Assembly: GCA_016183655.1 (NCBI GenBank)
Contig: JACPEH010000002.1
Span: forward strand, 1 to 64,000
DNA: 64,000 nucleotides
Direction: 5' to 3'
Source of the DNA: Rhodocyclales bacterium
GTDB taxonomy: Bacteria > Pseudomonadota > Gammaproteobacteria > Burkholderiales > Rhodocyclaceae
Below are positions 1 through 64,000 of this stretch, piece after piece. The translations under genes were made by a program, and so were the position numbers. Position 1 is the first letter of the stretch. Every line of letters starts with the position of its first letter. The notes beneath the pieces were generated by a model. The model saw nothing but the letters and a program-made list of their open reading frames with translations, searched no databases and had not been told where the DNA came from.

Positions 1-3000
1 GGCGACGTAGTTGCCATTTTCGTAGATCTGGAGGTTGCCTCCCGCCGCCGGGTACCAGGCATAGTCCAGCGAGGTGTAGGAGCGGTCGGTGGCGGGATCA
101 GAATTGAGCCCGAACATGCCGAACAGGTCGGTCTGGCCGGCCTGGGCCGAAACGTAGGCGCCACCAGTCAGACCGGTCAGGCTGTAGGCATCCGAACTCC
201 AACTGTTGTTGATGCCCGCGGTCTTGGTGATGGAGTTGCCGTTGATGGTTACACCGCTGGCATTACCCGGTGTGCCTGCCGCGCGGATGGGATGCCTGAC
301 TTCGATGATGCGGCCCCGGCTGTCGAAGGTGGTGTCGGTGCGCGCACCCAGCGCATCGATATCGACCCGCTTGTCGCCGAAGACATCGTAGCCGTGGGTG
401 ACCAACCCGCCGTCGGCGTGGCGTTCGAGGACGATTTCATCCTCGGCGCCGCCGTTGAGCCAGACCTGGGTATTGGTGTTGCCGTTGGCATCGACGGTGG
501 CGACGAGGCGGCCGGCGAGGTCGTAGACGAAGCGGGTGGTCGGCCGCAGTCGCTGGATGTAACCGTTGGCCTGTGTCACGTCGGTTTCCGGTGCCTGTTT
601 CCGGACGAGCCGGCCGGCGGTGTTGTAGGCGAGGTCGGTGACCCGGCCCAGGCCGTCGGTTTCGCGGACCACTTCGCCGAAGGCGTTGGTGGCCTGGCTG
701 CGGTGGATGCGGTTGCTGACGCTGGCGACATTCCGGATCACCCAGTCGAGGCGGCTGGCGCTGGCGCCGGCCGCCTGCAGCGTGAAGTTGCCGCCGTTAC
801 GCCCGAGGAGGGCGCCGTTGCCGTCGAAGACATCGTAGACGTATTCGTAGACGAGGCTGCCGCTAGCCGGCGGGGCGAGGCCTGCGAGATCGGCGCGGAA
901 TTCGCCGCCGGCCTGGGTAGTGCCCAGCGTTGTGTAGTCGCTGTTGCTGCCCTGGAGCCGGTAGCCGAGTTTGATGCTGGCGCCGCCCGTTTGCGGCGGT
1001 GTCAGGCGCAGGACAAGCGGGGCATTCTGGTTGGTCGCGGAGAGCACGGCGGCGTTGGCGCCGAGGCGGAGTGTCGCGGCGGTCTGGTTGTTGAGGAGGC
1101 CGCCCGCGGAGTAGGCCTTGAAGACGATGTCGTAGTCGTAGTTGCTGGTGGCGACGGGCACCAGCGCGGAGGCATCCCAGTCGAAGCGGCCGCCGCCGGC
1201 AGCGGCGGGATTGACCCGCAGCGTGGTGTAGGCGCCGGTGCTGCCGAGCGGCCGGTAGTCGATGTCGACGTAGGCGGTGTCGGCGCGCTCGGTCAGCTGC
1301 ACGATGGCCGGTTGCGTCCTGGCGGTGAACGTGGAGACCGAGGGATTGCCCGCCGCGTCCCGGCTGAATTCTGCCCGCGCTTCGTTGACGACGGTGGTAC
1401 CGTTGGTCGCGGTGAATTCGAGTTCGTAGGTGGTGTTGGCGGCAAAATAGCTGGCGTAGGCGAGGCTGAACCAGCCGGGCGTGGCAACGCCGAAGGGGCT
1501 GGCGTTGCCGAGGCTAAGCGTCGTCCAGGCGGCACCGCCGCCCTTGACCCGGTATTTGAGCGCGAGGCCGGTGGCGTTGCCTTGTTCGAGGAAATTGAGT
1601 TTGCCGGTGCTGTCGATCAGCCCGCGGCCGAAGCCGCCGATCGGGCCAAGGGCGCCGTTGTTCTGCACGACCGCCGGGGCAGCCGGGTTGGTGAGGTTGA
1701 GGGCGCCGGATTGCTTGTTGAGGATTTTTCCGGTGGCATCCAGCGCCATGTACTGGATTTCGTAGTTGCCGCCGGAGAGTGGGCTCCAGTCGTTGGCGAA
1801 CCAGCCGGCCATGAGGGCGCCGGCGGTGTTGGTCATCTGCGGGACATTGAGCAGGGTGTAGGCGTTTGTTGAGCCTGCTGGGCGGTACGCCATCACTACG
1901 CGCGAAGCGGTAGTGGGTTGGGCGGTGAATCTGACGACCTTAGCCAATGGCCCGTTTGTAATTACCTGTTCCGTATTTACGTAGGAAGGCCCTCCGCGCG
2001 AGGTTTGCGTGAGAAGCAACTCTCCAAGTGGGGTCTGCTTGTATATGGAAATGCCAAGGCTTACTGTCGTCCATTCACCGTAGTCCCAGTACTCAAAATG
2101 TACGGGAATGCTCGGAAGGTCTATCGCAGTCTGCGTGCCGGAAAAGAAGTAGTCGGTTTGCGAATTGGCTGCCCCCGAGCATGTTTTTGCCACTCTAATC
2201 CGAAGATTTCCATCTCCCAGCGAGCTAAGATTTGGAAGGTCGATATGAATTTGTGCAGAAATACCAGAAGGCGCAGCCCACGGTGGGCCGCCGCTTTCAA
2301 TGTAGGTGACCTTTTCTACCGAACTACCACCAATAGCCGAGAGTCCTCCATTTGCCAAAGGGTTGACCGCTACGGGTGCCGTTCCACCTAGACTCGACTG
2401 AGCAGAAACGGAGATCGTCGAATCATTCGACACAAAAACCGACTGCCCCGCGCTATTCGCCTGCACCGCAGCCAGTTCATGCACCGCCTCCATCGCCGGC
2501 TGGAAGCTGTCGGTGAGCTGGTTCCGGGCGTCGAAAACCGAGATGGTCTTCAGAGTGTCGCTGCGGGCGAGCACGGTGGCGAGGTCCTGCGCGGCGAGCT
2601 CGCTGCCGGTGCTCTGGACTGCCAGCGTCGCGTTGCCGTTGCCGTCGAACACGTAAACCTTGGCCACCCCGTCGCCGGAGTTCGATTTCCAGGCGCGGCC
2701 GGCGCGGTCGTATTCGGCGAATTCGGTCCAGGCAACCTGGGCGCCGCCGCCGTTGGTGCGCTTGCCGGTGATTTCTCCGAAGGCGTTGTAGCGCACTTCC
2801 TGGGTCGTGCCGGTGGCAAGGTCGGTGCTTTTTACCTGCCGGTTGGCGGCGTCGTACTGGTAGAGCGTCACGTCGTCGACCGGTGCGCTGCCGTCGGCAT
2901 TGCCGCGCCCGGCCAAGGTCTTGCGGGTGACGTTGCCGTTGGCGTCGACACGATAGCGGGTTTCCGCGCCGGCGGCGTCGGTCATGCTGCTCAGGAAGCC

Positions 3001-6000
3001 TCCCGCGCCGTAGGCGTAAGCGGTGATGCGGTCGTCGGCTTCGCCGGCGTTGTCGGTGCCGCGCACGATTTCCCGCCTGATGTGGTTCAGACCGTCGTAT
3101 TCGGTGTCGGTGGTCGGGCGCACCGCGGCGCCGAGGTGGTCGACATAGCCGGGTTTTTGTTCCCTGGTCCTCCGGCCCAGACCGTCGTAGACCCAGTCGG
3201 TGGCGGCGCCGATGGCGTCGGTCTTGCGGACAACATTGCCGAGGCCGTCGTAGGCGTAGGTGGTGACGGCGTCGGCGGTGGCTTCGGTGAGGACGCCGTT
3301 GCCCGCGTTGACGGTGCCGCCGGTGACGCTCTTGCGGGTTTCGCTCGTGACGCGGTTGAGCTTGTCGTAGGCCGTGACCGTGACGCGGTCGTCGCTGCCA
3401 GGGACGACGTTTGCCAGCAATGTCGCCAAGGGCGTGTCGTCGCCGACGACGAGCGCGTCGACGATGGCGTTGGCGTATCGGGTCTCCTGCGTCGCGTTGC
3501 CGGCGGCGTCGCGAATCCAGACGGTCAGGTAGCGTTTCGCGTCGAGCTGGCCGACCTTGTTCCCGGTCCGGTCGAAGTAGTTGCGGGTGATGTTGCCGTT
3601 GGCATCGATGGTCTTGACGACGTTGCCGAGCATGTCGTGGACGGTGGCCGTGACGAGGCTGCCGGTACTGACCTGGTAGGTGCCGCCGCCGACGCTGGAG
3701 TTGTAGGCGCCGATGGTGACGTTGTCGATGCGGGTACCGGTTTGCCGCCCGGCGCCGTCGTAGCTGAAGACGACGCTGCGGTCGTTGGCGGCGTCGGTGA
3801 TGACGTAGGCGCCGCTGGCCGGGATCGCCGCGACCAGCGCCGGCAGGGTGTCGTTGGGGATGGCGCCGCCGCCGACCGCCTGCACGGCGTTGGCGTGGAT
3901 GGTCTGGCACGTCTTGTTGCCGGCGGCATCGTAGGTCCAGGCGGTGTAGGTGCCGGCGGCGTCGACGCGGCCGGTTTCCTGGCGCAGGGCGTCGTAGAAG
4001 TGGAGCGTGCGTTGGCCGCGGGCGTCGATTTCCTCGACGAGGTTGCCGGCGGCATCGTAGATCCGCCGTTTCACCGGGGTGATAAGGGTATCGGTCTGGG
4101 TCTCCGGGTCGAAGGCGGTGATCGCCTCGCCGGTTTCGGCGAGCAGCCGGTCCAGCTTGTCGTAGACGTAGGCGGTGATGCGCTGCTCGGGCAGGCCGCA
4201 GGCTTCGATCCTTTGCGTGAGGTTGCCCTGCGCGTCGTAGGCGTAGCGGTTTTCGACTGGGATGTCGGCATTCGCCGCGTTCCTGCCGGTGACCGGCAGG
4301 GTTTCCCGGATCTTGCGGCCGAGCGCGTCGTAGGCGTAGCTCGTGGTGGCGCCGTTGCGGGCGAGGGCGGAGAGGACGTTGCCGTTGGCGTCGTAGGTGA
4401 AGGCCTCGCGGTAGTAGTCGTTGGCGCCGGTTCCCCACCAGGTGCGGATCTCGGTCTTCCGGCCGAGGGCGTCGTGGAAGGCGTGCTGGCGCTGGTCTGC
4501 GGTATCGTTCCTGACGACGTGGACGCCGCTGCCGGCGCTGTCCAGAATCTGCGGACGGGCGCTTTCGGAGACGGTGCCGACGACCTTGTTGGCATAGCGG
4601 GTGGTTTCGGTGACGTTGCCGTGGAGGTCGTAGCGGGTCTCGACGACCGCGCCTTCCGGATCGATCCGGAGCGTGACCCGGCCGAGCGCGTCGTTGTAGA
4701 AATAGCCGGCGTTGCCGAGGGCGTCGGTGACTTTGACGATGTCGCCGAAGGCGTCGTAGATCGTCGTGCTGCGGGCGCCAGCCCCGTTCACCGCCGCCGT
4801 CTTGCGGCCGACCAGGTCGAATTCCTGCCGGGTGGTGCGCGCGGCGGCGGTGCCGGCGGCTTCGACGACAGTGGTCTGGTTGCCCTGCGCGTCGTAGGCG
4901 TAGACCGTCCGGCTCGCTTCGGTCTTGCCGTAGGCGCGGGTTTCGGCGATTACCCGTCCGAGCGCGTCGTAGTCGCGGTGCAGGGTGCTGGCCAGCGGGG
5001 TGCCGTCGGCCGTCGTGGCGTCGATCAGGTTGCCCAGCGCGTCATAGGCGTTGCGGGAGAGGTTGCCCAGCGCGTCGGTCACGGTGAGCAGACGCCCTGC
5101 CTGGTCGTAGGCGTAGCGGGTGGTATGGTCGCCGCTGAGCGCGTCCGCATCGGCTACGGGATTCGGGGCGTGGCCGGCGTAGGCCCAGGCGTCGTCGTTC
5201 GCCGAGAGCGCGACGGCGTTGACGTAGCGCGTCTCGGATTGCTTGCGGCCGTCGGGGTTCCAGACGGCATCGGTGACGTAGCCTGCGGCATCGATGGTGC
5301 GCACCCGCCGGTTGGCCTTGTCGTAGGCAAACCATGTCCGGTTGCCGCGGGCGTCGGTGTGGCGGATCGCGTTGCCGACGCCGTCGTAGGCCCAGGATTC
5401 GGTTCGGGCGATGGCGGTGCCGAATGCTTCCGTGCGGCTGCTCAGCCGGTTTGCCGCGTCGTAGCCGCTGGTTGTGACGCGATCGGCTGCGCCGGTGACG
5501 ACGTAGGCCCCGTCGGCAGGGGCGCTCGCGGCGATTTGCGGGGCGCTGCCCGGCGCCAGCGTTCCTTGCAGGGCGTTGGCATAGCGGATGCGTTGGACGA
5601 CGTTGCCGTTGGCGTCGTAGCGGTGTTCGGTGACGGCGCCGATGGCGTCGATGGCGAAGCGTTCGCGGCCGTCCGCGTCGTAGACGTGGCGGGTTGTGCG
5701 GTCGCGGGCGGGGTCGGCCGTGACGAGGTCGGCGATCGCGGCGAGACCCGGATCGCCGGCCAGTCCGGCGAGGTCGAGCGCGTTGGCGTAGGCCGTGCGT
5801 TGCAGGATGCGGCCGTTGGCGTCGTGGTCGTTCTTGAGCACGGCGCCCAGTGCGTCGATGGTGTAGACCAGACGATCGGCGGCATCGTAGCCGTAGCGGG
5901 TGGTGCGGGCGATGGCCGTACCGGCGGCTTCGACGCGGGTGACGAGGTTGTCGTTCCGGTCGTAGGCGTAGGTCGTGGCGAGATCGAGTCCGCCCGGATC

Positions 6001-9000
6001 GACGACCGTGCGGGTCCGCCGGCCGAGGCTGTCGTAATCGACCTGCGTGGTGCGAGCCTCCGGCGTACCGTATGCCTCGACCATCGTCAGGCGCCTGCCA
6101 TCGAGATCGTAGGTGTACCGGGTACGCAGGTCGAGGCCGTCGGGGTCGACCACCAGCAGCACTGCGCGGCCGCCAAGGTCGTAGGTGGTCCGGGTGACGA
6201 CGTTGTTGGCATCCGTGACGCTGATCTGCCGGCCCTGGGCGTCGTAGGCATAGGTGGTGGCGAGGTCGAGCCCGGCGGGATCGACGCGGCGGGTGAGGAG
6301 CCGGTTGGCGGCATCGTAGCTGTAGGCGATGTCGTTGCCGTTGGCGTCCTGGGAGGTGAGCAGGTTGCCGACTGCGTCGTAGTTTCTGGTTTCGACGAGG
6401 GTCTCGACGCCGGCGAGCTTGTCCCAGCGCCTGACCGTGAGCAGTTTGCCGTCGGCGTCGTAGCCATGACGGGTTTCGTTACCACGGCCGTCGATCAGGG
6501 TGAGGGTCTGGCCGTAGCGATCGGTGACGGTCTGCGTGACGACGCCCTCGGGCGTGGTGACGGTAAGGGTCGTCGTGCCGCGGGCGGTGTCGACGGCGTA
6601 GGCGGTGGTGGTGACGTTGCCCAGGGGGTCGGTCTGCGTGAGCGCCCGGCCGAAGGCATCGAAGCTCGCGCTCTGCGTCAGGTCCAGGCTGCCGGCGGCA
6701 GTGACCGTCGAGACCTGGCGTCCGAGCTTGTCGTAGGCGGCGGTGCGGACGATGCCGCGGCCGTCGGTGCGGCTGATCGCGCGGCCGAAGGCATCGTAGG
6801 CGGTGCTGACGGTCGCGCCGGTGGCGCTGCCGTTGCCGGCCCAGACGACGTCGCGCTGGTCCTGGACGAGCAGGCCGCGCCGGTCGTAGACGTATTCCGC
6901 TTTCCGCGTGCGGCTGGCATCGAGCGCGCTGTAGCGGGTGCTGACCGCGCCGAAGGCGTCGCGGATCAGGGTGGTGATGGTGTTTTCGGTAGCGTTCAGC
7001 TTGACCGAACTGGTGGCAAGCTCGCCGGTGCGCAGGTAGGTATAGTCGGAGCGGCTGTCGTTGCCGGCATCGGCGACGATCACGCCGACTGCCTTGATCT
7101 GGGAGTCGGCGCCGCCGGTCAGCGCGGCGAACGGCGTAGCGGCGATGCGGTTGGCGTAGCGGATGTCGGCGGCGAGCTGCCCCAGTGCATTGAATTGGCG
7201 GGCGCTGACTTCCCCCACCCATTCAGCGGCATTGGCGGGATTCCGGACCCGGCGCACGCTGTAGGTGAGCCGGTTGGCGGCATCGTAGAAAAAGAGTGTG
7301 ACGTTGCCGTTGGCGTCCGTGCTGCGGATGCGCCGGCCACCGGCATCATAGGCATGGGTTGTGCCGTAGGCGGCCCAGACGGCATCGACCTGCGCCTGGG
7401 TGGGGGTGCTCCCGAGAGCAGCCAGCGCCTGGCTGCCCAGGCCCGCGAGTTCCTGGACGAGGCGTCCCTGCTGGTCGTAGCGGGCTTGCCGGCTGCGGCT
7501 GTCGGCCGCTCCTTGTGCGATGACCGTGCTCAGGCGCTTGCCTGCGGCATCGTAGGCGTATTTGCTGAGGGTGCCGTCGGCGGCGGTTTCGGAATCGAGC
7601 TGGTTAAAGGCGGTCCATGTTGCCTGGGTAACCTGATCCTTGGAACTGACGAGGACGTAACCGCCGCTGGGCGCCACGCCGGGAGTGGCGGTGACAAGCT
7701 GCGGGGCGGTCTGCTCCGAGGGGATGCCTACCAGGCGGTTGGCAAAGCGGGTAGTGCGGGTCCGGTTGCCGGCGAGGTCGTACTGGACGGCGGTGTAGTA
7801 GCCTTCGGCATCCAGGCTGCCGACCAGTTGGCCTTGGCCGTTGTACCAGGCGAAGCAGGTCAGATTTGTCGACGGGTTGGCGTCGGCGCCGACGATGAGG
7901 GCGGTCAGGGTGCCGGCGGCCCGCTCCGCGGGCGCGCTGGCCGTGCCGTAACGGATGGTCCGGATCAGCCGCCCGGCGGCATCGTACCGGAATTCGGTGA
8001 GGTAGCCTTCGCCGTCCAGCGTGCCGCGCAGCAGGCCGTCGTTGTCGTAGAAGTTGCGGGCGACGCGATCGTTGGCGCTATCCGGCAATAGACCGATCTG
8101 GTCGCCAGTGGGCGCAACGCCCAGGAACTGAATGTCGGCGGGAGTCGCTTCCCGCCCCAGCCTGTCGAGGCCGCCGGCGTTGTTGAGGGCGTGAGCGTAG
8201 GCGATCGTGGCGAGGGTGCGGCCGGTCCCGTCGTAGCGGGTTTCGGTGACATAGCCACGGGCGTCGATGCCGAAGCGCAGCCGTCCGGCGGCATCGTGGA
8301 TAGCGCGGCTCGTCTGGTCGGCATCGCTGGCGGCGGGGCGGACGGCGGCAGTGACGACGTCGGCGATGGTGCCGTTGCCATCTGCGGCGAAGAGCATGGC
8401 GAGGTCGGCGCCGACCGCTGTGGCGTAGCGCACGCTGCGAATGACTTGCCCGGCATTGTTGTAGAAATACTCGGTAAAGCCGCCGGTTGCGTCGATTTCT
8501 CCCGTCTTGCGGCCGGTGCCGTCGTAGAGGAAGTAGGTCTGGTGTCCGTTGGCGTCGGTGAGAATCCGCAGGCGGCCGCCGGCATCGTACTGGCGGGTTT
8601 CGGTCGAGAGGACGGTGACGCCGTCCTGTTCGACCTGGCTGACCAACAGGCCGCGGGCATCGTAGGTGGAGAGGCGAACGAGGCCGTTGGCGAATGTCAT
8701 TTCGACGCGGTTCATGGCGCCGTTGAAGGTGGTCAGCGTCTGGCGCGGCATGCCGGCGCCCGCAGCGTCGTATCTGGTGACGCTGATGGTCCGGCCGAGA
8801 CCATCGTAGGCGTAAGCGGTGAGGTGATCGTTGGCGATGTCGGCAGTGGCAGCGCCGCGCGGATCGATCTGCTGCAACAGACGACCGGCACTGTCATGAA
8901 CGTACCGGGTGACGGAGTGGCTGCCGTCGGCAAGCCCGACGCCGTCGTTGTCGGTGGTTGCGTAGCGGGTAATAGCAGTGGCCAGGCCGCGGGCATCGTA

Positions 9001-10485
9001 GGTGGTGTCGGTGCGTTGCAGGCCTGTCTTTGGCTGGGCTGCGGCCCAGGCAACGAGGTCGGCTTCGAGCGGAGCGGTGGCGCCCACGGCGAAGAAGCCG
9101 GCCGAATAGGCGAGGCTGCTGGTTTGCTGTCCCTGGGCGTTGTGGAGATATTCGACGACCCGCCCTTCCGCGCTGACGGTAAAGCGCAGATGCTGGTTGG
9201 CGTCACGGACGTAATGCGTGGATTGGGGCGCGCTTGCTTGCCCGGCTCCGGCGCCGTCGGGGTCGGCGACTGCGTAGGCCGTTTCCTTGATTAGCTGGTT
9301 GGCGAGGTTGTAATCGCGCTCGATGACGTTGCCGGCGCCATCCTGCTGGCGAATCCGGTTGCCATTGATGTCATAGGCGTAGGTGACGATATTGCCGCGG
9401 CCGTCGGTCAGTCGAATGAGGTCGCCGTTGCCGTTGTAGGCATAGTTGATGTCGTGTCCGCTGCCCGCTGGTCCCTGCAGGCGGACAAGGTTGCCGTCGC
9501 TGTCATGGGTGAGCGTGCTGGCTTGCCCGAGCGGGTCGGTGACGGTGGTGTTGTCGGCGTTGTAGGCGAAGCTCGTGATTTTGCCGGCGCCGTCGGTCAG
9601 GCTTGCAACCCGGAATTGGGTGTCGTAAGTGACGTCGAGCCGGGTACCGTCGCTATTGACGAGCGAGGCCAGCCGCGTGCTGGCGCCGTCGTAGGCGTAG
9701 GTGGTGGTGTAGGTGTTGCCGTCGCTGATGTCGCCGTCCGCCGGGGTCAGGTCGGTGCTGACGGCGGACAAGCGGCCGTTTGCGTCATAGCTGTAGCGAA
9801 CGCGGGTAGTGGCGCCGTCGACGGTGACGACCTGGATGCTGATGAGGCGCTTGCTGGTGCCGTCGTAGACGAGTCTGGTGGTTTCGCCGTTGGCGTCGCT
9901 GATTTCGGTGATCAGTCCATTGACGTCATAGGCATAGGTGAGGGCGTTGCCGTCCGGGTCGCTCTGCCGGGTAATCCGCCACTCGCCGGTGACCGGGCTG
10001 GCCTCGTAAGTCTCACCGATGCGAGTATCGCCGTCGGTGCAGAGCCAGGTGTTCGTCCCGTCGTCGTAGGCGAGGGTGTCGTAGGCGCCGCCACCGTCCT
10101 TGTTCGCATATCTGCCGAGGGTGGCGTCGTAGGTGTAGGTAAGTTGCGCGCCGTCGGCACCGCTACGCCTGACGGTGCTGCCGACCGTGTTGACGGTCCC
10201 GGTGAGCCCGCTGAGTTTTCGATAGAGGGAAAGCTGCCAGCCGTCGCCGTTGTCGAAGTCGAAGGCGGCGCCGCTGTTGTAGGTCCGCACGACCCCGATA
10301 TCCGGGCCGCGACCGATCAGGAGTTCGTCCTGGTGCTGCACGATCAGGTTGCCGGTTCTGGCGTTGACCGCGACGACCTCTCCGCCATTTCCCATTCCGA
10401 CCGGCCCCGGTTGTGCCGCTTCCCCAAGAACCGACGCCGAAGTTCCGGCGAGCCCCAATCCTGTTCCCGTTACGATCGTCACCAT
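1..10485 (-). CDS. Giant RHS/YD-repeat protein, C-terminus outside window
   Basis: One open frame of at least 3495 codons, read leftward from ATG at 10483-10485 and still open at base 1. The start follows GAGAGGG and has an upstream in-frame stop. The N-terminus has the RTGNLIVQHQDELLIGRGP and RTYNSG pattern seen at the head of large RHS proteins. From about 10.4 to 2.5 kb it is almost only YD repeats (motifs such as TYAYDVNG, YSYDANGRL). From about 2.5 to 0.9 kb come beta-rich, fibronectin/Ig-like segments, then YD repeats again, and at the edge a lectin-like segment (FGLNSDP, SYTSLDYAWYP, LQIYENG). No clear signal peptide is visible. Bases 1880-2440 are visibly AT-richer than the rest. Such proteins are usually surface or secreted polymorphic-toxin or adhesin-like shells; any toxin tip would lie outside the window. 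Confidence 0.93.
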   Translation of the reverse strand, partial: MVTIVTGTGLGLAGTSASVLGEAAQPGPVGMGNGGEVVAVNARTGNLIVQHQDELLIGRGPDIGVVRTYNSGAAFDFDNGDGWQLSLYRKLSGLTGTVNTVGSTVRRSGADGAQLTYTYDATLGRYANKDGGGAYDTLAYDDGTNTWLCTDGDTRIGETYEASPVTGEWRITRQSDPDGNALTYAYDVNGLITEISDANGETTRLVYDGTSKRLISIQVVTVDGATTRVRYSYDANGRLSAVSTDLTPADGDISDGNTYTTTYAYDGASTRLASLVNSDGTRLDVTYDTQFRVASLTDGAGKITSFAYNADNTTVTDPLGQASTLTHDSDGNLVRLQGPAGSGHDINYAYNGNGDLIRLTDGRGNIVTYAYDINGNRIRQQDGAGNVIERDYNLANQLIKETAYAVADPDGAGAGQASAPQSTHYVRDANQHLRFTVSAEGRVVEYLHNAQGQQTSSLAYSAGFFAVGATAPLEADLVAWAAAQPKTGLQRTDTTYDARGLATAITRYATTDNDGVGLADGSHSVTRYVHDSAGRLLQQIDPRGAATADIANDHLTAYAYDGLGRTISVTRYDAAGAGMPRQTLTTFNGAMNRVEMTFANGLVRLSTYDARGLLVSQVEQDGVTVLSTETRQYDAGGRLRILTDANGHQTYFLYDGTGRKTGEIDATGGFTEYFYNNAGQVIRSVRYATAVGADLAMLFAADGNGTIADVVTAAVRPAASDADQTSRAIHDAAGRLRFGIDARGYVTETRYDGTGRTLATIAYAHALNNAGGLDRLGREATPADIQFLGVAPTGDQIGLLPDSANDRVARNFYDNDGLLRGTLDGEGYLTEFRYDAAGRLIRTIRYGTASAPAERAAGTLTALIVGADANPSTNLTCFAWYNGQGQLVGSLDAEGYYTAVQYDLAGNRTRTTRFANRLVGIPSEQTAPQLVTATPGVAPSGGYVLVSSKDQVTQATWTAFNQLDSETAADGTLSKYAYDAAGKRLSTVIAQGAADSRSRQARYDQQGRLVQELAGLGSQALAALGSTPTQAQVDAVWAAYGTTHAYDAGGRRIRSTDANGNVTLFFYDAANRLTYSVRRVRNPANAAEWVGEVSARQFNALGQLAADIRYANRIAATPFAALTGGADSQIKAVGVIVADAGNDSRSDYTYLRTGELATSSVKLNATENTITTLIRDAFGAVSTRYSALDASRTRKAEYVYDRRGLLVQDQRDVVWAGNGSATGATVSTAYDAFGRAISRTDGRGIVRTAAYDKLGRQVSTVTAAGSLDLTQSASFDAFGRALTQTDPLGNVTTTAYAVDTARGTTTLTVTTPEGVVTQTVTDRYGQTLTLIDGRGNETRHGYDADGKLLTVRRWDKLAGVETLVETRNYDAVGNLLTSQDANGNDIAYSYDAANRLLTRRVDPAGLDLATTYAYDAQGRQISVTDANNVVTRTTYDLGGRAVLLVVDPDGLDLRTRYTYDLDGRRLTMVEAYGTPEARTTQVDYDSLGRRTRTVVDPGGLDLATTYAYDRNDNLVTRVEAAGTAIARTTRYGYDAADRLVYTIDALGAVLKNDHDANGRILQRTAYANALDLAGLAGDPGLAAIADLVTADPARDRTTRHVYDADGRERFAIDAIGAVTEHRYDANGNVVQRIRYANALQGTLAPGSAPQIAASAPADGAYVVTGAADRVTTSGYDAANRLSSRTEAFGTAIARTESWAYDGVGNAIRHTDARGNRTWFAYDKANRRVRTIDAAGYVTDAVWNPDGRKQSETRYVNAVALSANDDAWAYAGHAPNPVADADALSGDHTTRYAYDQAGRLLTVTDALGNLSRNAYDALGNLIDATTADGTPLASTLHRDYDALGRVIAETRAYGKTEASRTVYAYDAQGNQTTVVEAAGTAAARTTRQEFDLVGRKTAAVNGAGARSTTIYDAFGDIVKVTDALGNAGYFYNDALGRVTLRIDPEGAVVETRYDLHGNVTETTRYANKVVGTVSESARPQILDSAGSGVHVVRNDTADQRQHAFHDALGRKTEIRTWWGTGANDYYREAFTYDANGNVLSALARNGATTSYAYDALGRKIRETLPVTGRNAANADIPVENRYAYDAQGNLTQRIEACGLPEQRITAYVYDKLDRLLAETGEAITAFDPETQTDTLITPVKRRIYDAAGNLVEEIDARGQRTLHFYDALRQETGRVDAAGTYTAWTYDAAGNKTCQTIHANAVQAVGGGAIPNDTLPALVAAIPASGAYVITDAANDRSVVFSYDGAGRQTGTRIDNVTIGAYNSSVGGGTYQVSTGSLVTATVHDMLGNVVKTIDANGNITRNYFDRTGNKVGQLDAKRYLTVWIRDAAGNATQETRYANAIVDALVVGDDTPLATLLANVVPGSDDRVTVTAYDKLNRVTSETRKSVTGGTVNAGNGVLTEATADAVTTYAYDGLGNVVRKTDAIGAATDWVYDGLGRRTREQKPGYVDHLGAAVRPTTDTEYDGLNHIRREIVRGTDNAGEADDRITAYAYGAGGFLSSMTDAAGAETRYRVDANGNVTRKTLAGRGNADGSAPVDDVTLYQYDAANRQVKSTDLATGTTQEVRYNAFGEITGKRTNGGGAQVAWTEFAEYDRAGRAWKSNSGDGVAKVYVFDGNGNATLAVQSTGSELAAQDLATVLARSDTLKTISVFDARNQLTDSFQPAMEAVHELAAVQANSAGQSVFVSNDSTISVSAQSSLGGTAPVAVNPLANGGLSAIGGSSVEKVTYIESGGPPWAAPSGISAQIHIDLPNLSSLGDGNLRIRVAKTCSGAANSQTDYFFSGTQTAIDLPSIPVHFEYWDYGEWTTVSLGISIYKQTPLGELLLTQTSRGGPSYVNTEQVITNGPLAKVVRFTAQPTTASRVVMAYRPAGSTNAYTLLNVPQMTNTAGALMAGWFANDWSPLSGGNYEIQYMALDATGKILNKQSGALNLTNPAAPAVVQNNGALGPIGGFGRGLIDSTGKLNFLEQGNATGLALKYRVKGGGAAWTTLSLGNASPFGVATPGWFSLAYASYFAANTTYELEFTATNGTTVVNEARAEFSRDAAGNPSVSTFTARTQPAIVQLTERADTAYVDIDYRPLGSTGAYTTLRVNPAAAGGGRFDWDASALVPVATSNYDYDIVFKAYSAGGLLNNQTAATLRLGANAAVLSATNQNAPLVLRLTPPQTGGASIKLGYRLQGSNSDYTTLGTTQAGGEFRADLAGLAPPASGSLVYEYVYDVFDGNGALLGRNGGNFTLQAAGASASRLDWVIRNVASVSNRIHRSQATNAFGEVVRETDGLGRVTDLAYNTAGRLVRKQAPETDVTQANGYIQRLRPTTRFVYDLAGRLVATVDANGNTNTQVWLNGGAEDEIVLERHADGGLVTHGYDVFGDKRVDIDALGARTDTTFDSRGRIIEVRHPIRAAGTPGNASGVTINGNSITKTAGINNSWSSDAYSLTGLTGGAYVSAQAGQTDLFGMFGLNSDPATDRSYTSLDYAWYPAAGGNLQIYENGNYVA

Positions 10486-10748
10486 CTCTGCCAACCCTCT
10501 CTGAAATCGCTCTGGCGGGCTATTCCCCGTATGACGGATGTATCTAGAGGGATGAGAAAAAGTTTAATGACGAAATGCTATTGGCTCTCTCGTCGGTGGC
10601 GGTCAACCGGAATCGCGTCACGGTGTTTGGTTGCAGTGCAAACGATTGGCGCGCTCGATGCGAGCACACTGGCCTCGCCCTGCTGTTGTGGCAGCGCAAT
10701 CAGCGCCCAAGCACTGGCGAAGTTGCAGTCGAGGTGAGCGGAAAAGAA
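10486..10748. other. Non-coding 5' region of the RHS gene
   Basis: About 260 bases between the RHS start and the tRNA terminator. It should hold the RHS promoter on the minus strand, but no -35/-10 pair stands out. I see no convincing gene on either strand. Confidence 0.5.
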
Positions 10749-10780
10749 AAAGCCCCGTCCTTTGGAAAGGACGGGGCTTA
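10749..10780 (-). terminator. Rho-independent terminator after tRNA genes
   Basis: Read leftward, AAGCCCCGTCCTTT pairs with AAAGGACGGGGCTT and is followed by TTTTTCTTTT. It sits about 40 bases beyond the tRNA-Arg 3' end and should end the tRNA transcript before the RHS gene. Confidence 0.85.
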
Positions 10781-10821
10781 TCTTGAGTTCGAAGGCGCCA
10801 CCTCTGTGGTCCTTCTGTATT

Positions 10822-10898
10822 TGGCGCGCCCGGAGAGATTCGAACTCCCTACCCCTTGGTTCGTAGCCAAGTACTCTATCCAGATGAGCTACGGGCGC
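10822..10898 (-). tRNA. tRNA-Arg (anticodon ACG)
   Basis: 77 nt. Acceptor GCGCCCG pairs with CGGGCGC; discriminator G and CCA are encoded. The anticodon stem is CTTGG/CCAAG with loop CTACGAA, giving anticodon ACG (read ICG after deamination, decoding CGN). The T-arm has the usual GTTCGAATC loop. It lies 63 bases downstream of tRNA-Ser(GCT) on the same strand and may be co-transcribed. Confidence 0.97.
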
Positions 10899-10961
10899 AA
10901 CAGAGAAACGAGATTATACGGATCGTTTCTTTTTTTGCCAAGTTCGATGCTGCAAAAAACT

Positions 10962-11055
10962 TGGCGGAGACGGAGGGATTCGAACCCTCGATACGAGTTT
11001 TAGCCCGTATGCTCCCTTAGCAGGGGAGTGCCTTCGACCTCTCGGCCACGTCTCC
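10962..11055 (-). tRNA. tRNA-Ser (anticodon GCT)
   Basis: 94 nt, class II tRNA with a long variable arm. Acceptor GGAGACG pairs with CGTCTCC; G and CCA are encoded. The anticodon stem CTCCC/GGGAG encloses CTGCTAA, anticodon GCT, reading AGC/AGU serine codons. It lies just downstream of lysC. Confidence 0.97.
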
Positions 11056-11099
11056 GGAAGGGCGCGATGATAGCCGTTTCACCTCGCCCGGTCAAACCG

Positions 11100-11131
11100 C
11101 TTCGGGGCTGTTTCCTGCCCCGAAGTTTTTT
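11100..11131. terminator. Hairpin terminator next to lysC
   Basis: CTTCGGGGC and GCCCCGAAG form a 9-bp stem followed by six T on the plus strand. It lies just beyond the lysC stop codon. On the lysC (minus) strand the T-run is on the wrong side, so termination efficiency for lysC is uncertain. Confidence 0.55.
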
Positions 11132-11138
11132 GCCCGTT

Positions 11139-12362
11139 TCAGGCCTGGTCGAGGCCGAAGGTCTTGTGCAGAACGCGCACGGCGAGTTCCAGATACTTCT
11201 CGTCGAGCACGACCGAGATCTTGATTTCCGACGTGGAGATCATCTGGATGTTGATGCCTTCCTCGGCCAGCGAGCGGAACATCTGGCTGGCGACGCCCGG
11301 GTGCGAGCGCATGCCGACGCCGACGGCGGAGACCTTGCAGATCTTGTTGTCGCCGACGATCTCGCGCGCGCCGATGTGGCTCTTGACGCTTTCCAGCACG
11401 CCCTGGGCCTTGTTGAACTCGCTGCGGTTCACGGTGAACGAGAAATCGGTGGTGCCGTCGTGGCCGACGTTCTGGATGATCATGTCGACGTCGATGTTGG
11501 CGTCGGCGATCGGGCCGAGGATCTGGTAGGCGATGCCCGGGCGATCAGGCACGCCGAGCACGGTGAGCTTGGCTTCGTCGCGGTTGAAGGCGATGCCGGA
11601 GATGATCGGTTGTTCCATGTTCTTGTCTTCCTCAACAGTAATCAGCGTGCCTTCGCCTTCATCCTGGAAACTGGAGAGCACGCGCAGTTTGACCTTGTAC
11701 TTGCCGGCGAATTCGACCGAGCGGATCTGCAGCACCTTGGAGCCGAGGCTGGCCATTTCCAGCATTTCCTCGAAGGTGATGGTATCGAGCTTGCGCGCTT
11801 CGGCGACGATGCGCGGGTCGGTGGTGTACACGCCATCGACGTCGGTATAGATCTGGCACTCGTCGGCCTTCAGCGCGGCGGCCAGCGCAACGGCGGACGT
11901 GTCCGAACCGCCGCGGCCGAGCGTCGTGATGTTGCCGTTCTCGTCGGCACCCTGGAAGCCGGCGACGACGACGACATTGCCTTCGGCCAGGTCGTTGCGG
12001 ATCCGCTCGTCGTCGATCTGCAGGATGCGCGCCTTGGTGAAGGTGCTGTCGGTCAGCACGCGCACCTGCGGGCCGGTGTAGCTCTTCGCCTTGCAGCCTT
12101 CCTGCATGATGGCCATCGCCAGCAGGCCGATGGTGACCTGCTCGCCGGTGGCGGCGATGACGTCCAGCTCGCGCGCATCCGGATTGGGCATGACTTCCTT
12201 GGCCAGTGCGATCAGGCGGTTGGTTTCGCCCGACATGGCCGACGGCACGACGACGACGTCGTGTCCCATGGCTTTCCAGCGCGCCACGCGCTTGGCGACA
12301 TTCTTGATGCGGTCGGGGGAGCCGACCGAAGTGCCGCCGTATTTCTGAACTATCAGCGCCAT
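11139..12362 (-). CDS. lysC: Aspartate kinase
   Basis: 407 aa. It phosphorylates aspartate, the first step toward lysine, threonine and methionine. The N-terminal kinase motif VQKYGGTSVG and GRGGSDTSAVALAAALKA are intact. The C-terminal half carries two ACT regulatory domains (VLGVPDRPGIAYQIL and SAVGVGMRSHPGVASQMF), so feedback inhibition by lysine and/or threonine is expected for this monofunctional class. The length matches Pseudomonas and Corynebacterium type enzymes. hom and thrC of the same pathway lie at 27.6-32.4 kb. Start ATG at 12362; upstream sequence is non-coding. Confidence 0.97.
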   Translation of the reverse strand: MALIVQKYGGTSVGSPDRIKNVAKRVARWKAMGHDVVVVPSAMSGETNRLIALAKEVMPNPDARELDVIAATGEQVTIGLLAMAIMQEGCKAKSYTGPQVRVLTDSTFTKARILQIDDERIRNDLAEGNVVVVAGFQGADENGNITTLGRGGSDTSAVALAAALKADECQIYTDVDGVYTTDPRIVAEARKLDTITFEEMLEMASLGSKVLQIRSVEFAGKYKVKLRVLSSFQDEGEGTLITVEEDKNMEQPIISGIAFNRDEAKLTVLGVPDRPGIAYQILGPIADANIDVDMIIQNVGHDGTTDFSFTVNRSEFNKAQGVLESVKSHIGAREIVGDNKICKVSAVGVGMRSHPGVASQMFRSLAEEGINIQMISTSEIKISVVLDEKYLELAVRVLHKTFGLDQA

Positions 12363-12485
12363 TGATGATCCAAAGTTACCGTGAAAAGACGCGATTCTAG
12401 CGCATGGCAGGCTTGAAAAGTAAGGTGTTTTTGCCTTTTCGTCCGTCCGGGTTTCGTGTCCAAGATGACGTTAGCGTCATGCTGC

Positions 12486-12513
12486 TTGCAAATATATGTA
12501 TTTGGTCTATACT
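12486..12513 (+). promoter_or_regulatory. Sigma70-like promoter of the XRE gene
   Basis: TTGCAA, 16 bases, TATACT, in an AT-rich island between the divergent lysC and XRE genes, about 90 bases before the XRE start codon. Assigned by eye. Confidence 0.5.
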
Positions 12514-12602
12514 GCGAATTGTATTACTAAAGTCATAGGCCCTAGGTCATATGGCAGGCGGGGTTTTCCCCCGATTAATCCATGGTTAGCGAAAGGACAG
12601 TC

Positions 12603-12908
12603 ATGAGCAACGTCAAGGCCATCGAAAAGATCGAGCCCCGTGAGATTCGCCGCAAGCTCGGTCTCAACCAGCAACAGTTCTGGTCCAAGATCGGCGTCAC
12701 GCAGAGCGGCGGCTCCCGTTACGAGAGCGGGCGCAACATGCCGAAGCCGGTGCGCGAGCTGCTGCGCCTGGTGCATGTCGAGCAGGTCGATATCCAGCGC
12801 ATCCGGCGCGAGGATGTCGAGGTCATCGAATACCTGAAGAGCCAGGAACCGGAACTGCTGAAGACCCTGCGCAAGTCCGCCAAGGCGAAAGGCAAGAAAG
12901 CCGCCTGA
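12603..12908 (+). CDS. XRE-family helix-turn-helix DNA-binding protein
   Basis: 101 aa. A single helix-turn-helix lies at about residues 17-50 (REIRRKLGLNQQQFWSKIGV then SGGSRYESGRNMP), followed by a helical segment and a lysine-rich tail (KSAKAKGKKAA) that could help bind DNA. ATG at 12603 is preferred over ATG at 12582 because GAAAGGACAG sits at the right distance before it. It stands alone, with convergent and divergent neighbours; its target is unknown. Confidence 0.85.
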   Translation: MSNVKAIEKIEPREIRRKLGLNQQQFWSKIGVTQSGGSRYESGRNMPKPVRELLRLVHVEQVDIQRIRREDVEVIEYLKSQEPELLKTLRKSAKAKGKKAA

Positions 12909-12924
12909 GCACGGTTTTCGCCGC

Positions 12925-13773
12925 TCAGGGATTGAGGCTGACCTCGATCCCGAGCGCGGCGATGCGGGCGGCGAAGGCTGCCAGCTGTTCGATCGAAAGT
13001 CGGCCCAGCCGCGAGGCTTCGGGCTGGAGGGAAGGGCGTGCAAGGCCGTAGAGGTGCACGCCCTTTATCTTTGTCCGTACGCTGTCGAGCAGCGCCAGGT
13101 AGGCCGCTTGCTCCTGCTCGTCCGGAGCGGCGCCATCCAGCGCGAACCAGCAGGTCTGGATCCAGGTCGGCGCCAGTTCGGCGCAGGCGATCAGATTGGC
13201 GTGCGCCTTCTGCGGCGAGTAGGCGATCTTGTTGACCGCCGCGATGCCGTCGCTGGTGGCACGGTCGATCTTGAACCAGACCTCGCCGGCAGCGTTTTCT
13301 CCGCCGTAGTTCCCGATCCGGCGGATGCCTTCCCGGACGCCGGCCCGATGCAGCAGGCTGCCGTTGGTGATCAGGCGAAGCTTGACCGTCTCCGGCAGTT
13401 GCAGGTCCTGCATCAGGCGGCTGATGCGTGCGACCGCATCCGGGAATTCCGGCGCACTGGTCGGTTCGCCATTTCCGGAGAAGGCGACGTCCATCAGGTG
13501 ACGGGCGTCTTCCGGCACTTCCTTCGCCATGAAATCGCCCTGCACGATGTCCCGCAACAGGGTTGCCAGTTCCGTTTCCAGCAACGCCAGGTCGATCGGC
13601 GGCGGCCCGCCGCGCGTCAGGTCGGGCACCTGGCAGTAGACGCAGGCCCAGTTGCAGGCGTTGTTCGGGTTGAGGTTGATGCCGACCGAGACGCCGCCGG
13701 CGCGGCGCGAAACGACCGGGTAGACGTAGCGGAAGCCGGAGTAGTCGCGGCGGTGGTCGGTAACGGTCAGCAT
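12925..13773 (-). CDS. Radical SAM protein
   Basis: 282 aa. The cluster motif ACNWACVYCQ (CX3CX2C, about residue 38) binds the 4Fe-4S cluster, and the AFSGNGEPTSAP segment fits the SAM-binding GGE-like motif. There is no second cysteine cluster, so it is not a SPASM enzyme. It is divergent from queD with about 80 bases between starts, which hints at but does not prove a link to queuosine or tRNA modification. It is not a typical QueE, which is shorter. Substrate unknown. Confidence 0.85.
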   Translation of the reverse strand: MLTVTDHRRDYSGFRYVYPVVSRRAGGVSVGINLNPNNACNWACVYCQVPDLTRGGPPPIDLALLETELATLLRDIVQGDFMAKEVPEDARHLMDVAFSGNGEPTSAPEFPDAVARISRLMQDLQLPETVKLRLITNGSLLHRAGVREGIRRIGNYGGENAAGEVWFKIDRATSDGIAAVNKIAYSPQKAHANLIACAELAPTWIQTCWFALDGAAPDEQEQAAYLALLDSVRTKIKGVHLYGLARPSLQPEASRLGRLSIEQLAAFAARIAALGIEVSLNP

Positions 13774-13851
13774 GGCTCGGAGCAGGGGCGTGCGGAGGGA
13801 GTGTCAGCCCCGATGATATAATCCTTCCCCGCTTTCCACACGGCTTTCGCC

Positions 13852-14295
13852 ATGCTCATCACCCGCCGCCTCGAATTCGACGCCGGTCACCGCATCCCCG
13901 ACCACAAGAGCCAGTGCCGGCATCTGCACGGCCACCGCTATGCGATCGAGATCACCTTGTCCGGCGAGATCATCCGCCAGGACGGCGACGCGGCGAACGG
14001 CATGGTGATGGACTTCTCGGAAGTGAAGGCGCTGGCGAAGCGGCACGTGGTCGATGTCTGGGACCATGCCTTCCTGGTCTACGCCGGCGACAAGGTGGTG
14101 CTGGATTTCCTGCGCAGCCTGCCGGACCACCGCACGGTCGTCCTCGATTGCGTGCCGACCGCGGAAAACCTTGCCGAGGCCGCCTTTCGCATCCTCGAAC
14201 CGGTCTACCGCGACACCTACGGCAACCACCTCTGCCTGCAGCAGGTCCGTCTCTACGAAACCCCCAACTGCTGGGCCGACGCGGTCCGCTCCTGA
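13852..14295 (+). CDS. queD: 6-carboxytetrahydropterin synthase (QueD)
   Basis: 147 aa. It converts dihydroneopterin triphosphate to 6-carboxytetrahydropterin in queuosine biosynthesis. The zinc histidines are visible in FDAGHRI and CRHLHGHRY, with the catalytic cysteine in KSQCRHLHGH. VMDFSEVK and the C-terminal LQQVRLYETP are typical of the PTPS/QueD family, and length is normal. The next gene converges on it from the other strand. Confidence 0.95.
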   Translation: MLITRRLEFDAGHRIPDHKSQCRHLHGHRYAIEITLSGEIIRQDGDAANGMVMDFSEVKALAKRHVVDVWDHAFLVYAGDKVVLDFLRSLPDHRTVVLDCVPTAENLAEAAFRILEPVYRDTYGNHLCLQQVRLYETPNCWADAVRS

Positions 14296-14298
14296 TCG

Positions 14299-15867
14299 CT
14301 AGGACAGCGCGCGCAGTAGCAGCAGCAACAACCCCAGCAACAGCGCCGCGTAGCCGGTCAGCGCATAGTCCGAGCGCAGCGGCGGCTCGCGCGGCGCGTC
14401 CGGGTCGATGAAATCCTTCGGGAACGGGCGCGGGCCGACCGGGACGATCTGCCGCTCGGCCGGATCCCGCGGCACGCGCTGCCGGTATTCGCGGCTGTCG
14501 ACCACCGGGAAATCGCCCCAGGCACGGCTCGACGGCAGTTGCGGGATGCGCAGGAAGAGCAGCGCGTCGATGTCGCCGGCCAGCACCTGCTCGAAGCCGC
14601 TCAGCGGCCGCCGCGCCGTTCCGCCCGCCAGGCGCAGCAGGTCGGCGCCGATCTCCTCGAAGGCGGCGGCGGGGTAGAGGCGGGTCCGGTCTTCCGTCAG
14701 GTAATCGAAGCTCGCCTTGCCCTGCTGCAGGCTGCCGTTGGCGATGGCCACTGCCGGCAGCCCGACGATCGCCCGCAGCCAGCTTTCCGGGCCGCGTGCC
14801 GGAATCCGCCAGTCCAGCGCGCGCAGCGCGGAGATGCTGATCCCGGCGCAGTTGGCGCGCGCATGCTGGTAGCTGAACTGGTGCCGGTAGAACTGGTTGA
14901 AGACGCGGCCGAGCGCCGACTGGATGTGCGCGGCGGCGCGCGCGTCGCGCAACACGGCGACCAGCATGTACGACGGTCGGTACCAGGCCTGGCCGGCATT
15001 GAGGTCGGCGAGATAGTTGTCGAGCGGTACCGGTGCGGCGACGATGCCCTTCTCGCTTTCGGCATCGAGCGTGTAGTAGTTCGCCACCAGCCAGTCGTGG
15101 ATCGCGCCGTCCGCGCCGATGCGGCCGGTGACGACGGCGAAGTGGCCGCCGTGCGCCTCGTCGTCGTCGCCCTGCGCACCGTTGAGGATGAAGCCGAGCA
15201 CCGGTCGGCCGGCGTCGTTCGCTGCCGCTCCGGGGCGCTGCCAGAGCAGCTCGGTGGCGAACGGGGAACGGGCACCGCCCTGCGCCTGCTCGCGGATGCG
15301 TTCGCGCAGGGCGAGCGGATCGGCGGCCAATGGTCGCGCGGTCGACTGCGCCGGCAGACGGAAATCTAGCGGCCAGATCGTGCGCGCCACGAAGCGGCCC
15401 TCCTGCCAGTCGCCACGCACGCGCAGCGGTCGTTCGGCGAAAAAGCGCGTGCTCGATTCGTCGTACCAGGCGCGGTTGAGCGGATGGCGCGGCGCCAGCG
15501 TCATTGCCAGTTCCGCACCGTCGGCCAGCAAGCGCCGGCCGTCGGCGGACAGGCGCGCCTCTGCGACGAGGCCGTCGGCGCCGGTCCACACCAGCGGCGG
15601 ATAGTCGAGCGCCGAGCCCGGCGGTGTTGCCGCATGCCACTTGGCAATGTCGTCGGCGAGCGGGTGCGTGCGCGAAAAGCCGGCCTGCGGCTGGTCGGTT
15701 TGCGGCACCGCGATCCGCTCGTGCCGGAAGAACCACAGCGCCTGCGGAATCGTCGCGCAGTCCCGGCATTCGCCCGTGGTCAGCCGGAAATTGCCGGCCG
15801 GCAGCAGGCCGAAGGCGCCGGTGTTGGCCGCTTCGATAACGTGGGGGGGCGGGGCGGCGGTGGTCAT
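14299..15867 (-). CDS. Unrecognised membrane-anchored protein, possible cysteine-peptidase-like fold
   Basis: 522 aa from the chosen ATG (MTTAAPPPHVIEAANTG). A single hydrophobic helix at the very C-terminus (about LLLGLLLLLLRALS) would anchor it. HGGHFAVVTGRIG in the middle and, later, ARANCAGISISALRAL supply a histidine and a cysteine in contexts resembling papain-like DUF4105/Lnb-type proteins; this is an inference, and the family is not recognised with certainty. No good ribosome site marks the start, and the frame is open further upstream to 16005. Before island insertion this gene probably lay directly downstream of tRNA-Ser(TGA). Confidence 0.7.
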   Translation of the reverse strand: MTTAAPPPHVIEAANTGAFGLLPAGNFRLTTGECRDCATIPQALWFFRHERIAVPQTDQPQAGFSRTHPLADDIAKWHAATPPGSALDYPPLVWTGADGLVAEARLSADGRRLLADGAELAMTLAPRHPLNRAWYDESSTRFFAERPLRVRGDWQEGRFVARTIWPLDFRLPAQSTARPLAADPLALRERIREQAQGGARSPFATELLWQRPGAAANDAGRPVLGFILNGAQGDDDEAHGGHFAVVTGRIGADGAIHDWLVANYYTLDAESEKGIVAAPVPLDNYLADLNAGQAWYRPSYMLVAVLRDARAAAHIQSALGRVFNQFYRHQFSYQHARANCAGISISALRALDWRIPARGPESWLRAIVGLPAVAIANGSLQQGKASFDYLTEDRTRLYPAAAFEEIGADLLRLAGGTARRPLSGFEQVLAGDIDALLFLRIPQLPSSRAWGDFPVVDSREYRQRVPRDPAERQIVPVGPRPFPKDFIDPDAPREPPLRSDYALTGYAALLLGLLLLLLRALS

Positions 15868-15955
15868 GGCGATGATGTCGACGCGATTCGGGCCGCAAGT
15901 AGGAGTGATGGTCGCCGTTCCCGTACGGCTGCGGCGAACCGTCAGCAGACCGGGG

Positions 15956-15969
15956 TGGCGGAAGCGGTG
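15956..15969 (+). repeat. Left attachment-site copy (attL core)
   Basis: TGGCGGAAGCGGTG, identical to bases 23253-23266. It corresponds to the last 14 nt of tRNA-Ser(TGA) including CCA, read on the opposite strand. The flanks differ on both sides, so the visible core is 14 bp. Confidence 0.7.
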
Positions 15970-16083
15970 TCCGTTGTCGGGTAGTCCAGAGCATTCTACC
16001 AGCATCCAGAATTCCTCGGTGTTACAAGGCTTTTAGAGGTTTTATCGTCTTGACACGTCCAGAGCAAACTACCAAAATCCACG

Positions 16084-16110
16084 TATAATTTGTATGTTGG
16101 TTTGTATGTT
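16084..16110 (+). repeat. Tandem TTTGTATGTT repeats before int (arm-type site)
   Basis: A TATAAT box (16084-16089) runs into two TTTGTATGTT units separated by GG (16089-16110). Related pairs occur at 22265-22286 (inverted) and 23180-23203. Location near both ends and just upstream of int suggests integrase arm-binding sites, and the overlap with a -10-like box suggests autoregulation of int. Confidence 0.6.
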
Positions 16111-16134
16111 AAAGCGCTTTGATGTGAGGAAGTC

Positions 16135-17397
16135 ATGGCTAGGCAAATTAATAAGCTGACTGCACGGCAGGTGGCTACGGCGAATGCTCCGGGGTTGCTT
16201 GGGGACGGTGCCGGGCTGTATTTGCAGGTCGGCCCAACGGGCGGCAAAAGCTGGCTCTTCAGGTACATGCTCGCCGGGAAGGCAAAGAGCATGGGGCTTG
16301 GTGCTGCCCATACCGTGAGCTTGGCCGAAGCTCGGGAGAAGGCAAGGAATGCGCGCAAAATGCTGCTTGATGGCAAAGACCCCGTTCTGGTGAAGCGTGA
16401 GCACTTGGCTTTAGTCCGTGAGTCGCAAGCCAATCAAAAAACGTTCGCTGACTGCGCCGCAACTTATGTCAGCGCACACCGGGCGGGGTGGAAAAACTCG
16501 AAACATGGCGATCAATGGACTTACACGCTCGAAGAATTTGCGAATCCCGTGATTGGTTCGTTGCCGGTCAGCGAAATCAAGCAGGCACATATTCTGAAAA
16601 TCCTTGAACCGATCTGGCTTTCGAAGTCTGAAACCGCATCCCGCCTGCGTGGCCGTATCGAAAAGGTGCTTGATTGGGCGAAGGTTCGGGGTTGTCGGCA
16701 AGGCGACAATCCTGCTGCGTGGCGTGGGCATTTGGAGGTTCTTCTGCCTGCTATTCCAAGGTCTGGACGGATAAAGCATCAGCCTGCGCTCCCTTATCAG
16801 CAAGTTGCCGAATTCATGTCCGCGCTTTCTTGCCGGGAAGGGTTTTCTGCGAGAGCGCTGCAGTTTGCGATATTGACCGCCTGCCGTTCTGGCGAGGTGC
16901 GCGGTGCCACATGGTCGGAAATTGATCTTGCCGGCAAGACTTGGACGATCCCCGCAAGTCGAATGAAGGCGAAAAAGGAACACGTTGTTCCTTTGTCCGC
17001 AGATGCGGTGAAAATTCTCAAGGCGCTGCCGAGGGTTGAAGATAGCGAATTCGTTTTTATTGCCCCTCGTGGTGGGCAACTCACGGACATGGCTCTAACT
17101 GCCCTTATTCGAAGGATGGATTCGGAGAAGGAGGGCGGGTGGCGAGATTCTGCCGGCAATGTGGCCACCTGCCACGGCATGCGAAGCACGTTCCGCGATT
17201 GGGCTGCTGAACAGACTGCCTTCCCGCGAGAAGTGATCGAACATGCTCTGGCGCATCAACTCAAGGACAAGGCAGAAGCTGCTTATCAGCGTGGTTCCTT
17301 GCTGGATAAGCGCCGCAAGCTGATGGAAGCATGGGCGACCTACTGCAAAACCAAGCCCGGCAAAGCGAAGGTGACACCGATTCGAGGGGCTGCATGA
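16135..17397 (+). CDS. int: Tyrosine-type site-specific integrase (P4-like)
   Basis: 420 aa. The N-terminal arm-binding domain (LTARQVATANAPG, LGDGAGLYLQV, residues 8-90) is of the DUF4102 type found in P4-like integrases. Catalytic residues are visible: R251 (TACRSGEVRG), H347 and R350 (CHGMRSTFRDW), H370/H374 and Y384 (AAYQRGS). It should insert and excise the island at tRNA-Ser. GAGGA precedes ATG 16135. Its stop overlaps the next start by ATGA. Confidence 0.95.
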   Translation: MARQINKLTARQVATANAPGLLGDGAGLYLQVGPTGGKSWLFRYMLAGKAKSMGLGAAHTVSLAEAREKARNARKMLLDGKDPVLVKREHLALVRESQANQKTFADCAATYVSAHRAGWKNSKHGDQWTYTLEEFANPVIGSLPVSEIKQAHILKILEPIWLSKSETASRLRGRIEKVLDWAKVRGCRQGDNPAAWRGHLEVLLPAIPRSGRIKHQPALPYQQVAEFMSALSCREGFSARALQFAILTACRSGEVRGATWSEIDLAGKTWTIPASRMKAKKEHVVPLSADAVKILKALPRVEDSEFVFIAPRGGQLTDMALTALIRRMDSEKEGGWRDSAGNVATCHGMRSTFRDWAAEQTAFPREVIEHALAHQLKDKAEAAYQRGSLLDKRRKLMEAWATYCKTKPGKAKVTPIRGAA

Positions 17398-17750
17398 GAA
17401 AGACCCTTTTGGACGGTGACATCAGAAGCCGCGATCTGCTTCGCGATGCGGCTGCCGACCTAGCACGTCTCGTGATTGATACAGCAGGGCTAGATTCAGC
17501 AATGTACAAAAAGGCGGGAGAGGTTTTGCAACTAGCAACCGCAAAATCTGGGAATAGAAGTGCCCTTACGATTGAAGAAATGAACGAATTGTTTGACCTA
17601 ATGGCCGGTCAAATCAACCAAGGGAAGAGCCAAGTGGCAGCCGCACAATATGCACAGCAACATGCCGCCTGCTTCCTTCGGCTAACCGAGCGCCAGCTTA
17701 TCAACATCTTTAAAAGCGTAGCGAAACTGCAGTTCAATCCTTCGAAATAA
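17394..17750 (+). CDS. Unrecognised satellite protein
   Basis: 118 aa, mostly helical, no membrane segment and no family I recognise. ATG overlaps the int stop (ATGA), so translation is coupled to int. The C-terminal half (QYAQQHAACFLRLTERQLINIFKS) is amphipathic. It could be a regulator or excision accessory factor by position only. Confidence 0.7.
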   Translation: MRKTLLDGDIRSRDLLRDAAADLARLVIDTAGLDSAMYKKAGEVLQLATAKSGNRSALTIEEMNELFDLMAGQINQGKSQVAAAQYAQQHAACFLRLTERQLINIFKSVAKLQFNPSK

Positions 17751-17838
17751 TCAGCCCACGTTTGTTACCTAGGGTACAGAATTCTTAACGGCTATCTTGC
17801 GTCCATGCGGTTCTACCGCGATTCAATAGGACGCAATC

Positions 17839-18075
17839 ATGAAACTCCTTCGCTTGCCGGGCGTACTCGAACGCACCGGAAAATCTCGCAGCGGCGCCTA
17901 TGCTGATATCAGCGCTGGGCTTCTGCCAAAGCCGGTTCAAATCGGTTTGCGCGCAGTCGCTTTTCCCGAGCATGAAATCGATGCCGTAGTTTCTGCACGA
18001 GTCGCAGGACGGTCGCAGGACGAAATCCGCGAACTCGTTTCTCGCCTTCATGCACAGCGCAAGGAGGCGGCATGA
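17839..18075 (+). CDS. AlpA-family regulator / excisionase-like protein
   Basis: 78 aa. The winged-helix pattern of AlpA is visible: LLRLPGVLERTGKSRSGAYA, then ISAGLLPKPVQIGLRAVAFP and EHEIDAVVSARVAG. AlpA proteins in P4-like satellites and PICIs switch the element between integrated and induced states or aid excision. It starts a run of four genes joined by ATGA overlaps (alpA, 60-aa gene, toprim-like, repA-like), so they are probably one operon. Confidence 0.88.
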   Translation: MKLLRLPGVLERTGKSRSGAYADISAGLLPKPVQIGLRAVAFPEHEIDAVVSARVAGRSQDEIRELVSRLHAQRKEAA

Positions 18076-18254
18076 CCACAAAAACCCCCGACCAAATCCG
18101 GCGAGAAATCCGGGGCGAACTTCACCGCCAGCGCTGCCTGGACAACGATCACAGCATCAGCCGCCTACTTGATGATGCCTCCAAGCTAGACGCAGAGCTA
18201 AAAGCCCGTGGCGTGTTGAAGTATCCGACGCATTGGGGCAAGTCGCCGAAATGA
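18072..18254 (+). CDS. 60-aa unknown protein in replication operon
   Basis: Begins with TPDQIRREIRGELHRQRC, rich in charged residues and helical. It overlaps alpA at its start and the toprim gene at its end by ATGA junctions, which supports real translation. Function not recognised. Confidence 0.7.
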   Translation: MTTKTPDQIRREIRGELHRQRCLDNDHSISRLLDDASKLDAELKARGVLKYPTHWGKSPK

Positions 18255-19021
18255 ATTTCGCGCTCAGCGAGCAGCGGGCACTGGTCAAGGCAAGGGCGGC
18301 GGAGGTATTCGCTGCGCTCGGTGCCGAGGACACGAGCAAGCATCAGCGCTGCATCTTTCCAGACCATGCCGACCAAGACCCGAGCTTTCGCACGTACGGC
18401 GAGCGGTTTATCTGCACCTGTTCGCATGGCGATGTGATCGACGCCGTTAGCCGTGTCACGGGGCTGAATCACGCTCAGGCTGTGCATTGGGCTGCGGAAC
18501 GAATTTCAGGCGGTTTTAGCCCTGTTGCTGCGCGTCCGAACGTCATTCCTGCACCGCTGCCGCGCAATGGATACGCGGCGCAGCTTTGGATTTCTGCCGA
18601 CCGTGAGGATGCCTATGTGCAACAGCATGCTTACTGCCAGCGGAAGGGCATCGCACACGCTTTTGGTGCTGGGCGAACTTTGGTTAGCGGTTCCGTAGTC
18701 GGCGAGCAGGCTGATTGCGTCGTCGTACCAATACGCGAGAACGGCGCCGGGAACGTTATCGCGGTTCAAGCCATCAGTGACGCCGGAGCAAAGCAGACCT
18801 TTGGAACGCTTGGTGATGGGTATCTGCTTGTCGGTGACGAGCGCGACCTGTCTGCCCCGTGGCTGGTCGTGGAAGGCTGGGCGACTGCCCATGCTGCCCG
18901 GCAAGCGGAGCGCTGTTCAATTGTCTTGATTAGCTTTGGCAAGGGCCGGCTGCAGAAGGTGGCGCAATTGGCCGCAGATCGATATCAACCGGCAGCAATT
19001 TCAATACTGGCGGAAGTATGA
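18251..19021 (+). CDS. Toprim-like primase/zinc-finger protein, apparently lacking the DxD motif
   Basis: 256 aa. A CHC2-like zinc segment (HQRCIFPDHADQDPS ... FICTCSHGD, residues 34-66) is followed by a linker and a toprim-like domain with the glutamate motif LVVEGWATAHAA and LISFGKGRLQKVA. In related plasmid and phage primases the domain continues to an acidic DxD motif, but here the frame ends at ISILAEV with no DxD. It may be a DNA-binding or degenerate primase acting with the ATPase encoded next, which it overlaps by ATGA. Confidence 0.8.
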   Translation: MNFALSEQRALVKARAAEVFAALGAEDTSKHQRCIFPDHADQDPSFRTYGERFICTCSHGDVIDAVSRVTGLNHAQAVHWAAERISGGFSPVAARPNVIPAPLPRNGYAAQLWISADREDAYVQQHAYCQRKGIAHAFGAGRTLVSGSVVGEQADCVVVPIRENGAGNVIAVQAISDAGAKQTFGTLGDGYLLVGDERDLSAPWLVVEGWATAHAARQAERCSIVLISFGKGRLQKVAQLAADRYQPAAISILAEV

Positions 19022-20118
19022 CCACGGTTATTCGCACAATCACGACACCGCGTAGCGCATTGGGTGACGACCTGAAGGACTTGGAGCAGTCGCAGGGTAT
19101 CGGCGCTGTCCGCGAGTTTCTGGCAACCGCACAGGCTCCCGCAAAATTGGCGCTTCCGGGCTATACCTTTGCCGATGCCGCGAACAGTGACATTGCCGAC
19201 GCAGACTATCTGATTAAGGGCTGGATCGGCGCAGGTGAGACGGTGCTGCTCTTCGGCCAAAGCGGTTCAATGAAATCCTTTGCGGCGGCTGATATTGCCT
19301 TTCATCTCGCGACAGGTCGGGACTGGTGCGGCCACAAAGTCAAGGAAGCGGCGGGAATTTTAGTGACGCTCGGTGAAGGTCAGGCCGGGTACAAGAAACG
19401 GCTGAAGGCGCTGGCGCAACATTACGGCGTTGCCGATGCGCCGATATTCGTCGTGCCGGAGCCTGTCGCCCTTGATTCAGATGCAGACAAGCTCGGCACA
19501 TGGCTTAGTTCTGCCGAGCAGGTTTTGGGTACTTCCATCAATGCCGTTCTGCTCGATACGTTCAGCCTGATGCTGGGGGACGGCGACGAGAACTCCAACG
19601 GTGACGTAGGCAAGGCATTGAGCGCCGCCCGTTCAGCAGCAGGGAATCGCGCCTTGATATTCGTGCATCACAACGGACACGGCGACAGCAGCCGGGAGCG
19701 CGGTGCATATCAAATCCGCGCCAATGCAGACACTCGCATCCTCGTAACCCGCGATGAGAACAACACAGGCAGGGTTATTTCCGTCGAATGCCTGAAGCGT
19801 AAGGACGATGCCTTACCCGACCCGGTGCGGCTGTCCTACACGCCCGTGCAAGTTGGCACTGATGCAGATGGCGACCCGATCACATCAATCGTTCTGCACC
19901 CGACAGACGAGGAACCCGTTACCCCCGGCAAGGAAAGACATTCGAAGCCGCTGGACTACATCCGGCAGGCTGTGACCCTGACGGGCAGCAATCAAACCGA
20001 GGTTGTACGGCAGCAGTTTTATGCGCTGTACCCGGCCAGCAGTCAGGAGGCAAAGAAAAAAGCATTCCGCAGGGGGTGGGAAGCCTACATGCAGGAGGCA
20101 ACGACCAATGCCAACTAA
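19018..20118 (+). CDS. RepA-like replicative helicase (AAA/RecA fold)
   Basis: 366 aa. Walker A is GQSGSMKSF (about residue 80), the Walker B region is INAVLLDTFSLMLGDGDENS, and FVHHNGHGDSSRERGA with YQIRANADTRILVTRD match the RSF1010 RepA-like hexameric helicase family. It should unwind the island's origin. The repeat-rich probable origin lies directly downstream. The C-terminal ~70 residues look like an extra domain (QTEVVRQQFYALYPASSQEA). Confidence 0.9.
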   Translation: MTTVIRTITTPRSALGDDLKDLEQSQGIGAVREFLATAQAPAKLALPGYTFADAANSDIADADYLIKGWIGAGETVLLFGQSGSMKSFAAADIAFHLATGRDWCGHKVKEAAGILVTLGEGQAGYKKRLKALAQHYGVADAPIFVVPEPVALDSDADKLGTWLSSAEQVLGTSINAVLLDTFSLMLGDGDENSNGDVGKALSAARSAAGNRALIFVHHNGHGDSSRERGAYQIRANADTRILVTRDENNTGRVISVECLKRKDDALPDPVRLSYTPVQVGTDADGDPITSIVLHPTDEEPVTPGKERHSKPLDYIRQAVTLTGSNQTEVVRQQFYALYPASSQEAKKKAFRRGWEAYMQEATTNAN

Positions 20119-20131
20119 AAGACACGGGCGC

Positions 20132-20249
20132 GGGGACATAAGGGGACAAAGGGACATTCCTAAAGGAAATGTCCCGTCTGTCCCCCTATGCCTTGTCCCT
20201 TCTGTCCCGATTTGTCCCGGCCTGTCCCCCTTGTCCCTCTGCTTGTCCG
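20132..20249. repeat. GGGACA/TGTCCC iteron cluster, candidate replication origin
   Basis: Three GGGACA copies (20133, 20143, 20151) then eight TGTCC(C/G) copies (20170, 20179, 20194, 20203, 20213, 20223, 20232, 20244) in under 120 bases, spaced mostly 9-10 bp, about one helical turn. The two orientations meet in a near-perfect inverted repeat, GGGACATTCC/GGAAATGTCCC, around TAAA. It fills the whole gap between the repA-like gene and the next gene, as expected of an origin bound by an island-encoded initiator. Confidence 0.75.
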
Positions 20250-20283
20250 GGCATGAACAACACACACAAAAGGAGTACAGCAA

Positions 20284-20904
20284 ATGAGCATCATCGATCT
20301 ATTGAAGAAAAACGCACCAACGCTTGAACAGGCACGGGCAACCGTAGAGCGGCTACGCGACGAGCGGACATTCGCAACGGCTTCGCTTGCCGAGGCGGAG
20401 ACGGAACTTTCGTCGGCGCTTTTGGCGAAGGCAGAAGGCATCCTTGATGGAGCCGGAATCGCTAAGGCGCGCAAGGCAGTCGCAGAAGCGACGCAGGCCG
20501 TGCAGGAATCAACGATTGCCCTCGCTGCTGCCGAGCGTAGGTTGGAGGCGGCGGAAGGCGACAACGCGGAGAAGGAACAGGCGAGGCGCCGGAAGAAGAT
20601 TGCGGAGCTATGCGAACACCGCCACAAGTTGGCACTGCGTTTCCAGAAGCTGGCCGTAGAACTCGCCGTTGTCGTGGATCAAGTCGAGGAAACGACCAGC
20701 GAACTCTATTCCATCGTGCCGGGCAGGACAGACCTTGCCGCATCGCTGCTGCATCGGCCCGACTTGTTCGCCGCCATGAAGGAACAACTGCAGCGCGCAC
20801 AGGCGACCCCTTGGAGTCCTTCTGTTCTCGGTCAGTGGGAAGTTGAGCGCCGCCCCGATCTGGTGGCGCGTATCGAAGCTGCAAACCTTGTCCTGGGGGG
20901 TTGA
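20284..20904 (+). CDS. Coiled-coil satellite protein
   Basis: 206 aa, starting MSIIDLLKKNAPT after AAAGGAG. Residues 12-150 are nearly all alpha-helical with heptad-like spacing of Ala/Leu and many Glu/Arg, so a long coiled coil is likely; the C-terminal 50 residues are more globular (PWSPSVLGQWEVERRPD). Family not recognised. Next gene starts 1 base after the stop. Confidence 0.75.
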   Translation: MSIIDLLKKNAPTLEQARATVERLRDERTFATASLAEAETELSSALLAKAEGILDGAGIAKARKAVAEATQAVQESTIALAAAERRLEAAEGDNAEKEQARRRKKIAELCEHRHKLALRFQKLAVELAVVVDQVEETTSELYSIVPGRTDLAASLLHRPDLFAAMKEQLQRAQATPWSPSVLGQWEVERRPDLVARIEAANLVLGG

Positions 20905-20905
20905 T

Positions 20906-21472
20906 ATGGAAGAAGTGACGACAACCCCGGCAGCAATCGCCGAGACGCAGCAGCCGACCTTTACCGACGAGCAGATTGCGACCATGACGCAATGGGCGCA
21001 GGAGGATGGCTGGCTGCCAGATGAAAGCGCCCTCATTGCCGAGCAGGAAGCCAAGCAGGTGCCGGATGCCTTCGGCGGACTGATTGACCCTCGTGAATAT
21101 GAATTTCCCATACCTCCGGCCAGTCTGGAACCCATTGACCTTGCGGAGCAGCAGGCAATCCGCAGTGCTATGGCGGCGTCAGGTATTCCACGAGAGTTGG
21201 GCAACGAGATGGCCAAACGTTGGAATACGGCCCTCATGAAGCCACAGGACGAAGCCGCCCTGCAGGTCGGCATGAAGGAAGCCGAGGCCCAACTGCGCCA
21301 GACCTACGGAATCGACGCCGACGAGATCCTGCGCCTTGCCAGAAACGAGGCTGCACGAATTGCGAAGCGAGTGCCGAGCGTAAAGGCAATGCTTGAACAG
21401 ACCCAACTTGGAAACGACGTTTGGCTTGCCGCAACGCTGGCGAACATCGCAAGGGCCAAATTAGGGAAATGA
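20906..21472 (+). CDS. Unrecognised satellite protein
   Basis: 188 aa, acidic N-terminal half with FTDEQIATMTQWAQEDGWLP, a middle DPREYEFPIPPASLEP, and a helical C-terminus (YGIDADEILRLARNEAARIA). No membrane segment. It lies in the same run as the coiled-coil gene and small terminase. The middle loosely resembles putative phage proteins that sit before terminase genes, but I cannot assign a family. Confidence 0.7.
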   Translation: MEEVTTTPAAIAETQQPTFTDEQIATMTQWAQEDGWLPDESALIAEQEAKQVPDAFGGLIDPREYEFPIPPASLEPIDLAEQQAIRSAMAASGIPRELGNEMAKRWNTALMKPQDEAALQVGMKEAEAQLRQTYGIDADEILRLARNEAARIAKRVPSVKAMLEQTQLGNDVWLAATLANIARAKLGK

Positions 21473-21483
21473 AAGGAACCAAC

Positions 21484-21651
21484 ATGGATAGCAACCAACT
21501 ACCTGAAGCATTAGAAGCGGCGAAAGCCAGATACCAGCAAACCATCGCGGCGCTTGCCGTTGCCGAGCAGGATCACATCGCTGCAGTTGCTGCGCTAAAA
21601 GCGGCGGAAGAGGCTATAGCCGATAGCAACACGCACGTGCACGAGGCTTGA
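21484..21651 (+). CDS. 55-aa coiled-coil protein
   Basis: MDSNQLPEALEAAKARYQQT onward is a short alanine-rich helix pair. AAAGGAACC precedes the ATG. It ends 2 bases before the small terminase start. Function unknown. Confidence 0.6.
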   Translation: MDSNQLPEALEAAKARYQQTIAALAVAEQDHIAAVAALKAAEEAIADSNTHVHEA

Positions 21652-21653
21652 TC

Positions 21654-22163
21654 ATGGCGCGCATTCAGAATTCCAAATGGCATCAGGCAACCCAGAACCC
21701 GGAATCATTGCTTGCCGAGATTTGCGACCATGTTGCGGAAGGGCGCGGGCTGGTGAGTTGGACAAAGGCTTTCGGAGTTGCCTATTCGACTGCTTGGCAA
21801 TGGTTGAATGATGATCCTAGCCGGGAACGTGCTTACCATGCTGCGCGGATCACAGCGGCTGATTATCTTGCCGAGCAGGCGTTGCAGATCATCGACGCAG
21901 AACCCGAGCGGCTGGAATCTGGCGCAGTTGATAATGCTGCCGTCAGTCTGCAAAAGGCTCGCTTTGATGCGAGGCGCTGGCAATGTGCCAAGCTGCGTCC
22001 AGACCGTTACGGAGAATCCGTTACCGTGAATGATGGTCGGGAAATTTCCCTTCTCGGTGCGTTACAGGAAGCGCGGCAACGTGTCAGGGATATGGGGTTT
22101 GCTGAACAGGTAACGGAGGCACTGACGCTGCCAATAGGCAACCGCACCCCGAGCGATCAATAG
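21654..22163 (+). CDS. Phage terminase small subunit
   Basis: 169 aa. An N-terminal helix-turn-helix (LVSWTKAFGVAYSTAWQWL, about residues 29-47) is followed by a helical oligomerisation region and the family signature FDARRWQCAKLRPDRYGES. Small terminases recognise the packaging site; no large subunit, portal or capsid gene is present. In PICI-type satellites such a TerS redirects helper-phage packaging to satellite DNA. ATG 21654 is preferred over TTG 21648. A strong terminator follows. Confidence 0.88.
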   Translation: MARIQNSKWHQATQNPESLLAEICDHVAEGRGLVSWTKAFGVAYSTAWQWLNDDPSRERAYHAARITAADYLAEQALQIIDAEPERLESGAVDNAAVSLQKARFDARRWQCAKLRPDRYGESVTVNDGREISLLGALQEARQRVRDMGFAEQVTEALTLPIGNRTPSDQ

Positions 22164-22191
22164 CGCGTTTTACACCTGTTCCTGAGTGCTT

Positions 22192-22220
22192 GGCGGAGAT
22201 ATTCTCCGCCTTTTCTTTTT
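22192..22220 (+). terminator. Terminator after small terminase
   Basis: GGCGGAGA TAT TCTCCGCC followed by TTTTCTTTTT. It closes the plus-strand run of satellite genes. Confidence 0.9.
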
Positions 22221-22264
22221 CTTAGCGCCCTTGCTGCAATGGTTTGGCGATCAATCCATTAGCT

Positions 22265-22286
22265 AACGTACAGACCAACATACAAA
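22265..22286 (-). repeat. Inverted copy of integrase arm-type repeat
   Basis: Read on the minus strand: TTTGTATGTTGG followed by TCTGTACGTT, the same pattern as at 16089-16110 and 23180-23203. Confidence 0.55.
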
Positions 22287-22349
22287 TAAGACCAGAGCAG
22301 CACTCGGTCACGGATCAATCATTTCTTCCTGCTGGGCAAAAACCAGATA

Positions 22350-22400
22350 GGGGGTATGCCACCCCCCACCCCCGGAAATCATGCGCGAGGGTTTTCTCTA
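22350..22400 (+). other. G/C-run palindrome, possible packaging (cos) site
   Basis: GGGGG TATGCCA CCCCC with further C-runs, then ATGCGCGAGGG. It lies in the 307-base gap downstream of the small terminase. Such C-rich palindromes occur at cohesive ends of some phages; here this is only a positional guess. Confidence 0.3.
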
Positions 22401-22470
22401 GGGTGGTCACTCGCCAATTTTTTAGAACAACTACAGAGAAAATCTGCTGATAATTTTCTTATTGCTCGCA

Positions 22471-22806
22471 CTATCGAATTGGCCCGACAACCTCTTTAAT
22501 AACAAATTCATCCATAAAATCTGGCTTAGACCCGGACTGTGCTGCGGACTGCACTGCTTTAAATGCCTGACCATAGCTTCGAAACCATCTCCAAATCATG
22601 TAGAGGAAGGCAAATGCAGACAACATTGGAGCAACACCAAGAACCGAAAACACGTTGAAAACGAGGCTACCCTGCCACCCGCCGTATGCTTTTCCCATGT
22701 CGGTGATTAGTATTGCAAATGCACAGGCCGCAATAGACAGCACCAAGTAGAGGATTAACTTCCCCATACGCCTACGCGCACTTTCCTGGAACTGTTCAGG
22801 TGTCAT
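22471..22806 (-). CDS. Small membrane protein of the island
   Basis: 111 aa. Two or three hydrophobic segments: ILYLVLSIAACAFAILI, SLVFNVFSVLGVAPMLSAFA and FLYMIWRW. A basic N-terminus (ESARRRMGK) precedes the first. GGAGGAACG lies before the ATG. Not recognised; as a cargo gene at the satellite's right end it could be an immunity or phage-interference factor, without direct evidence. Confidence 0.75.
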   Translation of the reverse strand: MTPEQFQESARRRMGKLILYLVLSIAACAFAILITDMGKAYGGWQGSLVFNVFSVLGVAPMLSAFAFLYMIWRWFRSYGQAFKAVQSAAQSGSKPDFMDEFVIKEVVGPIR

Positions 22807-22836
22807 CGTTCCTCCTTCAAAGTATCGCTTACCACA

Positions 22837-23060
22837 CTAGTTGTTTTTGCACGCTCGCACATCGCGTACAAGCGCAACTACGATAGGTGCAACTACCCCT
22901 GCAACCAAGATCAAGAACACGAACTGATTGGAAAGCACGACGTGCTCGCCCGTCAGGTAAAAATGAGTAGGTAAAACCCGTAGCCGAACCACGCCACGAG
23001 GTCATGCAGGAGTAGCGGCAGATCAAATGGCAGATCGGGATTGATGAACGTATAGTCCAT
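22837..23060 (-). CDS. Small membrane protein with apparent -1 frameshift
   Basis: ATG at 23060 opens a 35-codon frame (MDYTFINPDLPFDLPLLLHD ... GYGFYLLIFT) ending at TGA 22953. Immediately there, the -1 frame continues as LTGEHVVLSNQFVFLILVAG through a second hydrophobic helix to TAG at 22837. Together they would make a ~75-aa two-helix membrane protein. The junction is CTCATTTTTACCTGA. It may be a decayed gene, a sequencing slip or frameshifting. Confidence 0.4.
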
Positions 23061-23179
23061 CGGACGATTCTGCTCGCATTAACTGGATGGGGCAAACCTG
23101 TGCAGTGCAAGCGCATCCGATGATGCTTTGCCCTGAATCCGCCAATTGAGACAATCAGCCCCAGAAGGGCCGAATAATT

Positions 23180-23203
23180 TGCACGTTAATTTGTACGTTG
23201 GCT
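23180..23203 (+). repeat. Right-end integrase arm-type repeats
   Basis: TTTGCACGTTAA followed by TTTGTACGTTGG, two 12-bp units in the same orientation as the pair upstream of int, 50 bases inside the right attachment core. Confidence 0.6.
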
Positions 23204-23252
23204 GACAGCAGAAACAAAAAAGCCAATGAAATCATGGGCTTGTTTGTATTGC

Positions 23253-23340
23253 TGGCGGAAGCGGTGAGATTCGAACTCACGAAGGGTTGCCCCTTGCCGG
23301 TTTTCAAGACCGGTGCAATCGACCACTCTGCCACGCTTCC
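23253..23340 (-). tRNA. tRNA-Ser (anticodon TGA), island insertion site
   Basis: 88 nt, class II. Acceptor GGAAGCG pairs with CGCTTCC; G and CCA are encoded. The anticodon stem CCGGT/ACCGG holds loop CTTGAAA, anticodon TGA, reading UCN codons. Its 3' 14 bases are repeated at 15956-15969, so the gene was kept intact by the island's own copy of the 3' end. Confidence 0.97.
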
Positions 23341-23519
23341 AGCGGAGGCATGCAAGACTGCAGATGCAAGCATCCTGCCGTGCCTCCGGAGGGCGCCGAT
23401 GATAGCATGCGGCCATGCAGCGCTACGCTGCTTCATTGCAACTTTGATCCCGCTTCGCTAGTCTTACGGCCGTGTCGACAGAACCGCTGTCGCGTAGTCA
23501 TCGTTTGGAGGAGAAATAC

Positions 23520-24218
23520 ATGCAAGAGCAGTATCAATGGGGCAACACCGGCCAGCTCAGTCAGCAGGTCGCGCTGCAGCAGAACCGCGTGCTGCGCAAC
23601 ACCTACCTGATGCTGGCGCTGACGATGGTGCCGACGGTGATCGGCGCGCTGGTCGGCGTGCAGCTGCAGTTCTCGTTCTTCGCCGGCAGCCCGCTGATTT
23701 CCTTCCTGCTGTTCCTCGGCATCGCCTTCGGCTTCTTCTGGGGCATCGAAAAGACCAAGAACAGCGCCATGGGCGTCGTCCTGCTGCTGGCCTTCACCCT
23801 GTTCATGGGGTTGATGCTGTCGCGCATCCTGCAGGTGGCGCTCGGTTTTTCCAACGGCGCCTCGCTGATCGCGATGGCGGCCGGCGGCACGGGAGCCATC
23901 TTCTTCACGCTGGCAGGGATTGCCACGGTGACCAAGAAGGATTTTTCCGGCATCGGCAAGTTCCTGTTCGTCGGCGTCGTCGTGCTGCTGCTGGCGGCCC
24001 TGGCCAACGTCTTCTTCCAGATCCCGGCGCTGGCGCTGACGATCTCGGCGGTAGCGGTGCTGCTGTTCTCGGCGTACATCCTGTACGACATCAGCCGCAT
24101 CGTGAACGGCGGCGAGGACAATTACATCTCGGCCACGCTGGCGGTGTACCTCGACATCTACAACGTCTTCGTCAGCCTGCTGAACCTGCTGATGGCGTTC
24201 AGCGGCGAGCGCGACTGA
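23520..24218 (+). CDS. Bax inhibitor-1 (YccA/YbhL) family membrane protein
   Basis: 232 aa with seven hydrophobic helices. The BI-1 signature is visible in the last third: AVLLFSAYILYDISRIVNGG and NYISATLAVYLDIYNVFVSL. E. coli YccA binds and moderates FtsH, and BI-1 proteins conduct calcium or protons; the exact role here is not shown. ATG 23520 follows GGAGGAGAAATAC. A strong terminator follows. Confidence 0.93.
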   Translation: MQEQYQWGNTGQLSQQVALQQNRVLRNTYLMLALTMVPTVIGALVGVQLQFSFFAGSPLISFLLFLGIAFGFFWGIEKTKNSAMGVVLLLAFTLFMGLMLSRILQVALGFSNGASLIAMAAGGTGAIFFTLAGIATVTKKDFSGIGKFLFVGVVVLLLAALANVFFQIPALALTISAVAVLLFSAYILYDISRIVNGGEDNYISATLAVYLDIYNVFVSLLNLLMAFSGERD

Positions 24219-24230
24219 GCGCATCTTGGA

Positions 24231-24265
24231 AACGAAAAAGGCGGCCGCGGCCGCCTTTTTTCGTT
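24231..24265. terminator. Bidirectional terminator
   Basis: AACGAAAAAGGCGGCC and GGCCGCCTTTTTTCGTT form a perfect hairpin around GC, with A- and T-runs on either side, between the convergent BI-1 and Mth938-domain genes. Confidence 0.9.
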
Positions 24266-24279
24266 GACCGCCCGGTCGG

Positions 24280-24648
24280 CTAGATGAGGATCGCGGCGGC
24301 GACCTTGCGCCCTTCGGCGACGAGGATGTTGTAGGTGCGGCAGGCGGCGTGCGTATCCATGACTTCCAGCCCGATGCGCGCCGTCATCAGCGGCTGCAGC
24401 AGCGCCGGGGGCGGGAAGCGCAGCGTCTGGCCGGTGCCGAGCAGGATGATTTCGGCGTCGAGGCCTGCCAGCACGGCGAAATCGGCCGTCTGCAGCGTCT
24501 CGAAGCTGGACGTCGTCCAGCCGGGGAGCAGGCGTTCCGGGAGGACCAGGACATTGGCCGTATGGCGCTTGCCGTTCACGTCCACGTAGCTGTCGCCGTA
24601 AGCGGTGAAAGTATTGAGTCCGTCGGCGTTCGTCAGGTGGAGTTTCAC
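24280..24648 (-). CDS. Mth938-like domain protein (DUF498)
   Basis: 122 aa. The family core is visible: VLVLPERLLPGW, LLGTGQTLRFPPPALL and THAACRTYNILVAEGRKVAAAIL. Relatives include NDUFAF3, a complex I assembly factor; the bacterial role is unknown. Divergent from the aminotransferase gene with ~100 bases between. Confidence 0.88.
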   Translation of the reverse strand: MKLHLTNADGLNTFTAYGDSYVDVNGKRHTANVLVLPERLLPGWTTSSFETLQTADFAVLAGLDAEIILLGTGQTLRFPPPALLQPLMTARIGLEVMDTHAACRTYNILVAEGRKVAAAILI

Positions 24649-24746
24649 GGCAAATTGCGGTGCACAATGCGATAAAGTAGGATTATACCTTTTCCCGGCG
24701 TGCGCCTTGCGGCGCCGTGACCAGCCATAGCGAGCCGCCCGACCCC

Positions 24747-25931
24747 ATGAAGGATTTTCCCCGCATCAAGCGACTGCCGCCGTATGTGTTCAACATCACC
24801 GGCGAGTTGAAGATGGCCGCCCGCCGTCGTGGCGAGGACATCATCGACATGAGCATGGGCAACCCGGACCAGCCGACGCCGAAGCACATCACGGAGAAGC
24901 TGGTCGAGGCGACGCAGCGCGAGAACACGCACGGCTACTCGATCTCGAAGGGCATTCCCCGCCTGCGCAAGGCGATCTGCGACTGGTACCAGCGGCGCTA
25001 CGACGTCAGCTTCGACCCCGAGAGCGAAGCCATCGTCACCATCGGCTCGAAGGAAGGGCTGGCGCACCTGATGCTGGCGACGCTCGACCGCGGCGACACG
25101 GTGCTGGTGCCGAACCCGAGCTACCCGATCCATATCTACGGGGCGATCATCGCCGGTGCCGACATCCGCTCGGTGCGGATGACGCCGGACGTCGATTTCT
25201 TCGAGGAGTTGCAGCGGGCGATCAAGGAATGCACGCCGAAGCCGAAGATGATGATCCTCGGCTTCCCGTCGAACCCGACCGCGCGCTGCGTCGAGCTGGA
25301 ATTCTTCGAGCGCGTCGTCGCGCTGGCCAAGCAGCACGACATCCTCGTCGTGCACGACCTGGCCTACGCCGACATCGTCTTCGACGGCTGGAAAGCCCCG
25401 TCGATCATGCAGGTGCCGGGCGCGCGCGACGTCGCCGTCGAGTTCTTCACGATGTCGAAGAGCTACAACATGGCCGGCTGGCGCGTCGGCTACATGGTCG
25501 GCAACAAGGAACTGGTGTCGGCGCTCGCCCGCATCAAGAGCTACCATGATTACGGCACCTTCACGCCGATCCAGGTGGCGTCGATCATCGCGCTCGATGG
25601 CCCGCAGGACTGCGTCGAGGAAATCCGCGCGATGTACCAGCACCGCCGCGACGTGCTCGCCAAGGGCCTGCACGAGGCCGGCTGGATGGTCGAGGTGCCG
25701 AAGGCGTCGATGTACATCTGGGCGAAGATTCCGGAAGCCTATGCTTCTTTGGGCTCGCTTGAATTCGCCAAGAAGCTGCTCAACGATGCCCGGGTGGCGG
25801 TCTCGCCCGGCGTCGGCTTCGGCGAGTATGGCGACGATCACGTGCGCTTCGCGCTGATCGAAAACGAAGAGCGGATCCGGCAGGCGGTCCGCGGCATCAA
25901 GGACATGTTCCGCAAGGACGGTCTCCTCTAA
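24747..25931 (+). CDS. alaC: PLP-dependent aminotransferase, AlaC type
   Basis: 394 aa from ATG 24747. The class I/II aminotransferase fold shows [36 protein letters not shown] and the PLP lysine in [17 protein letters not shown]. Close in style to E. coli AlaC (glutamate-pyruvate aminotransferase). A GTG at 24717 would add ten residues, but family members begin near [15 protein letters not shown], so the ATG is chosen. It is followed 18 bases later by a second alanine-type aminotransferase and then hom. Confidence 0.9.
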
Positions 25932-25949
25932 CAACGACAGAGAGCAGCA

Positions 25950-27176
25950 ATGCGCCCCATCAAGAAATCCGCCAAGCTCGCCAACGTCTGCTATGACATC
26001 CGCGGCCCCGTGCTGCAGAAAGCCAAGCAGATGGAGGAGGAAGGCCACAAGATCATCAAGCTGAACATCGGCAACCTCGCCGCGTTCGGCTTCGACTCGC
26101 CGGAAGAGATCCAGCAGGACATCATCCGCAACCTGCCGAACGCCGCCGGCTACACCGACTCGAAGGGCATCTTCGCCGCGCGCAAGGCGATCATGCATTA
26201 CTGCCAGCAGAAGCACATCAAGGGCGTCACGCTGGAGGACATCTACGTCGGCAATGGCGTCTCCGAGCTGATCGTGATGGCGATGAACGCGCTGCTCGAC
26301 GCCGGCGACGAGGTGCTGGTGCCGGCGCCGGACTACCCGCTGTGGACGGCGGCGATCAGCCTCTCCGGCGGTACGCCGAAGCACTACCTGTGCGACGAGG
26401 CGAACGGCTGGCTGCCTGACCTCGACGATATCCGCAGCCGGATCACGCCGAACACCCGCGCGATCGTGATCATCAACCCGAACAACCCGACCGGCGCGCT
26501 GTACCCGGACGAGGTGCTGAAGGAAATCATCGCCATCGCCCGCGAGCACCACCTCATCATCTATTCCGACGAGGTATACGACAAGGTGCTCTACGACGGC
26601 GAGAAGCACACCGCGATCGCCTCGCTGTCGGAAGACGTGCTGACGATCACCTTCAACGGCCTGTCGAAGAACTACCGCTCCTGCGGCTACCGCGCCGGCT
26701 GGCTGGTGGTCTCCGGCGACAAGCGCCGCGCCAAGGACTACATCGAAGGCCTCGACATGCTGGCGTCGATGCGCCTGTGCGCCAATGCGCCGGGGCAGCA
26801 CGGCATCCAGACCGCGCTCGGCGGCTACCAGAGCATCGACGACCTGGTCGCCGAGGGCGGCCGCATGTGCCGCCAGCGCGACGTCGCCTACGACCTGATC
26901 ACGGCGATTCCGGGGGTGACCTGCGTCAAGCCGAAGGCGACGCTGTACATGTTCCCGCGGCTCGACCCGAAGGTTTACCCGATCGTCAACGACCAGGAAT
27001 TCATCGCCGAGCTGCTGCAGGAGGAGAAGGTGCTGCTGGTGCAGGGCACCGGTTTCAACTGGCCGCATCCGGACCACTTCCGGCTGGTCTTCCTGCCGCA
27101 CGAGGACGACCTGCGCGAGGCCATCGCCCGCATCGCGCGCTTCCTCGAAGGCTACCGCAAGCGGCATGGAACCTGA
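25950..27176 (+). CDS. alaA: Alanine aminotransferase, AlaA type
   Basis: 408 aa. Highly typical of E. coli AlaA: KLNIGNLAAFGFDSPEEI, YTDSKGIFAARKAIMHY, IINPNNPTGALYP and the PLP lysine in FNGLSKNYRSCGYRAGW. It converts pyruvate and glutamate to alanine. GAGAGCAGCA precedes the ATG. Not homologous in detail to the preceding alaC-type enzyme despite the same reaction class. The GNAT gene overlaps its 3' end. Confidence 0.95.
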   Translation: MRPIKKSAKLANVCYDIRGPVLQKAKQMEEEGHKIIKLNIGNLAAFGFDSPEEIQQDIIRNLPNAAGYTDSKGIFAARKAIMHYCQQKHIKGVTLEDIYVGNGVSELIVMAMNALLDAGDEVLVPAPDYPLWTAAISLSGGTPKHYLCDEANGWLPDLDDIRSRITPNTRAIVIINPNNPTGALYPDEVLKEIIAIAREHHLIIYSDEVYDKVLYDGEKHTAIASLSEDVLTITFNGLSKNYRSCGYRAGWLVVSGDKRRAKDYIEGLDMLASMRLCANAPGQHGIQTALGGYQSIDDLVAEGGRMCRQRDVAYDLITAIPGVTCVKPKATLYMFPRLDPKVYPIVNDQEFIAELLQEEKVLLVQGTGFNWPHPDHFRLVFLPHEDDLREAIARIARFLEGYRKRHGT

Positions 27177-27612
27177 GGTACTGGAGGTGACGGCGGCCGA
27201 TGGTTCGGTCGCCGCGCCGGACTGGCTGGCGCGTGCCGAAGCGGTGCATCGCCAGTTGCGGCCGACGCTGCCGGCCGATTACGCCGGCCGTCTGCAGCAG
27301 GTGTTCGCCAACGGCGGGCGCATGGCCGTCGTCGTCGAGGGCGAAACGGTCCGCGCCGTGGCCCTGTGGCGGCTGATCGAGAACACCTACGAGGGCCGCC
27401 GCCTCTACGTCGATGATCTGGTCACCGACGAGGCGCAGCGTTCGCAGGGGCACGGCAAGCGCTTGTTCGACTGGCTGCAGGCGCGGGCGCGGCAGCTTGC
27501 CTGCGACGTGCTCGCGCTCGACTCCGGCGTGCAGCGCGCCGGGGCGCACAAATTTTATTTTCGTGAGGGGATGTTCGTTCCCTCGTTTTGCTTCAGGAAG
27601 GTAGTCAAATGA
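27166..27612 (+). CDS. GNAT-family N-acetyltransferase
   Basis: 148 aa. The acetyl-CoA-binding segment is visible as VDDLVTDEAQRSQGHGKRLF (R/Q-x-x-G-x-G/A), followed by ALDSGVQRAGAHKFYFREGM. Substrate unknown. Its start lies inside the end of alaA and its stop overlaps the hom start, so it is translated within the same transcript. Confidence 0.9.
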   Translation: MEPEVLEVTAADGSVAAPDWLARAEAVHRQLRPTLPADYAGRLQQVFANGGRMAVVVEGETVRAVALWRLIENTYEGRRLYVDDLVTDEAQRSQGHGKRLFDWLQARARQLACDVLALDSGVQRAGAHKFYFREGMFVPSFCFRKVVK

Positions 27613-28919
27613 AACCCATCAATGTAGGCCTCATCGGCGCCGGCACCGTCGGCGGTGGCACCTGGACCGTCCTCAAACGCAACGCGGAGGAGATTACCCG
27701 CCGCGCCGGGCGTCCGATCCAGATTACCGTCGTCGCCGACCGCAACGTCGAGCTGGCGAAGCAGCTGACCGGCGGCGCCTGCAAGGTGACCGACGACGCC
27801 TTCGCCGTGGTGAACGACCCGGACGTCGAGATCGTCGTCGAGCTGATCGGCGGCTATGGCGTCGCCAAGGATGTGGTGATGCAGGCGATCGCCAACGGCA
27901 AGCACGTCGTCACCGCCAACAAGGCGCTGCTCGCCGTGCACGGCACCGAGATCTTCACCGCCGCGCAGCAGAAGGGCGTCATGGTCGCCTTCGAGGCCGC
28001 GGTCGCCGGCGGCATCCCGATCATCAAGGCGCTGCGCGAGGGCCTCTCGGCCAACCGCATCGAGTGGGCGGCCGGCATCATCAACGGCACCACCAACTTC
28101 ATCCTCTCCGAGATGCGCGACAAGGGCCTGTCCTTCGACACAGTGTTGAAGGAAGCGCAACGCCTCGGCTACGCCGAAGCCGACCCGACCTTCGACATCG
28201 AAGGGGTCGATGCCGCGCACAAGGCAACGCTGATCGCCGCCATCGCCTTCGGCATCCCGGTGCAGTTCGACAAGGCCTACGTCGAGGGCATCACCCAGCT
28301 CGAAGCCTCCGACATCAAGTACGCCGAACAGCTCGGCTACCGCATCAAGCTGCTCGGCATCGCCAAGCGCCGCACCGCTGGTGTTGAACTGCGCGTGCAC
28401 CCGACGCTGATCCCGGCCAAGCGCCTGCTGGCCAACGTCGAGGGCGCGATGAACGCCGTCGTGGTGAAGGGCGACGCCGTCGGTACCACGCTCTACTACG
28501 GCAAGGGCGCCGGCGCCGAGCCGACCGCTTCCGCCGTGATCGCCGACCTGGTCGATGTCACCCGCCTGGCCACCGCCGATCCCGAACACCGCGTGCCGCA
28601 CCTCGCCTTCCAGCCGGACGCCATGTCGAACCTGCCGATCCTGCCGATGAGCGAGGTCGAGACCGGCTACTACCTGCGCCTCAGGGTCGAGGACAAGCCG
28701 GGCGTGCTCGCCGACGTCACCCGCATCCTCGCCGACCAGCAGATCTCGATCGACGCGCTGCTGCAGCGCGAGCCGGAAGAGGGCGAGGGTGAGACCGACA
28801 TCATCATCCTCACCCACGTCTGCAAGGAAAGCGCCGCCGACGCGGCGATCGCGAAGATCGAGTCGCTGCCGGTGCAGAAGGGCAAGGTCAAGCGCATCCG
28901 TCTCGAAGAGCTGCAGTGA
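27609..28919 (+). CDS. hom: Homoserine dehydrogenase
   Basis: 436 aa. NAD(P)-binding GLIGAGTVGGGTW at the N-terminus; catalytic region TANKALLAVHG, INGTTNFILSEM and YAEADPTFDIEGVDAAHKA; C-terminal ACT domain (RLRVEDKPGVLADVTRILAD) for threonine feedback. It reduces aspartate semialdehyde to homoserine. ATGA-type overlap with the GNAT gene before it and TGATG overlap with the lipoprotein gene after it. Confidence 0.97.
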   Translation: MKPINVGLIGAGTVGGGTWTVLKRNAEEITRRAGRPIQITVVADRNVELAKQLTGGACKVTDDAFAVVNDPDVEIVVELIGGYGVAKDVVMQAIANGKHVVTANKALLAVHGTEIFTAAQQKGVMVAFEAAVAGGIPIIKALREGLSANRIEWAAGIINGTTNFILSEMRDKGLSFDTVLKEAQRLGYAEADPTFDIEGVDAAHKATLIAAIAFGIPVQFDKAYVEGITQLEASDIKYAEQLGYRIKLLGIAKRRTAGVELRVHPTLIPAKRLLANVEGAMNAVVVKGDAVGTTLYYGKGAGAEPTASAVIADLVDVTRLATADPEHRVPHLAFQPDAMSNLPILPMSEVETGYYLRLRVEDKPGVLADVTRILADQQISIDALLQREPEEGEGETDIIILTHVCKESAADAAIAKIESLPVQKGKVKRIRLEELQ

Positions 28920-29467
28920 TGCGCCGCGGCGCCGTACTGACCACCGTCGTTTTCGTTGCGCTCGCCGGCCTCGCGGCCTGCGAGTCGACGCCGGAGCGCG
29001 TGTTCACCTACGGCGCCCATGGCGCGGAAATCCAGGCCGAACGCTTCGTTGCCGACGTCTATGGGCGACCGTCCGACCCGTTGCCCTATGGCGGGGCGGA
29101 CATCGATTATGCCGTCGCCGGCATCAAGGCGCGCTGGCCATCGCTCAAGCCGCTGCTCGACGACGGCACGCTCGGCCTGACCGAGGATGGCGAGATCGCC
29201 ATCCGTGATGGCGGCCGCCGGGATGCTCGGGAAATGCGTCGCTTGCGGGCCCTGGTCAGGGCCGAGAATCGCGACCGCTTCTTCCTCTACCGGGGCGTGA
29301 CCGCCGGCATCGGGCACGGCGGCAATACCTTACCGCTGATGCTCGACTACACCGAGGAGGTGTTCGCCCGGGAATGGTCCCGGCAGGCACCGTCGACCTG
29401 GTGGGTACAGGACGCCCATGGCCGCTGGCAGCAGCGGCCGGCGGCGGATTCCACGACAAAGCCCTGA
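28919..29467 (+). CDS. Small lipoprotein, DUF1318/YdbL-like
   Basis: 182 aa. A signal peptide ends in a lipobox (LAGLAAC, cysteine ~20). The middle SLKPLLDDGTLGLTEDGEIAIRDGG followed by ALVRAENRDRFFLYRGV resembles the YdbL/DUF1318 pattern of small periplasmic proteins, a loose match. The start overlaps the hom stop (TGATG). Confidence 0.75.
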   Translation: MRRGAVLTTVVFVALAGLAACESTPERVFTYGAHGAEIQAERFVADVYGRPSDPLPYGGADIDYAVAGIKARWPSLKPLLDDGTLGLTEDGEIAIRDGGRRDAREMRRLRALVRAENRDRFFLYRGVTAGIGHGGNTLPLMLDYTEEVFAREWSRQAPSTWWVQDAHGRWQQRPAADSTTKP

Positions 29468-29562
29468 AAGGCCGTGGGGTCTTTGCGATTTGCATCAAGG
29501 AATGAGTGAACCGCCTTCGGCAGAATGAGGCCACATCCCCAACCGGTCTCGAAGGAGTCATC

Positions 29563-29829
29563 ATGCAACCGATCCACGTCTGCAACCACACCACCCCTGA
29601 AGCCATCTACCCGTTCGACGCGCGCGGCATCGCCAAGCGTTTCCGTCACGCCGCCATCTTCGGCGCGCTCGACGCGCTGCATCCGGGCGAAACGATGCGC
29701 TTCTGCAACGACCACGACCCGCTGCCGCTGCTCGCCCAGATCCAGCAGCGCTACGCCGACGCCGTGAGCATCGAGTACCTGCAGCGCGAGCCGGGCGCGA
29801 TCGTCATCGACTTCGCCAAGGTCGGGTGA
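29563..29829 (+). CDS. DUF2249 domain protein
   Basis: 88 aa after a good ribosome site (GAAGGAGTCATC). The DUF2249 pattern is visible: FDARGIAKRFRHAAIFGALD, GETMRFCNDHDPLPLLAQI, and EYLQREPGAIVIDFAKV. DUF2249 proteins often travel with denitrification or NO-response genes. GTGA overlap with the following membrane gene suggests the two work together. Confidence 0.88.
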   Translation: MQPIHVCNHTTPEAIYPFDARGIAKRFRHAAIFGALDALHPGETMRFCNDHDPLPLLAQIQQRYADAVSIEYLQREPGAIVIDFAKVG

Positions 29830-30947
29830 TCCTCCTCGCCGTCTCTGCTGCGCTTACCCTGCCACTGGCGCTCCTTGCGGGCGCCAGTGGCGTTTTGACG
29901 CCGGCCGCGGCGGCGCATGTCGCCTTCGCCATCGGCATCGTGCCGCTGGTCTTCGGCGCCATGTTGCACTTCGTGCCGGTGCTCACGCGCAGCGGCAGCC
30001 CGCAACGCTGGGTCGGGCGGCTGCCGTTCTTCGCGCAAGCCGCCGGCCTCGTCGTCGTCCTTGCCCTGCAGGGGCTCGTCCCGCGCGGCTGGCTGCATGC
30101 GGCGGCGACCATCGACGCGGCCGTCGCCGTCGTCCTCTTCGTCTGGATGCGGCGCCGCTCCCGGCGCGCGCTCGGCTCGCCGCATCCCGGCTGGCGCTGG
30201 TACGCCGCCGCGCTGCTGGTGCTCGTCGCCGCCCTCGCCGTCGTGCCGCCGCTGGCTGCCGGCGTCGCGCCGGTCGCGCTGCGTCTCTTCCATCTGCACG
30301 CCAATACGCTCGGCTTCATCGCGCTGGCGGCACTCGGCACGCTGCCGGTGCTGCTGCCGACCGCGCTCGGCCAGCCCGATCCGCAGGCGGCGCCGTGGTT
30401 GCGCCGGCGGCTGCCGGTGGCCGTTGCCGGCGTCGCCGCACTGGCCCTCGGCGCCGCGACCGCCTGGCCGCTGGCGCTGCTCGGCGCCGCCTTCCTCGCC
30501 GTCGTCGCCGGCGGCCTGCTCGCCCACTGGGTTCGCCATTTCGGCTGGCGCGTGCTCGCCGCCGACGGCGCCGCGGCGCCGCTGACCGCCGCGCTCGCCG
30601 CCTTCGTCGCGCTGCAGCTTGCCGGCGCCGGGCATGGATTGCAGGCCGGCGAAGGCAACCGGCTGATCGCCGCCTTCGCCGCCGGCTTCCTGGTGCCGCT
30701 GGTCACCGGCGCGCTCTCGCAGCTCTTGCCGGTGTGGCGCTGGCCCGGCCCGAAGACCCCGGCGCGCGACGAGATGCGTCGCCGCCTGGTGCGCTGCGGC
30801 CGCCTGCGCGCCCTGCTGCTGCCCGCAGCCGGGCTGGCCTTTGCCGCCGGCCTGGCCCCGGCCGGGGCGGTACTGGCCGGCGCCGGGCTGCTGCTGTTCT
30901 TCGCCGATCTTGCATCGGCGCTGCGCGTCGCCCCCCAGCCGCGGTAA
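29826..30947 (+). CDS. Polytopic membrane protein (about ten helices)
   Basis: 373 aa from GTG 29826, extremely hydrophobic. HVAFAIGIVPLVFGAMLHFVP and LFHLHANTLGFIALAALGTL place histidines inside helices, reminiscent of NnrS or heme-copper oxidase-like membrane proteins, but I cannot assign it firmly. Coupling to the DUF2249 gene supports a heme, copper or NO-related role by inference. It ends 35 bases before thrC. Confidence 0.75.
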   Translation: MILLAVSAALTLPLALLAGASGVLTPAAAAHVAFAIGIVPLVFGAMLHFVPVLTRSGSPQRWVGRLPFFAQAAGLVVVLALQGLVPRGWLHAAATIDAAVAVVLFVWMRRRSRRALGSPHPGWRWYAAALLVLVAALAVVPPLAAGVAPVALRLFHLHANTLGFIALAALGTLPVLLPTALGQPDPQAAPWLRRRLPVAVAGVAALALGAATAWPLALLGAAFLAVVAGGLLAHWVRHFGWRVLAADGAAAPLTAALAAFVALQLAGAGHGLQAGEGNRLIAAFAAGFLVPLVTGALSQLLPVWRWPGPKTPARDEMRRRLVRCGRLRALLLPAAGLAFAAGLAPAGAVLAGAGLLLFFADLASALRVAPQPR

Positions 30948-30982
30948 AATCCCCGCTTTTCCGCTTTCCGGACCCGCTTCCC

Positions 30983-32419
30983 ATGCGCTACCTCTCGACC
31001 CGCGGCAACGCGCCGGCCCAATCCTTCTGCGACATCCTGCTCGGCGGCCTGGCGCCGGACGGTGGCCTCTACCTGCCCGAATCCTACCCGCAGGTGACGC
31101 GCGCCGAGCTCGACGCGTGGCGCCAGCTGTCGTACGCCGAGCTGGCCTTCGCCATCCTGTCGAAGTTCGTCGACGACATTCCCGCCGCCGACCTCAAGGC
31201 GATCTGCGACAAGACCTATACCGCCGAGGTGTACCGCAACTGCCGCCCGGGCCAGAACGCCGCCGAGATCACCCCGGTGCACTGGCTGGAAGAAGGAAAG
31301 CTCGCCCTGCTCGAACTGTCGAACGGCCCGACGCTGGCCTTCAAGGACATGGCCATGCAGCTGCTCGGCAACCTGTTCGAGTACGTGCTCGACAAGCGCG
31401 GCGAGGAGATCAACATCCTCGGCGCCACCTCCGGCGACACCGGCTCGGCCGCCGAGTACGCGATGCGCGGCAAGCACGGCGTGCGCGTCTTCATGCTCTC
31501 GCCGGACGGCCGCATGTCGGCCTTCCAGCGCGCGCAGATGTATTCGCTGCAGGACGGGAACATCTACAACATCGCCGTGCGCGGCATGTTCGACGACGCC
31601 CAGGACATCGTCAAGGCGGTCTCCAACGACCACGCCTTCAAGGCGAAATACAAGATCGGCGCGGTCAATTCGATCAACTGGGGCCGCGTCGCGGCGCAGA
31701 TCGTCTATTACTTCAAGGGCTACTTCGCGGCGACGAAATCCAATGACGAGCAGGTCGCCTTCTGCGTGCCCTCCGGCAACTTCGGCAACATCTGCGCCGG
31801 CCACATCGCGCGCATGATGGGCCTGCCGGTGGCCCAGCTGATCCTGGCGACGAACGAGAACGACGTGCTCGACGAGTTCTTCCGCACCGGCGTCTATCGT
31901 CCGCGCGGCACCGCCGAGACGCACACCACGTCGTCGCCGTCGATGGACATCTCGAAGGCCTCGAATTTCGAGCGCTTCGTCTTCGACCTGGTCGGCCGCG
32001 ACGGCGCCACGGTGCGCGAGCTGTGGGCCAAGGTCGATGCCGGCGCCAGCTTCGACATCTCCAGTACGCCGTTCTTCGCCAAGCTGCCCGAATTCGGCTT
32101 CGTCTCCGGTCGCAACAACCACGCCGGCCGCCTGGCGACGATCCGCTTCGCCTGGGAGAAGTACCACACGATGATCGATACGCACACCGCCGACGGCCTC
32201 AAGGTGGCGCTGGAGCAGGCGCCCGCGGGCGTGCCGACGCTGGTGCTGGAGACCGCGCTGCCGGCGAAGTTCGAAGAAACCATCCGCGAGGCGCTGAACC
32301 GCGCGCCGGAGCGCCCGGCCGGGCTGGAAGGAATCGAGAGCCTGCCGCAGCGCGTCGAGGTGATGGATCCGGACGTCGACGCCGTGAAGGCCTTCATCGT
32401 CGCCCACGTCGGCCATTGA
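30983..32419 (+). CDS. thrC: Threonine synthase
   Basis: 478 aa from ATG 30983 (MRYLSTRGNAPAQSF). It converts O-phosphohomoserine to threonine with PLP. PLP lysine in NGPTLAFKDMAMQLLG; LGATSGDTGSAAEYA and PSGNFGNICAGHIARMMGLP are typical. The long type found in proteobacteria. A frame extends further upstream through the previous gene, but homology begins at MRYLSTRG. Confidence 0.97.
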   Translation: MRYLSTRGNAPAQSFCDILLGGLAPDGGLYLPESYPQVTRAELDAWRQLSYAELAFAILSKFVDDIPAADLKAICDKTYTAEVYRNCRPGQNAAEITPVHWLEEGKLALLELSNGPTLAFKDMAMQLLGNLFEYVLDKRGEEINILGATSGDTGSAAEYAMRGKHGVRVFMLSPDGRMSAFQRAQMYSLQDGNIYNIAVRGMFDDAQDIVKAVSNDHAFKAKYKIGAVNSINWGRVAAQIVYYFKGYFAATKSNDEQVAFCVPSGNFGNICAGHIARMMGLPVAQLILATNENDVLDEFFRTGVYRPRGTAETHTTSSPSMDISKASNFERFVFDLVGRDGATVRELWAKVDAGASFDISSTPFFAKLPEFGFVSGRNNHAGRLATIRFAWEKYHTMIDTHTADGLKVALEQAPAGVPTLVLETALPAKFEETIREALNRAPERPAGLEGIESLPQRVEVMDPDVDAVKAFIVAHVGH

Positions 32420-32431
32420 TGCCGGTTCCCG

Positions 32432-32471
32432 CCAAACGGAAAGGGGCGCCGCGGCGCCCCTTTCCGTTTGG
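32432..32471. terminator. Perfect 19-bp hairpin after thrC
   Basis: CCAAACGGAAAGGGGCGCC pairs perfectly with the bases 32453-32471 around GC. It lacks a long T-run but separates convergent genes and should end thrC transcription. Confidence 0.75.
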
Positions 32472-32482
32472 CGGAAGCAGCA

Positions 32483-32620
32483 CTAGAGGTAGATGACAGC
32501 CGGGAACACCGCCGTGGCGAGCGCCAGCACCAGCCATTCGAGATTGTTTCGGGCCAGGAAGCCGGTGAAATGCAGGACCAGGATGGCGATGGCGACGACG
32601 TAGAAGAGCGCGAACAGCAT
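32483..32620 (-). CDS. 45-aa two-helix membrane protein
   Basis: MLFALFYVVAIAILVLHFTG, a short polar turn (ARNN), then a second helix LVLALATAVFPAVIYL. Convergent with thrC and separated from it by the hairpin. Only a weak purine stretch precedes the ATG. Hypothetical but the composition is clearly membrane-like. Confidence 0.55.
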   Translation of the reverse strand: MLFALFYVVAIAILVLHFTGFLARNNLEWLVLALATAVFPAVIYL

Positions 32621-32786
32621 GGTTTTCTTTTCGCCGGATGTTGCGGTTTGTTTTCAAAGGATTATAACGACATCATGCCCGCTGCAAAGGCGGGAGAGCG
32701 CCGGGACCGGAACTTCGGATTGTCCGGTGTTGTCGGATACCTGAGTTCGTGCCTTGCGGGGGCGGGAAGCAGAGGGAGGGGGCGGA

Positions 32787-33782
32787 ATGGGTGCGCAGTC
32801 GCAACAGGTGGTCATGCGTCTCCTGGCTGACGCGGCCTTGCGTCCGGCGGCGCTGCAATTGATTCCGCTCGCTGCCGCCGATGGGCGGCTCGCCGACCTG
32901 TTCGCACAACCCGCCATGGCGGAACTCGCCGCCTGTTTCCCCTGTGTCATCGCCGCCGACGACGGTGCGCGTCTTCCGCCCGCCACGGCTGACGCCGCGC
33001 AGGCGGTCGGTTGCCGAATCCTGGCTGCCGGCGCCATCCTTGCTGTCAAGGCGCCGCTGGTGGCTCCGTTGCCCGCCGGGGTCAGTTATCTGGCGGGCGA
33101 TGCCTTCCTGCAGTTATCGGCCCGCTCGGCCGCCAGCAAAACCGGCTCGCGCACGCTGGCGCTGCGCCTGGCGCAACTGGTTGCTGCCGACGCCGAGACG
33201 CGCGAGATCGAAGAAGTGTTCCGCCTGGAACCGACCCTCTCCTACCACCTGCTGCGGCTGGTCAACTCGCCCGGCGTCGGCGTTGGTCGGCAGATCACCA
33301 GCTTTGCCCAGGCCATCCTCATTCTCGGGCGGAACCAGCTGCGGCGCTGGCTGAACCTGCTGCTGTTCGCCGCGCGCAAGGATGACCCGCGTGCCCCGAT
33401 GCTGATGGCACGGGCGACAGTGCGGGCGCGCAGCCTGGAATTGCTGGCCAGGGAGGCCGGCTACGACCGGGAGGGGCAGGAGAAGGCATTCATGGCGGGA
33501 ATGTTTTCGCTGCTCGGGATGATGTTCGGCATGCCGCTGGCCGAGGTGCTGCAGCCGCTCCGGCTGGACCCGGCGCTGCTTGCCGCACTGCTGCGGCGGG
33601 AAGGCGAACTGGGCGATCTGATGGCGGCAGTCGAGGCGTGCGAGCAGGGCGACGTCGCGCAGCTCCAGACGCGTCTGGCGACGCTCGTTCCCGCTCCGAT
33701 CGACCTCGACCTGCTGCGCCTCGGCGCCTTCCGCTGGATGCTCGACCTGGTACGGGAAAATCAGGAGCCCGCCCATGGCTGA
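32787..33782 (+). CDS. HDOD-domain protein
   Basis: 331 aa. The HDOD core is seen from residue ~125: EEVFRLEPTLSYHLLRLVNS, ITSFAQAILILGRNQLRRWL and EKAFMAGMFSLLGMMFGMPL. HDOD proteins are signalling scaffolds related to HD domains without catalysis. ATG follows AGGGAGGGGGCGGA. It overlaps the PAS-GGDEF-EAL gene by 8 bases, so the two are probably one signalling unit. Confidence 0.88.
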   Translation: MGAQSQQVVMRLLADAALRPAALQLIPLAAADGRLADLFAQPAMAELAACFPCVIAADDGARLPPATADAAQAVGCRILAAGAILAVKAPLVAPLPAGVSYLAGDAFLQLSARSAASKTGSRTLALRLAQLVAADAETREIEEVFRLEPTLSYHLLRLVNSPGVGVGRQITSFAQAILILGRNQLRRWLNLLLFAARKDDPRAPMLMARATVRARSLELLAREAGYDREGQEKAFMAGMFSLLGMMFGMPLAEVLQPLRLDPALLAALLRREGELGDLMAAVEACEQGDVAQLQTRLATLVPAPIDLDLLRLGAFRWMLDLVRENQEPAHG

Positions 33783-35979
33783 CGCGCTGCTGAAACGCTG
33801 CCTGGACCTCTGCCGCGAGCTGCGGGCGGCGGGCGGCGCGACCGGGGGGGCGGCGCTGGAGGAGCTCGAGTCGACCCTCGCCACGCTGTTGGCACGCGCC
33901 ACGGCGGCCTTGCCGCTGCAGACGAGAATCATCGAGCAGTTGCGCGAGCCGATCATCACCATGGATCTGGCCGGCTACGTCACCGGCTGGAATCCGGCGG
34001 CCGAGGAGCTGCTCGGCTACTCGGCGGCGGAGGCGATCGGCCAGCACATCCTGTTCCTCTACGCCGAAGAGCCGGATGAGAACGGCGGCCCCCCGGACGA
34101 GATGCCGGAATTGTTCCTCGACAACGGCAGCTCGTTCTTCGAAGTGCGCCGGCGCAAGAAATCCGGCGAGGTGTTCTGGGCCGGCATGTCGCTGTCGACC
34201 ATCATCGGCGACGACGGCGAGCCGCTCGGCCTCGTGTCGCACCTCACCGAAATCACCCACCGGCGGGCGACCGAGGAACAGCTGCGGCTGCAGGCGCGGG
34301 TGATCGACAAGAGCGAGCAGGGCATTTTGATCACCGATGCCGACGAGAAGATCGTCTTCGTCAACGCCGCGTTCACGCAGATCACCGGCTATACCGCGGA
34401 GGAAGCGCTCGGCAAGACGCCGGACCTGCTGCGCTCCGGTGTCCATTCGTCGGATTTCCGCGCCGAAGTGCGCGCCGCGATGACCGGCGCCGGGCCGTGG
34501 CAGGGCGAGATCGTCGGCAAGCGCAAGAACGGCGAGCTGTTCCCGCAGTCGGTGTCGATCAGCGTCGTGCGCAACGAGGCCGGCGAGGTGACGCATGCCT
34601 TCTCCGTCTTTTCCGACATCAGCGTCCTGCGCGCCACCGAGGAGCGCATGCGCCAGCTCGCCAACTACGACACGCTGACCGGGCTGCCCAACCGCACCCA
34701 GCTCAACCAGCTGGTCGGCCAAGCGCTGGCCTCGGCCCGCCGCAACGAAACGCATGGCGCGCTGCTGGTGATCGACCTGTTCCGCTTCACCTCGATCAAC
34801 GACGCGCTCGGCAGCGAGGTCGGCGACGCCCTGCTGCGCGAGGTCGGCGGCCGCCTGCGCTGCGCGTTGCGCAACGAGGACGTGCTGGCCCGCGTCGGCG
34901 GCGACGAATTCGTCGTCGCGCTGCTCGACATCCGCAAGCGCGAGCACAGCGCCTTCGTCGCGCAGAAACTGCTGCGCGTGCTCGGTGAACCCTTCCTCAT
35001 CGCCGGCCACAAGCTCTACGTCGGCGCCGCCATCGGCATTTCGGTGTATCCGGGCGACGGCCTGGAAACGGCCGACCTGCTGCGCTTCGCCGACGTCGCG
35101 ATGAAGCGCGTGCAGAAAAGCGGCGACACCGGCTACCTGTTCTACAGCCCGGAAATGGACCGGCGGGCGCGCGAGAACCTGCGCCTCGAAGGCGAGCTGC
35201 GCACGGCGCTGGTCAACGGCGACCTGCAACTGCACTACCAGCCGAAGGTCAGCCTGCGCAGCGGCCGCATCGTCGGCTCGGAGGCGCTGCTGCGCTGGCG
35301 GCACCCGATGGAGGGGATGATCGGCCCGGCGGTGTTCGTGCCGATCGCCGAGGAAACCGGACTGATCTTCGACATCGGCGAATGGGTCCTCGACGAAGCC
35401 TGCCGGCAGCTGCGCGCCTGGCTCGACGCCGGGATCGCCGCGCGCCCGGTCGCCGTCAACATCTCCGCCCGGCAGTTCGACGCCCATCTGCCGGCACGGA
35501 TCCAGGCTGCGCTCGATCGCCACCGCATCGAAGCCCGTCTGCTCCGGCTGGAAATCACCGAATCGCTGCTGGTCCGCGTTCCCGAACTGGTCATCCCGAT
35601 CATGAACGAGCTGGTGGCGATGGGGTTGGCGCTGGCGCTCGACGACTTCGGCACCGGCTACTCCAGCCTGGCCTACCTGAAGAAATTCCCGATCAGCACG
35701 CTCAAGATCGATCGCGCCTTCGTCATCGGCATTCCCGGCGACGACAACGACTGCGCGATCGCCCGCGCGATCGTCACGATGAGCCAGCAGCTGCGCCAGG
35801 AAACGGTCGCCGAAGGGGTCGAGACGGAAGCGCAGATGCGCTTCCTGCAGGCGCTCGGCTGCGACCAGCTGCAGGGCTACCTGTTCAGCCCGCCGGTCGC
35901 CGCCGACGTCTTCGCGGCGATGCTGCGCACCGACCGGCGCCTCGACTGCGCGCTGCCGGAAAAGCTCGCCGGCGACTGA
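33775..35979 (+). CDS. PAS-PAS-GGDEF-EAL c-di-GMP enzyme
   Basis: 734 aa, no membrane segment. PAS 1 (REPIITMDLAGYVTGWNPAA, ~50-160), PAS 2 (EQGILITDADEKIVFVNAAF, ~175-290), GGDEF (NYDTLTGLPNR ... RVGGDEFVV, ~300-450) and EAL (GSEALLRWRHP, EITESLL, LALDDFGTGYSSL, VAEGVETEAQM, ~470-720). Both GGDEF and EAL signature residues are intact, so it could make or degrade c-di-GMP according to the PAS signal. Paired with the HDOD protein. Confidence 0.95.
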   Translation: MADALLKRCLDLCRELRAAGGATGGAALEELESTLATLLARATAALPLQTRIIEQLREPIITMDLAGYVTGWNPAAEELLGYSAAEAIGQHILFLYAEEPDENGGPPDEMPELFLDNGSSFFEVRRRKKSGEVFWAGMSLSTIIGDDGEPLGLVSHLTEITHRRATEEQLRLQARVIDKSEQGILITDADEKIVFVNAAFTQITGYTAEEALGKTPDLLRSGVHSSDFRAEVRAAMTGAGPWQGEIVGKRKNGELFPQSVSISVVRNEAGEVTHAFSVFSDISVLRATEERMRQLANYDTLTGLPNRTQLNQLVGQALASARRNETHGALLVIDLFRFTSINDALGSEVGDALLREVGGRLRCALRNEDVLARVGGDEFVVALLDIRKREHSAFVAQKLLRVLGEPFLIAGHKLYVGAAIGISVYPGDGLETADLLRFADVAMKRVQKSGDTGYLFYSPEMDRRARENLRLEGELRTALVNGDLQLHYQPKVSLRSGRIVGSEALLRWRHPMEGMIGPAVFVPIAEETGLIFDIGEWVLDEACRQLRAWLDAGIAARPVAVNISARQFDAHLPARIQAALDRHRIEARLLRLEITESLLVRVPELVIPIMNELVAMGLALALDDFGTGYSSLAYLKKFPISTLKIDRAFVIGIPGDDNDCAIARAIVTMSQQLRQETVAEGVETEAQMRFLQALGCDQLQGYLFSPPVAADVFAAMLRTDRRLDCALPEKLAGD

Positions 35980-36048
35980 TAGGCGGCGTTCGCCCGGAGG
36001 TGGCGGATCATTCCTGTGGCCGCCGGCAGCCGGACAGCCGCCGGCGCG

Positions 36049-36906
36049 TCAGACCTTGAAGCGCATCGACAGATCGAGGGCGCGCACGTCCTTGGTCAAG
36101 CCGCCGATCGAGATGCGATCGACGCCGGTTTCGGCGATCGCGCGCAGCGTCTCCAGATTGACGCCGCCGGATGCCTCCAGCACTGCCCGCCCTGCGGCCA
36201 GTTGCGCCGCCTCGCGCATGTCGGCGAGGCTCATGTTGTCGAGCAGCACCATCTTCGCGCCGGCGTCGAGCGCCTGCCGCAACTCGTCTAGGTTCTCCAC
36301 CTCGATCTGCACGAACTTGCAGGCGCCGCCACTGGCTTCCGCGACCGCCTGTGCCGCGGCCAGCACCGGCACGATGCCGCCGGCGGCAAGGATGTGGTTC
36401 TCCTTGATCAGGATCGCGTCGAACAGGCCGATGCGGTGGTTGTCGCCGCCGCCGCACTTGACCGCGTACTTCTGCGCCAGGCGCAGGCCGGGAATCGTCT
36501 TGCGCGTGTCGACCACCTTCGCCCGGGTGCCGGCAACGACGTCGGCGTACTGGCGCGCCTTGGTGGCGACGCCCGACAGCAGCTGCAGGAAGTTCAGCCC
36601 GCTGCGTTCGGCCGAGAGCAACGCACGTGCCTCGCCCTCGATCTCGCACAGCAGCTGGTCGGGAGCGATGCGGTCACCGTCCCGGGCGTGCCAGCGGATG
36701 GCGACGGTCGGGTCGAGCCGGGTGAACACGCGGTCGAACCAGGCGGTGCCGCAAAGCACCGCGTCCTCGCGTGAAATGACGGCGGCGCTGCCGCGCTTGC
36801 CGGCGGCGATCAGGCCGGCGGTCAGGTCGCCGCTGCCGATGTCTTCGGCGAGCGCGGCGCTGACGTTGTGTTCGATTTCGCTGTCGAGCGAGAGTGAAAA
36901 ATGCAT
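36049..36906 (-). CDS. nadC: Nicotinate-nucleotide pyrophosphorylase (quinolinate PRTase)
   Basis: 285 aa. It converts quinolinate and PRPP to nicotinate mononucleotide in de novo NAD synthesis. Motifs: [69 protein letters not shown] and the C-terminal [18 protein letters not shown]. Normal length. pncA and pncB for the salvage branch lie 1.3 kb away on the other strand. Confidence 0.97.
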
Positions 36907-37252
36907 CGCGTGTCTCCTGTGATGGCCGAAATTCTAGCATCCGCCGCGCGCCGGCCATCCCCGAGGGGCTGCGGCGTCGCTCTCCATGCGATTGTCGCGG
37001 CGATGTCCGGTGGGTTGTTGTTTTGATACGCAAGTGCTCGTAGTCCTTTGGCGATGCGTAAGACAAGCATCCGGTGATTTTCCAGCTAATACCAAAGCCA
37101 TATTTACGAATGCGTAAACGGTTTCTATACTCGCGCCTTCGGCAATGGCGGGAAACAACAAGGCCCCGGTCCTCCCACAAGGAAGCCGGGCCGCCGAACC
37201 CAGCCGCTTCCACGCTCGCTTCGCCGATGGGCATTCTCACAAGGAGACCACA
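36907..37252. other. Intergenic region between nadC and luxR-type gene
   Basis: About 345 bases. Apart from the promoter/operator at 37103-37131 I see no gene. The last ~100 bases (37150-37250) are the 5' leader of the regulator and include a weak CCCGG/CCGGG hairpin. Confidence 0.4.
37103..37131 (+). promoter_or_regulatory. Promoter with overlapping palindrome upstream of LuxR-type regulator
   Basis: TTTACG, 17 bases, TATACT gives a plausible sigma70 promoter. TTTACG also pairs with CGTAAA (37113-37118) as an inverted repeat around AATG, a candidate operator covering the -35 region. Confidence 0.5.
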
Positions 37253-37999
37253 ATGCCGGAAACCAACGATGTTCACGTGCGCGATATCTGCGAAGCGGCG
37301 GCCGAGGTGCGGACCGTCGCGCAGTTCAAGGACTGGATCCGCCACGAGGTGCGCCATGTGCTGCCGCACGGTGCATTGGCCTGCGGCCACGGCCGGGTGA
37401 CCTCCGCCGGCATCGCGATGGATTACGTGCTTACCGTCGACTATCCGCTTGAACATCTCGCCGCGCTGCGCAACGCCGCCGGCGGCATCGAAACGCCGAT
37501 CATGCGCCGCTGGTTCGAGACCCGCAGCCCGCTGCTGTTCGACGCCGAGCAGCCGTGGCCGGATGTCTCCGAGGAATGGCTGGCGCACTTCCGGCGCCAC
37601 CAGCTGGTCAATGCCGCGGTCCACGCCTGCTACGACGAAGCCCGCTGCCTCGGCACCTATTTCAGCTTCCACCGCCTGCCGCAGCCGCTCGGCCAACTGC
37701 AGCGCGCCATCCTCAACGGCATCACCCCCTTGCTGCACGAGACCCTGGTGCATGTCATCGCCCAGGTCGAGGCCGGTGCGTCGGACTGGCCGGCATTGAG
37801 CGAGGACGAGCGTTTGCTGGCGCAGCAGATTGCCGGCGGGCGCAGCAACGCCGACATTGCTGCCGCCCTCGGCATTTGCGAGCGTACGGTCGGCGATCGG
37901 GTCGCCGGCATCCTCGACAAGACCGGCGCCGACAATCGGGCGGGCCTGGCCGAGGCGCTGCTTCTCCGCGAGGATTGCCGGCGCACCAAGGTGATGTGA
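37253..37999 (+). CDS. LuxR-family transcriptional regulator
   Basis: 248 aa. The C-terminal GerE helix-turn-helix is visible: LSEDERLLAQQIAGGRSNAD, AALGICERTVGDRVAGILDK and ADNRAGLAEALLL. The N-terminal ~180 residues resemble the sensor half of orphan LuxR proteins (VRHVLPHGALACGHGRV) without a recognisable autoinducer-binding signature. ATG 37253 follows AAGGAG. Its target is not evident. Confidence 0.85.
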   Translation: MPETNDVHVRDICEAAAEVRTVAQFKDWIRHEVRHVLPHGALACGHGRVTSAGIAMDYVLTVDYPLEHLAALRNAAGGIETPIMRRWFETRSPLLFDAEQPWPDVSEEWLAHFRRHQLVNAAVHACYDEARCLGTYFSFHRLPQPLGQLQRAILNGITPLLHETLVHVIAQVEAGASDWPALSEDERLLAQQIAGGRSNADIAAALGICERTVGDRVAGILDKTGADNRAGLAEALLLREDCRRTKVM

Positions 38000-38165
38000 A
38001 ACCGCCTGGTCCAGGCGAGGCATAGCTTCGCCGACGGCCGGACAACCCTCCGGCCACTCCCTCCGGCCGGGCGATCGGCATCAGGCCCCCCCGTGAATCT
38101 CCGTGGCGGGCGCCATCGCGGCGCCTACGCTATGATGAAAGCAACGAAGGGGGAAGGAGATGCCG

Positions 38166-38738
38166 ATGCGTTCCCCGAATCCCGACATTCGCGACGGCGA
38201 TGCCTTGCTCGTCGTTGATGTCCAGAACGATTTCCTGCCGGGCGGCAGTCTGGCCGTGGCCGGCGGTGACGCGGTCATCGCCCCGCTGAACGGCTGGCTG
38301 GCCCGCTTCGCCGCGGCCGGCCGGCCGGTGTTTGCGACGCGCGACTGGCATCCTGCCGACCACTGTTCCTTCCGTGCGCAAGGCGGGCCGTGGCCGCCGC
38401 ATTGCATCGCCGGTTCGGCGGGGGCGGCACTCGCCGCCGCCCTGGCGTGGCCGCCGGCGCTCTGCACCGTCTCGAAGGCCACCGGGCGCGACGCCGATGC
38501 CTATTCGGGCTTTTCCGGAACCGACCTCGACGCGCGCCTGCGTGCCGCCGGCGTCCGCCGCCTGTTCGTCGGCGGACTGGCCACCGACTACTGCGTCCTG
38601 AACACCGTACTCGACGCGCGGCGGCTGGGCTATGACGTACTCGTCCTGCAGGACGCGATCCGCGCCGTCGACGTCGAGCCTGGCGACGGCGCGCGGGCCC
38701 TTGCCGCGATGCTCGCTGCCGGCGCATCGGCCGCGTGA
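38166..38738 (+). CDS. pncA: Nicotinamidase
   Basis: 190 aa from ATG 38166, chosen because AAGGAG lies six bases before it (an ATG at 38160 directly abuts AAGGAG). Isochorismatase fold with catalytic Asp in LLVVDVQNDFLPGGSL, Lys in VSKATGRDADAYSGF and Cys in LATDYCVLNTVLDA; metal-binding DWHPADHCSF is present. It hydrolyses nicotinamide to nicotinate, the substrate of the following gene. Confidence 0.95.
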   Translation: MRSPNPDIRDGDALLVVDVQNDFLPGGSLAVAGGDAVIAPLNGWLARFAAAGRPVFATRDWHPADHCSFRAQGGPWPPHCIAGSAGAALAAALAWPPALCTVSKATGRDADAYSGFSGTDLDARLRAAGVRRLFVGGLATDYCVLNTVLDARRLGYDVLVLQDAIRAVDVEPGDGARALAAMLAAGASAA

Positions 38739-38746
38739 GGACGAGC

Positions 38747-40111
38747 ATGCGCGACCCGGCCCTGCTGACCGACCTCTATCAACTGACGATGCTGCAGTCG
38801 TACTTCGACGAGGGCATGAACGAGACGGCCGCGTTCGAATTCTTCGTCCGCCGTCTGCCGGCGCGGCGCGGCTTTCTCGTTGCCGCGGGGCTGGAGCAGG
38901 TGCTCGATTACCTCGAAGGGCTGCGTTTTTCGTCGGAAGAACTGCAATGGCTCGCCGCCAGCGGGCGCTTCAGCGCGGATTTCCTGGCGTCGCTGGCCGA
39001 TTTCCGCTTCACCGGCGATGTCGACGCCATGCCCGAGGGAACGCCGTTCTTCGCCGACGAGCCGATCCTGCGCATTGTTGCGCCGCTGCGCGAGGCGCAG
39101 TTCGTCGAAACGCGGATCATCAACCTGCTGCAGTTCCAGACCCTGGTCGCGTCCAAGGCGGCCCGGGTCCGGCTTGCCTCGCCCGGAAAGCTGCTCGTCG
39201 ATTTCGGGCTGCGGCGCGCGCATGGTGCCGAAGCCGGCCTGCTCTCCGCCCGCGCCAGCTTCCTCGCCGGTTTCGACGGCACCGCCACGGTGCTGGCCGG
39301 CATGCGCTGGGGGATTCCGCTGTTCGGCACGATGGCGCATTCGTTCATCCAGGCGCACGACGACGAACGCAGCGCTTTCGAGCGCTTTGCCCGCTCGCAC
39401 CCGGCGACGACGACGCTGCTGATCGACACCTACGATACCGAGTCGGCGGCCGCAGAGGTGGTACGGCTGGCGCAGCGCCTGGCCGCGGACGGGATCGCCA
39501 TCCAGGCGGTACGCATCGACAGCGGCGATCTCGCCGAACACGCCCGTCGCGTCCGCGCCATTCTCGACGCCGGCGGGATGCAGCGGATCCGTATCTTTGC
39601 CAGCGGCAATCTCGACGAGGACGCCGTGCATGCGTTGCTCGCCGGCGGCGCCCCGATCGACGGCTTCGGCGTCGGTACCCGCATGAACACCGCGGCCGAC
39701 CAGCCCTACCTCGACTGCGCGTACAAGCTGCAGGAGTACGCCGGGCAGCCGCGGCGCAAGCGTTCGGAAGGCAAGGCCACCTGGCCGGGGCGCAAGCAGG
39801 TTTTCCGCCGCTTCGATGCGGCAGGCCACATCGCCGGCGATACGCTGACCGTGGCCGACGCACAGGCCCCGGGAGAGCCCTTGCTGCAGGCCGTGATGCG
39901 CGGCGGCCGCCGCCTGTCGCCGCCGGCGCCGCTGCCGGTGCTGCGCGATGCGGCGTTGGCAGCGCTCGGGCGCCTGCCGCCGGGCCTGGCGGGACTCGAT
40001 GCCGTGGCGCTCGTGGCCGAGGTCTCCCCGGCCTTGCGCGAGCTCGCGCGGCAAACCGATCTGGCGCAGCAGCGGACTGCCGGCGGCCAGCAGGTGCCAG
40101 AGAGGGGTTGA
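38747..40111 (+). CDS. pncB: Nicotinate phosphoribosyltransferase
   Basis: 454 aa from ATG 38747 (a GTG at 38735 overlapping the pncA stop is the alternative). LLTDLYQLTMLQSYFDEGM, FFVRRLPARRGFLVAAGLE, VDFGLRRAHGAEAGL, RIDSGDLAEHARRVR and GFGVGTRMNT are typical of bacterial NAPRTase. It makes nicotinate mononucleotide from nicotinate, directly after pncA in one transcript. Confidence 0.95.
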   Translation: MRDPALLTDLYQLTMLQSYFDEGMNETAAFEFFVRRLPARRGFLVAAGLEQVLDYLEGLRFSSEELQWLAASGRFSADFLASLADFRFTGDVDAMPEGTPFFADEPILRIVAPLREAQFVETRIINLLQFQTLVASKAARVRLASPGKLLVDFGLRRAHGAEAGLLSARASFLAGFDGTATVLAGMRWGIPLFGTMAHSFIQAHDDERSAFERFARSHPATTTLLIDTYDTESAAAEVVRLAQRLAADGIAIQAVRIDSGDLAEHARRVRAILDAGGMQRIRIFASGNLDEDAVHALLAGGAPIDGFGVGTRMNTAADQPYLDCAYKLQEYAGQPRRKRSEGKATWPGRKQVFRRFDAAGHIAGDTLTVADAQAPGEPLLQAVMRGGRRLSPPAPLPVLRDAALAALGRLPPGLAGLDAVALVAEVSPALRELARQTDLAQQRTAGGQQVPERG

Positions 40112-40280
40112 AGAAGCGTGGCGCGCCCGTCGAACGGAAGAGGGCACGGAGCGCAGGCCGGGGGCGCGGTATCGTCCGGCGATACCGGCTGGCCGCGCCG
40201 CCGATTCGCCTGCCGAAAGGCTTGGCCCGGCAGCCGCCGGCACGCATGCTGCCTCCGTCCCGTTACGTGAGGAAAGTCCC

Positions 40281-41096
40281 ATGAACCGCTTGATCGTCCG
40301 CCTGCCGCTCATCGTCACCCTCGCCGCCGTTGCCGCGATGCTCGCCTACGGGCCGATCGCGCAGCCGGCGCGCTACCACGACTTTGCCGCCGTGACTGCC
40401 TGGTTCGGCCTGCCGCATGCGGCCGATGTCCTCTCCAATCTCGGCTTTGCGCTGGTCGGCGTGTGGGGCTGGCTTCGCCTCGCGCCGCGATCCGGCCACC
40501 CGGCGCTGCGCGACGGCTGGTGGGGGTATCGCCTGCTGTTGGCCGGGCTGGTGCTGACCGCCGTCGGCTCCGGCTGGTATCACCTGGCGCCGGACGACTA
40601 TCGCCTGATCTGGGACCGCCTGCCGATCGCGCTCGCCTGCGCCGGCCTGCTCGCCGCGGTGCGCGCCGAGACCGTCGGCAGCCGGGCGCCGCGCGAAGAG
40701 GCGGCGCTCTTCGCGCTGCTGGCCGTGGCCAGCGTCGCCTGGTGGCATTTCACCAACGACGGCGGCGACGGCGACCTGCGCCCCTATCTGCTGCTGCAGG
40801 GGCTGCCCCTGCTGCTGATTCCGCTATGGCAGGCGATTCATTCCGCGGCACGTGCCGAGCGCCGGCTGTTCGGGGCGGCGCTGCTGCTCTATCTCGTCGC
40901 CAAGGTGGTCGAGCTGCTCGACCATCAGGTGCTGGCGCTGTTCGGCTCGGTCAGCGGACACACGCTCAAGCATCTGCTGGCGACGCTGGCCGCCGCGCTG
41001 ATCGTCGGCTGTCTGGTGCGGCGGGTTGCCGGGAGGCAGAACACCCCCGACCGCACTGCCGTGGCGCCAGCGGCGGACGGCAGGCAGCCCGGTTAA
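40281..41096 (+). CDS. Seven-helix membrane protein, ceramidase/alkaline-phytoceramidase-like
   Basis: 271 aa. About seven hydrophobic helices; FGLPHAADVLSNLGFALVGV, VGSGWYHLAPDDYRLIWDRL and LLYLVAKVVELLDHQ (with SGHTLKHLLATLAA) carry the conserved Ser/His/Asp positions seen in the CREST hydrolase group. Function is inferred from these motifs only. ATG follows GAGGAAAGTCCC. Confidence 0.75.
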   Translation: MNRLIVRLPLIVTLAAVAAMLAYGPIAQPARYHDFAAVTAWFGLPHAADVLSNLGFALVGVWGWLRLAPRSGHPALRDGWWGYRLLLAGLVLTAVGSGWYHLAPDDYRLIWDRLPIALACAGLLAAVRAETVGSRAPREEAALFALLAVASVAWWHFTNDGGDGDLRPYLLLQGLPLLLIPLWQAIHSAARAERRLFGAALLLYLVAKVVELLDHQVLALFGSVSGHTLKHLLATLAAALIVGCLVRRVAGRQNTPDRTAVAPAADGRQPG

Positions 41097-41219
41097 CGGG
41101 CATGGTTTGAGACCGCCCCGCCTCATGAAAGCCTTACCCATGCCCGTTCCCCTCACCCCCGGCCCCTCTCCCGCTTCGCGGGCGAGGGGAGGTTCGCGAG
41201 ACGCTTCGCGTCTTTCACG

Positions 41220-41564
41220 TCAATGGAGGTTCGCCTGTCGCCGTTGCTGGAAGGCCTCCAGCATCGCCAGGTCCTTTTCGTTGATGGCCGCAATGGCGCA
41301 GCCGAGGTCGTAACCGCGCGACGAGACGTGCTTGCGCACGACCTTGACCAGGAATTCGAGCGTGTCGGGAAAATCCGGCGAAACGACGCGGCAGAGCAGC
41401 GTATTGCGCAGGCTGCCGCTCGCCTCCCGCTCGTAGTTGAGGCTCAGTCCGATGCCGGTGCCGGAAATGTTGGCCACCTGCCCGAGCAGCGACTTGTCGC
41501 TGCCGATCAAGGCGGCCATTCCCCAGACCGGGTAGCGTTCGCATTGCCTGACGTCGTGTCGCAT
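41220..41564 (-). CDS. PilZ-domain protein
   Basis: 114 aa. RHDVRQCERYPVWGMAAL supplies the basic RxxxR-like part and VANISGTGIGLSL the NxSxxG part of a c-di-GMP-binding PilZ domain. GGGGAG precedes the ATG. A small stand-alone PilZ receptor, consistent with the c-di-GMP enzymes nearby. Confidence 0.8.
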   Translation of the reverse strand: MRHDVRQCERYPVWGMAALIGSDKSLLGQVANISGTGIGLSLNYEREASGSLRNTLLCRVVSPDFPDTLEFLVKVVRKHVSSRGYDLGCAIAAINEKDLAMLEAFQQRRQANLH

Positions 41565-41721
41565 CGCAACTCCCCGCGTAGCCGTCGAATTCCGTGTTTC
41601 GTTATAGCAGCCGGCCGGAAAATGGCCAGGAAGGGCCGGCGAGCGGAGGCGCCGGCAGGCTGCTAAAAGCGCCGGATTTCGACTAGAGTATTGCCGTTCG
41701 GGGCCGGGTGCCCCGCAAAGG

Positions 41722-42732
41722 ATGCGCGTGAAACCCAGCGAAATCGTCAGACAGCTCAACGAGCACGTGGTCGGCCAGGACGACGCCAAGAAGATCCTGG
41801 CGGTCGCCGTCTATTCCCACTTCAAGCGGACGGCGCGGCAGGCGGCGTCGACGGAAGCGCCGGTCGAGCTGGTGAAGAGCAACATCCTGCTGATCGGCCC
41901 CACCGGCACCGGCAAGACGCTGCTCTGCGAGACGCTGTCGCGCATCCTCGGCGTGCCCTTCGTCACCGCCGACGCGACGACGCTGGCGCAGACCGAATAC
42001 GTCGGCGCCGAGATCGAGGCGATCCTGCAGCGCCTGCTCGACAAGGCCGGCGGCGACCTGGAGAAGGCGCAGCGCGGCATCGTCTTCATCGACGAGGTGG
42101 ACAAGCTGAAGGTGCCGGCCGGGCAGCCCCGCGCCGCGTCCGGCGAGCGCGTCCAGCACGCGCTCTTGAAGATCATGGAAGGGGCGCCGGTCAAGCTGAA
42201 GAGCGGGCACTACATCGACACCACGCAGGTGCTGTTCATCTGCGGCGGCGCCTTCGTCGGCCTCGGCGACATCCTCGCCCGCACGCACAGCTTCGGCTTC
42301 ATCTCGACCTCGGCCGACGACAGCCAGAAAATCCTCGACCGGCTGAATGCCCGCGTCAAGCCGACCGACCTCTACGAGTTCGGGCTGATCCCCGAGTTCG
42401 CCGGCCGCCTGCCGGTCGTCGCCCGGCTGCAGGAGCTCGACCGCGACATGCTGGTGCGCATCATGGTCGAGCCGAAGAACTCGATCTACAACCAGTTCCG
42501 CGAGATTCTGAAGAGCGAGGGCGTCGAACTGCAGATCGAGCCGCCGGTGTTCGAGCAGGTCGCCGACCTGGCGATCGAATACAAGGCCGGCGCGCGCAGC
42601 CTGCGCGGCATCTTCGAGGAGATGATCACGCCGGTGCTCTACGTCGTCCCGGACAATCCGGCGGTGAAGCGGGTGGTGATCCCGTCGCTGTTCGAGGAGG
42701 CGCGCTTCTTCGGCGCGCCGGCGGTGTCCTGA
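41722..42732 (+). CDS. ClpX-like AAA+ ATPase without zinc-binding domain
   Basis: 336 aa, against ~420 in ClpX. Walker A GPTGTGKTLL, Walker B GIVFIDEVDKL, arginine-finger region FGLIPEFAGRLPVV and sensor 2 KAGARSLRGIFEEM are intact. The N-terminal four-cysteine domain that binds substrates and adaptors is absent. The ClpX GYVG pore motif is EYVG, the RKH loop is shortened, and the IGF loop that docks on ClpP is replaced by SFGFISTSADD. It is thus probably a paralog for a special job. It heads the unit with the membrane protein, radical SAM/SPASM enzyme and polyAsn protein; 11 bases to the next gene. Confidence 0.9.
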   Translation: MRVKPSEIVRQLNEHVVGQDDAKKILAVAVYSHFKRTARQAASTEAPVELVKSNILLIGPTGTGKTLLCETLSRILGVPFVTADATTLAQTEYVGAEIEAILQRLLDKAGGDLEKAQRGIVFIDEVDKLKVPAGQPRAASGERVQHALLKIMEGAPVKLKSGHYIDTTQVLFICGGAFVGLGDILARTHSFGFISTSADDSQKILDRLNARVKPTDLYEFGLIPEFAGRLPVVARLQELDRDMLVRIMVEPKNSIYNQFREILKSEGVELQIEPPVFEQVADLAIEYKAGARSLRGIFEEMITPVLYVVPDNPAVKRVVIPSLFEEARFFGAPAVS

Positions 42733-42743
42733 GGGAGGGAGGC

Positions 42744-43208
42744 ATGGCGACGGAAGCGGCGGCCTTCGCGGTCTTCAAGTACAAGCACGGCAGCCGATCG
42801 CGCATGAGTCCGGCGCGGCGCAAGTGGCTGCTCGGCACCCTCCTGCTGGCGGCGCTCGGCAGCATCGTCCTCTTTCCCGGCGGGCTGGCGCTGTTCCTGG
42901 CGCCGCTGCTGGTCTGGCTGACGGTGCCGCGGCAGCTGGCGCTCGGCCCGCGCTACCTGATCTGCGGCGAGGTCATCGTCTATTACGGCAACGTCGACCA
43001 GGTGCTGCTCGACCGCCAGGCCGGCAAGCTGACGCTGGTCTCCGCCGGCGACCGGCGCTTCTCGATCGAGCGCGAGCGCTTTCCGACCAATGCGCGCAAG
43101 AGCCACAAGATCGCCGCCAACAAGGAGGCGAAGTTCGGCAAGGTCGCCGGCAAGCTGATCGAGAAGATCCGCCACGCCTCGCCGGCGGTCGAGGTCAGCG
43201 GCGCATGA
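42744..43208 (+). CDS. Small membrane protein in radical SAM operon
   Basis: 154 aa. A hairpin of two hydrophobic helices (WLLGTLLLAALGSIVLFPGG and ALFLAPLLVWLTV, residues ~31-65) is followed by a cytosolic beta-rich segment (YLICGEVIVYYGNVDQVLLD) and a lysine-rich helical tail. GGGAGGGAGGC precedes the ATG. ATGA overlap with the radical SAM gene. Not recognised; it could tether the complex to the membrane. Confidence 0.8.
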   Translation: MATEAAAFAVFKYKHGSRSRMSPARRKWLLGTLLLAALGSIVLFPGGLALFLAPLLVWLTVPRQLALGPRYLICGEVIVYYGNVDQVLLDRQAGKLTLVSAGDRRFSIERERFPTNARKSHKIAANKEAKFGKVAGKLIEKIRHASPAVEVSGA

Positions 43209-45070
43209 ACGCCCCGGAAACCATCGTCGTCCCCGCTGCCGCAGCGTCGCCGGTCGTGCCGGCGGAGTTCGCGCGCAGCATCCACCTGCTCTACGTGCCG
43301 ACCTTGAACTGCAACCTCGGCTGCAGCTACTGCTACCTCGGCCGGCAGACCAGCGAGGCCGACCTGCGCGCCGACAGTGCGCGCGCCGTCGACACGCTGC
43401 GCCATGCGCTGGCGGCGCTGGAAGCGGCCGGCGTGCTCGCCTTCAACGTCTCGCTGCACGGCGGCGAGGTGACGACGCTGCCGCCGGCGGTGCTCGACGA
43501 GCTGTTTTCGCTGATCCGCGCGCACTACCTGCGCCACTTCGACGCCCTGACGGCGCTCGGCCACCGCAAGTCGGCGCCGCACATCAAGACCAACCTGTAC
43601 AAGTTCGCGCCGCTCTACGAACTGTTCGACCGGCACAAGGTGTCGATCAGCGCCAGCATCGACCTGCCGCTGGCGCTGCACGCGCGCCACCGGCTGACGC
43701 GCAAGGGCGAGCCCTGGCTTGCGCGTACGCACGACAACCTGCGCCTGCTGGCGCGCTACCCGCACGCGAAGAAGATCTCGGCGACGCTGTCCGCCGAGCA
43801 TCTGGAAGATATTCCGGCGCTGATCGACGACATCTGGTTCATCCACCGCGAACTCGGCTTCGACATGAACCAGATGAACCTGATGTTTGCCTTCCCCTCG
43901 GCGCTCAACCGCGACAAGGTCGGCGACGCGGCGCTGACGCCATGTACGCCGGCGCAGCAGCTGGCGCTGTACGACGCGCTGCAGGCGGCGTTCACCGGCA
44001 GCGAGCTGGAGGAGGGGCTGCGCCGCCACTGGTTCGACGAGTTCACGCCGAGCTACTGCACCAACGCCGTCAATTGCGGCGAGAAGTTCTACCTGCTGCA
44101 GGGCGACGGCAACGTCTATTCCTGCGTGCGCGGGCAGGGCATCCCGGAGTTCCACTACGGCAACGTCTTCGCGCATTCCGTCGACGAGATCCTGCAGACC
44201 GGCGCGCGCAAGATCGCCGAGATGCACCAGCGCCACGGCTTCGACGCCGGCTGCCGCCGCTGCGGCCACCTGCCGCTGTGCAACACCGGCTGCCCGGTGG
44301 TCAAGCACCAGAACGCCAGCGCCCGCTCCTACACCTGCGAACTGCAGCAGGCGATCTACCGTGACCAGCCGCGCCGCTTCCCGGTGTCGGCGCCCGACGA
44401 GGTCGCCGCCCATGCCCGCGACTACGCGCGGCGCATCCACCCGGCGCTCGCCGTCGCCGAGACGCCGCCGACGCATGCGGCGCCGCTGTTCGTGCTGCCG
44501 CCGGAACTCGACGAGGAGAAGAACACGCTGCGCGCGCTGATCGACGCCGACCCGCTGCTGCAGGCGCTCTACCGCGACGACGCCTTCCTCCTCGAAGTCG
44601 GCGACGAGCTGGTGCCGCTCGCCTCGCAACTGTTGAAGCAGCGTGCCGACTGGTACACGCTGACGCCGGCCGACCTCCTCGTCGTGCACGTGCGGCGCGA
44701 GCTGTTCGACGCCGGCTGCAGCGAGCCGGTGCGCAACACGCTCTACCTGCAGATGCTGCGAGACACGCCGGTGGTCTATGGCGACGAGCGGCGGACGAAG
44801 CAGGAACACCTGTTCAGCTGGCAGCTGCACACGCCTTGCCTGGAGGCCAGCGCACGCCTTGGCGAGGGCTGGCTGATGGCCGACCTCGCCGGCCTGGTTG
44901 CGCTGCACCGGCGGTTGTATCGGCGCGGCGTGCGCAACAATCTGTTCTTCACCACCGGCTACCTGCGCGACTACCACTACCAGAAGCAGAAGGCGAACGC
45001 CTTCTACCACATCCAGGCAGTCAACCTGCCTTTCCAGAACTTCGAATTCTTCTACCTGGCGCAGGAGTGA
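43205..45070 (+). CDS. Radical SAM/SPASM enzyme with C-terminal extension
   Basis: 621 aa. Cluster cysteines C36, C40, C43 in NCNLGCSYCYLG; SLHGGEVTTLP fits the SAM-binding GGE motif. A SPASM region (~285-385) carries NCGEKFYLLQGDGNVYSCVR, DAGCRRCGHLPLCNTGCPV and a later Cys, giving auxiliary clusters as in peptide-maturing enzymes. About 230 further residues have no known match. SPASM proteins typically modify ribosomal peptides or proteins; the 144-aa polyAsn protein starting two bases after the stop is the obvious candidate substrate. Confidence 0.88.
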   Translation: MNAPETIVVPAAAASPVVPAEFARSIHLLYVPTLNCNLGCSYCYLGRQTSEADLRADSARAVDTLRHALAALEAAGVLAFNVSLHGGEVTTLPPAVLDELFSLIRAHYLRHFDALTALGHRKSAPHIKTNLYKFAPLYELFDRHKVSISASIDLPLALHARHRLTRKGEPWLARTHDNLRLLARYPHAKKISATLSAEHLEDIPALIDDIWFIHRELGFDMNQMNLMFAFPSALNRDKVGDAALTPCTPAQQLALYDALQAAFTGSELEEGLRRHWFDEFTPSYCTNAVNCGEKFYLLQGDGNVYSCVRGQGIPEFHYGNVFAHSVDEILQTGARKIAEMHQRHGFDAGCRRCGHLPLCNTGCPVVKHQNASARSYTCELQQAIYRDQPRRFPVSAPDEVAAHARDYARRIHPALAVAETPPTHAAPLFVLPPELDEEKNTLRALIDADPLLQALYRDDAFLLEVGDELVPLASQLLKQRADWYTLTPADLLVVHVRRELFDAGCSEPVRNTLYLQMLRDTPVVYGDERRTKQEHLFSWQLHTPCLEASARLGEGWLMADLAGLVALHRRLYRRGVRNNLFFTTGYLRDYHYQKQKANAFYHIQAVNLPFQNFEFFYLAQE

Positions 45071-45072
45071 AC

Positions 45073-45507
45073 ATGGGGCCGCAGGACCTGGAACGGATCG
45101 CCTACACCGTCGAGTGCTTCCTCAACGCGCTGCGCCTGCACGACGGACGGGCGCGCACCGCAGTCGAGGAGCAACTGGTCAAGTGGCTGGCGCGCGACGC
45201 CGGCAAGGACGGCTATGTCGTCTACAACCTCGGCGCGATCTACTGCCACGGCGCCGGCGGCCGCGTGAGGAAGAGCTTCACGCTGGCCGACGTGAAGGAG
45301 GGGCGGACGATCTGGTGCGACGGGCGGAAGCTGTCGCTGCTGGAAAGCAAGGCCTACGAGAAGGGCGGCAAGCTGGTGATGCTCGGCGCCGCCGGCCTGA
45401 TCCTGACGATGCCGGGCAGCGGCGCCGCGGCGACCTCGCCGAAGAAGCAGGAGCGCAGCAGCAACAACAATAACAACAATAACAACAATAATAATAACAA
45501 CGGCTGA
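45073..45507 (+). CDS. Candidate substrate protein with C-terminal 13-asparagine tract
   Basis: 144 aa. The folded-looking N-terminal part (RIAYTVECFLNALRLHDGR, KDGYVVYNLGAIYCHGAGGR, LSLLESKAYEKGGKLVMLGA) is followed by a flexible linker and KKQERSS, then N131-N143 and a final glycine. GGCGCAGGAGTGAAC gives a strong ribosome site, two bases after the radical SAM stop. The layout leader-linker-low-complexity core resembles a RiPP precursor, and radical SAM epimerases of the PoyD type act on Asn-rich cores, but nothing here proves modification. Confidence 0.85.
   Translation: MGPQDLERIAYTVECFLNALRLHDGRARTAVEEQLVKWLARDAGKDGYVVYNLGAIYCHGAGGRVRKSFTLADVKEGRTIWCDGRKLSLLESKAYEKGGKLVMLGAAGLILTMPGSGAAATSPKKQERSSNNNNNNNNNNNNNG
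45463..45501 (+). repeat. AAC/AAT trinucleotide tract
   Basis: Thirteen Asn codons; the first nine are three copies of AACAACAAT. AT-rich within a GC-rich gene; length changes by slippage would keep the frame. Confidence 0.95.
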
Positions 45508-45697
45508 GACGGCGGCCGGCAGCCGCCGCCGTTTCGCCCGGCCGCTGCGGCAATTGTTGCCGGCCGCGTCGCCGCGGCCTCCCGGGCGAGCCTGCCGGAA
45601 CCCCTGAAACCCGCGTCGTTGCTGGGGGTGGGCGCCCGGCACCCGACGTGGAACGCGTCTTGCAAAGAGACCGGCGGATCAAGCTTCGGGAGTCGCC

Positions 45698-46696
45698 ATG
45701 TCCCCCCTCGGAATTTTCAACACCGCCAGCACTGCCTTCGGTCTTCTCTCCGCCCTCGGCGGCAGTTCGTCGTCGACCAGCGCCGGCGTCGGCAAGGGGG
45801 ACTTCGCCTCGTCGCTCGCGCTGCGTCTCGCCTCGCAGCGCACGCAGTCCTTCGATTCGCTGCTCGGCACGCTGTCCGGCCAGGGGGCGGGCGGCGGCTT
45901 CGATGCGCTGTTCGGCGGCAGCTCGGCGCTTTCCGGCGTCGACGGCATCCTCTCGGAGATCGGTTTCGGCGGCAAGATCGACGGCCTCTCGCCGCTCGGG
46001 CGCAACCTGTCGCTGTTCGACCCGGAGTCGGCGTTCCGCATGATGACCGACATCAACAACCGCGACGTCACCTACAAGGCGCAATTCTCCGAGCTGAGCG
46101 AGATGAAGGCGGCGGTCGGCGAGATGCGCCGCGCCGGCGAGGCGCTGGCGGCGAAGATCGCGGACGGTGCGACGGCGGCTGACGACGCGGCGATCGCCGC
46201 GCAACTGCAGTCCTTCGTCACGCAATACAACGACTGGGTCGGGCGCTTCGAGAGTACGGTGCAGTCCGGCGGCCTGCTTGCCGGCACGCAGGCGGCGGAA
46301 GTGTCGCTGCACGAGCTGCGGCAGAGCGTGATGAACATCTTCAATGGCGCCGGTGGCGGCGTGCGCGGCATGCCCGACCTCGGCCTGTCGATCGATCCGG
46401 CGACGCACCGAGCGACGCTCGATGGCAGCCGCCTGCAGTCGGTGCTGGCGAGCAACCGCGACGGGGCGGTTGCCGCCGTCGGCGAGTTCGGCCGGCACTT
46501 CGCGCGCTCGGCCGAACTGCTCGTCTCCGAGCACAACTTCATTCCCAACCGGCTGGCCAACCTCGACCGGGTGATCGACTACATCGGCGACCACCGCACG
46601 TCGCTGCAGGCCGAATTCGGCCTCGGCGACCCGGCGCGCATGTCGACGCAGGTGGCGACGGCGTTGGCTGCGTACGAGCGGATGCTGAAGGCCTGA
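45698..46696 (+). CDS. FliD-like (flagellar cap) C-terminal-type protein
   Basis: 332 aa, no signal peptide. The last ~150 residues (LHELRQSVMNIFNGAGGGVR, DLGLSIDPATHRATLDGSRL, RHFARSAELLVSEHNFIPNR) resemble the C-terminal part of FliD/HAP2 proteins. The N-terminal 90 residues are Ser/Gly-rich low complexity. No flagellar genes are near, so the function is unclear. Confidence 0.7.
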   Translation: MSPLGIFNTASTAFGLLSALGGSSSSTSAGVGKGDFASSLALRLASQRTQSFDSLLGTLSGQGAGGGFDALFGGSSALSGVDGILSEIGFGGKIDGLSPLGRNLSLFDPESAFRMMTDINNRDVTYKAQFSELSEMKAAVGEMRRAGEALAAKIADGATAADDAAIAAQLQSFVTQYNDWVGRFESTVQSGGLLAGTQAAEVSLHELRQSVMNIFNGAGGGVRGMPDLGLSIDPATHRATLDGSRLQSVLASNRDGAVAAVGEFGRHFARSAELLVSEHNFIPNRLANLDRVIDYIGDHRTSLQAEFGLGDPARMSTQVATALAAYERMLKA

Positions 46697-46730
46697 AGCG
46701 GTCGAGCCGGCGGCGTCTGCCGCCGGAGGT

Positions 46731-47480
46731 TCAGTGCGTCGTCGCCCGTTGCGCCTGCTGCCAGGCGACCACGGCCTGGCCGGCGCCGCCCATGATGCGC
46801 TTGCGTTCCTCGGCTGGTAGCGCCTGCGCGATCGCGGCGAACAGTTCCTGGGTCATCTCCTGCGCCAGCCCTTCCTTGGCCAGATCGTGCGCGAGGCAGC
46901 GGATCTGGATGTCGGCCAGCGTCGACGCGACGATCACCCAGCCGTTCTCCGGCATCGACTGCAGCGTGCCGAGCAGCATGCTGCCGAGCTGGTTGGCCAG
47001 CGCCGTGGCGCCGTCCCGGTCCTCCTCGGCGATCAGCGTGTGCCACAGCGTGACGAAGATGCTCTTGTGCAGCTCGGCCTTGAAGGCGAAGGCGTTCGCC
47101 TCGGCGCTGTTGAGCCGGGTGAAGGCCGCCTGCACGGCGGCTTCCGCCGCCGGGTCGAGCGCGTCGCGCAGCACGCCGAGCAGTTCGGAGAGACCGGTCA
47201 TCGCGCCGGCACCGTAGGCGCGGCTCCACGCCTGCCCCCACTGGTCGAGGCCGGACAGCAGCAGCGCCTGGCGCAGCGCGCGCGCCTCGTCGCCGGCGGC
47301 CATGCGGCACCAGTCGAGCAGCGGCGGCCCGAGGCGGGCGATGCTCTCGCGCCGGGCGTCGGCGCCGGCATCGAGGGTGAGGCGGAAGGATTGCGAAAAG
47401 GCGTCCTGAACGGAACGCGCCGCGGTCAGCTGGGCTTCGCGCGGCGCGAGGTCGAGGAGCGGATCGTTCTGGGTGTCGAT
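46731..47480 (-). CDS. Conserved hypothetical, apparent ATC start codon
   Basis: The helical frame reads well from IDTQNDPLLDLAPREAQLTA through AFKAELHKSIFVTLWHTLIA to the stop at 46731. The first in-frame ATG is at 47303, deep inside this sequence and without a ribosome site, whereas AAGGAA lies seven bases before the ATC at 47478-47480. No ATG, GTG or TTG is in frame between the upstream stop and that ATC. It overlaps no neighbour and lies 10 bases after the CBS gene on the same strand. Family not recognised. Confidence 0.65.
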   Translation of the reverse strand: MDTQNDPLLDLAPREAQLTAARSVQDAFSQSFRLTLDAGADARRESIARLGPPLLDWCRMAAGDEARALRQALLLSGLDQWGQAWSRAYGAGAMTGLSELLGVLRDALDPAAEAAVQAAFTRLNSAEANAFAFKAELHKSIFVTLWHTLIAEEDRDGATALANQLGSMLLGTLQSMPENGWVIVASTLADIQIRCLAHDLAKEGLAQEMTQELFAAIAQALPAEERKRIMGGAGQAVVAWQQAQRATTH

Positions 47481-47490
47481 GGCGTTTTCC

Positions 47491-47925
47491 TTACATCATG
47501 ATTTCAGTGAGCCGGTCGCGTCGTTCCAGCTCTTTTTCGAATTCGGTCAGTTCCTGGCCGAGCGCATCGCGCGCCGAGACCATGCCCAGCGGCTTGCCGT
47601 CCTCGACCACCGGCACGTGCCGGTAGCAGCCCTCGTACATCATCACCAGCGCATGCGCCAGCGTCCTGTCGGGAGAGACGGTCCGCGGGTCCGGCGTCAT
47701 CACCTGGGCCAGCGTCGTCGTGTCGGGATCGAGGCGCTTGGCGACCACCCGGTTGAGCAGGTCGCGCTCGGTGAAGATGCCGGCGATGCGCTCGCCGTCG
47801 ATCACCAGCATCGCCCCCACCTTGCCTTCCGCCATGCGCGTCGCGGCGTCGCGGACGGTCGCCGTCGGCGGTGCGCTGAATACGGTCTGGTTGGCAATGA
47901 CATCGCGGAGGGTACGTTGCGGCAT
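47491..47925 (-). CDS. CBS-domain pair protein
   Basis: 144 aa from ATG 47925, seven bases after GAGGAG. Two CBS motifs: TVRDAATRMAEGKVGAMLVI ... GIFTERDLLNRV and TLAHALVMMYEGCYRHVPVV ... GMVSARDAL. Such proteins bind adenine nucleotides and regulate partners. Its own partner is not evident. Confidence 0.92.
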   Translation of the reverse strand: MPQRTLRDVIANQTVFSAPPTATVRDAATRMAEGKVGAMLVIDGERIAGIFTERDLLNRVVAKRLDPDTTTLAQVMTPDPRTVSPDRTLAHALVMMYEGCYRHVPVVEDGKPLGMVSARDALGQELTEFEKELERRDRLTEIMM

Positions 47926-48233
47926 GGTCATCTCCTCAAGTTGTTGTGGGGCTGGGATCAGCGCATTCTGGGCGAATAAGCGGTGGCTGGGCAAGTCCAC
48001 CCGACGGCGGAGAGCGGCTCCGCCGGGGCGAAACCGCAAAAATGAAGCCTCGGCCCCTGATTCCACCTGACATTTCACCATAGCCGACGGTGCGCGGGCT
48101 TGCCAGTGCCCAGGGCGAAATTTCCCGGCGAAGCGTCCTGCCGCGAACTATATGTGAAGTCCGGTGCGACGTCCGTTCGCCGGGCGCGGCCGGTGCCGTA
48201 CCGGTTTGCCCACTTTCCGGAAGGAGGAAGATC
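47926..48233. other. Intergenic region between CBS and DUF1059 genes
   Basis: About 308 bases between divergent genes. It contains a CGGCGGA/TCCGCCG hairpin and little else. Promoters for both genes should lie here, but none is clear. Confidence 0.4.
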
Positions 48234-48437
48234 ATGGGCCGCAAATACATCGATTGCAGGGAATTCCCGAGCGACATCAAGTGCACGGTCGCGATCAGCG
48301 CCGACAGCGAGCAGGAACTGGAGGAGGCCGCGGTGCAGCATGCGGTCGCCGTTCATCAGCATCAGGATTCGGCCGAATTGCGTCGGCAATTGCGCACGAT
48401 GTTCAAGGACGGCGTGCCGCCCGCCTCGGTCGGGTGA
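48234..48437 (+). CDS. DUF1059 small protein
   Basis: 67 aa after GGAAGGAGGAAGATC. RKYIDCREFPSDIKCTVAIS, the EEAAVQHAVAVH segment and the C-terminal TMFKDGVPP are the DUF1059 pattern. Function unknown. Confidence 0.85.
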   Translation: MGRKYIDCREFPSDIKCTVAISADSEQELEEAAVQHAVAVHQHQDSAELRRQLRTMFKDGVPPASVG

Positions 48438-48441
48438 GGCG

Positions 48442-49305
48442 CTACCGTCGCGCCGCCAGCGCCAGCCACAGCCCGGAGGCGCCGACGACCAGCATGCCGA
48501 GCACTGCCCACAGGTCGGGCAGGTGCGCGAAGACCAGCCAGCCGAGCAGCGTCGCCCAGATCAGCTGCACGTAGAGCAGCGGCGCCAGCGTCGATGCCGG
48601 CGCCTCGCGGAAGGCGCGGATCATCAGGAAGTGGCCGATGCCGCCGTAGAGCCCGAGCGAGGCGAGCAGCGCGGCTTCGAGCAGCGTCGGCCAGCGGCCG
48701 TCCCAGTGCGTGAACGGCGCGAAGGCCATGCACACCGTGCCGACCAGCGCGGTGTAGAAGAGCAGGCGCAACTGCGTCTCGCTGCAGACCAGCTTGCGCG
48801 TCAGGATCTGGTACAGCGCATAGCACAGCGCCGCCGCCGCCGCGTAGGCGACGCCGATGCCGGCCAGTGCGCCGCCGGGGCGGGCGATCAGCAGTGCGCC
48901 GGCGAAACCGACCGCGGTGGCGATCCAGACGCGGCCGGACACCTTCTCGCCGAGCAGCGGGCCGGCGAGCAGCGCGACCAGCAGCGGCGTCGTGAACACC
49001 AGCGCCGAGGTCTCGGCCAGCGGCAGCGTGCGCAGCGCCAGTTGCATGAACAGCGTGACGCCGACCAGCATCAGTGCGCGCAGGATCATCAGCCAGGGGT
49101 GGCGTGTCGCGACCAGCGCCCGCCCTTCGCCCGGCGCGACGGTGGCGAGCATGAAGACGAAATGCACCAGGTAGCGCACCCAGACCATGAAGGGAACGGC
49201 GAAGAAGGCCGTCAGATGCTTGGCGGTGGCGTCGAGGACGGCGAACAGCAGCAGCGCGGTGAGGAAGAGCAGGACCCCGCGCAACTGCCGCGCGGGATCA
49301 GCCAT
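48442..49305 (-). CDS. EamA/DMT-family transporter
   Basis: 287 aa, ten hydrophobic helices in two repeats of five. Typical stretches: LAETSALVFTTPLLVALLAG, ATAVGFAGALLIARPG and LAPLLYVQLIWATLLGWLVF. Probably exports or imports a small metabolite. Its ATG overlaps the end of nnrDE. Confidence 0.9.
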   Translation of the reverse strand: MADPARQLRGVLLFLTALLLFAVLDATAKHLTAFFAVPFMVWVRYLVHFVFMLATVAPGEGRALVATRHPWLMILRALMLVGVTLFMQLALRTLPLAETSALVFTTPLLVALLAGPLLGEKVSGRVWIATAVGFAGALLIARPGGALAGIGVAYAAAAALCYALYQILTRKLVCSETQLRLLFYTALVGTVCMAFAPFTHWDGRWPTLLEAALLASLGLYGGIGHFLMIRAFREAPASTLAPLLYVQLIWATLLGWLVFAHLPDLWAVLGMLVVGASGLWLALAARR

Positions 49306-50821
49306 GGGCAGCGAGCCAGCGATTGAACAGGCGGCGCGCGGCGGGAATGGTCTCGCCGGCGGTGAGGCCGCATTCGCCGCCGATCGGGGCGAACTCGTTG
49401 TTGACGCCGCTGGCGACCAGTTCGTCGGCGGCCGCGCCATGCAGGTGCACGCCGGCGGCCAGCGCCTGCGCGGCCGGCCAGCCCTGCGCCAGCAGCGCGA
49501 CGACCAGCCCGGACAGTACGTCGCCCATGCCGGCCGAACCCATGCCGGGGTTGCCGGTGGTGTTGATGCGCCAGCGCCCGTCGGGCGAAGCGAGGACGGT
49601 GCCGCAGCCCTTCAGCGCAACCTCGGCGTTGAACTGTGCCGCCAGCTCGCAGGCCGCGGCGATGCGGTCGGCCTGCACCGCGGCGACGTCGCGGTCGAGC
49701 AGGCGCGCCGCTTCCGCCGGGTGCGGCGTCAGCAGTGTCGGCGCCTGCCGCGAGGCGACGGCAACTTCCAGGTTGCCTTCGCCGGCGAGCAGGTTCAGCG
49801 CGTCGGCGTCGAGCAGCAGCGGCAGGTCGAGCGCGCAGGCGGCCTCCAGCAGCGCGACCTGCGCCGGGCCGCCGCCGAGGCCGGGGCCGCAGGCCAGCGC
49901 GCTGAGTTCGGTGGCGAGCAGCGCGTCGGCGCCGCGCAGCATCAGCTCCGGCTGCAGCGGGTCGAAACCCGGCGCCGCCGGATCGACGAGGCCCAGATAG
50001 ACGCGGCCGGCGCCCAGCTGCAGCGCCGCGCGGCCGGCGAGGAAAGCCGCGCCGAGCATCGACGGCGCGCCGCCGAGAATGCCGGCGCTGCCGTTGCTGC
50101 CCTTGTGGCTGTTGCGGCGGCGCGGCTTGAGCTGCGCGACGAAGTCGGCGACAGCCACCGTCTGGCCGCCGGGCGCGGCCAGCGCGGCGGCGTCGAGGGC
50201 CAGCGGCGCCAGACGCAGGATGCCGCAGTGGTCCGGGCCGTCGGCGGTCAACAGCCCCGGCTTCAGCGCGATGAAAGTGAGCGTGTGGCTGGCGCGGACG
50301 ACGTGCCCGCCGCGCACGGCGCCGGTGTCGGCGTCGAGGCCGCTCGGGCAGTCGAGCGCCAGTAGCGGGCAGCGGCAGGCGCCGGCGAGCGCGTTGGCGG
50401 CCTCGACCAGCGCCGCGAAATGGCCGGCGAGCGGGCGTTGCAGGCCGATGCCGAAGAGTGCGTCGACGATCAGGCGAAAGCGCACGCCGGCCGGAATCTC
50501 CGCCAGTTCGGCACCGCCGGCGGCGAGGAAGCGGCGGCGCGCGGCGGCGGCGTCGGCCGGCAGCTTCGCCGCGTCGCCGGCGAAGACCAGGCGCACGTCG
50601 TGGCCCTGGTCGAGCAGGTGCATCGCCATCTCGAAGCCGTCGCCGCCGTTGTTGCCGGGACCGGCGAGCACCAGGATCGGCGCCTGGCGGTCGGCGACCA
50701 GGTCGCCGGCGAAGTCGGCAGCGGCGCGGCCGGCGCGCTGCATCAGCGGCTGCTCGGCAGCGGCCGCTTCGATCGCGCGCAGGCCGGCGGCCTGGTAGAG
50801 GGGGTGGGCTGGGGTGGGCAT
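49298..50821 (-). CDS. nnrDE: Bifunctional NAD(P)HX epimerase/dehydratase
   Basis: 507 aa. The N-terminal YjeF-type epimerase domain shows LAGPGNNGGDGFEMA and VDALFGIGLQRPL; the C-terminal dehydratase domain shows GSAGILGGAPSMLGAAFLA, LLTPHPAEAARLL and TTGNPGMGSAGMGDVLSG. It repairs hydrated NADH/NADPH. GC content is very high. Confidence 0.95.
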   Translation of the reverse strand: MPTPAHPLYQAAGLRAIEAAAAEQPLMQRAGRAAADFAGDLVADRQAPILVLAGPGNNGGDGFEMAMHLLDQGHDVRLVFAGDAAKLPADAAAARRRFLAAGGAELAEIPAGVRFRLIVDALFGIGLQRPLAGHFAALVEAANALAGACRCPLLALDCPSGLDADTGAVRGGHVVRASHTLTFIALKPGLLTADGPDHCGILRLAPLALDAAALAAPGGQTVAVADFVAQLKPRRRNSHKGSNGSAGILGGAPSMLGAAFLAGRAALQLGAGRVYLGLVDPAAPGFDPLQPELMLRGADALLATELSALACGPGLGGGPAQVALLEAACALDLPLLLDADALNLLAGEGNLEVAVASRQAPTLLTPHPAEAARLLDRDVAAVQADRIAAACELAAQFNAEVALKGCGTVLASPDGRWRINTTGNPGMGSAGMGDVLSGLVVALLAQGWPAAQALAAGVHLHGAAADELVASGVNNEFAPIGGECGLTAGETIPAARRLFNRWLAAHG

Positions 50822-50830
50822 GCAGCGATT

Positions 50831-51730
50831 CTAGCCAAAGATGCGCTTGGCAGTGCGGATCGTCGTTGCGTGGATCGTCACCGTGTCGGCGATCGGCTCG
50901 GCGTAGCCGCCGGCCATCGCCAGCGCTGCCGGGATGCCGCGTTCGCGGCAGCTGCCGAGCACGCGTGCGTCGCGCTCGGCGAGGCCGGCGAAGGACAGCG
51001 ACAGCCGGCCGAGGCGGTCGCCGGCGTAGGGGTCGGCGCCGGCGAGATAGATGACGAGTTCCGGCCGGCAACGGGCGAAGGTCTCGGCGAGGCCGGCGTC
51101 GAGCGCGGCGAGGTAGTCGGCGTCGCCGGTGTCGTCGGCGAGCTCGATGTCGAGGTCGCTTTGCGCCTTCTCGAACGGGAAGTTGCGCGCGCCGTGGATG
51201 GAGAAGGTGAACACGCGCTTGTCGCCGGCGAGGATGGTCGCCGTGCCGTTGCCCTGATGCACGTCGCAGTCGATCACCGCGACGCGCCCGACCCGCCTCT
51301 CGGCGAGCATCGCGCGGGCGGCGACGGCGGCGTCGTTGAAGACGCAGAAACCCTCGCCGCGGTCGGCCTGCGCGTGGTGCGTGCCGCCGGCGAGGTTGGC
51401 GGCGCAGCCTTCGGCCAGCGCCGCGCGGCAGGCGGCCAGCGTCGCCCCGGCCGAACGCCGCGAACGCTCGACCATCTCCGGGCTCCACGGAAAACCGATG
51501 CGCTTCTGTTCGGCCGGCGTCAGTTCGCCGGCGGCGACGCGGCGGACGTAGCCCGCGTCGTGGGCGCGGCAGAGCTCCTCGTCGCTGGCGGCGTCGGGCG
51601 TGTGGAAGGCGCTTTCCGGAAACTCGCCGCCGGCGAGCAGGCGCTCGCGCAGCAGCGAATACTTGGCCATCGGGAAACGATGTCCCGGCGGCAGCGGCAG
51701 GACGAAGGCGCCGGTGTAGAAAAGCCGCAT
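50831..51730 (-). CDS. Histone-deacetylase-superfamily protein
   Basis: 299 aa. Arginase-like deacetylase fold: LAGGTHHAQADRGEGFCVFN, VIDCDVHQGNGTATI, FSIHGARNFPF and AGADPYAGDRLGRL carry the zinc ligands (Asp, His, Asp) and the paired catalytic histidines. AcuC/HdaH-like; it may act on acetylated polyamines or proteins. Confidence 0.92.
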   Translation of the reverse strand: MRLFYTGAFVLPLPPGHRFPMAKYSLLRERLLAGGEFPESAFHTPDAASDEELCRAHDAGYVRRVAAGELTPAEQKRIGFPWSPEMVERSRRSAGATLAACRAALAEGCAANLAGGTHHAQADRGEGFCVFNDAAVAARAMLAERRVGRVAVIDCDVHQGNGTATILAGDKRVFTFSIHGARNFPFEKAQSDLDIELADDTGDADYLAALDAGLAETFARCRPELVIYLAGADPYAGDRLGRLSLSFAGLAERDARVLGSCRERGIPAALAMAGGYAEPIADTVTIHATTIRTAKRIFG

Positions 51731-51750
51731 CGGCGCCTCGCCGGAGCGGG

Positions 51751-52602
51751 TCAGTTGAGCGCGGCGGACAGTGCGCGCCGGTATTCGCGCACCAGGTCGT
51801 CGTACTGCTCGCTGCCGCCGAGCATGGCGAACAGGTCGATCAGCGCCTTGCGGCCGGCGCCTTCGCCGTAGAAGCGGTCGCGGCGGACGACTTCCATCGC
51901 GTCCTCCAGCGCCTCGCGGTACTTGCCGGCGCCGGCCAGCGCACGCGAGCGTTCGAGGCGGGCGGCGTGGTCGTCGGCGTTGGCCGACAGGCGCTCGTCG
52001 AGCGCGCTGGTGTCGATCTTCACCTCGGCCAGTTCCAGCCGCTTGCGCAGGGCTTCCGCGCGCTCGGCTTGCTGCGTGAAGTCGGTGCCGAGCAGCGTGC
52101 GCGCCTCGTCGTTGCGGCCGAGCGCGAGCAGCAGTTCGATGCCGTCGAGGCGCACGGCCTCGTTGCTCGGGTCGAGCTGGCTGGCCTGCACCAGGAGCGC
52201 CAGCGCCTCCTCCCGCTTGCCTGCGGCGACCAGCGCCGCGGCTTCCGCGCGCAGCGGCTCGGCGGGCGAGGGCGTCAGGCGGTCGAGGAAGGCGCGCAGC
52301 TCGGCTTCCGGCAGGACGCCGGTGAATTCGTCGACGAGGCGCCCCTCGAACACCACCTTGACCGTCGGGATGCTGCGCACGCCGAACTGTTGCGCGATCT
52401 CCGGGTTCTCGTCGGAGTTGATCTTGGCCAGCAGGAAGCGGCCGCCGTATTCCTCGGCCAGCTTCTCCAGCATCGGCTTCAGCGCCTGGCACGGCTGGCA
52501 CCACGGCGCCCAGAAATCGACCACCACCGGCACCTCGCGGGATGCCTGCAGCACTGCCGCCTCGAAATTGTCGATACCGACGTCGTAGGAAAACTCGCTC
52601 AT
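51751..52602 (-). CDS. cnoX: Thioredoxin-TPR co-chaperone (CnoX/YbbN type)
   Basis: 283 aa. N-terminal thioredoxin domain with FWAPWCQPCQALKPML (active site CQPC, not CGPC) and SIPTVKVVFEGRLVDEF, then a helical TPR half (KREEALALLVQASQLDP, GKYREALEDAMEVV). The group protects unfolded proteins from oxidation. ATG 52602 fits homologs, although the frame is open upstream. Confidence 0.92.
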   Translation of the reverse strand: MSEFSYDVGIDNFEAAVLQASREVPVVVDFWAPWCQPCQALKPMLEKLAEEYGGRFLLAKINSDENPEIAQQFGVRSIPTVKVVFEGRLVDEFTGVLPEAELRAFLDRLTPSPAEPLRAEAAALVAAGKREEALALLVQASQLDPSNEAVRLDGIELLLALGRNDEARTLLGTDFTQQAERAEALRKRLELAEVKIDTSALDERLSANADDHAARLERSRALAGAGKYREALEDAMEVVRRDRFYGEGAGRKALIDLFAMLGGSEQYDDLVREYRRALSAALN

Positions 52603-52721
52603 TGCTTTGCCTTGTTCGCTGAAAAAACAAATTATCGCGCAGAAGCGCGACGGCGGTGCTCCTTCCCGTTTCACCATCCGGTGCCAATGCCGGTGCCAGG
52701 ATTCGCGCTAGAATGGCCCGC

Positions 52722-54242
52722 ATGTCAGCACCGCAGCTATCCGGCGACAACGCCGCCCCTGCCGATTCGCGGGCGGTGCGTTTCGTCGTGCTGATGACCG
52801 TGCTGTTCCTCGCCTTCCTCTGGTCCTTCGTCGCCTACTGGGCGGTCAGCTCGCGCCAGGAAACGATCGACAACGCCGAGCAGGTGCTGCGCCGGATGGA
52901 CTATGCGGTCGAGGAGCAGACGCGCCGGCTGTTCAAGCTGGTCGAGGTGTTCCTGGGCGTCGCCGAGCAGTGGATCGTCGACAACCCGCAAGCCGACCCG
53001 CGGCGCGACCCGCGCTTCCTGCATCTGATCGAGACGTTCCGCGAGCGCACCGGCAACGCCATCGAAATCCAGCTCGCTGCCGAGGACGGCACGCTGTTCC
53101 CGCTCGGTCCGCCGACGCCGCCGCTGGTGCGCGAGCTGCGCGACAAGGACTACTTCCGCGCGGCGATCAGCGGCGACGAGCGCCACTTCCACATCGGCAT
53201 CCCCGAACCGACCGGGCCGAACGGCGTGTGGCAGATTCCCGTGGCGCATCGGCTGAAGCAGCGGACCGGGGACGGCGCCGCGCTGCTGGCGGCGATCCGG
53301 CTGCCGGCGCTGCTTTCGCTGTACGAGGAGGTGCGCCTGCGCCCGAACGGCGCGATCGTGCTGCTGCGCCGCGACGGCACGCTGCTCGCCCGCGCCCCGC
53401 ATGACGAACGGCTGATCGGCAAATCGGTCGCCGGCGGCCAGCTCTACCGCGAGTTCCTGCCGCGCGCCGAACGCGGCTTTGGGCGCCTCGACCGGACGGC
53501 GACCGACGGCATGGATAAATTCGTCGGCTATTCGGTGCTCGGCGACCTGCCGCTGGTGATGGTGGTGTCGGCGGCCGTGGACGACGTCATGGAACCCTGG
53601 CGGCGGCAGATGCTGATCATCGCGCTGCTGGCATTCGGCGTCAGTTGCGCCTCGCTGCTGGCCGCCCTGCGCCTGGCGCGGGTGCTCGGCGAGCTGTCGG
53701 TGCGCAACGCCGAACTGCAGCATCTGGCGACCACCGACCTGATGACCGGGGTACCCAACCGCCACCATTTCCTGTCGCTGCTCTACCACGAGTTCGCCCG
53801 CGGACGGCGCTACAAGGTGCCGCTGTCGCTGATGATCCTCGACCTCGATTTCTTCAAGCAGATCAACGACGGCTACGGCCATGCCGCCGGCGACGAGGCG
53901 TTGCGCGCCTTCGCCGCGGCGACCACCGGCTGCCTGCGCGAAATGGACGCGGTCGGCCGTCTCGGCGGCGAGGAGTTCGGCGTGCTGCTGCCGAACACCC
54001 CGGTCGAGCAGGCGGAAGCGGTCGCCGAGCGGATCCGCGTCGCCGTGGCCCGCATCGCCATCGAAACCGAGCTGGGAACCGTGCGTTTCACCACTAGCAT
54101 CGGCGTCACCCAGACCGGGGTGGATGACGAATCGGTCGATGCCGTGCTCGCCCGCGCCGACGCGGCGCTCTACAACGCCAAGGCGTCGGGGCGGAACCGC
54201 GTCATCGTGCGCCTTGCCGGCGAGATCCATTCCCGTTTTTAG
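52722..54242 (+). CDS. Membrane sensor diguanylate cyclase
   Basis: 506 aa. Helix 1 (FVVLMTVLFLAFLWSFVAYW), a periplasmic sensor domain of PDC type (~60-300), helix 2 (MLIIALLAFGVSCASLLAAL), then GGDEF (TDLMTGVPNRHHF ... RLGGEEFGVLL) with an intact GGEEF signature, so it should make c-di-GMP. Start uncertain between ATG 52713 and 52722; neither has a strong ribosome site. Confidence 0.9.
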   Translation: MSAPQLSGDNAAPADSRAVRFVVLMTVLFLAFLWSFVAYWAVSSRQETIDNAEQVLRRMDYAVEEQTRRLFKLVEVFLGVAEQWIVDNPQADPRRDPRFLHLIETFRERTGNAIEIQLAAEDGTLFPLGPPTPPLVRELRDKDYFRAAISGDERHFHIGIPEPTGPNGVWQIPVAHRLKQRTGDGAALLAAIRLPALLSLYEEVRLRPNGAIVLLRRDGTLLARAPHDERLIGKSVAGGQLYREFLPRAERGFGRLDRTATDGMDKFVGYSVLGDLPLVMVVSAAVDDVMEPWRRQMLIIALLAFGVSCASLLAALRLARVLGELSVRNAELQHLATTDLMTGVPNRHHFLSLLYHEFARGRRYKVPLSLMILDLDFFKQINDGYGHAAGDEALRAFAAATTGCLREMDAVGRLGGEEFGVLLPNTPVEQAEAVAERIRVAVARIAIETELGTVRFTTSIGVTQTGVDDESVDAVLARADAALYNAKASGRNRVIVRLAGEIHSRF

Positions 54243-54320
54243 GACCCGGCCGGGGGCGCTCTCGGCTATAATTCGGCCTCCTCCCGTATCCCTTTGCCGG
54301 CCCTTCTCGCCGATTCCGCC

Positions 54321-58292
<3,972 letters not shown>

Positions 58293-58540
58293 GACACTGC
58301 GCCGCCTTCGGAAAACGTGACAAAAGAAGGGCTGCCGTTGGCAGCCCTTTCCTTTTGGATGGTGACGTTGTTGGGTGCTGGACGCTGTATTTTCTGGGGC
58401 TACTATCCGGGCTGGCCAGTGCTCGGTGGGGCTGGCTCGACCGGCGTGGGCAAGGCATCCCGCTTACGGCAAAGCTCCAATAGCGATTGATAGATAAGAT
58501 AAATTTGACTGGAAAGGCATTTTGTTCGATGGCGTGGCCT
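58293..58540. other. Non-coding stretch between purL terminator and AbiEi operators
   Basis: A hairpin terminator AAGGGCTGCC/GGCAGCCCTT lies at 58327-58349. The rest is without a convincing gene and turns AT-rich toward 58500, at the border of the accessory patch. Confidence 0.5.
58327..58349 (+). terminator. Terminator after purL
   Basis: AAGGGCTGCC, loop GTT, GGCAGCCCTT, then TCCTTTTGG; 35 bases beyond the purL stop. Confidence 0.85.
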
Positions 58541-58557
58541 GTTCGCGTAACGTGAAC
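58541..58557. promoter_or_regulatory. Operator 1 of the abiE-type system
   Basis: GTTCGCGTAACGTGAAC, a palindrome around the central A with one mismatch; matches operator 2 at 14 of 17 positions. It lies upstream of the -35 box. Confidence 0.75.
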
Positions 58558-58580
58558 GGGCGACTGGATCGAACATTCTG

Positions 58581-58610
58581 TTGATGCCTTTGTTCAATTA
58601 ATTGTATAGT
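58581..58610 (+). promoter_or_regulatory. Promoter of the AbiEi-type gene
   Basis: TTGATG, 18 bases, TATAGT. It lies between the two palindromic operators; operator 2 starts at the last bases of the -10 box. Confidence 0.6.
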
Positions 58611-58625
58611 CCACGTAACGTGAAC
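58609..58625. promoter_or_regulatory. Operator 2 of the abiE-type system
   Basis: GTCCACGTAACGTGAAC, covering the -10 end and the probable transcription start. AbiEi antitoxins are known to repress their own promoter through paired inverted repeats, which this arrangement matches. Confidence 0.75.
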
Positions 58626-58643
58626 TAGTTTCTATATTGGACA

Positions 58644-59720
58644 ATGAAGCTAATCGACAACAGAGAACAGAACATCCTGGATCGCGCCCTAAAAGCCCTG
58701 GAAAGGACCACGGCCATTCACGGGCGGGTGATCGAGCGGGAGCTGCGCAACGGGCAAGACTTCCGGGCGGGAGCGATTGTCGAAATCGAAGCGAACGGAC
58801 AACGCCACCCTTACGTCGCTGAAATCAGGCGTGTTGATCGATTCGCGATCTTGCGAGATATCAGGAATCAGCACGCCCCGTACGGGCAAGCCCCGCAACC
58901 TCTGCTGGTAGCGCCGCGCATCACCACGGAAACCGCTGAAAAATGTCGCGAACTTGATCTGCAGTTCATTGATGCGGCTGGCAACGCCTACCTGCGTGGC
59001 CCGGGGCTATACGTTCTGGTGAAGGGGCAGCGTCCAATCGAAGAAGAAGATTTTCGGCTGATTGGGCAAGAAGGCAGGCGCGCAGGAACTGCCACCCATT
59101 TGCGCGTCATTTTCGCGCTGCTTTGCCAGCCAGAACTACTCAACGCGCCTTACCGGGACATCGTTCAGGTTGCAGGAGTCGCGCTGGGCACCATCGGATG
59201 GGTGTTCAACGATCTCACGGATAGAGGATTCATCACCGGAGGCAAGCGCAAGGGCGACAGGGTAATGCTTGAGCGCAGGAAACTCATCGATGAGTGGATA
59301 ACGACTTTCCCGATCAAGCTGCGTCCGAAACTGAATCCACGTCGGTTCAAGGCGCCGAAACCCGGCTGGTGGAAAGAGATCGATATCACGAAATACGGCG
59401 CCCAATGGGGCGCCGAGGTCGCCGCGGAGAAATTGACCGGGTATCTGCGCCCAAACGCAGTGACGATCTATCGCCACAAGGAGAACGGGCAGCACAATCT
59501 AACGAGACTCGTGGCAGAGAACAGGCTGCGCCCGGACGCGGCAGGCGACATCGAAATGCTCGACGCTTTCTGGGATTTCGACGACGAACAGCCAATGACG
59601 CAAACAGTACCGCCATTGCTGGCCTGTGCCGATTTGATCGCGACGCTGGATCCCCGCAACCTCGAAGCCGCCAAGCTGATTCATGACCAATATCTCGCAC
59701 CCGCTGACACCAAGGCCTGA
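58644..59720 (+). CDS. AbiEi-family antitoxin / transcriptional repressor
   Basis: 358 aa. The large AbiEi type (COG4861-like): winged-helix part in YRDIVQVAGVALGTIGWVFN with LTDRGFI, WGAEVAAEKLTGYLRPNAVT in the middle and the C-terminal signature PLLACADLIATLDPRNLEAA. It should repress the promoter through the two palindromes and neutralise an AbiEii nucleotidyltransferase toxin. The toxin gene start overlaps its 3' end by 38 bases but the toxin is broken. Confidence 0.85.
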   Translation: MKLIDNREQNILDRALKALERTTAIHGRVIERELRNGQDFRAGAIVEIEANGQRHPYVAEIRRVDRFAILRDIRNQHAPYGQAPQPLLVAPRITTETAEKCRELDLQFIDAAGNAYLRGPGLYVLVKGQRPIEEEDFRLIGQEGRRAGTATHLRVIFALLCQPELLNAPYRDIVQVAGVALGTIGWVFNDLTDRGFITGGKRKGDRVMLERRKLIDEWITTFPIKLRPKLNPRRFKAPKPGWWKEIDITKYGAQWGAEVAAEKLTGYLRPNAVTIYRHKENGQHNLTRLVAENRLRPDAAGDIEMLDAFWDFDDEQPMTQTVPPLLACADLIATLDPRNLEAAKLIHDQYLAPADTKA

Positions 59721-59850
59721 TCGCCCGGTCGATCCATTGACGCTCGTGGTGATCGGCGAGATCCAGCAGGCCGCCACCAGGCTTGGCGTCCCGGTATTCG
59801 TGGTGGGTGCCGTGGCGCGGATGATTCTTCTTGAAAGGCTCCTGCAAGGT
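59683..59850 (+). pseudogene. Truncated AbiEii-type nucleotidyltransferase toxin
   Basis: ATG 59683 begins TLVVIGEIQQAATRLGVPVF and VVGAVARMILLE, matching the N-terminus of AbiEii nucleotidyltransferases (GA-x-AR motif). Homology stops at about 59845, before the catalytic aspartates, where the gene cassette segment begins. The frame runs on to 60102 through unrelated antisense sequence. Antitoxin without functional toxin is expected. Confidence 0.75.
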
Positions 59851-59860
59851 TGTGCCTCAT
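59849..59860. repeat. GTTGTGCCTCAT, inverse copy of the cassette-2 start
   Basis: The complement ATGAGGCACAAC occurs at 60598-60609. The pair brackets the membrane-protein gene as R''/R' boxes bracket an integron cassette. The remainder of the expected attC is missing here; the truncated AbiEii sequence follows. Confidence 0.6.
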
Positions 59861-60582
59861 TGGCCTGTAATTACCGCAGGCTGATATTTCCAATTGGCAT
59901 CGAGAAACTGAGCGAGGCCTCGAGCATACGGAATTGGCTTCGTTGCAAGGAAGCTGCCAAGGCGAGCAAAGGCCGTACTAAAGGCTTCTTCCATTGGGGT
60001 GGGATCCTTTCGCTCGGTAACCACGGAGCTGACACTGCGGGCAATCTTGTCAAGCTGCGATTGAATCTCCGTAATCCAATCGGACACATCTTTGTCTTGT
60101 GAGGCAAACTGAGTCCATCCCGCGACGCCATGCGTGGCTGCCGTTGCAGCGTAACGGACACGAAGAAGCGCATATTCGTTTCCAACGGAGGCGACAGACG
60201 CCGACAGTTCCCCGTATGCGCCGATATAGGTGGCATACGCCGCGAGGTATTTGAGATCGGAGTTGAGACTGCCGAGGCGGCCGCTTCGATAGATGCGGTC
60301 ATATTCGTCCATTAGCTGAGCAGAGGCGATTGTGAATTTTGCAAGAGATTCGCCGAAGTGCCTCGATTGCTCATCTAGCTTCTGCGATGCGAGGCGCATT
60401 TCACCCCAGAACTCTTGAACCTCTCTTGCCTTTGCCCTTTGGTCAGCGTGCTCTTGGATATCTCGAACATCACTGCTGATCAGGTAGCCAAAAAATGCAA
60501 TGAGCAATGTAAGGACGATGTTCGTGATGGTCGCAACAAAAGTTACGTAGTCACGCGCGGAGGGAGGGATTGTCTGTGGCAT
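59857..60582 (-). CDS. Membrane-anchored helical protein, integron-cassette cargo
   Basis: 241 aa from ATG 60582 (a GTG at 60606 would add eight residues). One N-terminal transmembrane helix (NIVLTLLIAFFGYLISSDV) then a long helical cytosolic region (HADQRAKAREVQEFWGEMRL and onward). The stop TGA lies inside the repeat ATGAGGCACAAC, as in integron cassettes. It is lower in GC than the flanking core genes. Function not recognised. Confidence 0.75.
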   Translation of the reverse strand: MPQTIPPSARDYVTFVATITNIVLTLLIAFFGYLISSDVRDIQEHADQRAKAREVQEFWGEMRLASQKLDEQSRHFGESLAKFTIASAQLMDEYDRIYRSGRLGSLNSDLKYLAAYATYIGAYGELSASVASVGNEYALLRVRYAATAATHGVAGWTQFASQDKDVSDWITEIQSQLDKIARSVSSVVTERKDPTPMEEAFSTAFARLGSFLATKPIPYARGLAQFLDANWKYQPAVITGQ

Positions 60583-60603
60583 ATGAGTGGGGCACCCATG
60601 AGG

Positions 60604-60691
60604 CACAACGTAGAGCTAACCGGCGCTGCGCGGCTTTATCGCGCAGCGTCCAGCGACCGAAGGGAGCGAGGTTGAGCGCCGGGTTAGCCAT
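60604..60691 (-). repeat. attC-type recombination site
   Basis: Read on the minus strand: ATGGCTAAC (R''), CCGGC, GCTCAACC (L''), ~45 bases with hairpins, GGTTAGC (L'), TCTAC, GTTGTGC (R'). L'' has one extra base against L', the usual asymmetric bulge of attC. The stop codon of the Trypco2-like gene lies within R''. The start of the cassette at 61108-61116 carries the complement of R'', as expected for a gene cassette. Confidence 0.7.
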
Positions 60692-61043
60692 GCATTTTCT
60701 CCCCGTAGGGCAGAGTTACTGGGACGGAAAATTTAATACGACTGACAGCCGAAGTTTCCGCCGACGACTGGCCTTGAGAACCGAGCGCGAAGACACCCGC
60801 GACAACACCTATGCCACCCTTTGTGCCCGTGCCCTCGGTAGCCGTAACAGCGATATCGAACTCTACGGTTTGGACTAGCTGGCCCTGAATTGAAACAAGC
60901 TTCCCGTGCTTTTCATGCGTCCCTTGTTGCGTAGACAACTCGGGGTTGATGTACTTTCCGTTTTCACCCAAGGTCTGCTGAGCGTCAAGCACACCCTGAA
61001 CAATGTCTGCAAGCGCTTGGCCTATGAATTCTTTTAGGTCCAT
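60684..61043 (-). CDS. Trypco2-like (trypsin-co-occurring domain) protein, cassette cargo
   Basis: 119 aa from ATG 61043, after AGGAAA. MDLKEFIGQALADIVQGVLD, then VQTVEFDIAVTATEGTGTKG and SRIKFSVPVTLP match the pattern of Trypco2 domains (helix, then beta sheet, ending in R-x-x-F-x-V-x-x-x-L-x-P). Known for effector-associated roles in peptidase- or NTPase-centred conflict systems. No peptidase neighbour is present here. Gene plus downstream attC forms one cassette of ~507 bp. Confidence 0.7.
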   Translation of the reverse strand: MDLKEFIGQALADIVQGVLDAQQTLGENGKYINPELSTQQGTHEKHGKLVSIQGQLVQTVEFDIAVTATEGTGTKGGIGVVAGVFALGSQGQSSAETSAVSRIKFSVPVTLPYGEKMHG

Positions 61044-61116
61044 CGGTTTTCCTCTGCGACAAGTGGAGATACGGAATTTAGCTAGGATCGATGCGAACGA
61101 CATGGGAATGGCTAAC

Positions 61117-61529
61117 AGTTATTAAACGGACCCGCTGGGTCCGTATATGAATTGATATCGCTGCAAGGTTTGCATCCCCTGAATCCCTTAGCCTGTCTAA
61201 AAGACATCATCGTCGTGTCCGTATAACAACTCCAATATACCGACACAGGGCGGAAGCCCAGAACGTCTGCTGTTAGCCAAAATCCTCGACGACCGATTCT
61301 GGTTGATAGTGAATGTTATCAGCATAACATTTGAACGTCTGCTCCGGCCGAATCCCCGCCAGCCGTGACGACCACAAACACTCGCTTCACCACCCAACAC
61401 CACCGCCAGTACAACGAATCCTCGACGGCCGTGACGAAACCATCGCCTGCCGGCAGTACGATCCCCGCCATCCAATGAGACAATTCACGCCGACCAATTT
61501 CCAATGAATCAGCGCGAGGGGTATCGGCT
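61117..61529. other. Non-coding, AT-richer region with decayed repeats
   Basis: About 410 bases. It includes a GGACCC/GGGTCC hairpin (61127-61143), CTGCAAGGTT (61161, also at 59842), GAACGTCTGCT twice (61262, 61334) and a GGGC/GCCC hairpin. These look like remnants of attC sites. No convincing gene. Confidence 0.4.
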
Positions 61530-62144
61530 TTGGAAGCAGTGGCTGTAATCGACTTTGAAACAACCGGCTTGTCTCCCGCGCAGGGCGATCGCGCCACGGA
61601 GATTGCCGCCGTCATCCTGCTGGATGGCAAGGTGGTGGATCGCTACCAGAGCTTGATGAACGCGGGCGTTCGCATCCCGTCGTACATCCAGGAGCTGACG
61701 GGGATCTCGGATGCGATGGTTCGCTCGGCGCCGCCGGTGGCCGAGGTGATGCGTGAGGTCGCGGCCTTTGTCGGCGACTATCCCCTGGTGGCCCACAATG
61801 CGTCGTTCGACTGCAAGTTCTGGGATGCCGAACTGGCGCGCATCAGCCAGAAGCGGCGCCAGGAGTTTGCCTGTTCGATGCTGCTTTCCCGCCGTCTGCT
61901 GCCGCAGGCACCAAGCCACAAGCTCGGCGCCCTGGTCGAGTTCGCCAGGCTGCCGGTGGCGGGGCGCTATCACCGGGCATTGGCCGATGCGGAAATGGCG
62001 GCGAGCCTGCTGCAGCATCTGGAAGAGGAATTGCGTTGCCGGTACAAGGTCGGCAATGTGTCGCACGAGCTTCTGCGCAAGATTCAGAGCGTGCCGAAAA
62101 GCAAGCTGGACCAGTGCCTCGAACGTCATCGACAAGCCCGGTAG
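61530..62144 (+). CDS. DnaQ-like 3'-5' exonuclease
   Basis: 204 aa. DEDDh motifs: VIDFETTGLSP (ExoI), VAHNASFDCKFW (ExoII) and YHRALADAEMAASL (ExoIII). Similar to stand-alone epsilon-like exonucleases or ExoX. No polymerase-binding tail is obvious. Function probably in DNA repair or RNA processing; substrate not deducible. Confidence 0.92.
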   Translation: MEAVAVIDFETTGLSPAQGDRATEIAAVILLDGKVVDRYQSLMNAGVRIPSYIQELTGISDAMVRSAPPVAEVMREVAAFVGDYPLVAHNASFDCKFWDAELARISQKRRQEFACSMLLSRRLLPQAPSHKLGALVEFARLPVAGRYHRALADAEMAASLLQHLEEELRCRYKVGNVSHELLRKIQSVPKSKLDQCLERHRQAR

Positions 62145-62158
62145 CCGGTAAAAAGCAT

Positions 62159-62186
62159 GAAGCCCATGTGTTTGCACATGGGCTTC
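62159..62186 (+). terminator. Terminator after exonuclease gene
   Basis: GAAGCCCATGTG, loop TTTG, CACATGGGCTTC, then TTTC; 15 bases beyond the stop. Confidence 0.85.
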
Positions 62187-62248
62187 TTTCACTGCTCACC
62201 TCGGTACTCACGACCAAGGTAGTTGGCTTTTCGCCGGTAGGGCGCTAC

Positions 62249-62384
62249 TCAGTCTTCTCTTTCAATCCAATTAGCATACCAACCATAGACTCTCCGACCG
62301 TGAAAATAATTTGTTCCGGCGAAACCAACAATCAGCCAGAACTCACTTTCACTGTAGCCCTTTGCGGCAAAAAAGCCAGCTCAT
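62249..62384 (-). pseudogene. Short frameshifted gene fragment
   Basis: On the minus strand GYSESEFWLIVGFAGTNYFH followed by GRRVYGWYANWIERED and stop reads as a real protein end. The only upstream ATG (62384, MSWLF) is in another frame, joined through a run of six T (62369-62374). I do not recognise the family. Confidence 0.4.
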
Positions 62385-62419
62385 TCCTTGGCGTTGGTGC
62401 AGTCGGCGTCGGCGCCGGT

Positions 62420-62700
62420 GAAGCTCCCCGACCTGCAGGTCCGGGGCTTCCCACGATACCGAGCGGGCGCGCGGTGCGCGCCCTGGTTGTGTTTTCGTCT
62501 CGCTCACTCCGGCATGAATGCCGGGGCTTGCGCTTGACGCGTGGTCATGAACAGCCCTTACGGCAAACTGCGCCCGCGTCGATGGAATGCGAAGTCGTTC
62601 GCTTGCTGCGGCCGCTGTCCGGGGGCTGTGTGGCGCACGATCGGCTTCGCTTCGCCGCTCGCTATTGCCGCGCGGAAGTGCCGGTGGAGCAATGGTAAGC
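62420..62700 (+). ncRNA. Structured GC-rich region, possible RNA (weak)
   Basis: Successive hairpins: GAAGCTCCCCGACC/GGTCCGGGGCTTC (62420-62450), GGGCGCG/CGCGCCC (62465-62483) and CCGGCAT/ATGCCGG (62509-62524), then ~170 bases of GC-rich sequence with no credible gene. The style recalls guide-RNA scaffolds of IscB-type elements, but no iscB is in the window; treat the identity as unknown. Confidence 0.25.
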
Positions 62701-62786
62701 TGGCGCCCAGCGGCTTTTACGGTGGCGCGGAGAAACTCCCACGACCCATCCCGCGACTGTCCTCAACTCAACCCAGACACTCACTC

Positions 62787-63155
62787 ATGACCAGAAAACA
62801 GCAGAAATTGATTGTGGCCGCTATGGCGGTAACGATGATCGGCGGCGCCGGCGCGGCGGAACAGCACGAGCACCGGCATCATCATTTCCCCAAGGACGTC
62901 GATGCATTCCATGGCGTCCTCGCCCCGGTATGGCATGCCCCTCGGGGCAAGGAGCGCAACCAGGACGCCTGCACCAAGGCGGGTCGGATGGAGCGCCTGG
63001 CAAAGGACATTCGCTCCACCGATGCTTCCGGCCTGCAGGCCAGCATCACCACGCTGACGAAGCAATGCCAGGGCGGCAACGGGGATGTCGAGGGCGCGCT
63101 GTTCGATGTGCATGAGGAATTTCATCGCCTGATCGAGCCGAAAAAGGGCGCGTAA
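62787..63155 (+). CDS. Small exported histidine-rich protein
   Basis: 122 aa. Signal peptide MTRKQQKLIVAAMAVTMIGG with cleavage near GAGA-AEQ; then HEHRHHHFPKD, LAPVWHA and two cysteines (DACTKAG, TKQCQGG). The histidine cluster may bind metal. Pattern FHGVLAPVWHAPRG is conserved-looking but not a family I can name. Confidence 0.8.
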   Translation: MTRKQQKLIVAAMAVTMIGGAGAAEQHEHRHHHFPKDVDAFHGVLAPVWHAPRGKERNQDACTKAGRMERLAKDIRSTDASGLQASITTLTKQCQGGNGDVEGALFDVHEEFHRLIEPKKGA

Positions 63156-63206
63156 GGCTGTATAGCGACGTGGCCGCGAGCGCGGAAGCGAACCGAAACT
63201 CCGGGT

Positions 63207-63425
63207 TCACTTTGTTGCCGCCGAGTCGGGGTGGTCGTCCTCGTCCGATGCCTGGAGCCACCACAGCAGGTCGCTGCCTTGCAGCGGCGTCGGCACCATC
63301 TGGTTCTTCTTCCAGCGAAAGACGGGGCCGGCCGGGAGATAGCGGGCCAATATTTCGCCTCGGGAGGTCACGCCAAAGAACGGCCAGCCGGAACGGATGG
63401 CTGTACGGATTTCGGCATCGGTCAC
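63207..63425 (-). CDS. 72-aa hypothetical protein
   Basis: GTG start at 63425 preceded by AGGAGGAGCC at good spacing. TDAEIRTAIRSGWPFFGVTS, RGEILARYLPAGPVFRWKKN and a C-terminal acidic tail. Soluble, unrecognised. Confidence 0.6.
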   Translation of the reverse strand: MTDAEIRTAIRSGWPFFGVTSRGEILARYLPAGPVFRWKKNQMVPTPLQGSDLLWWLQASDEDDHPDSAATK

Positions 63426-63655
63426 TGCTGGCTCCTCCTGGGGCGATGGCTGAATTGCGCGTCGGCGTCTGATGGGACGGGGACTGTTCTGTTGCGACTG
63501 GCGAATTTTCCTTTCGTTCGTTCGCAACTGCGGCGTGCGTTGTGTTGCGCCGGATTTCAGGGGGACGCTGCCAGCGCGGGGGGCGGCTCCGTTGTGTGCG
63601 GCGGTTGCCTGGATTCCGGGTCAAGCCCGGAATGACGGGGGGGCTCAGGTGGACG

Positions 63656-63742
63656 GGGTTGCCTCAGCCGGATGGGGTTGCCTCAGGCGGATCCGGGTTG
63701 CCTCAGGCGGATCCGGGTTGCCTCAGGCGGATCCGGGTTGGC
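63656..63742 (+). repeat. 20-bp tandem repeats
   Basis: About four copies of GGGTTGCCTCAGGCGGATCC, the first degenerate. Non-coding, between the 72-aa gene and the isomerase terminator. Confidence 0.9.
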
Positions 63743-63765
63743 TGAGCGTTCGGTGCGTAGACAAA

Positions 63766-63789
63766 AAAGGCTGCCTCGCGGCAGCCTTT
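63766..63789 (-). terminator. Terminator of the isomerase gene
   Basis: Read leftward AAAGGCTGCC, loop, GGCAGCCTTT followed by TTT; 20 bases past the stop at 63811. Confidence 0.85.
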
Positions 63790-63810
63790 CCGTGGGCGTG
63801 AAGCCGAGGC

Positions 63811-64000
63811 TCAGTTGACCTTGGCCTTGGCGCGCAGGCCTTCGAGCATCTTCTGCACCAGCTGCTGGTTGGCGCGCTGTTCGAGTTGCGGCTTGAGCTG
63901 GTCGAAGGGCGGGGCTTCCAGCGGGCGGGTGTCTTCGAGCTGGATCACGTGCCAGCCGAAGTCGGTCTTCACCGGGGCTTCGGTGTACTTGCCCTTTTCC
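63811..64000 (-). CDS. Parvulin-type peptidyl-prolyl isomerase, C-terminal end only
   Basis: The last 62 codons are in the window: GKYTEAPVKTDFGWHVIQLE, then LEAPPFDQLKPQLEQRANQQ and ending LRAKAKVN. FGWHVIQLE is the signature near the end of parvulin (PpiC/PrsA) domains; the helical tail fits periplasmic foldases. The N-terminus lies beyond the right edge. Confidence 0.85.
   Translation of the reverse strand, partial: EKGKYTEAPVKTDFGWHVIQLEDTRPLEAPPFDQLKPQLEQRANQQLVQKMLEGLRAKAKVN

Follow-up and report, generated by a model that had tools for sequence, protein, structure and literature searches.

The window, the 64,000-nucleotide stretch of a Rhodocyclales contig that we analyzed as a whole, carries four closely packed genes, encoding a ClpX-like ATPase, a small membrane protein, a radical SAM/SPASM enzyme, and a protein that ends in a run of asparagines (Table 1). 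An open reading frame check bore out the four genes and the intergenic gaps of 11, −4, and +2 bases given in a preliminary description of this DNA. That description had also read the genes as one transcript, a reading based on the spacing; a consensus scan returned no promoter and no + strand terminator.

Table 1. Features of the four-gene unit, in window coordinates
Feature	Position	Strand	Basis or remark
ClpX-like AAA+ ATPase, 336 aa, without the N-terminal part of ClpX	41722..42732	+	NF003745 profile positions 60-395 of 418
Small membrane protein of 154 aa; a hydrophobic stretch is followed by a basic, conserved C-terminal domain	42744..43208	+	Hydropathy, alignment
Radical SAM/SPASM enzyme, 621 aa, proposed Asn-tail maturase	43205..45070	+	
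CxxxCxxC radical SAM motif (C36, C40, C43)	43310..43333	+	Invariant in 40/40 and 62/62 aligned sequences
SPASM cysteines C285, C291, C307, C350, C353, C359, C363, C378	44057..44338	+	Invariant in the same alignments
Enzyme C-terminal domain, ~230 aa	44381..45067	+	Motif YHYxK...NA.YH....NLPF...EF conserved
Asn-tailed protein, 144 aa, proposed substrate	45073..45507	+	
Alpha/beta fold at residues 1-100 of the Asn-tailed protein	45073..45372	+	Predicted
Tail of 13 Asn and a terminal Gly	45463..45504	+	Predicted disordered

Of two ClpX models, the ATPase passes the cutoff of NF003745 (368.6 bits; cutoff, 359) and stays below that of TIGR00382 (339 bits; cutoff, 370.75). It differs from ClpX in the absence of the N-terminal zinc-binding domain, as the profile matches begin at 60 and 68, and in being a second copy: another ClpX-like gene, which is likely the housekeeping one, lies elsewhere in the same genome and is 51% identical to it. 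Five loci come from the window's genus, and all have the ATPase gene; it is missing from all 15 loci of other origin with ~9 kb of upstream sequence. A weak AAA match of 43 residues (E = 0.004) lies on the downstream side of locus L049. Judged by this distribution, the ATPase is an accessory gene, seen in the window's genus only; a core role for it, such as the presenting or remodeling of the substrate named in the preliminary description, is not supported.

In the small membrane protein, hydropathy marks residues 33 to 59 as a strong hydrophobic stretch, and an alignment of 16 sequences yields the C-terminal motif ARK..K.......KF; Pfam and NCBIfam gave no match at E ≤ 1. Among the 30 uncut bacterial loci described below, tblastn places this gene next to the enzyme in 23 of the 25 from outside the Bacilli, the exceptions being L034, which has no match, and L048, the sequence of which begins inside the enzyme. 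Two tandem copies of the family (8867-9361 and 9358-9996) precede the enzyme in L038 (Uliginosibacterium). It is plausible that the protein anchors a complex in the membrane; Bacilli loci carry other genes in that place.

The radical SAM/SPASM enzyme family

The radical SAM cysteines, the SPASM cysteines, and the extension of ~230 residues that had been read from the sequence are all found in the enzyme, together with the barrel and SPASM fold. Matches to solved structures span residues 21 to 392 and leave uncovered the C-terminal domain, for which the predicted model gives a mixed fold with many strands. NCBIfam gave 42 matches, of which 25 were listed; among those listed, only TIGR04085, a short model of the SPASM domain, exceeds its cutoff, and the best full-length model, TIGR03942 (anSME), reaches 69.6 bits where 349.45 would be needed. 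Both Pfam matches fall below cutoff. Beyond the three radical SAM and eight SPASM cysteines, the enzyme alignment holds no further invariant cysteine, the next best being C505 in 33/40 sequences.

Several known enzyme groups offer points of comparison. All eight SPASM cysteines align with those of anSME structure 4k36, and anSME (TIGR03942; PDB 4k36-4k39) has the same eight in number. The enzyme differs from anSME in its low score against that model, in its added C-terminal domain, and in its partner, which here is an Asn-tailed protein. It differs also at the position of the catalytic base, which in anSME is the Asp after the third SPASM cysteine; among 40 relatives, 35 have Val there and 5 have His. 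SPASM-type RiPP maturases (ChlB, CteB, SuiB, GrrM, and DynA) are like the enzyme in domain order and fold and in having as neighbor the gene of a small protein, the likely substrate, but the partner here combines a predicted folded domain with a homopolymer tail. Apart from anSME, the SPASM enzymes characterized by 2017 miss one of the eight cysteines (PMC5491770).

In a tree of 40 enzyme sequences, those of phages and those of bacteria separate with support of 100/100, and the Bacilli group with the gammaproteobacterial locus L065 (99/99); the deeper bacterial forks, including the placement of a Desulfuromonadia-type pair, are weak (86/57 and 86/59). An Asn tail was seen in loci from each group of the tree, a count that covers loci and leaves aside proteins known only by their protein identifiers, Myxococcaceae among them.

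Linkage of the enzyme to Asn-tailed proteins

We assembled bacterial loci from one scan of genome contigs, which contributed 21, and from further genome searches, and dropped same-genome repeats (L027, L043, L052, L061-L064, and L120) and loci cut by contig ends (L028 and L057). In each of the 30 uncut loci that were kept, the window's included, a gene ending in an Asn run adjoins the enzyme, as a RiPP-style candidate precursor would. The run is 6 to 18 residues long, with 12 to 15 in 20 of the 30 loci, and is followed by Gly in 25, Arg in 3, His in 1, and no residue in 1. The presence of a tail in all 30 loci argues that it is not a product of chance, and the mixture of AAC and AAT codons in the window's tail speaks against a DNA microsatellite with a single repeat unit. 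The 13 Asn and Gly noted earlier at the end of the last gene are there in its translation, and the proposal that this 144-aa protein is the likely substrate gains from a pairing that is kept throughout: the enzyme never occurred without an Asn-tail gene in these loci, across tails of varying length.

The tail also emerged when the search began from the folded domain alone. Seventeen of 20 homologs so retrieved, a set that overlaps with the proteins of the loci, have an Asn-rich end and a final Gly, a few with His, Lys, or Thr inside the run; the sequences of the other three (P0123, P0126, and P0134), which have no Asn tail, look cut or frame-shifted. Inspection by eye of the gene clusters of 23 regions, a set that includes a single Bacilli locus, brought no recurrent leader protease or exporter gene to notice next to the pair.

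The Bacilli enzymes, 38 to 40% identical to that of the window, keep the pairing. Their partner proteins are 120 to 130 aa long, contain a linker rich in Ser and Gly, and have tails that include N9-H, N13, N15-R, and N16-R; locus L047 has no match to the membrane protein. A gene for a BspA-type leucine-rich-repeat (LRR) protein lies upstream of the pair in all six Bacilli loci (interrupted in L053), and a Zn-ribbon gene lies downstream in four of the five with visible sequence (not in L056). In L055 these genes occupy 3246-4727 and 107-1120 (− strand), respectively, and Pfam, run on this one pair of products, places LRR_5 above cutoff and the zinc ribbons below. Both products are possible partners in the Bacilli lineage. 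Shortly upstream of the L047 locus, the gene at 7065-8363 looks by eye like an M16-type peptidase.

Searches made independently of adjacency gave the same association. At E ≤ 1e-50, the enzyme occurs in 10 of 199 genomes of the family Rhodocyclaceae, and a DNA pattern for the tail (six Asn, any residue, stop) occurs in those same 10 and in no other. In each of the 19 genomes behind other loci, of which those of L032, L037, L038, and L048 are also among the 199, the pattern occurs exactly once, and in 19/19 it coincides with the operon copy. Across the class (274 genomes), a stricter Asn pattern gave two hits, one in the window's genome and the other in G281, again beside the enzyme. The Bacilli family was represented by 145 genomes, six with the enzyme and nine with the pattern; six of the nine are the enzyme genomes, and in the three extra ones no open reading frame longer than 40 aa carries it. 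In G549, one of these six, the tail gene is cut off by a contig end; the pattern is located at a second contig's end, by a Zn-ribbon gene, the gene that follows the tail gene in its relatives.

These data establish linkage and co-occurrence of the enzyme and the Asn tail in the Proteobacteria, Desulfuromonadia-type bacteria, and Bacilli that we sampled. The conserved core, as read from the sequences, is the radical SAM/SPASM enzyme with the Asn-tailed protein, to which the small membrane protein is added outside the Bacilli; the sample behind this statement comprises 30 bacterial loci and the Campylobacter prophages, against 2108 enzyme relatives in the protein database (120 listed).

Asn-ended tail fibers in Campylobacter prophages

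Campylobacter prophages encode a homolog of the enzyme, with 33% identity, in their tail module. A tblastn search of plasmids and phages returned one record of each kind, a Campylobacter coli plasmid with prophage genes and phage CAM-P21, and in both the enzyme lies in a contractile-tail module two genes after a tail fiber ending in SGSTNNNNY. We give CAM-P21 (record MW462221.2, version 2) little weight, as its genome announcement was retracted for an incorrect or incomplete sequence. The module is also present on ten IMG/VR contigs and in L094 and L110. Fibers encoded with the enzyme end in NNNNY, NNF, NNS, or NNNNN, and they include other fiber types (L078, L080, and L081).

Searching with the preceding tail gene brought up sister phages. 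They share the N terminus of the fiber and have no match to the enzyme or to its 211-aa companion; a DUF4376-type gene, called by Pfam in two of these phages and by tblastn in the rest, stands in that place. Their fibers end in FMELR, LNVR, NRGHV, MIWN, and similar sequences. Of the distinct 40-residue C termini, all 12 from the 14 records that carry the module have an Asn-Asn or Asn-Asn-x end, as against none of the 11 from the 19 records that lack it (Fisher P = 7e-7), where the motif was defined after the data had been seen and the termini, falling by eye into about seven and about six fiber types, are not fully independent. Five records in which neither gene is shown (L084, L086, L111, L112, and L113) were left out of this count. 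Some genes are damaged: the enzyme of L094 is split over two frames, that of L080 has a late frame break, and the fiber of L108 is broken. The pairing established in bacteria recurs in these prophages with tail-fiber C termini.

The 211-aa protein (PHROG 10241; L070:5351-5986) is encoded between the Asn-ended fiber and the enzyme in all 14 module records. Perhaps it acts as a chaperone of the fiber and offers the tip to the enzyme.

Discussion

From these sequence comparisons, the enzyme likely modifies the Asn tail. We favor, with moderate confidence, a scenario in which it is encoded with its likely substrate, the neighbor bearing the Asn run, and carries out a predicted two-electron oxidation of residues of the run in the manner of anSME. 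The C-terminal domain of ~230 residues would hold the tail, and the 5'-deoxyadenosyl radical would take a hydrogen from Asn at Calpha or Cbeta. An electron would then leave via two auxiliary clusters to give a dehydro-Asn or an Asn-Asn bond, with a loss of ~2 Da per event. The product would be a modified fiber tip in phages and, in bacteria, a modified tail on a small protein that may be held near the membrane by the product of the second gene.

The preliminary description had brought up epimerization of the PoyD type, by which the enzyme would convert tail asparagines from L to D and leave a D-Asn or an alternating D/L tail. PoyD acts on an Asn-rich core, and PoyD and EpeE exemplify radical SAM chemistry on peptides such as we propose here. 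Epimerases of the PoyD/EpeE type, however, use a conserved noncluster cysteine as the proposed hydrogen atom donor, whereas our enzyme has no such spare invariant cysteine, and it differs from them further in its full SPASM domain. Because the enzyme has eight SPASM cysteines and no other invariant cysteine, we prefer an oxidative modification and regard epimerization as improbable.

The co-occurrence could also reflect an Asn tail that is a mere recognition tag at the C terminus, with the modified residue elsewhere, for instance a preceding Ser, Cys, or Thr converted to formylglycine as by anSME. The residue before the run is indeed Ser in 26, Cys in 2, and Thr in 1 of the 30 loci, and anSME, with the same eight cysteines, oxidizes Ser or Cys. 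Against such a role, Gln precedes the run in L042 and Asp in P0131, and Gly precedes NN in four distinct phage fiber ends; we consider it unlikely. Some observations also weigh against the preferred oxidation of the run: the Val or His at the base position of anSME, the varied residue after the asparagines (Gly, Arg, His, Tyr, Phe, Ser, Asn, or none), the four distinct phage fiber ends with only two Asn, and the three homologs without a tail.

Finally, the enzyme might act on another molecule while the tail works by itself, as a degron or in adhesion or oligomerization. The link between enzyme and tail comes from gene comparisons, and the ClpX-like unfoldase beside the tail in the window's genus could suggest a degron; that ATPase was not found in other lineages, however, and Asn ends appear on several fiber types only with the enzyme present, which is hard to explain unless both act together. 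We judge separate action very unlikely and retain oxidation of the run as the preferred reading.

An undescribed radical modification of C-terminal Asn runs may, we propose tentatively, be common to Campylobacter prophages, where non-standard residues on the fiber tips would replace a DUF4376-assisted tip, and to free-living bacteria, on a dedicated Asn-tailed protein at the membrane. If this holds, the known substrates of radical SAM enzymes would come to include a homopolymer, the bond or residue formed would probably be new, phages may use chemistry to alter the fiber end that touches the host, and PHROG 1802 would gain a function. This family, the "radical SAM domain-containing protein" of phages, matches residues 31 to 615 of the window's enzyme (E = 6e-39) and the enzyme of the Campylobacter prophages (E = 6e-142); its entry names no substrate, and the link to Asn-ended fibers is drawn here. 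Phages that differ in the enzyme module form a natural plus/minus series.

Our searches returned no account of this pairing of enzyme and likely substrate. In 5.39 million open papers, with most subscription papers and preprints outside the scope, we found neither a system joining polyasparagine or asparagine-rich sequences to a radical SAM enzyme nor a radical SAM modification of tail fibers. Two virulent Campylobacter phages have 11 and 12 radical SAM proteins, with no substrate named in the excerpted text of that report (PMC2853527), and a giant Aeromonas phage is reported to have eight radical SAM genes in a structural gene cluster that also holds five tail fiber genes (PMC12390700). Phages with radical SAM genes include Erwinia phage Derbicus, Ralstonia phage RP12, and, from the literature, CP220, CPt10, and 332-Vera; in 332-Vera they lie within the structural cluster with tail fiber genes.
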